Source: Frateuria defendens
GTDB taxonomy: Bacteria > Pseudomonadota > Gammaproteobacteria > Xanthomonadales > Rhodanobacteraceae
Length of the DNA: 42,194 bases
Direction of reading: 5' to 3'
Assembly (NCBI RefSeq): GCF_001182895.1
Contig: NZ_LFQR01000032.1
Coordinates: forward strand, 1 to 42,194
Both the position numbers and the translations under genes were made by a program. The notes under the pieces are model-generated. The model searched no databases. It saw only the letters and a program-made list of their open reading frames with translations, and was not told where the DNA came from. The first letter of the stretch is position 1; every line of letters starts with the position of its first letter. Positions 1-42,194 of the stretch are shown in pieces.

Positions 1-76
1 TTACTTTCTCTTGGGCAAACGAGAAAGTGACTCGCCCTCCAGCAGGAGGGCGAAACCCCGGCCTACGGCCGGCCAG
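1..76. repeat. Structured dispersed repeat, left copy
   Basis: This copy consists of three hairpins in a row: a TTACTTTCTC.. / GAGAAAGTGA stem (1-30), a GCCCTCC / GGAGGGC stem (34-52) and a GGCC-rich stem (60-74). The same three-hairpin unit, in opposite orientation, closes the window at 42083-42161. The middle stem differs in sequence between the copies but remains paired. The copy may begin upstream of the window. Confidence 0.8.
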
Positions 77-138
77 CATGCGATGCAACAACCCAACACG
101 CCCTCGCGAGCACCAACTAAGGAGATCGCGAACAGGCT

Positions 139-2274
139 TTACACCGCGGCGCCGGGGCCGCAGAGCTTCTCCAGCAACTGGCCCTGCGCGTTGCGCGCGA
201 CCTGGCTGCCGCTGGGCTGCAGGCGCAGGTACTGGCCGTCCGGCTGCAGCACGGAGGCGCTGGTGTTGTCGGCGAGGTAGAGGTCCAGCTCGCGGCGCAC
301 GCGCTGCTGCAGCTTCTTGCCCTCCAGCGGGAAGCCGGTCTCCACGCGCCGGTCCAGGTTGCGCTCCATCAGGTCGGCGCTGGCGAGGTACACGCGCGGC
401 TCGCCGCCGTTGGCGAACCAGTACACGCGGCTGTGCTCAAGGAAGCGGCCGATCACCGAGCGCACGCGGATGTTGTGCGACACGCCCGGCACGCCGGGAC
501 GCAGGCAGCACATGCCGCGCACGATCAGGTCGATCTTCACCCCCGCCATGCTGGCCTTGTACAGCGCGCGGATCATCTTGGCGTCGGTGAGCGCGTTGAT
601 CTTGACGATGATCTGCGCCGGCCGCCCGGCCTGGGCGTGCGCGGTCTCGGCGGCGATCAGCTCCAGCAGCGCCTTCTTCAGCGTGAAGGGCGCATGCAGC
701 AGCTTCTTCATCGGCAGCACCTTGCCCATGCCGGTGAGGTGGCTGAAGAGCTTGTGCACGTCCTCGCACAGCACCTGGTCGGAGGTGAGCAGGCTGTAGT
801 CGGTGTACAGGCGCGCGTTGGCGGTGTGGTAGTTGCCGGTGCCCAGGTGCGCGTAGCGCACCAGCTCGCGGCCCTCGCGGCGCTGGATCAGCATCAGCTT
901 GGCGTGCGTCTTCACCCCCACCACGCCGTAGATCACCACCGCGCCGGCCTGCTGCAGGCGCGCGGCCAGGGTGAGGTTGGATTCCTCGTCGAAGCGCGCG
1001 CGCAGCTCCACCACCACCGTTACTTCCTTGCCGGCGCGGGCGGCCTCCACCAGCGCGTCGACGATCTCCGAGTCGGCGCCGCTGCGGTACAGCGTCTGCT
1101 TGATGGTGAGCACGCTCGGGTCCTTGGCGGCCTGGCGCAGCAGGTCCACCACCGGCGAGAAGGATTCGTACGGGTGCAGCAGCAGCACGTCCTGCTTGGC
1201 GATGGCCTGGAACAGGTCCTCGGATTTCTTCAGCGCCTTCGGCAGCGAGGGCGTGAAGGGCTGGTATTCCAGCTCCGGCCGGCGCAGCTGGCCGACCATG
1301 CCGAACAGGCGCGCCAGGTTCACCGGGCCGTTCACCTCGTACATCTCGGCCTGGGTGAGGCCGAAGCGTTCGAGCAGGTAGTCCGAGAGCGCCCGCGGGC
1401 AGTTGTCGGCCACCTCCAGGCGCACCGCGTCGCCGAAGCGGCGCGAGGACAGCTCGCCGCGCAGGGCGAGGGCGAGGTCCTCCACGTCCTCCGGGTCGAT
1501 CGAGAGGTCGGCGTTGCGGGTGAGGCGGAACTGGTAGCAGCCCAGCACCTTCATGCCGGGGAAGAAATCGTCGGTGTGCGCGTGCACGATGGAGGAGAGC
1601 AGCGCGTAGTTCTCGCCGCCCTCGCATACGTTGTCGGGCATGCGGATCACCCGCGGCAGCACGCGCGGCGCCGGCACGATGGCCAGGCCCGAGTTGCGGC
1701 CGAAGGCGTCGGGGCCGTCCAGCTGCACGATGAAGTTGAGGCTCTTGTTGACCAGCAGCGGGAACGGGTGGGTGGGGTCCAGCCCGATCGGCGTGATCAG
1801 CGGCGCCACCTCCTGGCGGAAGTAGCTGCGCACCCACTGTTTCTGCCTGGCCGTCCAGTGGTTGCGGCGCACGATCGCCAAGCCCTGCTCGGCCAGCCGG
1901 GGCAGGATGCGCTCGTTGAGGATGGCGTACTGGCGCTCGATCTCGCGGTGCGCCACCTCGCTGATGGCCGCCAGCACGCGGCCCGGCATCATGCCGTCGG
2001 AGCCGAGCAGCTCGTGGTTGAAGGCGATCTGGCTCTTCAGGCCCGCCACGCGGATCTCGAAGAACTCGTCCAGGTTGCGCGAGAAGATCAGCAGGAACTT
2101 CAGCCGCTCCAGCAGCGGCATGCCCTCGTCCAGCGCCTGGTCGAGCACGCGGATGTTGAACTGCAGCTGCGACAGCTCGCGGTTGAGATAGAGCGTGCTG
2201 TCGTTGAGGTCGGCGGGCGGCGCGGGCGGCGTCGCGGCGGGGATGTCGTTGGCGGGCGGTGGCATGGTCGTCAT
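139..2274 (-). CDS. ppk1: Polyphosphate kinase 1
   Basis: The protein makes inorganic polyphosphate by reversible transfer of the gamma-phosphate of ATP and belongs to the membrane-associated PPK1 family. At 711 aa it has the usual length (about 690-710). The N-terminal domain is recognisable from the ELSQLQFN / [11 protein letters not shown] region (residues 33-75). The two catalytic-domain histidines are present: His457 in VKTHAKL (the autophosphorylated histidine by homology) and His614 in [19 protein letters not shown] (395-404) and LGTGNYH (477-483) are further family signatures. The frame stays open upstream to 2490, but the extension is Arg/Pro/Ala-rich and unlike PPK. The ATG at 2274 gives the family length; a further ATG lies three codons on. 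It is transcribed alone, separated from murB by 270 bp that contain a REP-like pair. No ppx gene is adjacent. Confidence 0.97.
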
Positions 2275-2436
2275 CCTGACATCTTCGGCAGGTGCGTTGA
2301 CAGCGGCGTGACACGCAAGCTTACGCCACCACCGCGCCCCGCCGCCCCGCCGTGCGGCCGTTCGCCGCCGGGGCCGCCGCGCCGGTTCAGCCAGCCGCTT
2401 CCTCTTCCGCAGGCCGGCGAAACGAGCCGGGCGCCA

Positions 2437-2520
2437 TGCAGGAGCGCGCTTCGCGCGCGACCGCGACGGGGCGGTGCAACCGCCCGCCACGCGGGCCGCT
2501 CGCGCGCGCTCCTGCGGTCG
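2437..2520. repeat. REP-like inverted pair between murB and ppk1
   Basis: A GCAGGAGCGCGCTTCGCGCG unit at about 2438 faces a reversed CGCGCGCGCTCCTGCGGTCG unit ending near 2520. The core GGAGCGCG(C)..GCGCG resembles the cleaner pair at 38356-38440. The rest of the 2275-2544 gap holds no convincing gene. Confidence 0.6.
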
Positions 2521-2544
2521 CGGCGAGCTTTGCAGGGGGGGGCT

Positions 2545-3573
2545 TCAGGGCCCGCCGACCACCAGCGGCTCCGGTTCCAGCCGCACGCCGAAGGCCGCCT
2601 CCACGCCCGCGATCACCCGCTGCGCCAGCGCCCACAGCTCGCCGCCGCTGGCGTGGCCGTGGTTGACCAGCACCAGCGCGTGGCGGTTGGAGATGCCGGC
2701 GTCGCCCTCGCGCAGGCCCTTGAAGCCGGCGGCCTCGATCAGCCAGGCGGCGGAGAGCTTCCAGTGGCCGTCGGCGCCGGGCCAGGCGGCGAGCCCGGGC
2801 TGCGCGCGCTTGAGCGCCTCGCCCTGCGCGGCCGGCACGATGGGGTTCTTGAAGAAGCTGCCGGCATTGCCGATCACCGCCGGGTCGGGCAGCTTCTTCG
2901 TGCGCAGATGCACCACCGCCTCGGCCACGTGGAAGGGCGCGGGCCTGTCCACGCCCATGCGCGCCAGCTCCTCGCGGAGGCCGGCGTAGCCCAGCCGCAG
3001 CGCGTGCGCGCGGGGCAGGGCAAAGCGCACGGCGGTGACGATGTAGCGGCCGGCTTCGCGCTTGAACCGCGAGTCGCGGTAGGCGAAGGCGCAGGCCGCG
3101 CGGTCGAGCACGGCCACGCGGCGCTCGCGCGTGTCCCAGGCCTCCACGCTCTCCACGAACTCGGCCACCTCGGCGCCGTAGGCGCCGATGTTCTGGATCG
3201 GCGCGGCACCGACGGTGCCGGGGATCAGGATCAGGTTCTCCAGCCCCGCATAGCCCTGGCCCAGGGTCCAGCGCACGAAGTCGTCCCAGCGCTCGCCGGC
3301 GGCCACGGCGATGCGCGCGACCTCGCCCTCCTGTTCCACCTGCACGCCGCGGGTGTCCATGGCGATCACGGTGCCGTCGAAGTCGCCGGTGAGCAGCAGG
3401 TTGCTGCCTTCGCCCAGCACCAGCCTGGGCGCGCCGCGCACGGCGGGGAAGTCGAGCAGCTCGGGCAGCTTCGCCGCGTCGCGCACCTCGGCCAGCAGCC
3501 GCGCGCGGGCGGCCACGCGCAGCGTGTTGCGCGCGCCCAGCGGGGCGTGCTCGATCAGCGTGTAGCCGCCCAT
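2545..3573 (-). CDS. murB: UDP-N-acetylenolpyruvoylglucosamine reductase
   Basis: MurB performs the NADPH- and FAD-dependent reduction of UDP-GlcNAc-enolpyruvate to UDP-MurNAc, a cytoplasmic step of peptidoglycan synthesis. The FAD-binding region LGEGSNLLL is at residues 53-61. IPGTVGAAPIQNIGAYGAEV (118-137) is the flavin-contact signature of type I MurB. YRDSR (165-169) supplies the conserved Tyr/Arg, and Ser239 in NAGSFFKNP is the catalytic proton donor by homology. The C-terminal Glu near 333-335 is also present. The protein is 342 aa from the ATG at 3573, the same length as E. coli MurB. An in-frame ATG at 3597 would add eight residues and overlap the end of pyrD. No strong Shine-Dalgarno decides between them, and close coupling to pyrD is expected either way. 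Confidence 0.95.
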   Translation of the reverse strand: MGGYTLIEHAPLGARNTLRVAARARLLAEVRDAAKLPELLDFPAVRGAPRLVLGEGSNLLLTGDFDGTVIAMDTRGVQVEQEGEVARIAVAAGERWDDFVRWTLGQGYAGLENLILIPGTVGAAPIQNIGAYGAEVAEFVESVEAWDTRERRVAVLDRAACAFAYRDSRFKREAGRYIVTAVRFALPRAHALRLGYAGLREELARMGVDRPAPFHVAEAVVHLRTKKLPDPAVIGNAGSFFKNPIVPAAQGEALKRAQPGLAAWPGADGHWKLSAAWLIEAAGFKGLREGDAGISNRHALVLVNHGHASGGELWALAQRVIAGVEAAFGVRLEPEPLVVGGP

Positions 3574-3583
3574 GTCGGTGCGC

Positions 3584-4624
3584 TCAGCCGGCCGCATGGC
3601 GGGCCCCGTGCTGGCGGCGGATCTCCTCCACGCATTCGCCGATCAGCTTCGGCCCGCGGAACACCAGGCCGGAGTAGAGCTGCACCAGTGAGGCGCCGAG
3701 CTCGACCTTGGCCGCGGCGTCGTCGCCCTCCAGGATGCCGCCCACGCCCACCAGCGGCACCGTCTCGCCCAGGCGCGCGCGCATGCCGCGCAGCACGGCG
3801 GTGGAGCGCGCGAACAGCGGCTTGCCGGAGAGCCCGCCGGCCTCCGCGCCGTGCGGGTCGGCGGCCACCGCGCTGCGGTCGATGGTGGTGTTGGTGCAGA
3901 TCACCCCGTCGATGCCGGTGGCGCGCAGCACCTCGGCGATGCCGTCCAGCTCCGCCTCGCCGAGGTCCGGCGCGATCTTGAGCAGCATCGGCTTGCGCGT
4001 GCCGCTCTGCGAGCCCAGCCGCTCCTGCGCCTCGCGCAGCGTCTCGATGAAGCGGCGCAGCGTGGCTTCCTCTTGCAGATCCCGCAGGCCCTGCGTGTTG
4101 GGCGAGGAGATGTTCACCGTCACGTAGCCGGCGTGGCGGTACACGCGCTCCAGGCAGAACAGGTAGTCGTCCGCCGCCTTCTCGTTCGGCGTGTCCTTGT
4201 TCTTGCCGATGTTGATGCCGAGCACGCCGCGGTAGCTCGACCCCTCCACGTTGCGCACCAGCGCATCCACGCCGGCGTTGTTGAAGCCCATGCGGTTGAT
4301 GATGGCCTCGTGCCGAGGCAGGCGGAACATGCGCGGGCGCGGGTTGCCCGGCTGCGGGCGCGGCGTCACCGTGCCCACCTCCACGAAGCCGAAGCCGAGC
4401 GCGCCCAGCTCGTCCAGGTGCTCGGCGTTCTTGTCCAGCCCGGCGGCGAGGCCGACCGGGTTGGGAAAGCGGATGCCGAAGGCGGTGACGGGCAGCTCGG
4501 CCGGCGGCACGGCGACATAGCGGCCGAGGTTGCTGCGGTGGGCCACGCCCAGCGCGTAGAGGGTGAGCCGGTGCGCGCTCTCGGCGTCGAGGGCGAACAG
4601 CAGCGGTCGCAGGAAGTCGTACAT
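3584..4624 (-). CDS. pyrD: Dihydroorotate dehydrogenase (quinone), class 2
   Basis: PyrD oxidises dihydroorotate to orotate using FMN and passes electrons to quinone at the inner membrane; this is the fourth step of pyrimidine synthesis. The 346-aa protein starts with the class 2 N-terminal helical extension ([15 protein letters not shown]), followed by [20 protein letters not shown] (58-77). The phosphate and FMN residues are in [12 protein letters not shown]. The catalytic base is Ser174 in [11 protein letters not shown], typical of class 2 (class 1 uses Cys). INTNTT-like and GVGGI motifs follow. The start lies 3 nt after the stop of the upstream methyltransferase, so these genes are translationally close. 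murB follows immediately. Confidence 0.97.
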
Positions 4625-4627
4625 GCG

Positions 4628-5395
4628 TCAGGGCACCTTGCCCGCGAACACGCGGGTGTCGTAGTCGAAGTCGATGGTGCCATGCCGGGCGCAGGCGTCG
4701 AACAGCTCGCGCAGCGCGCGCAGCATCGGCGCGTGGTTGGGGTGGCCCACCTTCGGCGCGTAGGAGGAGGAGAGGAGCCGCCCGCGCAGCGCCTCGAAGT
4801 CGAGCTTCTGCCCGTGCGGGAAACAGGCCGCGCCGCGGAAGCCCTCGCCGAACCACGCGCGCATGCGCGCGTCGTCGGCGTAGCGCTCGGCCACGCTGGT
4901 GTAGTCGATGCCGTAGCGCAGGAGCAGCGCCTCGTAGCCCGAAAGGAACGGCGTGCCGGCGAGCCGGCGCGAGTTCCACCAGATCGCGGCGAGGCCGCCG
5001 GGCTTGAGGATGCGGCGGAACTCCGCCCGCGCGGCCTCGGGGTCGAACCAGTGGAAGGCCTGCGCCACCGCCACCAGCTCCACGCTGGCCCCGGGCAGGC
5101 CGGTGGCGTCGGCGCGGCCGTCCACCGCGCGAAAGCGCGCGTTATCGCCCAGCCATTCCAGCGCCGCCGCGCGCATCGCGGCATTGGGCTCCACCGCGAT
5201 CACGCGGTGGCCGGCGTCGAGGAACATCTTGGACGAGATGCCGGTGCCGGCGCCGACGTCGGCCACGGTCCAGTCCGGCGTCACGCCCTGCTCGTCGCGC
5301 AGCCAGGCGAGCAGGGCGGGCGGGTAGTCCGGCCGGTAGCGCACGTAGTCGGCGACGCGGTCGGTGAAGCGCTGGGTGGCGTCGGAGATGGGCAT
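4628..5395 (-). CDS. Class I SAM-dependent methyltransferase, UbiE/type-11-like
   Basis: This is a 255-aa cytoplasmic methyltransferase of unknown substrate. VADVGAGTGISS (about residues 45-56) is the glycine-rich SAM motif I, VIAVEPN is motif II and ILKPGG is the post-III motif. AFHWFDPEAA matches the HWF signature of a methyltransferase subgroup common in bacteria and yeast (the trans-aconitate/Crg1-like group). The start at 5395 has a GAGGA Shine-Dalgarno 8 nt upstream. The frame stays open further upstream, but that part is Arg/Ser/Thr-rich filler. It is the first gene of a tight run with pyrD and murB, yet nothing in it points to pyrimidine metabolism. Confidence 0.85.
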   Translation of the reverse strand: MPISDATQRFTDRVADYVRYRPDYPPALLAWLRDEQGVTPDWTVADVGAGTGISSKMFLDAGHRVIAVEPNAAMRAAALEWLGDNARFRAVDGRADATGLPGASVELVAVAQAFHWFDPEAARAEFRRILKPGGLAAIWWNSRRLAGTPFLSGYEALLLRYGIDYTSVAERYADDARMRAWFGEGFRGAACFPHGQKLDFEALRGRLLSSSYAPKVGHPNHAPMLRALRELFDACARHGTIDFDYDTRVFAGKVP

Positions 5396-5474
5396 GGCGG
5401 TCGTCCTCGGGCGCGACGCGGTGCGGCGGCGAAACCTGACGCCCTCGATGCCGGGGCGGCGCCGGCCGCGATGG

Positions 5475-7010
5475 TCAGAATTCGAACTTGATCCCCTGCG
5501 CCAGCGGCAGCGCGTCGGAGTAGTTGAGCGTGTTGGTCTGGCGGCGCATGTAGACCTTCCACGCATCCGAGCCGGATTCGCGGCCGCCGCCGGTCTCCTT
5601 CTCGCCGCCGAAGGCGCCGCCGATCTCCGCGCCCGAGGTGCCGATGTTGACGTTGGCGATGCCGCAGTCCGAGCCGGCCGCCGACAGGTACTGCTCGGCC
5701 GCCTTGAGGTCCTGCGTGAAGATCGCCGAAGAGAGGCCCTGCGGCACCGCGTTCTGCAAGGCGATGGCCTCGTCCAGGCTCTTGAACGGCATCACGTAGA
5801 GGATCGGCGCGAAGGTTTCCGTCTGCACCACCGCGTGGCCGTTGTCGAGGCCGGTGACGATGGTCGGCAACACGAAGTGGCCGGGACGGTCGGCGAGCGC
5901 CGCGCCGCCGGTGCGCACCTGGCCGCCCGCGGCCTTGGCCTGCTCGATGGCGGCCAGGTAGGCCTGCACCGCGTCGGCGCTGTTGAGCGGGCCCATCAGC
6001 GTCTTCGGGTCGGTGGGGTCGCCGATCTTGCCTTCCACCTGCTGGTAGGCGCCCACCAGCTTGCCCAGCACGTCCTCGAAGATCGCCTCGTGCACGAACA
6101 GGCGGCGGGTGGAGGTGCAGCGCTGGCCGGCAGTGCCCACCGCGCCGAACACGATGGCGGGGATGGCGAGCTTCAAGTCCGCGCTCGCGTCCAGAATGAT
6201 CGCGTTGTTGCCGCCGAGTTCCAGCAGCGAGCGGCCCATGCGCCTGGCCACGCGCTCGCCCACCAGGCGGCCGACGCGGGTGGAGCCGGTGAAGCTGATC
6301 AGCGGGATGCGCCTGTCGTCCACGAAGGCCTGCGAAAGCTCGGTGCCGGCGTCGTTGAACAGGAAGAAGATGTCGGGGAAGCCGGCCTCGCGCAGCGCCA
6401 CGTTGCAGATCTTCATGGTGGCGATGGCCGACAGCGGCGTCTTGGGCGAAGGCTTCCAGATGCACACGTCGCCGCAGATCGCGGCGAGGAAGGCGTTCCA
6501 GCTCCACACCGCGACCGGGAAGTTGAACGCGCTGATGATGCCCACCAGGCCCAGCGGGTGGTACTGCTCGTACATGCGGTGGCCGGGGCGCTCCGAGTGC
6601 ATGGTGGCGCCGTAGAGCATGCGGCTCTGGCCCACCGCGAAGTCGGCGATGTCGATCATCTCCTGCACTTCGCCGTCGCCCTCGGGCTTGATCTTGCCCA
6701 TCTCCAGCGCCACCAGCGAGCCGAGCGCGTCCTTGTGCCTGCGCAGCGCCTCGCCGCACAGCCGCACCGCCTCGCCGCGCCGGGGCGCCGGCGTGGCGCG
6801 CCACACCTCGAACGCGGCCTGCGCGCGCTCGACGATGGCGGCGTAGTCGGCCGCGCTGCTGGCGTGCACCGTGGCGATCACCTCGCCGGTGGCGGGGTTG
6901 GTCGGCGCCAGGGTGCCGGCGTCGGTGGTGGTCGACCACTCGCCCTGGCCGAGATAGCTGCCGGCATTGACCTCGGCGAGGCCGAGCGCGGAGAGGATGG
7001 CGTGGGACAT
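5475..7010 (-). CDS. Aldehyde dehydrogenase, ALDH7/antiquitin type
   Basis: This is an NAD(P)-dependent aldehyde dehydrogenase of the antiquitin family, whose best-known substrate is alpha-aminoadipate semialdehyde in lysine breakdown. The 511-aa length matches the family. The cofactor region is [11 protein letters not shown] (159-169) and [16 protein letters not shown] (240-247) closes the Rossmann fold. The general base is Glu264 in LELGGNN, and GGNNAIIL is typical of ALDH7. The catalytic nucleophile is Cys298 in GQRCTS. AGGAG lies 6 nt before the ATG at 7010. The gene stands alone beside the accessory island boundary. The exact substrate cannot be read from sequence. Confidence 0.93.
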
Positions 7011-7125
7011 GTGGACTCCTGGCCGGGGCGCTGCGCGCCGTGATTGCGAGCCGCGCATTCTAGCAGTGGAGCCCCTGCGGCCGGTTCGCGCAGTGCGGCA
7101 TTCCATGCGAGAATCCTTGGCCGTT

Positions 7126-7208
7126 GCCCCCGTAGCTCAGTTGGATAGAGCGGCCCCCTTCCAAGGGAGAGCGTGTGCAGAATTTTTGTGTAAACGGGGT
7201 TTGCGCCA
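7126..7208 (+). pseudogene. Decayed tRNA (Arg-like) gene
   Basis: The 5' half reads as a normal tRNA: acceptor arm GCCCCCG (7126-7132), D-arm GCTCAGTTGGATAGAGC and an anticodon loop CTTCCAA (7158-7164). The GGATAGAGC D-arm is typical of proteobacterial tRNA-Arg. The loop is one base from the TCT loop of tRNA-Arg(TCT). As written it would be TCC (Gly), which does not suit this D-arm. The anticodon stem loses two pairs, there is no recognisable T-arm or TTCRA, and CGGGG..GCGCCA at 7195-7208 looks like an acceptor end with three inserted bases. It is therefore probably nonfunctional. It marks one edge of the lower-GC island. Confidence 0.55.
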
Positions 7209-7361
7209 CAGCTGAGGGAGTCACCCCTCGAGCTGGATCGTAAATGCGATTGAGCGTGGGTTTTCCAGTTGCGGATCGGGCCGGCTCCGAGGTACAGCAA
7301 AACGCTGGGCTGAACGATAGGTGTCTTTCCGGGTAGGCCCTACTCGTTGCAATAGTCTTCG
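7209..7361. other. Gene-free edge of the island
   Basis: I see no gene, integrase remnant or clear direct repeat between the decayed tRNA and the terminator at 7362. Base composition is already lower in GC than in the flanking chromosomal genes. Confidence 0.5.
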
Positions 7362-7384
7362 TAAAAAGCCCCTGGGCGGGGCTT
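7362..7384 (-). terminator. Intrinsic terminator of the effector operon
   Basis: Read on the minus strand, AGCCCC / GGGGCT pairs around a 5-nt loop (7367-7383) and is followed by a T run (AAAAA at 7363-7367 on the plus strand). It begins just after the stop codon of the effector gene at 7388. Confidence 0.85.
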
Positions 7385-7387
7385 GTT

Positions 7388-8671
7388 TCAGCGGCCCGTC
7401 ACCAGACCCTGTGAGGCGGCCTCGGAAATCGGCTGGGTCATCTGTTTGGCCTGAGCCTGGATCTGTTGCTGGATGTTGTTTTGCACATGCATGGCCGCCT
7501 CCTGACTCGATTGCGCGAACGGGGTCCGGATGGCTTGCATGACATTGACCTCCGTGTATCGCTTGAAGGGCGAGTTAAGGTCCCCCTGGGCGGCCCATCC
7601 CCGGCTGGCGTCGTCTGACAAGACGACATGGTCGATGCGGTTGAAACCGGCGGCTGCCGCAGCCGAGGTCAATGCCCCGGCGAACATCTGGGTGTGGGGG
7701 CCCGGCTGGCGGCCTTGCGCTTCATCAATCCGCGCAACACAGGAGAATGCCTGGTTGTAGATGCCGTGGGCGGGATGACGTGCATCGAGGAAGGTTGGCA
7801 TGGGCGCCTGGGTGTGGGCCTTGGCCTCTGCAAAGGCGGCCATGGTCGCAGGGCCCGCTACGCCGTCGACGTGCAGGCCATGCTCTTGCTGGAAGGCTTC
7901 GACTGCTTCCTTCGTCCGGTGGCCGAAGTGCTGGTCCGGTCGAATTGCAGTGCCATCCCGCGCAGTGATGCCGAGGGCCGCCAGATCGCTCTGAAGCGCG
8001 CCAACCGCTGGATCATGGTCTCCTTGCCTGTGGGCATGGGGGGGCGATGGTGCATGGCTGGCAGCGTGCGTCGTGTGCGGGTGCGCAGCAACGAGTGCCC
8101 TGACCTGTTCTTCGGTCATCGCCTGGGTCGGCGTGACAGTACCGGCTTTCCAATGTTCGAAACGGGAAATTCCGTCGAGCAGGGCACTCTTTTCTTCCGT
8201 GGTCATGTCCTTGACCATCTTGCCGTGCAGGTCGTGGCCCTCGACCAATGCTGTGTCGTAGATGACCTTAGCCTGCGCGTCGTAGTGAACCGCTCCGCTG
8301 TAGTCGGGCCTTGAATAGTCCTTGATGAGCGTATCGACGGTGTGGTTTGCATGACGACTTTCAATGAGCTTCTGCTGGGCGGCCCGTCCGGCGTCGTAGC
8401 TTTCGAAGACCAGGTTGCCCCACTGGTCGAGGTCAACGACGCCCTTGTAGGCGTCCTGCGGATCCGACAGCGCTTCGTCCTTGTCGCGGACGGCGCTGTT
8501 CTTTTCACTGCTGCCAGCGTATTCGAACTTCAGGTTGCCCGGGTTGTTGTTGCGCCAGGAAACAGTGCCGTCCTGAGCCGTCAGCCAGGACTTGTCGTCC
8601 ATCTCATAGATACGGGTTGTGCCATACGTCGCGACGAGGCGACTTACATTCTTGTCCGATACGACGTCCAT
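7388..8671 (-). CDS. XVIPCD-containing type IV secretion effector with peptidoglycan-binding domain
   Basis: This is a 427-aa modular protein. Residues about 38-175 form an N-terminal domain with an RNNNPGNLKF motif (40-49), seen in phage- and toxin-associated putative peptidoglycan hydrolases. Residues 215-282 match the peptidoglycan-binding_1 fold (ALQSDLAALG..FGHRTKEAVEAFQ..VDGVAGPATM). Residues 293-400 match the XVIPCD, the Xanthomonas VirD4-interacting signal (FLDARHPAHGIYNQA, GFNRIDHVVLS, AQGDLNSPFKR), with a Gln-rich tail. By family knowledge such proteins are delivered by the X-T4SS into rival bacteria and attack the cell wall. There is no signal peptide, as expected. The upstream gene is a periplasmic candidate immunity protein 31 nt away. 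Catalytic activity of the NNPGN domain is inferred. Confidence 0.88.
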   Translation of the reverse strand: MDVVSDKNVSRLVATYGTTRIYEMDDKSWLTAQDGTVSWRNNNPGNLKFEYAGSSEKNSAVRDKDEALSDPQDAYKGVVDLDQWGNLVFESYDAGRAAQQKLIESRHANHTVDTLIKDYSRPDYSGAVHYDAQAKVIYDTALVEGHDLHGKMVKDMTTEEKSALLDGISRFEHWKAGTVTPTQAMTEEQVRALVAAHPHTTHAASHAPSPPHAHRQGDHDPAVGALQSDLAALGITARDGTAIRPDQHFGHRTKEAVEAFQQEHGLHVDGVAGPATMAAFAEAKAHTQAPMPTFLDARHPAHGIYNQAFSCVARIDEAQGRQPGPHTQMFAGALTSAAAAAGFNRIDHVVLSDDASRGWAAQGDLNSPFKRYTEVNVMQAIRTPFAQSSQEAAMHVQNNIQQQIQAQAKQMTQPISEAASQGLVTGR

Positions 8672-8702
8672 ATTCGCTCAGTGCAACAGGATTTTGGATT
8701 TG

Positions 8703-9560
8703 TCAAAGAATGCCTTTGCTGCAATCCGTGCGGACTTCCTTGCAGACCTTTCCACCTGCCGCGACACAGGCATTTATCGCCTGGGTTACCGCTTCTTTCT
8801 CATCGTCTGGGTTGGGGCTCGCGCCGCCAAAAGAGCGGGACGATTCATCACGCACGAGGGAGATGCATCCGTCTTGCTGTTGGACGAGCACGGTGCAGTC
8901 CTCTTTGCTGCAGTCACTCTTTTGGTTCTTCCACATGGCCTCATTGCTTACATCCCCGTGCAGAAATGCAAACTTGCCGTTCTTGTGATCGACCAGCAGG
9001 GTGTTGAGGAACACTGGAACCCTCCACTTTGCATCCATGTCCTTCGCCAAGCCCGAGGGGGGCAGGGGAAGCGTTTCGGTGGTGTCCTTCTCCCGGCCTG
9101 CCACCACGGTTTCACGAGTGGCACCGGTCACGTGCCATGCGCCCGCCTGACGGGTCAGGTCAAGCGTCATGGTCGACGGCTTTTCCCCGCTGTCGAACTG
9201 GTCGATGTGGACGTGTCCCGGGGCAACCTTAAGGTGCCTTGGCCGGAAAGGGTCCGTATGGAACTGGCTGCACTTCGAGCAGGCAATGAGCTTGTCACTG
9301 GAAAAATCCGCGACAAATCTGCCGTCCTTCTTCCCGAAGACGGTCAGGGTGCGATGGGTTACACCATCCTTGTCCGGGCTGGTTTCAAAAACTGCTGCCG
9401 CGTCCGCGTCGGGAGCGTCGCCGCTTGCAGAGAAAGCCAGAAGCGTCGCACCTGCTGGTGCGGCGGCAATGACTTCTGCCGGAGCTTTGGGTGAGGATTG
9501 CGCCGCAAAGGAAAGGGAGGCGGCCGCCATGAGGGCGGCAGCGACGGGGAGTCTTCTCAT
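8703..9560 (-). CDS. Exported protein with DUF4189-like C-terminus; candidate immunity protein
   Basis: This is a 285-aa protein with a clear signal peptide (MRRLPVAAALMAAASLSFAA). Its C-terminal 70 residues, with paired cysteines (CSKEDCTVL, INACVAAGG, VCKEV, TDCSKG), resemble the DUF4189 fold; this is a weak, by-eye match. The middle is unrecognised and contains a CSKC pair. It is transcribed directly upstream of the XVIPCD effector with 31 nt between them. In characterised X-T4SS pairs such as XAC2610/XAC2609 the exported immunity protein gene lies next to, and upstream of, its effector. Position, export and co-transcription make it the best immunity candidate. The start at 9560 was chosen for the signal peptide; the frame extends upstream to 9647 without coding character. 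Confidence 0.75.
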   Translation of the reverse strand: MRRLPVAAALMAAASLSFAAQSSPKAPAEVIAAAPAGATLLAFSASGDAPDADAAAVFETSPDKDGVTHRTLTVFGKKDGRFVADFSSDKLIACSKCSQFHTDPFRPRHLKVAPGHVHIDQFDSGEKPSTMTLDLTRQAGAWHVTGATRETVVAGREKDTTETLPLPPSGLAKDMDAKWRVPVFLNTLLVDHKNGKFAFLHGDVSNEAMWKNQKSDCSKEDCTVLVQQQDGCISLVRDESSRSFGGASPNPDDEKEAVTQAINACVAAGGKVCKEVRTDCSKGIL

Positions 9561-9668
9561 ACACAATGTTCCTTTTTGTGTTCGAGGCAGTCTTGCTGCA
9601 ATCCGTCGGGACTGAGACCTGGGGATGGCTGGGTGGTTAAGCGGCATGATGCGCTCAACGCACGGTCA

Positions 9669-10106
9669 CTAGTCGGCGGCGAGCGTGGCCGTGTTACCCG
9701 ATCCGCTTACCGTGACTTTGCTGCCGACATGCAGCCCTTCCACGCCATGGCCGGTCTGCACCAGGCTCATGACTCTGCCGTCGTCGAGCTGCAGCTTGAC
9801 CATGTAATGCGCGGCCGGGCCGTTGCCGGCGATGGCGCCGCCGGCCGCCTCGCCCACTGCGGGGGCAGCGCTGACTACGGCATTGGCTACCTGGCCGTTG
9901 GCCACCGCCACGGCCTTGAAGCCGAGCAGGCTGCCCAGGGAGGCGCCGAGCTTGCGTCCTTGCCGGTGGACCTGCGACTCATCGTCGCCACGGTTGTCGA
10001 TCGGCTTCATGTCGACGATCGTGCCATGCCGGGCGGATTGGGCATGGACGGTCACGACGGGGGCGAGTGAAGCGGCCGCCAGGGCGGCGACAAACATCCA
10101 TTTCAT
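9669..10106 (-). CDS. Exported glycine-zipper/SlyB-like small protein
   Basis: This is a 145-aa protein with an N-terminal signal peptide (MKWMFVAALAAASLAPVVTVHA). HGTIVDMKPI is followed by a Gly/Ala-rich middle (LGASLGSLLGF, AVGEAAGGAIAG) and a C-terminal beta-rich part (YMVKLQLDDGRVMSLVQTG..VGSKVTV). This order resembles SlyB/Pcp-type outer-membrane proteins, although no lipobox cysteine is visible. It is the second gene of the four-gene island operon. AGGTG precedes the start. Whether it helps immunity or envelope integrity is unknown. Confidence 0.75.
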   Translation of the reverse strand: MKWMFVAALAAASLAPVVTVHAQSARHGTIVDMKPIDNRGDDESQVHRQGRKLGASLGSLLGFKAVAVANGQVANAVVSAAPAVGEAAGGAIAGNGPAAHYMVKLQLDDGRVMSLVQTGHGVEGLHVGSKVTVSGSGNTATLAAD

Positions 10107-10172
10107 ACATCACCTGCTGTCGTTGGAATTGAAGAATGTGTTGCCCGCACGCCGGGAGCGCTGGCCGCCTTG

Positions 10173-10610
10173 TCAGGGGCTCTTCGGGCGCCCCCAGCCC
10201 CTGACGTAGGGCCGGCATTTCACGCCGTCGTACTCGTAGCGGCTGATGATGCCCTTGGCGTTCGCGTAGAAAGTAACCGTGCAGTGGTGGTGGGCGGGGA
10301 CATCGTGATGTTCCGTCCTCGTCTCCATGATCAGCGCATTGCCGGACTGGCCCACTGGGGCCGCGTACGACGAATCGTAGGAGTAGGCCTCGGTGCCGAA
10401 GTTGTACGTGTAAGCCGTTTCGCCGTTCGGCAATTCATTGCTGGTGAAGCCGCGGTCGACGGGCCACTGCATCAGCAGTTCGCTGGCGTCGTGGCCGATC
10501 CAGCTGTCGGCGACTTCGGTGGAGGTCTTGTCATAGCTGTTCTGGCCCATGGCGGCACACGAGAGAACAAGAGTCGGCAGGGCCAGGGCAAGGCGGTTCA
10601 GGGCACGCAC
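10173..10610 (-). CDS. Small exported hypothetical protein (possible lipoprotein)
   Basis: I do not recognise a characterised family. From the GTG at 10610, preceded by AAGGA at 9 nt, the protein has 145 aa and a good signal peptide (MRALNRLALALPTLVLSC). The cysteine could be lipidated, but the lipobox (VLSC) is imperfect. The mature part contains SWIGHDASELLMQWP, then NGETAYTYNFGTE, and ends with CTVTFYANAKGIISRYEYDGVKC. This WxG..L..WG-like, two-cysteine pattern is common in small proteobacterial lipoproteins. An alternative ATG at 10649 lacks a ribosome site. It is the first gene of the island operon. Confidence 0.7.
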   Translation of the reverse strand: MRALNRLALALPTLVLSCAAMGQNSYDKTSTEVADSWIGHDASELLMQWPVDRGFTSNELPNGETAYTYNFGTEAYSYDSSYAAPVGQSGNALIMETRTEHHDVPAHHHCTVTFYANAKGIISRYEYDGVKCRPYVRGWGRPKSP

Positions 10611-10772
10611 AATGTCACATCCTTGGACGAGATAGCGAATACTCCGCATGCCGATAACAGCGAGCGGCCTGTCGTGGCAGGGCTGGTATTTTCGGCGACG
10701 CGGTCAATCCCCATCCGCTCCGCTTTGCGGAGCCCGCCTAGGCATGACGGTGCCGGTCTTCCCTGCTTCCCA

Positions 10773-10798
10773 GCTCGGCCACGATAGTATGGCCGAGC
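10773..10798. other. Perfect 9-bp hairpin upstream of tRNA-Arg
   Basis: GCTCGGCCA (10773-10781) and TGGCCGAGC (10790-10798) pair perfectly around an 8-nt loop. No T run follows on either strand, so it is not a standard terminator. It lies in the otherwise gene-free stretch 10611-10849, between the promoter side of the island operon and the tRNA. Confidence 0.5.
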
Positions 10799-10849
10799 CG
10801 CTCTGCTTTCGTCTTCGACACGGTGCCGGTATTCTCTAGTCTGCCCTAT

Positions 10850-10926
10850 GGCCCCGTGGCACAATTGGATAGCGCGCACCCCTCCTAAGGGTGAGGTTGT
10901 GGGTTCGAACCCCGCCGGGGCCGCCA
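10850..10926 (+). tRNA. tRNA-Arg (anticodon CCT)
   Basis: The gene is 77 nt including an encoded CCA. The acceptor stem GGCCCCG pairs with CGGGGCC. The D-arm contains ATTGGATAGCGC, the anticodon loop CTCCTAA holds CCT at 10884-10886, and the T-arm GTGGGTTCGAACCCCGC is intact. A run of seven T follows at 10927. tRNA-Arg(CCT) is a frequent integration target for genomic islands, which fits its place at the edge of the low-GC region. Confidence 0.97.
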
Positions 10927-11082
10927 TTTTTTTCCTGAAACTCTCATCTGCTCTGGTTCCGTAGTCGGTACTCGTGCTACGCAAGGGATGATCCACGAAT
11001 CCATCCTGGCGCGGCTCGAATGCCGGAATCGTCTTGGGCACGCTTTCCTTGATGTGTCTGTGGCGATTCCGTAACAACAGGC

Positions 11083-11820
11083 TCAGGCCGCGGCCGAGGC
11101 GTGCTCTTCCGTCGCCCCGTCCAGCGCGAACGCCACCGCATCCAGCGCGTGCAGCGCCGTGGTGTCGAACACGGGCAGGGGGGTGTCGTCCTGGCCGATC
11201 AGCAGCGGAAGCTCGGTGCAGCCGAGCACCAGGCCCTGCGCGCCGCGCGCGGCGAGTTCGGCGGCGATGGCGAGCAGGCGCTGGCGCGAGGCGTCGAGGA
11301 GGCGGCCGCGGCACAGTTCCTCGAAGATCATCCGGTGCAGTTCGATGCGGTCGGCCTCGTCCGGCACCCGCGTCTCGATGCCGTGCCCGGCCAGGCGCTC
11401 GGCGTAGAAGGGCTGCTCCATGGTGAAGCGGGTGCCGAGCAGGGCCACCCTGGCGAGGCCGCGCGCGCGGATGGCGCGGCCGGTGGCGTCGGCGATGTGC
11501 AGCAGCGGAATGCGCACGCGCGCGCTCACCGCGGGGGCCACCTTGTGCATGGTGTTGGTGCCGATCAGCACGCAGTCGGCGCCGGCCGCTTCCAGCCGCG
11601 CGGCGCTGTCGGCGAGGATCGCGCCCATCGCGGGCCAGTCGCCGGCGCGCTGCAGGGCGGCGATGGCGTCGAAGTCCAGGCTCTCGATCAGCATGCGCGC
11701 CGAGTGCAGGCCGCCGAGCCGGCGCGCCACCTCGCGGTTGATCGCCTGGTAGTAGAGCGCGGTCGATTCCCAGCTCATGCCGCCGATCAGGCCGATGGTC
11801 TTGAGGCGCGTGGTGGTCAT
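11083..11820 (-). CDS. Aspartate/glutamate racemase family protein, YgeA-like
   Basis: This is a 245-aa cytoplasmic racemase of the Asp/Glu racemase superfamily. The N-terminus IGLIGGMSWEST is a substrate-binding signature. The first catalytic position is Thr88 in IGTNTMHK and the second is Cys201 in LGCTELPLL. This Thr/Cys pair, in place of Cys/Cys, is the arrangement reported for E. coli YgeA (Thr83/Cys197), an L-Asp/L-Glu-specific racemase, so a similar activity is inferred. The ATG at 11820 begins MTTTRLKTIGLIGG and is the natural family start; the open frame upstream to 11937 is not conserved in character. It is a single gene after the DHA2 transporter. Confidence 0.9.
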   Translation of the reverse strand: MTTTRLKTIGLIGGMSWESTALYYQAINREVARRLGGLHSARMLIESLDFDAIAALQRAGDWPAMGAILADSAARLEAAGADCVLIGTNTMHKVAPAVSARVRIPLLHIADATGRAIRARGLARVALLGTRFTMEQPFYAERLAGHGIETRVPDEADRIELHRMIFEELCRGRLLDASRQRLLAIAAELAARGAQGLVLGCTELPLLIGQDDTPLPVFDTTALHALDAVAFALDGATEEHASAAA

Positions 11821-11929
11821 GGCGGGTTCCTGCGCAAGGCAATGGGAGGAGTGTAGTCGCAAGGCACCGCAAACGGCCTGCGTCTTTGGTGCACCATGCA
11901 CGGTTTCGCGCCCCATGGCATCCCTATAT

Positions 11930-13369
11930 TCATCCACGGCTCTCGCCCGCGATCCGCCCGTTCACTGCGGCCCCGGCGTCGCGCGGCAGCCGCGCCGCGT
12001 CGAGCAGGGCCAGCAGGGCGAGCAGGGCCATGGCGGCGAAGGCGAGCCGGAAGTCGGTCGCGTCAAGATGCGAGCCGTCGTGGTGGCGCAGCAGCCCGGC
12101 GAGCTTGAGCGCCAGCGCGCCACAGGCGATGCCCAGGCCGCTGTTGATCTGCTGGGCCATGCTGAACAGCGTGGTGGCGCCGCCCATGCGCGCCGGCGGC
12201 ACGTCGGCGAAGCCGATGGTGTTGAGCGCGGTGAACTGCATCGAGCGGGTGAGGCCGGTGGCGAACAGCACGGCGGCGATCAGCGCCGGCGGCGTGCCGG
12301 CGCCGAAGGCCATGCAGGCGAGGAAGCCCGCCGCCACCAGCAGGCCGTTGCCCACCAGCACGCCGCGCAGGCCGAAGCGGCGCATGGCCCAGCCGGTGGC
12401 CGGCTTCATCGCCAGGTTGCCGGCGAACAGCGCCAGCATCAGCAGGCCCGAACTCGTGGCGCTCATGCCGAAGGCGAGTTGGAACAGCAGCGGCAGCAGG
12501 AACGGCGCGCTGCCGATGGCGATGCGGAACAGCGAGCCGCCGCCGATCACCGCCGCGAAGGTGGGGATGCGCAGCGCCGACAGGTCGATCAGCGGCTGCG
12601 CCGCGCGCCGCAGGTGGCACAGCGCCAGGGCGCCGGCGGCGAGGCCAAGCCCGGCCAGCGCGGCGACCAGCGGCGCGTCCACCGGGGTGCGGCTGGCCAG
12701 TTCCACCGCCGTCATCGACATGCCGCAGGCGAGCGCCGTCCACACGAAGCCGACGAGGTCGAACGCGCCAGTCGGCTCGCCCTCGCCGCGCACCAACCAC
12801 AGGGCGAGCGCCAGCGCGGCCAGGCCCAGCGGCAGGTTGAGGAAGAAGATCCAGTGCCAGCCCAGCCATGAGGAAATCAGGCCGCCCAGCGGCGGCCCGA
12901 GGATCGGCGCCACCAGCCCCGGCCAGGTGAGGATGGCGATGGCGCGCACCAGCTCGCGCTTGGGCGTGCGCCGCAGCACCAGCAGCCGGCCCACCGGCAC
13001 CATCATGGCGCCGCCCACGCCTTGCAGCACGCGCGCGGCGGTGAAGCTCCACAGGCCGCCGGCCAGCCCGCACAGCAGCGAGGCGCCGGTGAACAGCACG
13101 ATGGCGCCGGCGAACACGCGCCGCGCGCCGTAGCGTTCGGCCATCCATCCGCTCAGCGGGATGCACACCGCCAGCGTGAGCATGTACGCGCTGATGCCGA
13201 TCGACAGCCGCGCCGGCGCCACGCCGAAGCTCGCCGCCATCGCCGGCAGCGCGGTGGTGATCACCGTGGCGTCGAGGTTCTCCATGAAGAAGGTGCCGGC
13301 CACCAGCAGGGCGACCAGGCGGAGGTGCCGGTCCGCGGCCGTATCGGGAGGTTGAACCACGTTCTGCAA
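11930..13369 (-). CDS. MFS multidrug efflux transporter, DHA2 (14-TM) family
   Basis: This is a 479-aa inner-membrane drug:H+ antiporter candidate. The N-terminal FFMENLDATVITTALPAMAASFG is the DHA2 TM1 signature. RYGARRVFAG is the loop 2-3 MFS motif A, RVLQGVGGAMMVPVGR is motif B and GLVAPILGPPLGG is motif C of exporters. GWHWIFFLNLPLG is the standard DHA2 sequence after TM5. About 14 hydrophobic segments can be counted. The reported start is a TTG at 13369 with AAGGA only 3 nt away; a GTG at 13360 is an alternative. No membrane-fusion partner (EmrA-like) is adjacent, so it may work alone. Substrate unknown. Confidence 0.92.
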   Translation of the reverse strand: MQNVVQPPDTAADRHLRLVALLVAGTFFMENLDATVITTALPAMAASFGVAPARLSIGISAYMLTLAVCIPLSGWMAERYGARRVFAGAIVLFTGASLLCGLAGGLWSFTAARVLQGVGGAMMVPVGRLLVLRRTPKRELVRAIAILTWPGLVAPILGPPLGGLISSWLGWHWIFFLNLPLGLAALALALWLVRGEGEPTGAFDLVGFVWTALACGMSMTAVELASRTPVDAPLVAALAGLGLAAGALALCHLRRAAQPLIDLSALRIPTFAAVIGGGSLFRIAIGSAPFLLPLLFQLAFGMSATSSGLLMLALFAGNLAMKPATGWAMRRFGLRGVLVGNGLLVAAGFLACMAFGAGTPPALIAAVLFATGLTRSMQFTALNTIGFADVPPARMGGATTLFSMAQQINSGLGIACGALALKLAGLLRHHDGSHLDATDFRLAFAAMALLALLALLDAARLPRDAGAAVNGRIAGESRG

Positions 13370-13417
13370 GCGTCCTTGTCGATGGGGGGCGCGAGTCTGA
13401 TGAGTGCGCGGGGGCTT

Positions 13418-13897
13418 TCAGCCGTAGGCGATGAGCCGGCCGAGCGTGGCCACCGTGAGCCACAGGCCCAGCGAGGCGGCGGCCATGGCGCGCGCGCCGG
13501 CCGGTACATGATCGGTCCAGGCGGGGAGCTTTCCGCGCCACAGCCACTCGAAGGCGAGCGCGTTGCCCAGCGCCAGCGCGATCAGCAGCAGCTTCCAGCG
13601 AAAGCGCGGCGCGTGGACCAGCGTGCCGGCATCGGCCGCGAACAGCGTGAAGCCGCTGACCAGCATCAGCACCACGGCGCCGATGCCGATCGGCACCAGC
13701 AGCCGCGCCAGCGCCGCCGGCGCGATGCCGCGGCCCAGGCCCAGCAGGCGCAGGTCGAGCAGGCCGATGCCGCCCACCAGGGCGGCCATGCCGAGCAGGT
13801 GCAGCAGGTTCGCCAGCGGATAGACCGCGGGCGAGCTGCGCACCCACCCGGCGAAGGCCGAGTCTTGCAGTGCGGAGGCGAGCGCCGCCCAGTCCAA
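13418..13897 (-). CDS. Small integral membrane protein, DUF6644-like
   Basis: This is a 159-aa protein with four predicted membrane spans (PLANLLHLLGMAALVGGIGLL, LARLLVPIGIGAVVLMLVSG, WKLLLIALALGNALAFEWLW and the C-terminal AMAAASLGLWLTVATLG). A conserved-looking His in the first span (LANLLHLLG) is typical of this uncharacterised family. It starts 2 nt after the stop of the DUF6152-like gene, so the two are almost certainly co-transcribed and probably work together. The family name is a by-eye assignment. Confidence 0.75.
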   Translation of the reverse strand: MDWAALASALQDSAFAGWVRSSPAVYPLANLLHLLGMAALVGGIGLLDLRLLGLGRGIAPAALARLLVPIGIGAVVLMLVSGFTLFAADAGTLVHAPRFRWKLLLIALALGNALAFEWLWRGKLPAWTDHVPAGARAMAAASLGLWLTVATLGRLIAYG

Positions 13898-13899
13898 GG

Positions 13900-14277
13900 T
13901 CAGCGCAGCTCCACCGTCTTGCCGTCCACGGTGATGCGCTCGATGCGCATCTCGGGCGTGCCGTCGCGGCGCGGGTAGCCTTCCAGCTTGGCGTTGACGC
14001 CTTCGTGCAGCATGGCCTGGGTCAGGCCGCGCGACTCCATGCGCTGGATCGGCGCCAGCACCACGGTCCAGGTCTTGCCCTGGTAGTCGATCTTGGCGAG
14101 GCCGTGCGGGTTGCGCCAGGCGACCTCGTGCAGGGCGGCGGTGACGACGAGGGTCTTGCCCGCGTCGTAGGAGCCCCAGCCGTGGTGGGCCACGGCGGGG
14201 GCCGCCGCGGCGAGGGCCAGGGTGGCGGCGAGCAGCCGGCCGGCCGGGTATCGCGGGTGTCGTGGAAGCGAGTGCAT
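13900..14277 (-). CDS. Exported DUF6152-like protein
   Basis: This is a 125-aa secreted protein. A signal peptide (LLAATLALAAAAPAVA) is followed directly by HHGWGSYDAGK, the His-rich start typical of the DUF6152 family, then VTAALHEVAWRNPHGLAKI and a C-terminal RIERITVDGK segment. The mature protein is small and beta-rich, with periplasmic location inferred. The N-terminal His pair could bind a metal, but this is speculation. It is paired with the membrane protein encoded immediately downstream. Confidence 0.78.
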   Translation of the reverse strand: MHSLPRHPRYPAGRLLAATLALAAAAPAVAHHGWGSYDAGKTLVVTAALHEVAWRNPHGLAKIDYQGKTWTVVLAPIQRMESRGLTQAMLHEGVNAKLEGYPRRDGTPEMRIERITVDGKTVELR

Positions 14278-14393
14278 GCGTGCATCCTCCTCGTGGTCAC
14301 CTCGATGGCGGTCCGCGGACTATACGCCGGCGCGCATGGCCGGCATGTCGGCATGCGGAGGCTGCCGCGCGGCGGCCTCCGGCATCCCTGCGC

Positions 14394-15185
14394 TCAGATG
14401 GTGTCGAGCACGCCGCCGTCCACGCGCAGCGCGGCGCCGGTGGTGGCGGAGGCCTGCATGGAGCACACGTAGACCACCATGTTCGCCACCTCGTCCACCG
14501 TGGCCGGGCGCTGGATGATCGAGCTGGCGCGCTGCGAGCGCACGAACTCCGTGGCCGCCTGCTCGATGGACTTGCCTTCCTTCTCCGCCGTCTCCTTGAG
14601 CATGGCCTTGACGCCCTCGGAAAGCGTAGGGCCGGGCAGCACGCTGTTGACGGTGACGCCGCTGCCGGTGGCGAGCTTGGCCAGGCCGCGCGCCACGGCG
14701 AGCTGGGCGGTCTTGCTGAAGCCATAGTGGATCATGTCGGCCGGGATGTTCAGCGCCGACTCGGAGGAGATGAACACGATGCGCCCCCAGCCCCGGTCCA
14801 GCATGCCCTTGAGGTAATGGCGCGAGAGCCGCACGCCGGACATCACGTTGGTCTGGAAATAGCGCTCCCAGTCGGCATCGTCGATCTCGAAGAACGGCTT
14901 GAGTTCGAAGATGCCCGCGTTGTTGACCAGGATGTCCGCCGCCGGCACGGCGGCGATCAGCGCGTCGGTGCCGGCGGCGTCCGAGAGGTCGGCCACGGCG
15001 CCCTGCAGCGAGGCGGCGGGCAGCTCGGCGCGCAGCGCGGCCAGCGCCTTGTCCACCGAGCCCTGGCTGCGCCCGTTGACGACGACGTGCGCGCCGGCCG
15101 CCGCCAGCCCCTTGGCGATGGCGAAGCCGATGCCGGCGCTGGAGGCAGTGACGAGGGCGGTCTTGCCGGTGAGGTCGATATGCAT
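14394..15185 (-). CDS. SDR family oxidoreductase
   Basis: This is a 263-aa classical short-chain dehydrogenase/reductase. The cofactor motif TASSAGIGFAIAKG (about 14-27) and NNAG (LVNNAGIFEL) are present. The catalytic set is complete, with Ser in VFISSESALN and Tyr/Lys in HYGFSK. The family-typical C-terminus ends TTGAALRVDGG. An AAGGA site precedes the ATG at 15185. The same frame is open back to 17483, but that is a GC-bias artefact, since three unrelated genes lie in other frames there. It is the last gene of the group with a second SDR and the Npt-type transporter. Substrate unknown. Confidence 0.93.
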   Translation of the reverse strand: MHIDLTGKTALVTASSAGIGFAIAKGLAAAGAHVVVNGRSQGSVDKALAALRAELPAASLQGAVADLSDAAGTDALIAAVPAADILVNNAGIFELKPFFEIDDADWERYFQTNVMSGVRLSRHYLKGMLDRGWGRIVFISSESALNIPADMIHYGFSKTAQLAVARGLAKLATGSGVTVNSVLPGPTLSEGVKAMLKETAEKEGKSIEQAATEFVRSQRASSIIQRPATVDEVANMVVYVCSMQASATTGAALRVDGGVLDTI

Positions 15186-15253
15186 GGTGAGGTCCTTGTC
15201 GAAAGGGCGCACGGCGCGAGGGGGCGCGCCATACGGTCGGTGGAAACGCAGCG

Positions 15254-15964
15254 TCAGGCTATCGCACCGCCGCCGTCCACCAGCACGGTGGAGCCGGTGG
15301 CGTAGGGCGTGGTGGCAAGGTAGACGATGGCGTTGGCGACATCTTCGGGCTGGCCCAGCGTGCGCGCGGGCAGGGTGGCCGCGAGTTTCTCGTACATGGC
15401 GCGGCGGGCGGCTTCGTCCATGCCCGACCACAGCGGCGTGGCGATCACGCCGGGGGAGACGGTGTTCACGCGCACCGGCGCGAGTTCCAGCGCCAGGCCG
15501 CGGCCGAGGGATTCGATCGCCGCGTTGATCGCGCCCTGCAGCACCCACTGGCCGGGCCGCACGCTGAGGAAGCCGGAGACCAGGGTGAGCGAGCCGCGGT
15601 CCTTGAAGGTCGCCGCGCGCGCCACGCGGTAGGCGCCCCAGAACTTGCTGTCCATCGCCTTGTAGGCATCCGCCAGCGGCAGCTCGCGCACCGGGCCGCC
15701 GGGCGTCTGCGAGGCCGAGACCACCACGTGGTCGAAGGCGCCGGCGGCGGCGAAGAAGGCTTCCACCGCGGCGTTGTCGGTGGTGTCGAGCACGGCGGTC
15801 GTCACGCCGTGGCCGATGCGCGTGGCGGCGGCGTCGAGCTTGGCCCGGCTGCGCGAGGCGATGGTCACGGCGGCGCCCAGCTCGGCGAAGGCCTTGGCGG
15901 CCGCTTCGCCGATGCCGGAACTGCCGCCGATGATGAGGACTTGCTTGGCGTTCAACTTGCTCAT
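15254..15964 (-). CDS. Divergent SDR family protein lacking the YxxxK pair
   Basis: This is a 236-aa protein with the SDR Rossmann motif IIGGSSGIGEAAAKAF (about 11-26) and a C-terminal TGSTVLVDGGG. Where the catalytic YxxxK should be, the sequence reads WVLQGAINAAIESLGRGLA, with Gln and Asn in the expected Tyr and Lys places. SGFLS supplies the Ser region. It may therefore bind NAD(P) without standard reductase chemistry, or use other residues. AAGGA is 6 nt before the ATG. It lies between the intact SDR and the transporter, suggesting one operon. Confidence 0.88.
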   Translation of the reverse strand: MSKLNAKQVLIIGGSSGIGEAAAKAFAELGAAVTIASRSRAKLDAAATRIGHGVTTAVLDTTDNAAVEAFFAAAGAFDHVVVSASQTPGGPVRELPLADAYKAMDSKFWGAYRVARAATFKDRGSLTLVSGFLSVRPGQWVLQGAINAAIESLGRGLALELAPVRVNTVSPGVIATPLWSGMDEAARRAMYEKLAATLPARTLGQPEDVANAIVYLATTPYATGSTVLVDGGGAIA

Positions 15965-16033
15965 GAGGGTTCCTTCTGCTGAAGACTTCAGAGAGACGGA
16001 GAAACGGTTCGGCCGCAGGCCGAGCCGGGGGAA

Positions 16034-17389
16034 TCACGCCGTGCGCACGTCGGCCTCCTGCACCGCGGCGTCGTCGCCGGCGCGCTGCGCGCGGCTTTCG
16101 AGGGAAGCCTGGCGCCGCGCTAGCCCCAGGCCGACGCCGGCCCACAGCAGGGCGAGCGCCGCGCCCAGGCCCATCGCCAGCGCGGCATGGCCGCCCAACG
16201 TGCCCAGCGCGTGCTTCACCCAGCCGCTCAGCGCGTCGCCGCCGCGGTAGACCACGGTGTCGATGAAGTTCTTGGCCTTGTACTTCTGCGCCGGCGGCAC
16301 CGCGGTGTAGAGCATTTCGCGGCCCGGCCGCACCAGCGCGTACTCGCCCGCGCGGCGCAGCACCATCACCACCACGAACACGCCGAACACCGGTGCCAGC
16401 GCCAGCCACAGGAAGCCCGCCGCCATCGCCAGCGGCACCGCCGCCAGCAGCACGCCGAGGCCGAGCCGCTGCGCGAGGCGCCCGGTGACGAAGAGCTGGG
16501 CGAGGATCGAGAGCGCCTGCACCACGGTGTCGATCAGGCCGAACACCTGGGTCTGCCGGGTGCGGTCGTGGAAGGTCGCCGCCACCAACTGCGCCTGCTC
16601 GAAGTAGAGGAAGGTGGTGACGCTGGCGAGCAGCAGCACGAAGGCGGCGATGCCGAGCAGGTAGGGCGAGCGGAACACTTCGCCGGCGCCGGCGAAGGGG
16701 TTGCCGCCCAGCGGGCGCCGCCGGTCCGCGTCCGACCCGGCCGCGCGCGGCAAGGGATGCCGGTCGCGCCAGCGGTGCAGCCACGCCGCCGCCGTGGCGC
16801 TGCCGATCAGCAGCAGCGCGGAGAGCACCAGCAACCCGGCATGCCCGATCGGCGCCACCAGCAGGGTGCCGAGGATCGGCCCGCACAGGCCGCCCAGGCT
16901 GGCGCCGCCGGCGATCAGCGCGAACAGCCGTCGTGCCTCGGCGCCGGCGAATACGTCGGCCAGCACGCTCCACGCCAGCGACACCGCCAGCAGGTTGAAC
17001 ACCGACAGCCAGATGTAGAAGGCGCGCGCCACCCACGGGCTCTGCGGCCACGCCGCCAGCGCCAGCGCGAAGCCGAGCAGGTTGAGCGCGCAGAAGCCGT
17101 AGGTCCACGGCAGGATGCGCCGCCGCGCCACCTTCGAGGCCACCCAGCCGAACAGGGGCAAGGCCACCACGGTAGCGACGAAGGTGCCGGTGAACAGCCA
17201 TTGCAGGTTGTCCACGCCGCCGGCCACGCCCATCGTCTCGCGCACTGGGCGCAGCATGAAGTAGCCGGTGAACAGCAGGAAGAACATCGCCAGCCCGGCC
17301 AGCACCGCGGGCGCCTCGCGCGGGTCGAGGTTGAACAGGCGGGCGAGGGCGCGCAGCGCCGGAGGCGTGGCGTGGGCCGGCACGCTCAT
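16034..17389 (-). CDS. Npt1/Npt2-type nucleotide (NTP/NDP) transporter-like membrane protein
   Basis: This is a 451-aa protein with about 11-12 membrane spans. FFLLFTGYFMLRPVRETMGV (37-56), then DNLQWLFTGTFVATVVALPLFGW, is the signature of the ATP/ADP translocase-like Npt1/Npt2 family, related to MFS. In obligate intracellular bacteria these import host ATP; in free-living Xanthomonadales the role is unknown. NFIDTVVYRGGDALSGW near residue 380 is another family segment. The N-terminal cytosolic region is short, and the C-terminal tail is charged. Its ATG overlaps the stop of a possible 53-codon ORF as ATGA. Neighbours are two SDRs and a polysaccharide deacetylase, which do not reveal the cargo. 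Confidence 0.85.
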   Translation of the reverse strand: MSVPAHATPPALRALARLFNLDPREAPAVLAGLAMFFLLFTGYFMLRPVRETMGVAGGVDNLQWLFTGTFVATVVALPLFGWVASKVARRRILPWTYGFCALNLLGFALALAAWPQSPWVARAFYIWLSVFNLLAVSLAWSVLADVFAGAEARRLFALIAGGASLGGLCGPILGTLLVAPIGHAGLLVLSALLLIGSATAAAWLHRWRDRHPLPRAAGSDADRRRPLGGNPFAGAGEVFRSPYLLGIAAFVLLLASVTTFLYFEQAQLVAATFHDRTRQTQVFGLIDTVVQALSILAQLFVTGRLAQRLGLGVLLAAVPLAMAAGFLWLALAPVFGVFVVVMVLRRAGEYALVRPGREMLYTAVPPAQKYKAKNFIDTVVYRGGDALSGWVKHALGTLGGHAALAMGLGAALALLWAGVGLGLARRQASLESRAQRAGDDAAVQEADVRTA

Positions 17390-17547
17390 GCTTCGGCTCC
17401 GCCGTGGCGCATGCGCCCGGGGAGCGCACGCGCGGACGCGCGAGGCGCGCAGGCGAGGCCGCGAGGCCGCGTACGCGCATCACCGCCGCCGCCGCGGGCG
17501 CGGCGATGGTGCGAAGGGGGCGGAGGGCGGAAGGCGTGCATGCTCAT
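17386..17547 (-). CDS. Possible small ORF coupled to the transporter gene
   Basis: This is a 53-codon frame starting MSMHAFRPPPPSHHRR, with a strong AAGGAG site 7 nt upstream of the ATG at 17547. Its stop overlaps the transporter ATG (ATGA). The product would be Arg/Pro/Gly/Ala-rich with no recognisable domain, which is also what non-coding DNA of this composition gives. The good ribosome site and coupling make it worth listing as a leader or coupling ORF. It occupies part of the 274-bp gap before the deacetylase gene, in which I see nothing else. Confidence 0.3.
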   Translation of the reverse strand: MSMHAFRPPPPSHHRRARGGGGDARTRPRGLACAPRASARALPGRMRHGGAEA

Positions 17548-17663
17548 CGATCGGCTCCTTGCGATGGGAGAGGGCGCCGGCAAGGCGTGTCGCGCGACGG
17601 CCGTGGCCGCGTCGCGCGTGGGACGCGGGTCCAGCAAGAGGGACAGCGCGCTGCCGGCGGGGT

Positions 17664-18722
17664 TCAGATTGCCTCCTCCTCGCGCAGCGTGAGCGGGCTT
17701 TGCAGCGCGTAGCGGGCGATCTCGTCCTTGCGCAGGAAGGCCACGCCCGGATGGCTCTTGGCATAGCGCAGGAATTCGCCCCACACGCTCACCATCTGCG
17801 GCGAGCCGCTGATGCGGTCGTGCGCGCTCACCGACATCAAGCGCCGGCGCGTGCCGGCCTCTTCGTAGAGCAGGTCGAAGTCGCGCTTGATCTGGCCGAG
17901 GAACTTGTCGGGCGAGTAGTTGCGGCCCTCGATCAGCAGGATGTCGTTGTTGCGCAGCGTGTAGGGCACCACCGCGAAGTCCTTGCCGCTGACCTGCTCG
18001 ATGAAGGGCTCGTCGCGGCTGACGTCGTCGATGTGGTAGAGGTAGCCAAGCTCCTGCAGCAGCGCCAGCGTGTTGGGGCCGCGGCGCAGCCAGTTGCAGT
18101 TGTAGCCCAGCGGGCGCTGGCCGGTGGCGGCCTCCACCATGTCGCGCGCGGCGCGCAGGAACTGCCGCTCCTCCTCGCGCCCCATCGCGTACTGCGAACT
18201 CCAGCGCGGGCCGTGGCCGGAAGCCTCGTGGCCGCGCGCCACGATCTCGCGGGCGAGCGCCGGATGGCGCTGCGCCGCCTCGCCGATCATGTGCGAGGTG
18301 ACCTTGACGCCATGGCGGTCCCACAGGTCCAGCATGCGCGGGATGCCCTCGCGGTAGCCGTAGGCAAACCAGGTGTTGGTGGCGGGGTCACTCGGCACGC
18401 TGGCTGGGAAGTCCACTTTCGGGAACGGGCTGTCGGTGCCCTTGGGCGGCTGGCCGCCGGCCTCGAACTGCATCGAGATCGAGACGGCCAGGCGGATGCC
18501 GTCGGGCCAGAAGGCGCCCGTGGCGGTGCGATGGCGCTGCTGCGGGTTCTTGCGTGCGCCGGCGTCGGCCGCCCCCATGGCGGCGGCCGGCGTCGTCGCG
18601 CCCAGCATCATGCCCGCGGCCAGCAGGCCGGCGCCGGCGCCGCCCTGGGCGAGGAAGCGGCGGCGCGGCGCGCTGGCCGGCGTAGCCGGTTCGCCGGCAG
18701 GCATAGTGGTGTTCGGGGTCAT
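17664..18722 (-). CDS. Tat-exported polysaccharide deacetylase family protein
   Basis: This is a 352-aa protein with a twin-arginine signal (PRRRFLAQGGAGAGLLAAGMM, residues about 19-39), so it is folded before export. The NodB-like fold is seen in IRLAVSISMQFEAGG (start of the domain) and ARGHEASGHGPRWSS, whose His pair matches the metal-binding HxxxH. The first motif lacks the usual Asp pair, as in PuuE/allantoinase-like relatives, so substrate and even activity are uncertain. The sequence YREGIPRMLDLWDRHGVKVTSHMIGE is typical of that subgroup. The start at 18722 lies 10 nt after the SnoaL-like gene, consistent with one transcript. Confidence 0.87.
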   Translation of the reverse strand: MTPNTTMPAGEPATPASAPRRRFLAQGGAGAGLLAAGMMLGATTPAAAMGAADAGARKNPQQRHRTATGAFWPDGIRLAVSISMQFEAGGQPPKGTDSPFPKVDFPASVPSDPATNTWFAYGYREGIPRMLDLWDRHGVKVTSHMIGEAAQRHPALAREIVARGHEASGHGPRWSSQYAMGREEERQFLRAARDMVEAATGQRPLGYNCNWLRRGPNTLALLQELGYLYHIDDVSRDEPFIEQVSGKDFAVVPYTLRNNDILLIEGRNYSPDKFLGQIKRDFDLLYEEAGTRRRLMSVSAHDRISGSPQMVSVWGEFLRYAKSHPGVAFLRKDEIARYALQSPLTLREEEAI

Positions 18723-18732
18723 CGCGGCTTCC

Positions 18733-19293
18733 TCACTGGGCGATCGCGCCGACCTGCTGCAGGAAGGCGAGGTTGTCCTCGATGTGCCAGTTGTCGGCGA
18801 TGCGCCCATCCACCACCCGGTAGATGTCGGTGGCGATGAAGTCGATCGGCTGGCCGCGGCCCTGCACGTCCTTGAAGCGGCCGCTGAAGTGGCCGGTGAA
18901 ATGCAGGTGCACCACCACGCGGTCGCCGGCCACGATCATCTGCTCGATCTCGGCGTGGATGTCCGGGATCGCGGCACGCACCGTCCTCGAGGCGGCCAGC
19001 GGGCCGGGCAGGCCCGGCAGGCGGCCGGGCGGCGGCGTGCGGTCGGTGAAGCCCGGCGCCAGCGCGGCCTTCGCCAGCGCCTCGTCGCCGCTGCTCCAGA
19101 AGGTGTCGTAGCGGCGCGCGGCGAGGATCTGCGCTTGGGCCTGCGCCTTCGGCAGGCTGCCATCGACGATCAGCCGCCGCGGCTGTTGCAGTGCGGCTTC
19201 AGTGGCATAGAGCGGTGTGCCGGCCGTGGCCAGCAGCAGGGCGAGGGCGATGGGCCGGCAACGGAAAAGGGAGGGCCGAAAAAGGGGAGGCAT
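18733..19293 (-). CDS. Exported SnoaL-like (NTF2 fold) protein
   Basis: This is a 186-aa protein with a signal peptide (IALALLLATAGTPLYA). The mature part has the ester-cyclase/SnoaL pattern: ARRYDTFWSSGDEALAKAALAPGFTDRT, PDIHAEIEQMIVAGDRVVVHLHFTGHFSG and DIYRVVDGRIADNWHIEDN. The NTF2 fold commonly forms small-molecule isomerases or cyclases; the substrate is unknown. It is the first gene of a minus-strand operon with the deacetylase, divergent from the LysR gene, which makes it a likely target of that regulator. A GGAG site lies 9 nt before the ATG. Confidence 0.87.
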   Translation of the reverse strand: MPPLFRPSLFRCRPIALALLLATAGTPLYATEAALQQPRRLIVDGSLPKAQAQAQILAARRYDTFWSSGDEALAKAALAPGFTDRTPPPGRLPGLPGPLAASRTVRAAIPDIHAEIEQMIVAGDRVVVHLHFTGHFSGRFKDVQGRGQPIDFIATDIYRVVDGRIADNWHIEDNLAFLQQVGAIAQ

Positions 19294-19346
19294 GGAGGTG
19301 TGCTCCGGATAGAAAGTCGATGGATGGCATGGCTGCCGGTACCAGC

Positions 19347-19365
19347 GAAAGTCATGCTAGCTTTC
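19347..19365. promoter_or_regulatory. Inverted repeat GAAAG-N9-CTTTC in the divergent promoter region
   Basis: GAAAG (19347-19351) faces CTTTC (19361-19365). It shares the CTTT/AAAG half-site with the better palindrome at 19404. It is a possible second LysR contact site on the side of the SnoaL-deacetylase operon. Confidence 0.35.
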
Positions 19366-19403
19366 CGCTTCGCGGTGAAATACCGGCTTCTGGCGGATGG
19401 AAA

Positions 19404-19420
19404 CTTTCCATGTTGGAAAG
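19404..19420. promoter_or_regulatory. Palindromic LysR operator candidate
   Basis: CTTTCCATGTTGGAAAG is a perfect 7-bp inverted repeat with a 3-nt centre. It lies 12 nt before the chosen LysR start codon, where binding would repress the regulator's own gene, and about 110 bp from the divergent SnoaL gene. LysR-type regulators normally bind such dyads in divergent promoters. Confidence 0.6.
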
Positions 19421-19432
19421 AATGAGGTGCGC

Positions 19433-20338
19433 ATGCTGATCGACGAACTGCCCAACCTGTGGGTCTTCGCCAAGGTGGTCTCGGCCGGCAGCCTCTCCGC
19501 CGCCTCGCGCGAACTGGGGCTGTCGCTGTCGGTGGTGAGCAAGCGGCTGGCGCAGCTGGAGGCGAGCCTGGGCGTGCGCCTGCTCCAGCGCACCACGCGG
19601 CGGCAGACGCTCACCGAGGAAGGCGCGCTGCTGCACGCGCAGGCCGAGCGCATCCTGGCCGAGGTGGAGCAGGCCGAGGCGCTGATGTCGCGCCGCCGCG
19701 GCGCGGTCAGCGGCCTGCTGCGGCTCACCGCGCCGAACGAACTGGGCCGTCGGCGCATCGCGCCCATCGTGGCCGACTTCCAGCGCAAGCACCGGCAGCT
19801 CACCGTGCAGCTGGAACTCACCGACACCGTGGTGGACTTGCTCGGCGGCGGCTTCGACCTCGCGGTGCGCTACGGCAGCCTGGCCGATTCCTCGATGGTG
19901 GCGCGCGAGCTGGCCCCTAACTACCGCGTGCTGTGCGCCGCGCCGGCCTACCTCGCCCGGCACGGCGCGCCGGCGCACCCGGGCGAGCTGGCGCGGCACC
20001 GCTGCATCCTGATCGGCGACCAGCCGCGCGCCGAATGGCGCTTCGAGGGCGAGCGCGGCCTGGTGGTGCGCGTGCCCGGCGCGCTGGTCACCAACGACGG
20101 CGAGGCCGCGCACGCCTGGGCGCTGGAGGGCGCCGGCATCGCGCTGAAGTCGGTGTGGGACGTGGGCGACGACCTCGACGCCGGCCGCCTGCGCCGCGTG
20201 CTGCCGGCCTGGCCGATCCCGGCCGCGCCGCTGCATGCGATCTACCCGCACGGCCGCCACCTGGCGCCGCGCGTGCGCGTGTTCGTGGACTACCTCGGCA
20301 AGCGCCTGCGCGAGGCGTGGCGCTGGGGCGAGGGCTAG
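19433..20338 (+). CDS. LysR family transcriptional regulator
   Basis: This is a 301-aa regulator. Residues 1-60 form the winged HTH (LPNLWVFAKVVSAGSLSAASRELGLSLSVVSKRLAQLE), followed by the linker helix and a LysR effector domain from about residue 90 (GLLRLTAPNELGRRRIAPIVADF, FDLAVRYGSLADSSMVARELAPNYRVLCAAPAYL). This form is the group close to DsdC/AaeR-like LTTRs. The ATG at 19433 has GAGG at 5 nt. An earlier ATG (19397) would place the palindrome at 19404 inside the gene, so I prefer the later start. It probably controls the divergent operon of SnoaL-like protein, deacetylase, transporter and SDRs. Confidence 0.93.
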   Translation: MLIDELPNLWVFAKVVSAGSLSAASRELGLSLSVVSKRLAQLEASLGVRLLQRTTRRQTLTEEGALLHAQAERILAEVEQAEALMSRRRGAVSGLLRLTAPNELGRRRIAPIVADFQRKHRQLTVQLELTDTVVDLLGGGFDLAVRYGSLADSSMVARELAPNYRVLCAAPAYLARHGAPAHPGELARHRCILIGDQPRAEWRFEGERGLVVRVPGALVTNDGEAAHAWALEGAGIALKSVWDVGDDLDAGRLRRVLPAWPIPAAPLHAIYPHGRHLAPRVRVFVDYLGKRLREAWRWGEG

Positions 20339-20356
20339 GGGCCCTTGCCCCGGGAG

Positions 20357-20385
20357 TAGGAAATTAGGAAATAGGAAATAGGGAA
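20357..20385. repeat. Tandem TAGGAAA heptads
   Basis: Four near-identical 7-8 bp units (TAGGAAAT, TAGGAAA, TAGGAAA, TAGGGAA) lie between the convergent LysR and ChaN-like genes. A related GGGAGTAGGGAATCGGG tract follows argG at 35722. A third similar site was not found. Confidence 0.7.
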
Positions 20386-20426
20386 CAGGTGCCCGGGGGG
20401 GGGCCGCGGGGAGGCGCGGCGGGTGT

Positions 20427-21785
20427 TCAGGGCGCGGGGATCTCGATGTCCTGCCGGCTCAGTATGTGGTTGCGCAGGTCGGTGGCCCGCAGGCGGTAGC
20501 GGCCGGGGCGCAGGTAGAGCGCCGCCGTGGTGGCGCCGTCGAGCGGGCGCACCCGGTCGCGTCGTGGCAGCGGCTGCGGGGGCGGATCGAACAGCAGGCG
20601 GTCGGCGGGGACGGCGTCCTCGCCCTCCGCCGCGTAGCGGGCCTCGACCAGGCACGGCCAGGTGCGCAGGCAGGCAGTGCGGCTGTCCACCGCGAACGGC
20701 TTGCGCAGGCCGCCGAGCGCCAGCCACGCGGGCCGCCCCGCGCGCAGCGGCGCGGGCGGGAAGAACACGCTCACATCGTAGCCCGGCCGCAGCGACCACG
20801 CCCGGCCGGACGGCTGCACGAACACGATGGGCGCGTCCGGGTGCAGGCGCTGCATCGCCGCCTGGTAGATCGGGTGGTCCTGCGCGGCGAGCGGGTGGGG
20901 GATCAGCGCCGTCTGCTCCACCGTGAGCGGATCGATGCCGGTGAGGCGGCGGAAATGCTGGGCCATCGACAGGCCGCCCAGGTAGGCGCCCTGCTCGACG
21001 ATGTGCGCGTAGCCCGCGTTCACCACCAGCTTCGCCTGCGGGTCGCGCCGGAACACGCGCTCGTAGAGATGCTCCGCCTGCGCGCGCTCGCGCGCATCGC
21101 CACTGCCGGCCGTGTCGGATTCATAGGCCACCACCTTGAAGCCGAGCTTGAGAGCGGTGCGTACCATTTCCGCATAGACCGGCTCGCGGGTGTAGAAGCC
21201 GCTGGCCTCGACCGGGTAGCCGCGCGCGGCCAGCGCGGTGTCGTCCGCGTAGAGCGTCTCCACGGCGAAGTAGTCGAAGCCCTCCCTGCGCAGCCGGGCG
21301 AGCAGCTGTACGGTGAGGCTGCGGGTGAGCGGCACGTGGTGCGCCTCGTTGAGGAACACGGCGCGGTAGCCGCGCGCGAGCGCGGGGATGGCCTCCAAGG
21401 CCGGGCGCGCTTCGTACGGGCCCGACAGCGGCGAGGGGGCGTCGTCCGGCAGCGCCACGTCCTGCACCACGAAGCTGGCCTGCGCGTTGGGGTAGTCGCC
21501 GACGAAGCTCTGGTACCAGCCCAGGTACTGGGTGAAGACCAACTGGAAGGCGCGGTCCGCCGGATCGCTGGCGTAGAGCGCATCGACCATCGCCATGTAC
21601 TGCGCCAGCAGGCCCTTGCGCGCGGCCGCCGCGCGCATGATGCGGTCGGCCTGCGCGGCGGCGGCGAGCTGGGCCGCGCGCCACTGTTCCGGCGTAGGCG
21701 GCGGCTCGGGCCTGGCCTGCCCGAAGGCGGCGCCGCTGCCGAGCAGCAGCGCGGCGAGGGCGAGGAAACGCAAGCGGGATGACAT
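20427..21785 (-). CDS. Exported ChaN/EreA-like protein of unknown function
   Basis: This is a 452-aa protein with a signal peptide (MSSRLRFLALAALLLGSGAAFG). The core YRAVFLNEAHHVPLTRSLTVQLLARLRREGFDYFAVETL (about 140-178) has the E-x-H followed by E pattern of the ChaN/erythromycin-esterase-like superfamily. LKLGFKVVAYESD and AKLVVNAGYAHIVEQG continue this fold. The last 100 residues are a separate beta-rich segment. Some ChaN relatives bind haem; nothing here proves that. GGAGG lies 7 nt before the ATG. It stands alone, convergent with the LysR gene. Confidence 0.75.
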   Translation of the reverse strand: MSSRLRFLALAALLLGSGAAFGQARPEPPPTPEQWRAAQLAAAAQADRIMRAAAARKGLLAQYMAMVDALYASDPADRAFQLVFTQYLGWYQSFVGDYPNAQASFVVQDVALPDDAPSPLSGPYEARPALEAIPALARGYRAVFLNEAHHVPLTRSLTVQLLARLRREGFDYFAVETLYADDTALAARGYPVEASGFYTREPVYAEMVRTALKLGFKVVAYESDTAGSGDARERAQAEHLYERVFRRDPQAKLVVNAGYAHIVEQGAYLGGLSMAQHFRRLTGIDPLTVEQTALIPHPLAAQDHPIYQAAMQRLHPDAPIVFVQPSGRAWSLRPGYDVSVFFPPAPLRAGRPAWLALGGLRKPFAVDSRTACLRTWPCLVEARYAAEGEDAVPADRLLFDPPPQPLPRRDRVRPLDGATTAALYLRPGRYRLRATDLRNHILSRQDIEIPAP

Positions 21786-21950
21786 CGGCAGCCTCCCGAA
21801 TCCTGGCGCCGGCCGCAGGCAGTCGGCGGCATCAGCCTAGCGCGTCGGCGCGCCGTCCGCGTCGCCCACGTCGGGTTCCGTGTCCTTAAGTCCAGCGCGA
21901 GGGCCGGGCCGGTCAAAGGCTCAAGCTCGGTGCGGAAGGGATCGCGCATG

Positions 21951-21983
21951 GCCGCGGCCCCGCCATGACGGCAGGGCCGCGGC
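21951..21983. other. Strong GC hairpin downstream of the exported methyltransferase gene
   Basis: GCCGCGGCCC (21951-21960) pairs perfectly with GGGCCGCGGC (21974-21983). It begins 12 nt after the methyltransferase stop on the minus strand. It has no T run, so it may stabilise the mRNA end or be a weak terminator. Confidence 0.45.
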
Positions 21984-21995
21984 GGACATCGCCGC

Positions 21996-22769
21996 TCAGC
22001 CCCCGGGCTTGCGGAAGCGGTAGATGAACTGGTCGGTGTGGCCGCGTATCGCCTTGTCGAACACCTTCACGTCGAGCGGGTCGGCCGGGTTGCGCAGGGC
22101 CTGGCTCTCGCCGTCGAACACGAAGCCGGCGGCCTCGGCCTGCCGGCGCACCGCGGCGGGGTCGATGCGGTGCAGGGTGTCGGTGTCGCGCAGGCCGCTG
22201 CCGGCCTTGGCGCTGTGGTCGATCACCACGAACACGCCGCCGGGCTTGAGCGCGGCGAACACCTGCCGGTCGAACGCCACCGGGTCCACCTTGCCCATGA
22301 AGGCGTCGGGATAGTCGTGGTAGTTCTGCGAGGTGAACACCACGTCCACCGGCGCCGGCACGCTCAGCTGCGCGGCGGGCTGGGTGAGCACGCTGATGTT
22401 GGCGTAGTGCGGGTCGGCGGCGAGCGTGCGCGAGCCTTCCACTTCGCTGGGCGATTCCTTGGCGTATTCGTTCGGCCACAGCGCGTAGACATGGCCCTGC
22501 GCGCCCACCACCGCGCTGAACACGCGGGTGAAGTAGCCGCCGCCGGGGATCAGCTCCAGCACCTTGTCGCCGGGCTTGACCTGGCTGAAGGCCATCACCT
22601 CGGCGATCTTGCGCCGGCCGTCCTTCTCGACGTCGGCCTTGCGCGCGGGATCCTGGAGCGCCTTGGCGATGGTGGGGGCGGCGGTGGGGGCGGCGGACTG
22701 CGGCGGGGCGGCGAGGGCCGCGGCGGGCAGGGCTAGCGCGATCAGCGCGGCGAGCACGGTGGTACGCAT
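21996..22769 (-). CDS. Methyltransferase-like protein with a signal peptide
   Basis: This is a 257-aa protein starting MRTTVLAALIALALPAAALAAPP, a textbook Sec signal, after an AGGAG site 6 nt upstream. The remainder is a class I methyltransferase fold: KVLELIPGGGYFTRVFSAVVG (motif I, Gly-rich), HVYALWPNEYA, DVVFTSQNYHDYPD and ALKPGGVFVVIDHSA. SAM is not known to be available in the periplasm, so the role outside the cytoplasm is puzzling. Comparable exported methyltransferase-like proteins are annotated in other Xanthomonadales. It is divergent from the M28 peptidase gene with a shared promoter region of about 150 bp. Confidence 0.87.
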   Translation of the reverse strand: MRTTVLAALIALALPAAALAAPPQSAAPTAAPTIAKALQDPARKADVEKDGRRKIAEVMAFSQVKPGDKVLELIPGGGYFTRVFSAVVGAQGHVYALWPNEYAKESPSEVEGSRTLAADPHYANISVLTQPAAQLSVPAPVDVVFTSQNYHDYPDAFMGKVDPVAFDRQVFAALKPGGVFVVIDHSAKAGSGLRDTDTLHRIDPAAVRRQAEAAGFVFDGESQALRNPADPLDVKVFDKAIRGHTDQFIYRFRKPGG

Positions 22770-22919
22770 GGCGGACTCCTTGCGGTGAATGGGTCGGGCG
22801 ATTCTGCGCCCTCGCGCGGAACAGGGCGCCATGACTTCTGGCAGGGGGCGGCGGCGGACATGGACCTGCCCGGCGGCCTTGCCTACCATGCCCGGACTTT
22901 CCGCCGCACAGGTGACGCC

Positions 22920-24572
22920 GTGAGAACCCTGATCGCCTCCGCCATCGCGCTCGCGCTGGCTTCCTTCGCCCATGCCGCCGACGCGCCGGTTTTCGACCCG
23001 CAGCGGCTGTCGGCCGAGGTGAAGACGCTCTCCTCCGACGCCTTCGAGGGCCGCGGCCCGGCCACGGCGGGCGAGACCAAGACCGTCGCCTACCTCATCG
23101 AGCAGATGAAGGCCGCCGGCCTCGAACCCGGCGGCGCGCTCGAGCACGGCAAGCGCGGCTGGACCCAGCCGGTGCCGCTGGGCCGCTTCGCCATCGCCGG
23201 CACGCCGAGCTTCGCTCTCGACGTCGGCGGCCAGCACGAGCCGCTGGCGCAGGGCGGGCAGATCGCCGTGCGCGCCGCGATGGACGGCTCGCACCAGGTG
23301 GACATCCGCAACGTGCCGCTGGTCTTCGTCGGCTACGGCGTGAAGGCGCCCGAGCGCCACTGGGACGACTTCAAGGGCGTGGACCTCAAGGGCAAGATCG
23401 CCGTGGTGCTGGTCAACGATCCGGATTTCGAGACGGGGCAGGGCGACTTCGGCGGTAAGGCCATGACCTACTACGGCCGCTGGACCTACAAGTACGAGGA
23501 AGCCGCGCGCCAGGGCGCGCTGGGCATGCTGGTGGTGCACGAGACCGCGCCGGCCTCCTACGGCTGGAACACGGTGAAGAACTCCAACACCAACGCCATG
23601 TTCGACATCGTGCGCGAGCACCCGGAGGCGGCGCATCCGAAGCTCGAGGGCTGGATCCAGCACGACGCGGCGGTGGACCTGTTCAAGCGCAGCGGCCTGG
23701 ATTTCGAGGCGCTCAAGCGGCAGGCGCAGACGCGCGACTTCAAGCCGGTGACGCTGCCGGGCGCCGGCTTCTCGGCCAAGTTCGACGTGGACGCCAAGGT
23801 GATCACCTCGCAGAACGTGGTCGGCCGCGTGGCCGGCGCCAGGCGGCCGGACGAGACCGTGCTCTACAGCGCGCACTGGGACCACCTCGGCGTCGGCGAG
23901 CCGGACGCGAAGGGCGACCGCATCTACAACGGCGCGGTGGACAACGCCACCGGCATCGCCGCGCTGATCGAGATGGGGCGCGCCTTCGCGCACGCGCCCA
24001 GGCCGCAGCGCTCGGTGGTGTTCCTCGCCGTCACCGCGGAGGAGAAGGGCCTGCTAGGCTCGGAGTACTACGCCAGCCACCCGCTGTACCCGGCGGCGAA
24101 GACCGCGGGCGTGATCAACATGGACGCGCTCAGCCCCGAGGGCGCGGCGCGCAACTTCACCATCTCCGGCAGCGCCAGCCTCGACCTGCTCGACGACCTG
24201 GTGACGGTGGCCAAGGGCTACGGCCTCGGCTTCTCGCCCGATCCGCATCCGGAGGCGGGCAGCTTCTACCGCTCCGATCATTTCTCCTTCGCCAAGCGCG
24301 GCGTGCCGGCGCTGTCCTACGAGTCCGGCAACGACCGCGTCGAGGGCGGCAAGGCGGCGGGCGAGGCGGCCTCCAAGACCTACACCCGCGAGCACTACCA
24401 CCAGCCCTCCGACGAGTGGCAGGCCGGCTGGAGCTTCGCCGGCATGGCGCACGACCTGCCGGTGCTCTACACGCTGGGCCGCCAGCTGGCCGACTCCGAC
24501 GCCTGGCCGAACTGGGGCACGGACTCCGAGTTCCGCGCCATCCGCGACCGCAGCGCCGACCAGCGCCGGTAA
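22920..24572 (+). CDS. Exported M28 family metallopeptidase with PA domain
   Basis: This is a 550-aa periplasmic or secreted aminopeptidase-like enzyme. The GTG at 22920 with AGGTGA at 5 nt gives a clean signal peptide (VRTLIASAIALALASFAHA); the open frame back to 22785 lacks coding character. A PA-like insertion is seen around VPLVFVGYGVKAPERHWDDFKGVDLKGKIAVVLVNDPDF. Co-catalytic zinc ligands follow family order: His in YSAHWDHLG, Asp in GAVDNATG, Glu-Glu in VTAEEKGLLGSEYY, Asp in VINMDAL and the last His in HYHQPSDEW. All expected ligands are present, so it should be active on peptides. Substrate unknown. Confidence 0.94.
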   Translation: MRTLIASAIALALASFAHAADAPVFDPQRLSAEVKTLSSDAFEGRGPATAGETKTVAYLIEQMKAAGLEPGGALEHGKRGWTQPVPLGRFAIAGTPSFALDVGGQHEPLAQGGQIAVRAAMDGSHQVDIRNVPLVFVGYGVKAPERHWDDFKGVDLKGKIAVVLVNDPDFETGQGDFGGKAMTYYGRWTYKYEEAARQGALGMLVVHETAPASYGWNTVKNSNTNAMFDIVREHPEAAHPKLEGWIQHDAAVDLFKRSGLDFEALKRQAQTRDFKPVTLPGAGFSAKFDVDAKVITSQNVVGRVAGARRPDETVLYSAHWDHLGVGEPDAKGDRIYNGAVDNATGIAALIEMGRAFAHAPRPQRSVVFLAVTAEEKGLLGSEYYASHPLYPAAKTAGVINMDALSPEGAARNFTISGSASLDLLDDLVTVAKGYGLGFSPDPHPEAGSFYRSDHFSFAKRGVPALSYESGNDRVEGGKAAGEAASKTYTREHYHQPSDEWQAGWSFAGMAHDLPVLYTLGRQLADSDAWPNWGTDSEFRAIRDRSADQRR

Positions 24573-24583
24573 GCGCCGCCCGA

Positions 24584-24614
24584 CAAAACGAGGGCGGCAT
24601 CGGCTGCCGCCCTC
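24584..24614 (-). terminator. Intrinsic terminator of the Thr/Pro-rich lipoprotein gene, possibly shared
   Basis: GAGGGCGGCA (24590-24599) pairs perfectly with TGCCGCCCTC (24605-24614) around a 5-nt loop. On the minus strand the stem is followed by TTTT (24585-24588). It lies between convergent genes and may also stop the peptidase transcript. Confidence 0.8.
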
Positions 24615-24674
24615 GTGGGTCGGATCGAAGACCACCCCGGGCCCGCACCCGTCCGTGGCGCGGGCCGCCCTACA

Positions 24675-24896
24675 TCAGTGGCCGCTCGGCGCGGTGGACG
24701 ACGGCGGAGGCGTTGTCGGCGCGGTGCTGGCCGGCGGCGGTGCCGTGTTGGGCTGGGTCTGCGACGGCGTGGTCGTGGCCGGCGGTGGCGCGCCCGCGCC
24801 GGGCTGCGCGTTTTCCGGGCTCTTGCCGGTGCACGCGGCCAGCGTTAGCGTGGCGGCAGTCAGCAGGCTGCAGGCGAGAAGCGGGCGTTTGTTCAT
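24675..24896 (-). CDS. Small Pro/Thr-rich lipoprotein
   Basis: This is a 73-aa protein with a clear lipobox (LTLAAC, Cys22) after MNKRPLLACSLLTAATLT. The mature 52 residues are low-complexity Pro, Thr, Ser and Ala (TTTPSQTQPN, TTPPPSSTAP), with no domain. AGGAG lies 7 nt before the ATG. Probably an envelope-anchored spacer or stalk-like peptide; its function is unknown. It is divergent from the small oxidoreductase-like gene. Confidence 0.8.
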   Translation of the reverse strand: MNKRPLLACSLLTAATLTLAACTGKSPENAQPGAGAPPPATTTPSQTQPNTAPPPASTAPTTPPPSSTAPSGH

Positions 24897-25276
24897 GAGC
24901 GTCTCCTGGAAGCGAAAGGGCGTCGGCGAACCGCAACCGCACGGGGCACGCGATACACACGGCGAACCGGTCGTGATGCGCAGGGCTGCCGCATCGGCCG
25001 TCATCGGCACGGCGTCCCTGCATCCTCGGGATCGGATGCGGGCGATGGGCGTCCGGCCGTATCGCCCCGCCGCCGCGGACCGGGTGCGCTGTGCCCTACG
25101 CGCAGCGTTTGCAGTTCCGGTGGACGATTCGCATGGTGCCCGCCGAAGGTTGAAAACCATGTCGCCGCGACATGAAGAGTATGTGTTGATCCCATGTGCG
25201 CGCCGTCGCGTCGCGGCCGGCCGGATGCCTGCCTGCGGCCTAAACTATCGCCAGGGCCATCGTGGCGAGGGCAGGC
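24897..25276. other. Divergent intergenic region with a 17-bp palindrome
   Basis: No gene is visible in these 380 bases. The only strong feature is the perfect palindrome at 25158-25174. Open frames here are short and lack ribosome sites. Confidence 0.6.
25158..25174. promoter_or_regulatory. Perfect 17-bp palindrome, operator candidate
   Basis: CATGTCGCCGCGACATG has 8-bp arms around one central base. It lies about 100 bp before the small Oxidored-like gene and 260 bp from the divergent lipoprotein gene. The size suits a dimeric MarR/TetR/GntR-type repressor. The regulator cannot be named. Confidence 0.5.
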
Positions 25277-25471
25277 ATGACAACGTCGCTTCCATCGAAC
25301 CGTCCCGCGGACCCGCGCCCGCAGCCGCCGCCCGCGCCCGCGCCGGGCGACTGCTGCGGCGAGGGCTGCAGCCACTGTGTGCTGGACCGCTACGAGCTGG
25401 AGCTGGCGCGCTACCGGGACGCCCTCGCGGCCTGGCTGGCGCGGCATCCGGAAGCGCACGGCGGCGTTTAG
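25277..25471 (+). CDS. Small oxidoreductase-like domain protein (PF09791 type)
   Basis: This is a 64-aa protein. After a Pro-rich start it carries PAPGDCCGEGCSHCVLDRYELELARYRDALAAW, the Cys-rich CCxxGCxxCV..Y signature of the oxidoreductase-like N-terminal domain. That module is found alone in bacteria and fused to reductases elsewhere. The four cysteines suggest metal or Fe-S binding. The ATG at 25277 follows a GAGGG site at 7 nt; a GTG at 25262 would add five residues. Cytoplasmic; role unknown. Confidence 0.82.
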   Translation: MTTSLPSNRPADPRPQPPPAPAPGDCCGEGCSHCVLDRYELELARYRDALAAWLARHPEAHGGV

Positions 25472-25493
25472 GCGGCGTTGGCGCGCGGCCATC

Positions 25494-25503
25494 TGGACGT
25501 CCA
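25494..25503. promoter_or_regulatory. TGGACGTCCA palindrome upstream of a lipoprotein gene
   Basis: The perfect 10-bp palindrome TGGACGTCCA is followed by AAA. The same 13 bases, TGGACGTCCAAA and context, occur at 31982 before the argF leader promoter. Here the site lies 46 bp upstream of a candidate -35 box. Confidence 0.4.
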
Positions 25504-25549
25504 AAACCCACGCATATGCGAACTGCTTGGCGGCCCGGCGCGGCAAGCG

Positions 25550-25579
25550 TTGCCCGACCCGCGCGGCGCAGGGTACATT
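25550..25579 (+). promoter_or_regulatory. Candidate sigma-70 promoter
   Basis: TTGCCC (25550-25555), an 18-nt spacer and TACATT (25574-25579) precede the lipoprotein ATG by about 32 nt. Confidence 0.45.
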
Positions 25580-25611
25580 CGCGGGTTCTTGTACAGGGGA
25601 TGAGGGGACGC

Positions 25612-26154
25612 ATGATGTTGAGGCGATCGCTGACGACCGCCGCGCTGGCGCTGTCGCTGTGTGCGTGTGGAGGCGGGCAGGACACGCACCGGCCGGTACC
25701 GCTGGGTTCGCTGGTGGTGCCGAACTCGGCGCCCTGGCTCAACGTGGAGCCGGTCAGCTTCGACCTGCCGGTGCGCGGCGTGGACGACACCGTGGTGCTC
25801 AGCCCGTCGCCCTCGGTGGCCGAGGCCTTGCAGGCGCAGCTGCGCCGCGCCCTGCAGCCGTCCTACTTCACCGACCTGGTGGTGGGCTGCGGCCGTCCCA
25901 AGGCCGAACTGCGGGTGGAGCAGCAGGACGATGCGCCCTCGCGGGCGCGCCTGGACCTCACCGTGCATTGCACGATCAACGCGCGCGGCTTCACCACCAA
26001 CGCCGACTACCGCGCGCAGCCCGTGCTGCCGGTGCCGGCCGACAAGGACTACGGCAAGCTCTTCGTGACCCTGCTCGACCGCGCCTCGAAGGACATCGCC
26101 GCCCGCCTGGACGCCGATGTGCGCAGCAGCGGCGCCAGGCTGCGCGGCGCCTGA
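25612..26154 (+). CDS. Lipoprotein of unknown function
   Basis: This is a 180-aa protein. MMLRRSLTTAALALSLCACGGG gives a signal peptide and lipobox (LCAC), so the mature protein is lipid-anchored. The rest has no domain I recognise: PSPSVAEALQAQLRRALQPSYFTDLVVGCGRPKAELRVEQ, then LDLTVHCTINARGFTTNADY and a final helix DKDYGKLFVTLLDRASKDIAARL. Two further cysteines (GCGR, VHCT) might form a disulfide. The pattern recalls small lipoproteins of the YajG/LptE-like kind (a beta sheet plus helices), but this is only a shape argument. AGGGGA precedes the ATG; the next ATG is one codon on. Confidence 0.8.
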   Translation: MMLRRSLTTAALALSLCACGGGQDTHRPVPLGSLVVPNSAPWLNVEPVSFDLPVRGVDDTVVLSPSPSVAEALQAQLRRALQPSYFTDLVVGCGRPKAELRVEQQDDAPSRARLDLTVHCTINARGFTTNADYRAQPVLPVPADKDYGKLFVTLLDRASKDIAARLDADVRSSGARLRGA

Positions 26155-26188
26155 CGGGCGGGCGCCGCGCAGGCGCCCGCCCACGCGC

Positions 26189-27217
26189 TCAGGCGCCTGC
26201 GCGGAAATGCTGGCGCAGGTCCTGCTGGCAGCGCCGCACCAGCGGCGCGGCGAAGCATGCCGGCCATTGTTCGCCGTAGTCGGGCGGCGCGTCGATCGCG
26301 CCGCCTTCGGCCAGTAGCAGGGCCATCGCGAGCACGTCGGCGACGAGCAGCGCCTTGCCCAGCGACGATGAAGGCGGGGAGGCCGCCGCGTCGGTGCGCT
26401 CGCGCAGGGCGACGATGACGTGCTCCGGCAGTTCCCAGTGCACCGCCGCGCGCAGCGACAGCTGTGCGCCCAGCTGCATGCAGGCGGCGAGGAAGGCGGT
26501 CGAGTAGGGCGCCATCGACGGCGGCACCTCGTGTTCGAGCAGGCGGATCACCGCGCCGGTGCCGGTATGGCACACCATGCCGGCCAGGAACGCCTCGAAG
26601 CCGTCGCCGCCGACTTGCCGGCCGAGATAGGTACAGGCGTGGGCGCAGCGCTCGGCGTGGTCCCACAGGCACTCACCCGCCGTATGGCCGGATGGGCCGG
26701 TGGCGGAAGCCTGCAGGATCGGTTTCATCACGTGCTGGGTGGCGATGCGGCGCAGGCCGTCCTGGCCGAGCAGCACCACGGCCTGCTGCAGGCTGTGGAT
26801 CGGCTGCGCGGTGCGGTACTGCACGCTGCTGGTCACCCGCATCACTTCGCCGACCAGCACCGGATCGCGTCCCACCAGCTCGGCCAGCTGCGCACCCGCC
26901 GCACGGTCGCTGCGCAGGGAGCGCAGCAGCTGCGGCAGTACGCTGGGCAGGCGCGGCAGGCCGCGCATGTCGAAGCGCTCGCCGATGGCCAGCAGCCGCT
27001 TGAGCATGCCCAGCTCGGCCGGCGTGGCGCCCGCCTGCGCGCCCTCGGCCATGCCGAGCAGGTGGCGGTGGAAGCGGTCGGCCAGCCCGGCCGGTGCCAT
27101 CGGCGCCGGCGTTTCGGGCGCCACCTCCATGGCGGCGGCCTGGGCGTAGGCGCCCGCCGGCGGGCGCAGCGGAACCTGCACGGGGGGAGCGGCAAAGAGG
27201 CGTCGCCAGAGGCTCAT
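26189..27217 (-). CDS. HDOD domain protein
   Basis: This is a 342-aa protein. The first 50 residues are Ala/Pro-rich. The HDOD core runs from about residue 90: RGLPRLPSVLPQLLRSLRSDRAAGAQLAELVGRDPVLVGEVMRVTSSVQYR, then IHSLQQAVVLLGQDGLRRIATQHVM and CLWDHAERCAHACTYLGRQ. HDOD proteins are degenerate HD phosphohydrolase relatives used in signalling, often without catalysis. GMVCHTGTGAVI stands where HD residues would be (CHTG), consistent with a non-catalytic role. The start at 27217 (MSLWRRLFAAP) has only a weak ribosome site. The open frame upstream to 28696 overlaps a luciferase-like gene on the other strand and is not real. Confidence 0.88.
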   Translation of the reverse strand: MSLWRRLFAAPPVQVPLRPPAGAYAQAAAMEVAPETPAPMAPAGLADRFHRHLLGMAEGAQAGATPAELGMLKRLLAIGERFDMRGLPRLPSVLPQLLRSLRSDRAAGAQLAELVGRDPVLVGEVMRVTSSVQYRTAQPIHSLQQAVVLLGQDGLRRIATQHVMKPILQASATGPSGHTAGECLWDHAERCAHACTYLGRQVGGDGFEAFLAGMVCHTGTGAVIRLLEHEVPPSMAPYSTAFLAACMQLGAQLSLRAAVHWELPEHVIVALRERTDAAASPPSSSLGKALLVADVLAMALLLAEGGAIDAPPDYGEQWPACFAAPLVRRCQQDLRQHFRAGA

Positions 27218-27361
27218 GAGTCGGTGGCTGCTCCACGGATAGAAGGTTGCGCGCCTCTTTATCGGCGCGTGGACGGGGAAATGTAGCCCCCGTGCCGCCG
27301 GCGCGGTTGGCAAACGCGGCGCCCGTCCCCAGATGACGGACGTGCCCGCCGAGACGTCCCC

Positions 27362-28351
<990 letters not shown>

Positions 28352-28505
28352 GGCGGCGCGGGCCTTTCGCGGCGCCGGCGAGCGGGCCTTCGCCGGCGCT
28401 GCGACGGCACGGCCGCTTGCCCGATCCGCGCCGGGCAGGGAAACTTTCATGCTTTTGCCGGACCGCGCACCCGCGCGCCGGCGCATCGCGTCACGAGGAT
28501 TGCCC

Positions 28506-29174
28506 ATGCGCTTGACCGTTGGTACCGAATTGCTCGCCCAGGCCCTGTTGTTCGACATGGACGGCACCCTGATCGACTCGCGCGTCAACGTGGAGCGCAT
28601 CTGGAAGGAGTGGTGCGACGCGCACAAGGTCGACTTCAGCCAGGTGCTGCCGCACCTGCACGGCGTGCGCCTGGCCGATTCGGTGCGCCGCTTCACCCCG
28701 CCCGGCTACGACGTGGAGCAGGAGATCGCCACGCTGTACCGCCTCGAGCTGGTGCACACCGACGGCATCGTGCCGATCAACGGCGCCAAGGACCTGCTGG
28801 CCGCGTTGCCGTCCGAGCGCTGGACCATCGTCACCTCGGCCGACCAGGAGCTGGCGCGCGTGCGGCTCGACGCCGCGGGCATCCCGGTGCCGCCGCGCAT
28901 GGTCGGCGGCGACGACGTCACCCGCGGCAAGCCCGATCCGCAGGGTTATCTCGAAGGCGCCCGCCGCCTCAACAGCCAGCCGGCGCAGACGCTGGTGTTC
29001 GAGGACGCGGCGGCCGGCATCGCCGCCGGCCGCGCGGCCGGCGCGCGGGTGATCGCCCTGGCCACCGGCCATGCGGGCGAGATCCCCGAGGGCGTGGAGT
29101 GGATTCCCGACCTCTCCGCGTTGCAGGTCACGGGGCACGACGCCGGGGGCGTGCGGTTGCGGGTGGTGGCGTAA
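28506..29174 (+). CDS. HAD superfamily sugar-phosphatase-like hydrolase
   Basis: This is a 222-aa cytoplasmic phosphatase. Motif I is LLFDMDGTLIDS (nucleophile Asp17, general acid Asp19). Motif II is the Thr/Ser in TIVTSADQ. The Lys of motif III is in RGKPDPQGY and motif IV is VFEDAAAGIAAGRAAGA. The helical cap between motif I and II is the small C1 type of the GPP/DOG-phosphatase/YfbT subgroup, so a sugar phosphate or glycerol phosphate is the likely substrate. GAGG precedes the ATG at 28506; an upstream in-frame ATG at 28449 has weaker context. Confidence 0.92.
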   Translation: MRLTVGTELLAQALLFDMDGTLIDSRVNVERIWKEWCDAHKVDFSQVLPHLHGVRLADSVRRFTPPGYDVEQEIATLYRLELVHTDGIVPINGAKDLLAALPSERWTIVTSADQELARVRLDAAGIPVPPRMVGGDDVTRGKPDPQGYLEGARRLNSQPAQTLVFEDAAAGIAAGRAAGARVIALATGHAGEIPEGVEWIPDLSALQVTGHDAGGVRLRVVA

Positions 29175-29248
29175 AGCCCTTCCGCGGGTCGTTTCCCAAG
29201 TTCACTCGGCATTGGCGCAAGGGGCAAATTCACCGGCGCATTTGCCTT

Positions 29249-29269
29249 CGCTCCCCTGGAAGGGAAGCG
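29249..29269. terminator. Hairpin between convergent HAD and sufE genes
   Basis: CGCT-C-CCCT / AGGG-A-AGCG pair around GGA with one mismatch. GGCAAAT..ATTTGCC (29223-29246) just before it forms another 7-bp dyad. Neither has a long T run, so termination is only probable. Confidence 0.4.
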
Positions 29270-29283
29270 CCAAGGAAGCCGTG

Positions 29284-29721
29284 CTAACCCGCCTCGAGCG
29301 CCTGCGCCGCGTACGCCCTCAGCCGCGCCAGCATCGCCGCGAGGCCGTTCGAGCGGGTCGGTGAAAGATGCTTGGCGAGGCCGATGGCCTGGATGAAGGC
29401 CGGCTCGGTGGCGACGATTTCCGCCGCGGGGCGGTCGGAGTACACGCGCAGCACCAGGGCGATCAGCCCGGAGACGATGGCCGAGTCGCTGGCGGCGTCG
29501 AAGTGCAGCCGCGCGGCGTCGCCGCTGGGCACCAGCCACACCATCGACTGGCAGCCGTGCACGCGGTGTTCCTCGCTCTTCCAGGCGTCCGGGAACGGCG
29601 GCAGTTGCTTGCCGAGGTCGATCAGGTACTGGTAGCGCTCGGTCCAGTCGCCGAAGAAGGCGAACTCCTCGGCGATCTCCTGCTGCGCCTGGCGGGCGCT
29701 TTCGGTAACGGTGGTGTTCAT
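29284..29721 (-). CDS. sufE: SufE family cysteine desulfuration protein
   Basis: This is a 145-aa cytoplasmic sulfur acceptor. SufE takes persulfide sulfur from a cysteine desulfurase (SufS/CsdA) for Fe-S cluster assembly. QQEIAEEFAFFGDWTERYQYLIDLGKQLPPFP opens the fold. The acceptor cysteine is Cys57 in RVHGCQSMVWL. The C-terminal GLAKHLSPTRSNGLAAML is the conserved end. It stands apart from any suf operon in this window, next to cysS in the same orientation. The symbol is a family-level call; it could equally be the CsdE type. Confidence 0.92.
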   Translation of the reverse strand: MNTTVTESARQAQQEIAEEFAFFGDWTERYQYLIDLGKQLPPFPDAWKSEEHRVHGCQSMVWLVPSGDAARLHFDAASDSAIVSGLIALVLRVYSDRPAAEIVATEPAFIQAIGLAKHLSPTRSNGLAAMLARLRAYAAQALEAG

Positions 29722-29781
29722 GGCGCCATTATCGCGCGTGGGGCATGAACCCGCGAGCGTGTGCCGGTCGCGCCGGTACGG

Positions 29782-31188
29782 TCAGCTTTTCGCCACGCTC
29801 CAGCGCGTGCCCTGCGGGCCGTCCTCGATGGTCACGCCCATCGAGGCCAGTTCGTTGCGGATGGCGTCGGCGCGGGCGAAGTCGCGGGCGGCGCGGGCGC
29901 TGCGGCGCTCCGCCAGCATCGTCTCGACCCTGGCGGCGTCGACGGTTTCGCCGCCGACCTGCTTGAACCAGGCCTCCGGGTCCTGCTGCAGCAGGCCCAG
30001 CGCCACGCCGGCGCCGAGCAGGGCGGACTTGATCGCGGCCAGTTCCGCGCGTGCCTCATGGCCCAGTGGTGCTGGTGCCTCGGTGAGCAGTTGCCGCGCC
30101 TGGCGGGCATAGGTGTTGACCGCGGCCAGCGCCACCGGCGTGTTGAGGTCGTCTTCCAGCGCGGCCTCGACGTCGGCGGGGATCGCCGGCGCGGCGGCCA
30201 CGCCGGCGAGGTCGCGCAGCGTGCCGTAGAGCCGGTCCAGCGTGCGCACGCTCTGTTCGATCAGGCCGTCGGACCAGTCCAGCGGCTGGCGGTAGTGCGC
30301 GCTCAGCAGGGCGTAGCGCAGCGCCTCGGCGGGGTGGCGCTTGAGCAGCTCGTGGATGCGCTCCACGTTGCCCAGCGACTTGCTCATCTTGGCGCCGTCG
30401 AAGGTGAGCATGCCGTTGTGCAGCCACCAGCGGGCGAAGGTGGCGCCGCCGTGCGCGCAGGTGGACTGGGCGATCTCGTTCTCGTGGTGCGGGAACTGCA
30501 GGTCCACGCCGCCGGCGTGGATGTCGATGGTCTCGCCCAGGTGCGCCGCGCTCATCGCCGAGCACTCGATGTGCCAGCCGGGGCGGCCGCGGCCCCACGG
30601 GCTGTCCCAGCCGGGCAGCTCCGGCGTGGAGGGCTTCCACAGCACGAAGTCGGCGGGATTCTTCTTGTAGGGCGCCACCTCGACGCGGGCGCCGGCGATC
30701 AGCTCGTCCGGATCGCGGCCCGAGAGCCGGCCGTAGTCGGCGTAGGTGGCGACGTCGAACAGCACGTGACCTTCTGCCGCATAGGCATGGCCGCCTGCGA
30801 TCAGCGCCTCGATCATGGCGATGATCTGGCCGATGTGCTCGGTGGCGTGCGGCTCCACGTCCGGCGGGGCGATGCCCAGCGCCGCCATGTCCTCGTGGTA
30901 GACGGCGGTGTAGTGGCTGGTGATGCGCTCGATCGGCACGCCCTGTTCGAGCGCGGCCGCGTTGATCTTGTCGTCCACGTCGGTGATGTTGCGGGCGTAC
31001 ACCACGCGCGGGTGGTGCCGCCGCAGTAGTTTCACCAGCACGTCGAACACCACCGGCCCGCGGGCGTTGCCGATATGCACATAGCTGTAGACGGTCGGCC
31101 CGCACAGGTACATGGTCACCCGCGCCGGGTCGAACGGCTCGAACGGTCGGAGGCGGCGGGCGAAGCTGTCGTAGAGCGAGATCGGCAT
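29782..31188 (-). CDS. cysS: Cysteinyl-tRNA synthetase
   Basis: This class I synthetase charges tRNA-Cys. It has 468 aa, the usual length. The zinc and cysteine site begins with [19 protein letters not shown] (about 26-44), which includes the HIGH-like [13 protein letters not shown] and [13 protein letters not shown] complete the zinc site. KMSKSLGN is the second class I signature. The C-terminal DALR-type helical region runs from about 320 to the end. The ATG at 31188 ([12 protein letters not shown]) gives the family start; the frame is open upstream to 32043 but overlaps the glycine-zipper gene on the other strand. Confidence 0.97.
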
Positions 31189-31289
31189 GGGTGTCGGGCA
31201 GGGATGCGCGGCGCGCAGGTCGGCCGGGCATCTTAACAAGCCGTAAGCTTTTCGGTGCTGCACCGGACATTCTAAGCGTCGATTCAGAG

Positions 31290-31307
31290 TGAATTTGGTG
31301 CAATTCA
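31290..31307. promoter_or_regulatory. TGAATT-N6-AATTCA dyad before the glycine-zipper gene
   Basis: A perfect 6-bp inverted repeat in AT-rich sequence, 50 bp before the ATG at 31357. The half-sites resemble ArgR half-boxes, but the spacing is 4 bp too wide. Confidence 0.3.
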
Positions 31308-31356
31308 TGCAGGCGCCGGAAAAGCGCCTGGCGCTACACCCGAACCGGAGGTCGAA

Positions 31357-31917
31357 ATGACCCACTACAAGCTGTTCAAACCGATTCTTGCCGCACTGGT
31401 GCTGGCCATGGCCGCCACCGGTGCGCTCGCGCAGGATGCGCGTTATGGCAGCCCCGGACCCGGCCCATCTTCCGACGACAATGCCCACTACGCCTGGGCC
31501 GACGTGCTGCGCGTGGACCCGGTCTACGGCGTGGCCCGCACCGAGGTGCCGCGGCAGGAGTGCTACGACCAGCCGGTGGTGCGCCACGACCCCGGCAACA
31601 GCACCGCGGGCACCCTGCTGGGTGCGGTGGTGGGCGGCGTGCTCGGCCACACGGTGGGCAAGGGCGACGGTCGCACCGCCGCCACCGTGGCCGGCGCGGT
31701 CGCCGGTGGCGCGGTGGGCAACCGCGTGTCCAACCGCGGCGGAGACTACGAAACCACCCAGACCTCCTGCCGCGAGGTCAGCGCGGTAAGCGAGCAGCGC
31801 CGCATCATGGGCTACGACGTGGAGTACCGCTACCGCGGCGAGGTCTACGTATCGCGCCTCAACTACGATCCGGGCGAGCGCCTGCGCGTGCGGGTGAGCG
31901 TCGCCCCGGCCGACTGA
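31357..31917 (+). CDS. Exported glycine-zipper (2TM) domain protein
   Basis: This is a 186-aa envelope protein. The signal peptide is [20 protein letters not shown]. After [15 protein letters not shown] comes the glycine zipper [40 protein letters not shown] (about 86-125), then a Cys-containing C-terminal beta domain ([41 protein letters not shown]). This order is typical of SlyB/YmgG-like outer-membrane-associated proteins annotated as glycine zipper 2TM. GGAGG lies before the ATG. A strong terminator follows at 31941, so it is separate from the arg cluster. Confidence 0.9.
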
Positions 31918-31940
31918 GCGCCTCCGGCTTTGCCGCACGA

Positions 31941-31969
31941 CCGCCGCCTCCGGGCGGCGGTTTGCGTTT
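31941..31969 (+). terminator. Intrinsic terminator after the glycine-zipper gene
   Basis: CCGCCGCC (31941-31948) pairs perfectly with GGCGGCGG (31953-31960) around TCCG, followed by TTTGCGTTT. It isolates the following argF leader from upstream transcription. Confidence 0.8.
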
Positions 31970-31981
31970 CGGCGGGCCGAA

Positions 31982-31991
31982 TGGACGTCCA
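31982..31991. promoter_or_regulatory. TGGACGTCCA palindrome upstream of the argF leader promoter
   Basis: A perfect palindrome ending 12 bp before the candidate -35 box, a suitable place for a regulator. The identical core plus AAA occurs at 25494. It differs from the E. coli MetJ and ArgR boxes. Confidence 0.4.
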
Positions 31992-32003
31992 AACCAAAAG
32001 GTA

Positions 32004-32032
32004 TTGCGCGGCGCCGCAAATGCCGGCATGAT
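32004..32032 (+). promoter_or_regulatory. Candidate promoter of the arg cluster
   Basis: TTGCGC (32004-32009), a 17-nt spacer and CATGAT (32027-32032) would start RNA near 32039. That puts the hairpin GGTTCC..GGAACC (32036-32054) at or near the 5' end and the leader ORF about 20 nt in. Confidence 0.5.
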
Positions 32033-32057
32033 GCCGGTTCCACTATTCGGAACCCGC

Positions 32058-32162
32058 ATGTCCGCAGCCGTCTATACCGCCACCGTGCTCACCAGCGCCC
32101 GCATGGCCGCTGGCATGACCTCGCGTGCGCGCCGACCGCTGGGCCAGCATCGGGCCGGGTAG
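32058..32162 (+). CDS. Candidate arginine leader peptide ORF
   Basis: A 34-codon ORF ([15 protein letters not shown]..., stop TAG at 32160). Five codons are Arg: codon 15 and codons 23, 25, 26 and 32, the last four close to the stop. Its final bases GGCCGGGT (32153-32160) can pair with ACCCGGCC (32199-32206), the 5' arm of the following terminator. A ribosome finishing the ORF would mask this segment, whereas one stalled at Arg codons 23-26 would leave it free. The ribosome site is weak (CGGAAC). Arg content alone is not statistically striking in such GC-rich DNA; the geometry is the argument. In-frame ATGs at 32103 and 32115 would make a shorter leader. Confidence 0.55.
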
Positions 32163-32194
32163 GCTGTCGCACGCGTTTCACATGCATCGACGAC

Positions 32195-32226
32195 AAAGAC
32201 CCGGCCACCGAGCCGGGTCTTTTCGT
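32195..32226 (+). terminator. Intrinsic terminator/attenuator T1 in the argF leader
   Basis: AGACCCGGC (32197-32205) pairs perfectly with GCCGGGTCT (32212-32220) around a 6-nt loop and runs into TTTTCGTTT. It lies 33 nt after the leader ORF and 150 nt before argF, so it must be bypassed for argF expression from the leader promoter. The competing helix is 32153-32160 with 32199-32206. Confidence 0.85.
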
Positions 32227-32242
32227 TTGGAGTTCCGAATAG

Positions 32243-32297
32243 TTTCAGGCGGATCCATCCGCGAAGGCCGAACCGGCCATCCAGGCCGGACTTTTCA
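32243..32297 (+). other. Leader unit A: hairpin plus terminator-like stem T2
   Basis: GCGGA-TCCA-TCCGC (32249-32262) is followed by CCGGCC-ATCCA-GGCCGG (32273-32289) and ACTTTT. GGCCG (32266-32270) can pair alternatively with CGGCC (32274-32278), which would break the terminator stem. It is the first of two tandem units of similar sequence. Confidence 0.7.
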
Positions 32298-32300
32298 ACG

Positions 32301-32356
32301 TTTCACGCGGGTCCGTCCGCGAAAAGCCAGCCGTCCGTCCATAGCCGGACTTTTTT
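32301..32356 (+). other. Leader unit B: hairpin plus terminator-like stem T3
   Basis: GCGGG-TCCG-TCCGC (32307-32320) is followed by GTCCG..CGGAC (32333-32350) and six T. By eye it aligns with unit A over most of its length, with the same order TTTCA, small hairpin, GAA, GCCGGACTTTT. It ends just before the argF ribosome-binding site. Confidence 0.7.
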
Positions 32357-32377
32357 GACCTTGAGGGCACTGCATCC

Positions 32378-33385
32378 ATGACGCTTCGCCACTTCTTGAC
32401 CACCCAGGACTACAGCCGCGCCGAGATCGACGCGCTGCTGGAGCAGGCCGCGGCCTTCAAGCGTTCGCCGCAGGGGCAGCAGCTGGCCGGCAAGTCGGTG
32501 GCGCTGCTGTTCTTCAACCCCTCCATGCGCACGCGCACCAGCTTCGAGCTGGGCGCGTTCCAACTGGGCGGCCACGCGGTGGTGCTGGCGCCGGGCAAGG
32601 ATGCGTGGCCGATCGAGTTCGAGGTGGGCAGCGTGATGGACGGCGACACCGAGGAGCACATCGCCGAAGTGGCGCGCGTGCTCTCGCGCTACGCGGACCT
32701 GATCGCGGTGCGCGCCTTCCCCAAGTTCCAGGACTGGTCGGTGGACCGCGAGGACAAGGTGATCAAGGCCTTCGCCCAGTACGCCACGGTGCCGGTGATC
32801 AACATGGAGACGATCACCCACCCCTGCCAGGAGCTGGCCCACGCGCTGGCGCTGCGCGAGCACCTTGGCGACCTGCAGAACAAGAAGTACGTGCTGACCT
32901 GGACCTACCACCCCAAGCCGCTCAACACCGCGGTGGCGAACTCCGCGCTGCTGATCGCCACCAAGCTGGGGCTGGACGTGACCCTGCTGTGTCCCACGCC
33001 CGACTACGTGCTGGACGAGCGCTACATGGAGTACGGCTACCAGAACGCGAAGGAGAACGGCGGCTCGCTCACCGTCAGTCACGACATCGAGGAAGCCTAC
33101 CGCGGCGCCGACGTGATCTACGCCAAGAGCTGGGGCGCGCTGCCGTTCTTCGGCAAGTGGGAGCAGGAGAAGCCGATCCGCGACGCGCACAAGCACTTCA
33201 TCGTGGACGAGGCCAAGATGGCGCTGACCAACAACGGCCTCTTCAGCCACTGCCTGCCGCTGCGCCGCAACGTGAAGGCCACCGACGCGGTGATGGATTC
33301 GCCCAACTGCATCGCCATCGACGAGGCCGAGAACCGCCTGCACGTGCAGAAGGCGGTGATGGCCTCGCTGATCGGCCAGCGCTGA
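32378..33385 (+). CDS. argF': N-acetylornithine carbamoyltransferase
   Basis: This 335-aa enzyme transfers carbamoyl phosphate to N-acetyl-L-ornithine, giving N-acetylcitrulline, in place of the usual ornithine reaction. The carbamoyl-phosphate site SMRTR is at 49-53. Glu92 (DTEEHIAE) is the residue known in Xanthomonas AOTCase to set acetylornithine specificity. Glu144 and HPCQ (148-151) are present. WTYHPKPLNTAV (175-186) is an AOTCase hallmark, HCLPLRRNVKATD (291-303) is the C-terminal signature, and Lys300 corresponds to the carboxylated Lys302 of the Xanthomonas enzyme. GAGG at 32363 is the likely ribosome site. It is the first gene of the arg cluster, behind the multi-terminator leader. 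Confidence 0.96.
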   Translation: MTLRHFLTTQDYSRAEIDALLEQAAAFKRSPQGQQLAGKSVALLFFNPSMRTRTSFELGAFQLGGHAVVLAPGKDAWPIEFEVGSVMDGDTEEHIAEVARVLSRYADLIAVRAFPKFQDWSVDREDKVIKAFAQYATVPVINMETITHPCQELAHALALREHLGDLQNKKYVLTWTYHPKPLNTAVANSALLIATKLGLDVTLLCPTPDYVLDERYMEYGYQNAKENGGSLTVSHDIEEAYRGADVIYAKSWGALPFFGKWEQEKPIRDAHKHFIVDEAKMALTNNGLFSHCLPLRRNVKATDAVMDSPNCIAIDEAENRLHVQKAVMASLIGQR

Positions 33386-33393
33386 GCCGCCGC

Positions 33394-34017
33394 ATGGTTC
33401 AGCCCCGCGCCTTCCGCGAGACGCGCCGCGAGGTCCTCGAGGATCTCGTGCGCGCGTACCCGTTCGCCACTGTGGCGGTGCGGACGGCGGACGGCCTCGC
33501 CGCCAACCATCTGCCGCTGGAGCTGGCGGGCGAGGTGCTGCGCGGCCACGTGGCGCGCGGCAACGAGCTGGCGAAGCTGGACGGCGCGCCGGCGCTGGCG
33601 ATCTTCCACGGCCCGGAGGGCTACGTCAGCCCCAACTGGTACCCGAGCAAGCACGAGACCGGGCGCGAGGTGCCGACCTGGAACTACGCGGTGGTGCACG
33701 TGCACGGGCGCCTGCGGGTGGTGGACGACGCGGCCTGGCTGCGCGCCTTTCTGGCGACGCTCACCGAGCGCCACGAAGCGGGCGAGCCGAAGCCCTGGTC
33801 GATCGACGACGCGCCCGCCGACCACGTCGACAAGCTGCTGCGCGCCATCGTCGGCATCGAGATCGCCGTCGAGCGCGTCGAGGGCAAGTTCAAGCTCGGC
33901 CAGAACCACCCGGAGGCCAATCGCCGCGGCGTGATCGCGGGCCTGCAACGCCGCCACCGCGGCGACGACGCGGCGCTGGCCGCGCTGACGGCGCAAACGT
34001 TGGAGGAAGGGATATGA
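33394..34017 (+). CDS. PaiB-type FMN-binding family protein
   Basis: This is a 207-aa protein of the PaiB/FMN-binding split-barrel family, named after a Bacillus regulator. YPFATVAVRTADGLAANHLPLEL, LRGHVARGNELAKL and GYVSPNWYPSKHETGREVPTWNYAVVHVHGRLRVV (about 70-105) are the family signatures, and KFKLGQNHPEANRRGVIAGL ends it. Binding of FMN or haem is inferred. It starts 8 nt after argF and its stop overlaps the osmC-like start by ATGA, so it is co-translated with that gene. Nothing ties it directly to arginine synthesis. Confidence 0.9.
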   Translation: MVQPRAFRETRREVLEDLVRAYPFATVAVRTADGLAANHLPLELAGEVLRGHVARGNELAKLDGAPALAIFHGPEGYVSPNWYPSKHETGREVPTWNYAVVHVHGRLRVVDDAAWLRAFLATLTERHEAGEPKPWSIDDAPADHVDKLLRAIVGIEIAVERVEGKFKLGQNHPEANRRGVIAGLQRRHRGDDAALAALTAQTLEEGI

Positions 34018-34484
34018 GGCCGCACCATTACGCCTTGCAGGTGGCCTGGACGGGCAACCGCGGCACCGGCACCGCCGACTACCGCGCCTATGGCCGCGAG
34101 CACGAAATCCGCGTACCGGGCAAGGCGGTGATCGCCGGCTCGTCCGACCCGACCTTCCGCGGCGACGCCACGAAGCACAATCCCGAGGACCTGCTGGTGG
34201 CGGCGCTGTCCGCCTGCCACATGCTGTCCTACCTGCACCTGGCCGCGGTGGCCGGCGTGGTGGTGACGGCCTACGTGGACGACGCCACCGGCACCATGCA
34301 GACCGCCGCCAGCGGCGGCCGCTTCACCGAAGTGGTGCTGCACCCCACCGTGACCCTCGCCGAGGGCAGCGACGCGGCCCACGCCACCGCGCTGCACGAG
34401 GACGCGCACCACGCCTGCTTCATCGCCCATTCCGTCAATTTCCCGGTGCGCTGCGAGCCGCGCATCGTGACCGAACCTGCCTGA
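34014..34484 (+). CDS. OsmC/Ohr family protein
   Basis: This is a 156-aa member of the OsmC superfamily of thiol-dependent hydroperoxide reductases. Cys68 in LVAALSACHMLSYLH and Cys135 in HHACFIAHS match the two redox cysteines. The N-terminal half forms the typical beta domain (HEIRVPGKAVIAGSSDPTFRGDATKHNPEDLL). Its start overlaps the paiB-like stop (ATGA). Together they look like a redox-related pair inserted between argF and argG. Cytoplasmic. The native peroxide substrate is unknown. Confidence 0.93.
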   Translation: MRPHHYALQVAWTGNRGTGTADYRAYGREHEIRVPGKAVIAGSSDPTFRGDATKHNPEDLLVAALSACHMLSYLHLAAVAGVVVTAYVDDATGTMQTAASGGRFTEVVLHPTVTLAEGSDAAHATALHEDAHHACFIAHSVNFPVRCEPRIVTEPA

Positions 34485-34523
34485 TCTTCATCCGATTCGA
34501 TCTCCATCCAGGACCACAGACCC

Positions 34524-35714
34524 ATGAGCAAAGACATCGTCCTCGCCTTCTCCGGCGGCCTCGACACCAGCTTCTGCGTGCCCTACCTGCAGGAGCGCGG
34601 CTGGGCCGTGCACACCGTGTTCGCCGACACCGGCGGCGTGGACGCGGAGGAGCGCGCCACCATCGAGGCGCGCGCCAAGGAACTGGGCGTGGCGAGCCAC
34701 CGCACCGTGGACGGCGGCCCGGCGATCTGGAACGGCTTCGTCAAGCCGTTCGTGTGGGCGGGCGAGGGCTACCAGGGCCAGTACCCGCTGCTGGTGTCCG
34801 ACCGCTACCTGATCGTGGACGCGGCGCTGGCGCGCGCGGCGGAACTGGGCACCCGCGCCATCGCGCACGGCTGCACCGGCATGGGCAACGACCAGGTGCG
34901 CTTCGACCTGGCGGTGAAGGCGCAGGGCAACTACCAGATCGTGGCGCCGATCCGCGAGATCCAGAAGGAGCACACCCAGACCCGCGCCTACGAGCAGGCT
35001 TATCTCGAGGAGCGCGGCTTCGGCGTGCGCGCCAAGCAGAAGAGCTACACCATCAACGAGAACCTGCTGGGCGTGACCATGTCCGGCGGCGAGATCGACC
35101 GCTGGGAGGCGCCGGGCGAGGGCGCCCGCGGCTGGTGCAAGCCGCGCGCCGAATGGCCGGCCGCGCCGCTGCGCGTCACGCTGAGCTTCGAGCAGGGCGA
35201 GGCGGTGGCGCTGGACGGCGAGAAGCTCCCCGGCCACCAGATCCTGGCCAGGCTCAACCAGCTGTTCGCGCCCTACGGCGTGGGCCGCGGCATCTACACC
35301 GGCGACACCGTGATCGGCCTCAAGGGCCGCATCATCTTCGAGGCACCGGGCCTGATCTCGCTGCTGGCCGCGCACCGCGCGCTGGAAGACGCCGTGCTCA
35401 GCAAGCAGCAGAACCGCTTCAAGCCCGAGGTGGCGCGCAAGTGGGTGGAGCTGGTGTACGAGGGCTTCTTCCAGGATCCGCTCAAGACCGACCTGGAAGC
35501 CTTCCTGGCCTCCTCGCAGTCGCAGGTGAACGGCGAGGTGACGCTGGAGACGCAGGGTGGCACGGTGACGGCGGTGGCGGTGGCCTCGCCGCATATCCTC
35601 AACGCCAAGGGCGCCACCTACGCGCAGTCGGCCGACTGGGGCGTGGAGGAGGCCGAGGGCTTCATCAAGCTGTTCGGCATGAGCTCGACGCTGTGGGCCG
35701 AGGTTAATCGTTGA
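34524..35714 (+). CDS. argG: Argininosuccinate synthase
   Basis: ArgG joins citrulline and aspartate with ATP to make argininosuccinate, the penultimate step of arginine synthesis. The PP-loop [12 protein letters not shown] is at 8-19. [13 protein letters not shown] (113-125), with its nucleotide and citrulline contacts, and YQIVAPIRE follow. The 396-aa length is typical of the shorter bacterial type. [17 protein letters not shown] marks the C-terminal domain. AGGA lies 12 nt before the ATG, a rather long spacing. It follows the osmC-like gene by 39 bp. Confidence 0.97.
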
Positions 35715-35901
35715 GGGGCAGGGAGTAGGGAATCGGGCATGGGGATTCGCCACAGCGAAGAGCCTCCCGCCCTTACCTGAGTGAGCCTGCTGCCGCCGCT
35801 TCCCCGCCCAGGCGGGACCGGCGGCTTCAGGCCAGCCGCTTCACGCCACCGCAAGCTACCGGACTCCCGCCGCGCGGGAGCGACGAGACGACAGACCGAC
35901 C

Positions 35902-37008
35902 ATGGCCACGACCGACCTGCTCGCAAACACCCTCGCGCACCTGAAGGAACTGGTGTCCTTCGACACGCGCAACCCGCCGCGCGCGATCACCACCGGCGGC
36001 ATCTTCGACTACCTGCGTGCGCAGCTGCCCGGCTTCGACGTCGCGGTGACCGACTACGGCGCCGGCGCGGTGACGCTGCACGCCGTGCGCGGCAAGCCCA
36101 AGGTGCTGTTCAACGTGCACCTGGACACCGTGCCCGACTCGCCGCACTGGACCCAAAACCCGCACGCGCTGACGGTGACGGCAGACCGCGCCATCGGCCT
36201 CGGCGCCTGCGACATCAAGGGCGCGGCAGCCGCGCTGCTGGCGGTGGCCAACGCCAGCGGCGGCGACCTGGCGCTGCTGTTCTCCACCGACGAGGAGGCC
36301 AACGACGCGCGCTGCATCGCCGGCTTCCTCAAGGACCATCCCGCCTACGAGGCGGTGATCGTGGCCGAGCCCACCCGCGGCGAAGCCGTGCTGGCCCATC
36401 GCGGCATCCTCGCCGTGCAGATGCAGTTCAAGGGCCGCGCCGGGCATGCCTCGGGCGAGCAGCAGCCTTCCGACAGCGCGCTGCACCAGGCGATGCGCTG
36501 GGGCACGGCGGCGCTGGACTACGTGGCGGCGCAGTCGCACCAGCGCTTCGGCGGCCTCACCGGCCTGCGCTTCAACATCGGCAAGATCGAGGGCGGCATC
36601 AAGGCCAACATGATCGCGCCCTCCGCCGAGGTGCGCTTTGGCTTCCGCCCGCTGCCCTCGATGGACCCCGACCAGTTGCTGGAAACCTTCCGCACCCTGG
36701 CCGAACCGCAGCCGGTGGCATTCGCCGCCACCTTCCGCGGCGATTCGCTGCCGGCCGGCGACACCGCCACCGCCGAGGCGCGCCGCCTGGCCGCGCGCGA
36801 CCTGGCCGACGAGCTCGGCATCCCGGTCGGCAACGCGGTGGATTTCTGGACCGAGGCGGCGCTGTTCTCCGCCGCCGGCTACCTCTGCTTCGTCTACGGC
36901 CCCGGCGACATCGCCCAGGCGCACACCGCCGACGAGTGGGTGTCGCTCGACCAGCTCGACCATTACGCACAAACCCTCTACCGGATCGTCAACCGTGCAA
37001 GCTCCTAA
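35902..37008 (+). CDS. argE: Acetylornithine/N-acetylcitrulline deacetylase (M20 family)
   Basis: This is a 368-aa zinc/cobalt M20 hydrolase. In bacteria with AOTCase the physiological substrate is N-acetylcitrulline, releasing citrulline for ArgG; that is inferred from the neighbours. Metal-site motifs appear in order: [12 protein letters not shown] (first His/Asp), [15 protein letters not shown] (bridging Asp), [11 protein letters not shown] (Glu-Glu), VAEPTRGE and a final His in [16 protein letters not shown]. The dimerisation lid domain runs between about 170 and 285. Upstream, 187 bp hold a GGGAGTAGGGAATCGGG repeat and two GC hairpins (about 35808-35834 and 35868-35884). No strong ribosome site precedes the ATG. 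Confidence 0.94.
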
Positions 37009-37012
37009 CAGC

Positions 37013-38311
37013 ATGCGGAAGACCATCGTGCGCCTGCTCTCCAGCATGGGCAGCACGAAGGAAATCCAGCAATACCTCAAGCGCTTCTCCCAGCTCGACG
37101 CCAAGCGCTTCGCCGTGGTCAAGGTCGGCGGCGCGGTGCTGCGCGACGAGCTCAACGACCTCACCTCTTCGCTGACCTTCCTGCAGCAGGTGGGTCTGAC
37201 CCCCATCGTGCTGCACGGCGCCGGCCCGCAGCTGGACGAGGAGCTGGCCGCCGCCGGCATCGAGAAGCGCACCGTGAACGGCCTGCGCGTGACCTCGCCG
37301 CAGGCGCTCGGCATCGTGCGCCGCGTGTTCCTGCAGCAGAACCTCCGGCTGGTCGAGGCGCTGCAGAAGATGGACACGCGTGTCACCTCGCTCACCTCCG
37401 GCGTGCTGATGTCGAGCTACCTCGACCGCGAGGCCTACGGCATGGTGGGCAAGGTGGACCGCATCGACCTGGCGCCGATCGAGGCCAGCCTCGAGGCCGG
37501 CTCGATCCCGGTGATCGCCAGCATGGGCGAGACGGAGGAGGGCCAGCTGCTCAACGTCAACGCCGACTTCGCCGCCAACGAGCTGGTGCGCGTGCTGCAG
37601 CCGTACAAGATCATCTTCCTCACCGGCACCGGCGGCCTGCTCGACGGCGAGGGCAAGGTGATCGACTCGATCAACCTCTCCACCGAGTTCGAGCACCTGA
37701 TGGCGCAGCCGTGGATCAATGGCGGCATGCGGCTGAAGATCGAGCAGATCGCGGACCTGCTGGAGAGCCTGCCGCTCACCTCCTCGGTGTCGATCACGCG
37801 GCCCTCGCAGCTGGCCAAGGAACTGTTCACCCACAAGGGCTCGGGCACCCTGGTGCGCCGGGGCGAGAAGGTGCAGCGCTTCGACAGCTGGGAGGGCGTG
37901 GACCGCGAGCGCATGCGCGGGCTGATCGAGTCGAGCTTCGGCCGCACGCTGCTGGTGGACTACTTCGAGCGCACCACGCCGTACCGCGTGTACGTGAGCG
38001 AGAACTACCGCGCCGCGATGGTCCTCACCGAGGAAGACGGGCTCACCTACCTCGACAAGTTCGCCGTGCTCGACGACGCGCAGGGCGAGGGCCTGGGCCG
38101 CGCGGTGTGGCAGATCATGCGGCAGGAGAACCCGCGGTTGTTCTGGCGCTCGCGCCACGGCAACCAAGTCAACCATTTCTATTACGCCGAGTCGGACGGC
38201 TGCTACAAGCAGGAGCGCTGGAAGGTGTTCTGGTACGGCATCGCCGATTTCGCCACCATCGAGCGCTGCGTCGCGCATTGCAGCGTGCGGCAGCCGACGC
38301 TGGTGGGCTGA
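37013..38311 (+). CDS. argB/argA: Fused N-acetylglutamate kinase / N-acetylglutamate synthase
   Basis: This is a 432-aa bifunctional protein. Residues about 1-290 are an amino-acid kinase domain ([60 protein letters not shown]) that phosphorylates N-acetylglutamate. Residues about 290-432 are a GNAT acetyltransferase domain ([35 protein letters not shown] with the acetyl-CoA loop). This is the vertebrate-like NAGS/K architecture described in Xanthomonas and known to be arginine-inhibited. Both first steps are thus on one chain. The ATG is 4 nt after argE; a GTG at 36995 is an overlapping alternative start. Confidence 0.95.
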
Positions 38312-38355
38312 CGGGGTGCGCGGCACGCTTGCGTACTTCCGGCCGCAGCTTCGCT

Positions 38356-38440
38356 CTGTAGGAGCGCGCCTTGCGCGCGACCGCGGGGTTACGGCGTTGC
38401 CGCTGTGTAGGCTTGTCGCGCGCAAGGCACGCTCCTACAG
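38356..38440. repeat. Inverted REP pair (BIME-like)
   Basis: CTGTAGGAGCGCGCCTTGCG.. (38356-38381) faces ..CAAGGCACGCTCCTACAG (38415-38440). The arms are 26 bp and differ at one position, with a 33-bp spacer. It lies between argB/A and argC and could form a large hairpin in the mRNA, changing the levels of the downstream genes. A diverged pair is at 2437. Confidence 0.85.
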
Positions 38441-38526
38441 AGATGCAGCAGGGCTGTGGTGCCTCGCCGGGTCGTGAACAGGCGCCATGAGCGGTGATTG
38501 AAAGTCTTCGTGTGGGAATATCACGT

Positions 38527-39492
38527 ATGAACCAACCCAAGAAAACCATCGGCATCGTCGGCGCGCGCGGCCACACCGGCGCCGAGCTGATCCGCCTGAT
38601 CGCGGCGCATCCGGCGCTCGAACTCACCTTCGTCTCCTCACGCGAGCTGGACGGCCAGCGCGTGGCCGAGCACAACGACGCCTACGCGGGCGAGCTGCGC
38701 TACGAGAGCCTCGACCCCGAGGCGGTGGCCGCCAGGCATGCCGACGTGGTGATTCTGGCCCTGCCCAACGGCAAGGCGGCGCCCTACGTGGAGGCGCTGG
38801 ACAAGGCCGCGCCGGACACGCTGCTGCTCGACCTCTCCGCCGACTACCGCTTCGACGAGCGCTGGTACTACGGCCTGCCGGAGCTCACCCGCGGCAAGTG
38901 GCGCGGCGAGAGGAAGATCAGCAACCCTGGCTGCTACGCCACCGCCGTGCAGCTCTCCATCGCGCCGCTGAAAGACCTCTTGGCCGCGCCGCCGGTGAGC
39001 TTCGGCGTGTCGGGCTACTCCGGCGCGGGCACCACACCCTCGGACAAGAACGACCCGGAGAAGCTGCGCGACAACCTGATGCCGTACTCGCTCACCGGCC
39101 ACACGCACGAGAAGGAGGCGAGCCGGCATCTGGGCATCCCGGTGGAGTTCATGCCGCACGTGGCGCCGCATTTCCGTGGCCTCACCGTCACCACCAACCT
39201 GTACCTGTCCAGGCCGCTCAAGCGCGAGGAGGTGCTGGAGCGTTTCCGCCGGGCCTACGCCGGCGAGAAGCTGGTGCGCGTGCTGGACGAGGCGCCATGG
39301 GTGAGCCGCATCGCGCACCGGCACCATGCCGAGATCGGCGGCTTCGCGCTGTCGGCCGACGGCAAGCGCGTGGTGGTGGTCGCCACCCTGGACAACCTGC
39401 TCAAGGGCGCCGCCACCCAGGCCATCCAGAACATCAACCGCGCCATTGGCGTGGACGAATACACCGCCATTCCTGTGCCGACGAACGACTGA
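38527..39492 (+). CDS. argC: N-acetyl-gamma-glutamyl-phosphate reductase
   Basis: This 321-aa NADPH-dependent enzyme reduces N-acetylglutamyl phosphate to the semialdehyde. The Rossmann start [18 protein letters not shown] (8-25) and the catalytic Cys in [12 protein letters not shown] are clear. The conserved His is in [17 protein letters not shown]. The C-terminal [20 protein letters not shown] is the family end. The ATG at 38527 gives the normal N-terminus. It is separated from argB/A by 215 bp containing the REP pair, so it may have its own promoter there. Confidence 0.96.
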
Positions 39493-39506
39493 AGAGGGGA
39501 GAGAGC

Positions 39507-40655
39507 ATGATGGGGAACGAGACGGGCAAGGCCCGATGTAAGCGCGGCCGCCTCGGCCGCTGGATGACCGCCGCCTGCGCGCTGGCCGCCTTCGCCGCGG
39601 CGCCGGCCTTCGCCGCCGAGGCGAAGACCGCCAAGCCGTGGCCGGTCAAGGTGGTGATCGTCACCACCTTCGAGATCGGCGCCGACACCGGCGACCGCCC
39701 CGGCGAGTTCCAGCCGTGGGTGGAGAACGAGCACCTCGACCAGGTGCTGGATTTCCCCGGCGGCGTGCACCCGCTGCGCACCAACGCCAGCCACGACGTG
39801 CTCGGCGTGGTCACCGGCATGACCCTGGTGAACGCGGGCACCTCGCTGATGGCGCTGGGCACCGACCCGCGCTTCGACCTCAGCCACGCCTACTGGATCA
39901 TCAACGGCATCGCCGGCGTCGACCCGCAGGACGCCTCCATCGGCTCCGCCGCCTGGGCCAAGTACGCCATCAACGATGTCTCGCGCCTGATCGACCCGAG
40001 CGAGGCGCCGGCCGGCTGGCCCTACGGCTTCTTCCCCAATGACACCTCGGCGCCCAACCAGCGCCCGAAGCAGGTGCACGTCGCCAACTGCTACCCGCTC
40101 AACGCCACGCTCACCGAGTGGGCCTATGGCCGCACCAAGGACCTCAAGCTGCCCGATACGCCGCTGATGGCCGAGATCCGCGGCCGCTGGAAGGGCTACC
40201 CCAACGCGCAGAAGCCGCCGTTCGTGCTGGTCGGCGACAGTTTCGCCAGCGACTACTTCTGGCACGGCAAGGTGCTCAACGGCTTCGCCAACGACTGGGT
40301 CAAGCTGTGGACCTCCGGCCACGGCAACTTCGTGATGACCGAGATGGAAGACTCGGCCATGCTGGAGGCGCTGCAGCGCCTGGACCGCATGCACCGCGTC
40401 GACCTCGACCGCGTGATGCTGCTGCGTGCGGCCTCCAACTACAGCATGCCCGCGCCAGGCATGGACATCGTCGAGAGCATCACCGACACGCACTGGGAGC
40501 CGATGGTGTTCCGCTCCGCCTGGGCCGCCGGCAGCCCGGTGGTGCACGAGCTGACCGCGCACTGGCCGCAGTATGCCGACCACCTCCCGGGCGGCCCCGC
40601 GCACGCGGAGGAGACCGAGTACTGCCACTACCGGCCGCAACCCTCATCCCACTGA
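39507..40655 (+). CDS. Purine nucleoside permease-like (NUP) exported protein
   Basis: This is a 382-aa protein of the NUP family (PF06516), named after a Candida permease but resembling nucleoside phosphorylases in sequence. It has a signal peptide ([19 protein letters not shown]), so the mature protein is periplasmic. [71 protein letters not shown] and [15 protein letters not shown] follow. The last contains the Met-Glu-Asp pattern seen in phosphorylases. A strong AGGGGAG site precedes the ATG. It sits between argC and argH with short gaps and so is probably co-transcribed, although no link to arginine is known. Confidence 0.92.
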
Positions 40656-40666
40656 GTATTCCGACG

Positions 40667-41962
40667 ATGTCCCAACTTCTCTGGCAAAAGGCCGGCGTCG
40701 AGACCAACGCCAAGATCATGCAGTTCCTCGCCGGCGACGACGTGGTGCTGGACCGCGAGTTCTTCCTGCACGACATCGCCGCCAGCAAGGCGCACGTGGA
40801 GGGCCTGGCCAACATCGGCGTGGTGAGCGGCGGGGAAGCCGCTGCGCTCAAGCGCGAGCTGGACGTGCTGGCGGAGGATTTCCGCGCCGGCGCCTTCGTG
40901 CTCGACGAGCGCTACGAGGACGGCCACTCCGCCATCGAGGCGCGCCTCACCGAGCGCCTGGGCGACGCCGGCCGCCGCGTGCATACCGGGCGCAGCCGCA
41001 ACGACCAGATCCTGGTCGCCACGCGGCTGTGGCTGAAGGAGAAGCTGGCGGAGCTGGAAGGCTATTGCCGCGCCATCGCCCAGGTCGCGCTGGAGCGTGC
41101 CGCGCAGCCGGCACTGCCGTTGCCGGGCTACACCCACCTGCAGCGCGCGGTGGTGTCCTCCACCGCGATGTGGTTCGCCGGCTTCGCGGAAGGCTTCGTC
41201 GACAACACCCTGCGGGCGCGGCAGACCGCGGCGCTGATCGACGCCAACCCGCTCGGCACCGCCGCCGGCTACGGCGTCAACCTGAAGCTCGACCGCGAGC
41301 ACACCACCGCCGCGCTCGGTTTCGCGCGCATGCAGGTGTCGCCGATCTACGCCCAGCTCTCGCGCGGCAAGTTCGAGATGGCGGTGCTGGAGGCCATCGC
41401 TGCGGCACTGCTGGACACGCGCCGGCTGGCCTGGGACCTCTCGCTGTTCACCACCGCCGAGTTCGACTTCGTGAAGCTGCCGGCCGAGTACACCACCGGC
41501 AGCTCGATCATGCCGAACAAGCGCAACCCGGACGTGGTGGAGTTGCTGCGTGCGAGCTACGCCACGGTGGCCGCCGCGCGCACCGAGATCGAGCAGCTGC
41601 TGTCGCTGCCTTCGGGCTACCAGCGTGACCTGCAGTTCACCAAGGGCTCGCTGTTCCATGGCGTGCGCCAGGGCCTGATGGCGCTGGCCCTGGTGCCGGA
41701 CCTGCTGGCGCGGATGCAGTGGAACGAGGGCGCGATGCGCGCGGCCATCGAGCCGGCCATGTACGCCACCGACGTGGCCATCGAGCAGGCCGCGGCGGGC
41801 GTGCCGTTCCGCGACGCCTACCGCGCCGCGGCCGAGGCGGCCGCGTCCGCCGGCGCCGGCCGCACACCGGAGGGCAGCCTGGCTGCGCGCGTGTCGCCGG
41901 GTGCGGGTTACGACTTGCGCCTGGATGCGCTGCAGCAGCGGCTTGACGGGTTGGGCGGCTGA
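40667..41962 (+). CDS. argH: Argininosuccinate lyase
   Basis: ArgH splits argininosuccinate to arginine and fumarate, the last step of the pathway. The 431-aa protein belongs to the fumarase/aspartase superfamily. HTGRSRNDQ (about 105-113) and GYTHLQRA (about 155-162) carry substrate and His residues. [12 protein letters not shown] (about 280-291) is the superfamily signature with its catalytic Ser loop. The C-terminal half has the expected helices. It starts 11 nt after the permease-like gene. At 431 aa it is slightly shorter than E. coli ArgH (457), mainly at the N-terminus, as in other Xanthomonadales. Confidence 0.96.
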
Positions 41963-41971
41963 ATGTGGAAG

Positions 41972-42000
41972 GCGATGCCGGCTTCGTCGGCTGGCATTGC
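41972..42000 (+). terminator. Possible hairpin terminator after argH
   Basis: GATGCCGGC..GCTGGCATT (41974-41998) forms a 9-bp stem with wobble pairs, just after the argH stop. There is no T run, so it may only stabilise the mRNA end. Confidence 0.35.
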
Positions 42001-42082
42001 CGCTGGGGGAGGGAGGCCATGGCTGGCATCTGCTGGTGGGGAGCCTGATGGTGAGAATGGCTTGCCCGTGGGTAGTCGATCT

Positions 42083-42194
42083 CTGGCCGGCCTTCGGCCG
42101 GGGTTTCGCTCATCTGCCGATGAGCGAGTTACTTTCTCTTGCTTGTCCAAGAGAAAGTAACCAAAGAGAAGGACACCCCGAGGGCGCGCCTTCC
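42083..42194. repeat. Structured dispersed repeat, right copy
   Basis: This is the same three-hairpin unit as at 1-76 in reverse orientation. GGCCGG..CCGGCC lies near 42086-42102. GCTCATC/GATGAGC is at 42108-42125. A perfect 14-bp GTTACTTTCTCTTG / CAAGAGAAAGTAAC stem occupies 42128-42161. CCAAAGAGAAGG follows and the repeat runs on to the window end. Confidence 0.85.

Follow-up and report, generated by a model that had tools for sequence, protein, structure and literature searches.

The window, i.e. the whole stretch of 42,194 nucleotides analysed here, belongs to the 4.19-Mb draft genome of Frateuria defendens and contains a cluster of co-oriented arginine-synthesis genes, in which the carbamoyltransferase gene argF'—its product being up to 94% identical at the amino acid level to that of Dyella—is followed by argG, an argE-like gene, a gene for a fused NAG kinase/synthase, argC and argH (34524-41962; Table 1). 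Two ORFs separate argF' from argG (~33394-34484) and another one lies in the argC-argH gap (~39507-40655); these three look foreign to arginine synthesis, being, as judged by eye, FMN-binding/PaiB-like, OsmC-like and nucleoside-permease-like. A tRNA-Arg with the anticodon CCT (for AGG) is located elsewhere in the window, at 10850-10926.

Upstream of argF' there is a short leader. Its 34-codon ORF was found exactly where the first-pass annotation, made from the sequence of the window, had placed it, and the perfect complementarity claimed there between the end of this ORF (strand 2) and the 5' arm of an intrinsic terminator (strand 3) was confirmed as well. The terminator itself, T1, was also borne out, its stem consisting of 11 perfect base pairs (32195-32205/32212-32222) with a 6-nt loop, followed by the T run. 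As for the Arg codons, the four listed earlier—23, 25, 26 and 32—are all present, but the ORF contains five of them, codon 15 (CGC, 32100-32102) having been missed. The leader stretch of the window folds 4.4 s.d. better than its dinucleotide shuffles.

Table 1 Features of the leader and the arginine cluster in the window
Feature	Position	Strand	Details and basis
Candidate promoter	32004-32032	+	-35 TTGCGC (32004-32009), 17-nt spacer, -10 CATGAT (32027-32032); sequence and conservation
Probable leader-ORF Shine-Dalgarno site, GGAA	32049-32052	+	Sequence; conservation of GGA
Leader ORF, 34 codons	32058-32162	+	ATG 32058, stop TAG 32160-32162; sequence and relatives
Invariant codon block MTSRARR, codons 20-26	32115-32135	+	Arg 23 CGT, Arg 25 CGC, Arg 26 CGA
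Strand 2, putative antiterminator 5' arm	32153-32160	+	GGCCGGGT, overlaps the stop codon; complementarity, relatives
Putative antiterminator loop with inner GTCG/CGAC helix	32162-32193	+	Folds; alignment A1
Strand 3, 5' arm of terminator T1	32195-32205	+	32199-32206, ACCCGGCC, complementary to strand 2
Strand 4, 3' arm of T1 (32212-32222), and T run	32212-32226	+	Sequence
argF' (ornithine/acetylornithine carbamoyltransferase family), first gene of the cluster	32378-33385	+	Pfam PF02729, PF00185
argG	34524-35714	+	ORFs, Pfam domains; start by eye
argE-like (M20 peptidase family)	35902-37008	+	ORFs, Pfam domains; start by eye
Fused NAG kinase/synthase	~37013-38311	+	ORFs, Pfam domains; start by eye
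argC	~38527-39492	+	ORFs, Pfam domains; start by eye
argH	~40667-41962	+	ORFs, Pfam domains; start by eye

Leaders upstream of argF' in the order

The families of the order were numbered f1-f12. An argF' match was obtained in 196 of the 200 genomes sampled from the order, and upstream DNA was taken for 99 of these 196, hand-picked for spread among the matches listed. Together with the window and 80 named close relatives—mostly Dyella, Rhodanobacter, Frateuria and Luteibacter as well as MAGs—they make 180 loci, of which 137 belong to f1-f4 (100, 27, 3 and 7, respectively) and 43 to f5-f11. It should be pointed out that the 137 loci represent 103 distinct blocks, that many of those from f1 are close relatives and that the named and unnamed sets partly overlap; the counts are therefore those of loci and not of independent events. 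One locus (L099), from a duplicate genome and lying further upstream, was left out, and another one (L012), situated at a contig edge with adapter-like sequence, was not included in the counts of promoters and Shine-Dalgarno sites or in the test of the 12-bp repeat described below.

A leader with MTSRARR precedes argF' in all 137 loci from f1-f4 (100/100, 27/27, 3/3 and 7/7), the frame of the ORF and its Arg codons, which the first-pass annotation had proposed to check in relatives, thus being kept throughout. Among the close relatives, the MTSRARR frame with its stop is found in the 80 named loci, L012 being cut within the leader by the contig end, and in 79 of 81 loci the start is 34 codons away from the stop (35 codons in L076, the other exception being the truncated L012). 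A pattern search placed T1 after the stop in 80 of 81 close loci, the window included, and in the remaining one (L034) a variant form was recognized by eye. The candidate promoter is backed by conservation, the form TTGnnn-17-CATnAT being present in 79 of 80 close loci including the window; a sigma-70 promoter scan did not score this candidate (0 promoters). An SD-like GGA was seen before the leader start in 64 of the same 80 loci.

The pattern of degenerate MTSRARR codons occurs once per genome in 31 of 41 relatives, i.e. in all those sampled from f1-f4, and is absent from the ten genomes from f5-f12 among them. In a class-wide sample, it was found in the three genomes that belong to the order but not in any of the other 271, and the control with the pattern reversed gave 0 matches.

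Concerning f5-f11, MTSRARR is present in none of the 43 loci. The leaders of f5 and f7-f11 differ in their peptides, yet they are rich in arginine, e.g. MTAHVHFPAQLKAPVIQAALRRRRRLSQRRAG (L133), MKNVMGNSIFPGRRARRTRRPLLAG (L138) and MKSNQQQAGKYQNAVNASVVARRLRRSKFMPGCKTL (L159), so that outside f1-f4 the Arg cluster has remained but the peptide has not. An ORF ending near the terminator and having at least three Arg in eight residues was found in 35 of the 37 scored loci from these families, and one with at least four in 29, the reverse-strand control giving 10 of 37 at either cut. Of the two failures, L140 had been scored with another hairpin as the terminator and L171 is without such an ORF. The locus L157 is too short for this scoring.

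A hairpin with a T run was called in 175 of the 180 loci, the calls being unreliable for L140, L157 and ten f1 loci. Counting against an attenuator, the search gave no terminator for L134 (f6), nor for L164, L165, L170 and L172 (f10); these five have argF' with neither a terminator nor a clear Arg leader, yet ArgR was found in f12 alone. No such leader was seen in L187-L189 either, which also counts against an attenuator; these are weak carbamoyltransferase matches from f8, f5 and f9, and they may be other genes of the carbamoyltransferase family.

Pairing, spacing and folding of the putative antiterminator

The sequences of strand 2 and of the terminator arm facing it differ from family to family: GGCCGGGT/ACCCGGCC in f1, GCTGGGT/ACCCAGC in f2, f5, f7 and much of f8, GCTGGGC/GCCCAGC in f11 and TGCCAGG/CCTGGCA in f9. 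Compared with shuffled spacers, the complementarity is better at p<=0.05 in 87/100 loci of f1, 17/27 of f2, 3/3 of f5, 2/2 of f7 and 1/1 of f11, in 4/7 of f9 and 4/9 of f10, and in 7/15 of f8, counted without L157, the complement of which is an artefact of the contig end. It is no better than in shuffled spacers in f3 (0/3) and f4 (0/7 at p<=0.05), a result counting against an attenuator, as do the incomplete scores of f8, f9 and f10.

The relation between both strands was evaluated by swapping the arms, with strand 2 being located solely through its spacing to the Arg codons. This test was used instead of a 134-locus alignment set, discarded as biased because its members had been selected by complementarity; in alignment A1 (77 sequences, L037 and one member of every identical pair being excluded), strands 2 and 3 of the close relatives are too uniform for counting pairs. 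The test covered 127 of the 137 loci, ten from f1 being dropped since the hairpin chosen in them lies before or too near the leader and is apparently the terminator of the upstream gene. With its own arm, the mean perfect complement is 6.94 nt in f1 (n=90) and 6.56 nt in f2 (n=27), whereas arms swapped between f1 and f2 give 4.13 and 4.10 nt; 0 of 300 permutations reached the observed mean. The own-arm complement is weak in f3 (5.00) and f4 (4.43). Judged from these comparisons of strands, the covariation that the first-pass annotation had asked about does hold between families, with f3 and f4 as its weak points. Within the antiterminator loop, the GTCG and GAC columns are invariant in A1. For an upstream hairpin (codons -6 to -1), the RNAalifold consensus over the 103 distinct rows is weak, although single sequences fold.

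Spacing was measured wherever the complement is 6 nt or longer. From the end of the Arg pair to strand 2 there are 17 or 18 nt in 88/90 loci of f1, 24/25 of f2 and 3/3 of f3. For f5 and f7-f11, the distance is 8-18 nt in 20 of 24 loci, f5 and f7 having 14-16 nt and four of five f9 loci 8-10 nt; the values are scattered in f4, f8 and f10. These distances place strand 2 roughly where a ribosome whose A site holds the final Arg codon would end.

In folding calculations with strand 2 free and strand 4 not yet made, the antiterminator is dominant in 90/90 f1 and 26/26 f2 leaders. As soon as strand 4 is available, T1 has the greater stability in the window even with strand 2 free; this counts against an attenuator, and the switching would therefore have to be kinetic, as is generally held for attenuators of this type. 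In folds calculated without a ribosome as far as strand 3, the antiterminator prevails in 82/90 f1 but 11/26 f2 leaders, so that a classical 1:2 protector is unclear, which also counts against an attenuator, and untranslated f1 leaders may read through.

In trp/his-type attenuation, a ribosome stalled at scarce codons frees a strand with which an antiterminator can form. In the leader described here, transcription would start near 32039 and a ribosome would translate the 34 codons behind the RNA polymerase. With enough charged tRNA-Arg, it would pass codons 23, 25 and 26 and reach the UAG at 32160, where it would cover strand 2; strand 3 would then pair with strand 4 and T1 would end transcription. 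With charged tRNA-Arg being scarce, the ribosome would stall at codons 23-26, its footprint ending just short of strand 2 (17 nt from codon 26), and strand 2 would capture strand 3 before strand 4 has been synthesized, allowing the polymerase to enter argF' and the cluster; the read-through would presumably serve the whole operon.

The leader is thus very probably a ribosome-mediated, arginine-specific transcription attenuator sensing charged tRNA-Arg, by which, instead of by the usual repressor ArgR, the arginine-synthesis genes of the soil bacterium F. defendens and of most sampled members of the order appear to be switched. The attenuator reading of the first-pass annotation has gained support from the comparative tests, i.e. 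from the ORF, the Arg codons, the covariation of the antiterminator and the absence of ArgR. That annotation had also called the Arg enrichment modest in this DNA; we agree that in the window alone it is not convincing, the comparative data being what convinces.

Constraint on the leader peptide and its arginine codons

Across f1-f4, the seven codons of MTSRARR have a pN of 0 and a pS of 0.29, and the five codons directly after them have a pN/pS of 1.08, corresponding to neutral drift. All six variable sites in this 21-nt block (137 loci) are at third codon positions, with Thr using four codons, Ala three and Ser being TCG in 135 of 137 loci. As read from the sequence comparison, this is the pattern of a coding frame. 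The Arg codons proposed earlier as the signal are not all alike: 23, 25 and 26 are constrained, but the place of 32 drifts freely, and 12/137 loci have Tyr, Trp, Asp or Ala instead of Arg 15, the one missed at first, which is therefore not essential. The Met, Thr, Ser and Ala of the block are as invariant as its Arg residues (137/137), which counts against a sensor based on codons only; codon sensing alone does not explain these fixed non-Arg residues.

The choice of Arg codons is also restricted. Codon 26 is CGA in 134/137 loci, although CGA accounts for 0/121 of the Arg codons in the arg genes of the window, and for 1.6% in argF' of f1. In f1-f4, CGG, AGA and AGG are absent from the three core Arg positions (0/411) versus ~12% of 1431 Arg codons in argF' of 80 f1 loci. 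In the remaining families, with 18 argF' genes as the background, the same three codons make up 0/27 of the Arg-cluster codons in six leaders from f9 versus 26/44 in five f9 argF' genes, and 5/129 in 29 leaders of f5, f7, f8, f10 and f11 versus 83/260 in 13 argF' genes. The leader Arg codons are thus almost exclusively CGU, CGC and CGA, i.e. those of tRNA-Arg(ICG). A bias so unlike that of argF' in the same genomes points to the reading of one isoacceptor and suggests that it is the charging of tRNA-Arg(ICG) that the leader reads.

The invariance of the peptide at all of its seven positions, the confinement of variable sites to third codon positions and the almost fixed CGA would also suit a sensor residing in the peptide itself, with nascent MTSRARR, by itself or together with a metabolite, causing the ribosome to pause or arrest from within the exit tunnel and the Arg codons being only part of the signal. 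The leaders of f5 and f7-f11, however, retain the Arg cluster and the terminator without MTSRARR, and an arrest induced by arginine would be expected to free strand 2 and switch the synthesis on when arginine is plentiful, i.e. with the wrong sign; we consider this explanation unlikely. Returning to the attenuator that senses charged tRNA-Arg, a tentative extension, to which we would give a slightly better chance, is that in the four families the peptide, codons and RNA form the sensor jointly: ArgR would have been replaced at the base of the order-level lineage by a switch responding to the charging of tRNA-Arg(ICG), in which nascent MTSRAR and a slow CGA, usually then followed by CCG, park the ribosome 17-18 nt before the antiterminator. 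Such a joint sensor would be unlike attenuators of the codon-only type.

Among known systems, the attenuators of the trp, his, leu, thr, phe and ilv operons share with this leader the general scheme, i.e. an ORF with cognate codons, mutually exclusive antiterminator and terminator, and a biosynthetic operon downstream. The leader described here differs in that its cognate amino acid is arginine, its peptide is conserved beyond Arg in four families, its antiterminator strand overlaps the stop codon and no clear 1:2 protector is seen in f1. A 2004 study by Vitreschak is reportedly associated with the attenuators of proteobacterial amino-acid operons. The fungal arginine attenuator peptide is likewise encoded by a small upstream ORF reacting to arginine, but it acts by eukaryotic translational arrest at high arginine, without a terminator. 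The closest case in the open-access literature surveyed is orf34 of Salmonella speF, also of 34 codons, in which pausing at consecutive Arg codons at low arginine refolds the downstream RNA; speF, however, makes putrescine, and the outcome concerns stability by RNase G and Rho termination, with no intrinsic terminator before arginine-synthesis genes (accessible part of PMC6386406). In Pseudomonas aeruginosa, carAB has a leader peptide and a suspected attenuation before a gene feeding arginine synthesis, but the attenuation is ascribed to pyrimidines and arginine acts at transcription (accessible part of PMC4997734). No arginine-cognate attenuator before arginine-synthesis genes was found in the accessible parts of the open-access literature, to which the survey was confined, and none is mentioned in the available parts of PMC2965389 and PMC5343134.

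Distribution of ArgR and the relation to Xoo5

The first-pass annotation had also proposed to look for ArgR in the genome. Neither PF01316 nor PF02863 was found in F. defendens, the controls being positive, and ArgR was not detected in 191 of the 199 other genomes of the order. The N-terminal domain PF01316 is present in 8 of the 200 genomes, all of them from f12 (E. coli and B. subtilis were among the positive controls), and PF02863, in 1 of the 13 genomes given, the one from f12, agrees with it. The ninth f12 genome, which is 77% complete, has neither an ArgR nor a PF02729 match. It should be noted that the absence of ArgR refers to ArgR of the PF01316/PF02863 type, the AraC-type ArgR of Pseudomonas being of another kind.

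In all eight f12 genomes with ArgR, argR is divergent from a carbamoyltransferase gene ~1.2 kb away, according to the match positions. Four of these loci (L183-L186) were inspected by eye: argR faces an argD-like gene, argF comes directly after it and there is no leader. The argR-argD gap holds the paired palindromes GCATAATATGC and GYATNTTATGC, which we take to resemble ARG boxes, and a run of five T was not found in this gap in any of the four loci. With ArgR confined to f12 and the leader found elsewhere, the repressor and the attenuator therefore seem to substitute for each other; neither of the two is present at the f6 locus or in part of f10. The probable attenuator is found through most of the sampled order, complementary to ArgR. 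It is of a kind already known, from which the invariant peptide may set it apart.

A relaxed Rfam search matched RF02242 (Xoo5, 'Xanthomonadaceae sRNA') over 32072-32170 of the window in full length (1-124) with 25.6 bits and an E-value of 0.003; this score being below the 50-bit gathering threshold, the window has an orthologous locus rather than a formal member of the family, and at the gathering threshold only a tRNA was matched in the window. Of 15 leaders compared with RF02242, nine match, eight of them above the gathering score. The nine are all the f2 leaders tried (9/9), with 40-144 bits on the leader ORF, because of which f2 is taken as Xanthomonadaceae; none of the six leaders from f3-f9 matched at E 0.1. 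Xoo5 was verified in X. oryzae by Northern blot and 5' RACE between PXO_00354 and PXO_00353 as a discrete RNA of ~100-130 nt, with two forms in early growth and the short one alone later, PXO_00353 being N-acetylornithine carbamoyltransferase and PXO_00352 argininosuccinate synthase (accessible part of PMC3039613). In the text of that paper, none of 'arginine', 'ornithine' and 'argF' was found as a word start, and its accessible part has no link of Xoo5 to arginine control.

By sequence, then, the Xanthomonas ortholog of the leader is Xoo5, lying directly before argF'. The RF02242 model, with its 124 positions as long as the RACE-mapped RNA, starts two bases before the leader AUG (L103-L122, f2), so that in Xanthomonas translation of the leader may be nearly leaderless, unlike in f1. 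The two RNAs are orthologous, but Xoo5 has been filed as an sRNA and its model ends before T1. The 3' end given for Xoo5 also lies before T1, and this counts against an attenuator.

The discrete RNA of X. oryzae with its early and late forms, described in the part of the paper cited above, and its place among the sRNAs of Rfam are what a trans-acting small RNA would lead one to expect, its position before argF' being then secondary. What is conserved, however, is a coding frame with constrained residues in front of argF' in every one of the f1-f4 loci, and the terminator arm co-varies with a leader strand; the two roles would moreover be compatible with each other. As the main function, a trans-acting role thus seems improbable. 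That T1 is the ordinary terminator of an independent small-protein gene, with argF' having its own promoter downstream, is scarcely credible: more than 100 bases do separate T1 from argF' in some loci (143 in L005, by coordinates) and the ORF is conserved as a protein, but no curated family was matched by the leader peptides tried (three in NCBIfam and two in Pfam), and the co-varying helix of strands 2 and 3 as well as the Arg spacing would be left without a role.

If the attenuator reading is true, it explains how most of the order, to which Xanthomonas belongs, can regulate arginine synthesis without ArgR, and the orphan Rfam 'sRNA' family Xoo5 gains a function. The presence of ArgR in one family and of the attenuator in others would then be a natural case of a repressor replaced by RNA control, and the invariant MTSRARR lets one ask directly if the leader peptides of attenuators act through codons alone.

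Several further elements were noticed around the leader. A perfect 12-nt inverted repeat (32042-32053/32232-32243) joins the region of the leader Shine-Dalgarno site with the DNA just after T1; its pairing as a part of the switch was rejected, the other loci being near the shuffled expectation, so the repeat seems peculiar to the F. defendens genome. A mobile element was rejected, too, with one full-length match in the own genome, a second match of 28 bases and no plasmid match. Between T1 and argF', at 32242-32355, a 42-nt sequence is directly repeated in two imperfect copies that have hairpins and tails rich in T. The motif CCGGCCATCCANGGCCGGACT has 14 matches in the own genome at up to three mismatches, two of them overlapping, versus one for the reversed control, and represents a dispersed repeat.
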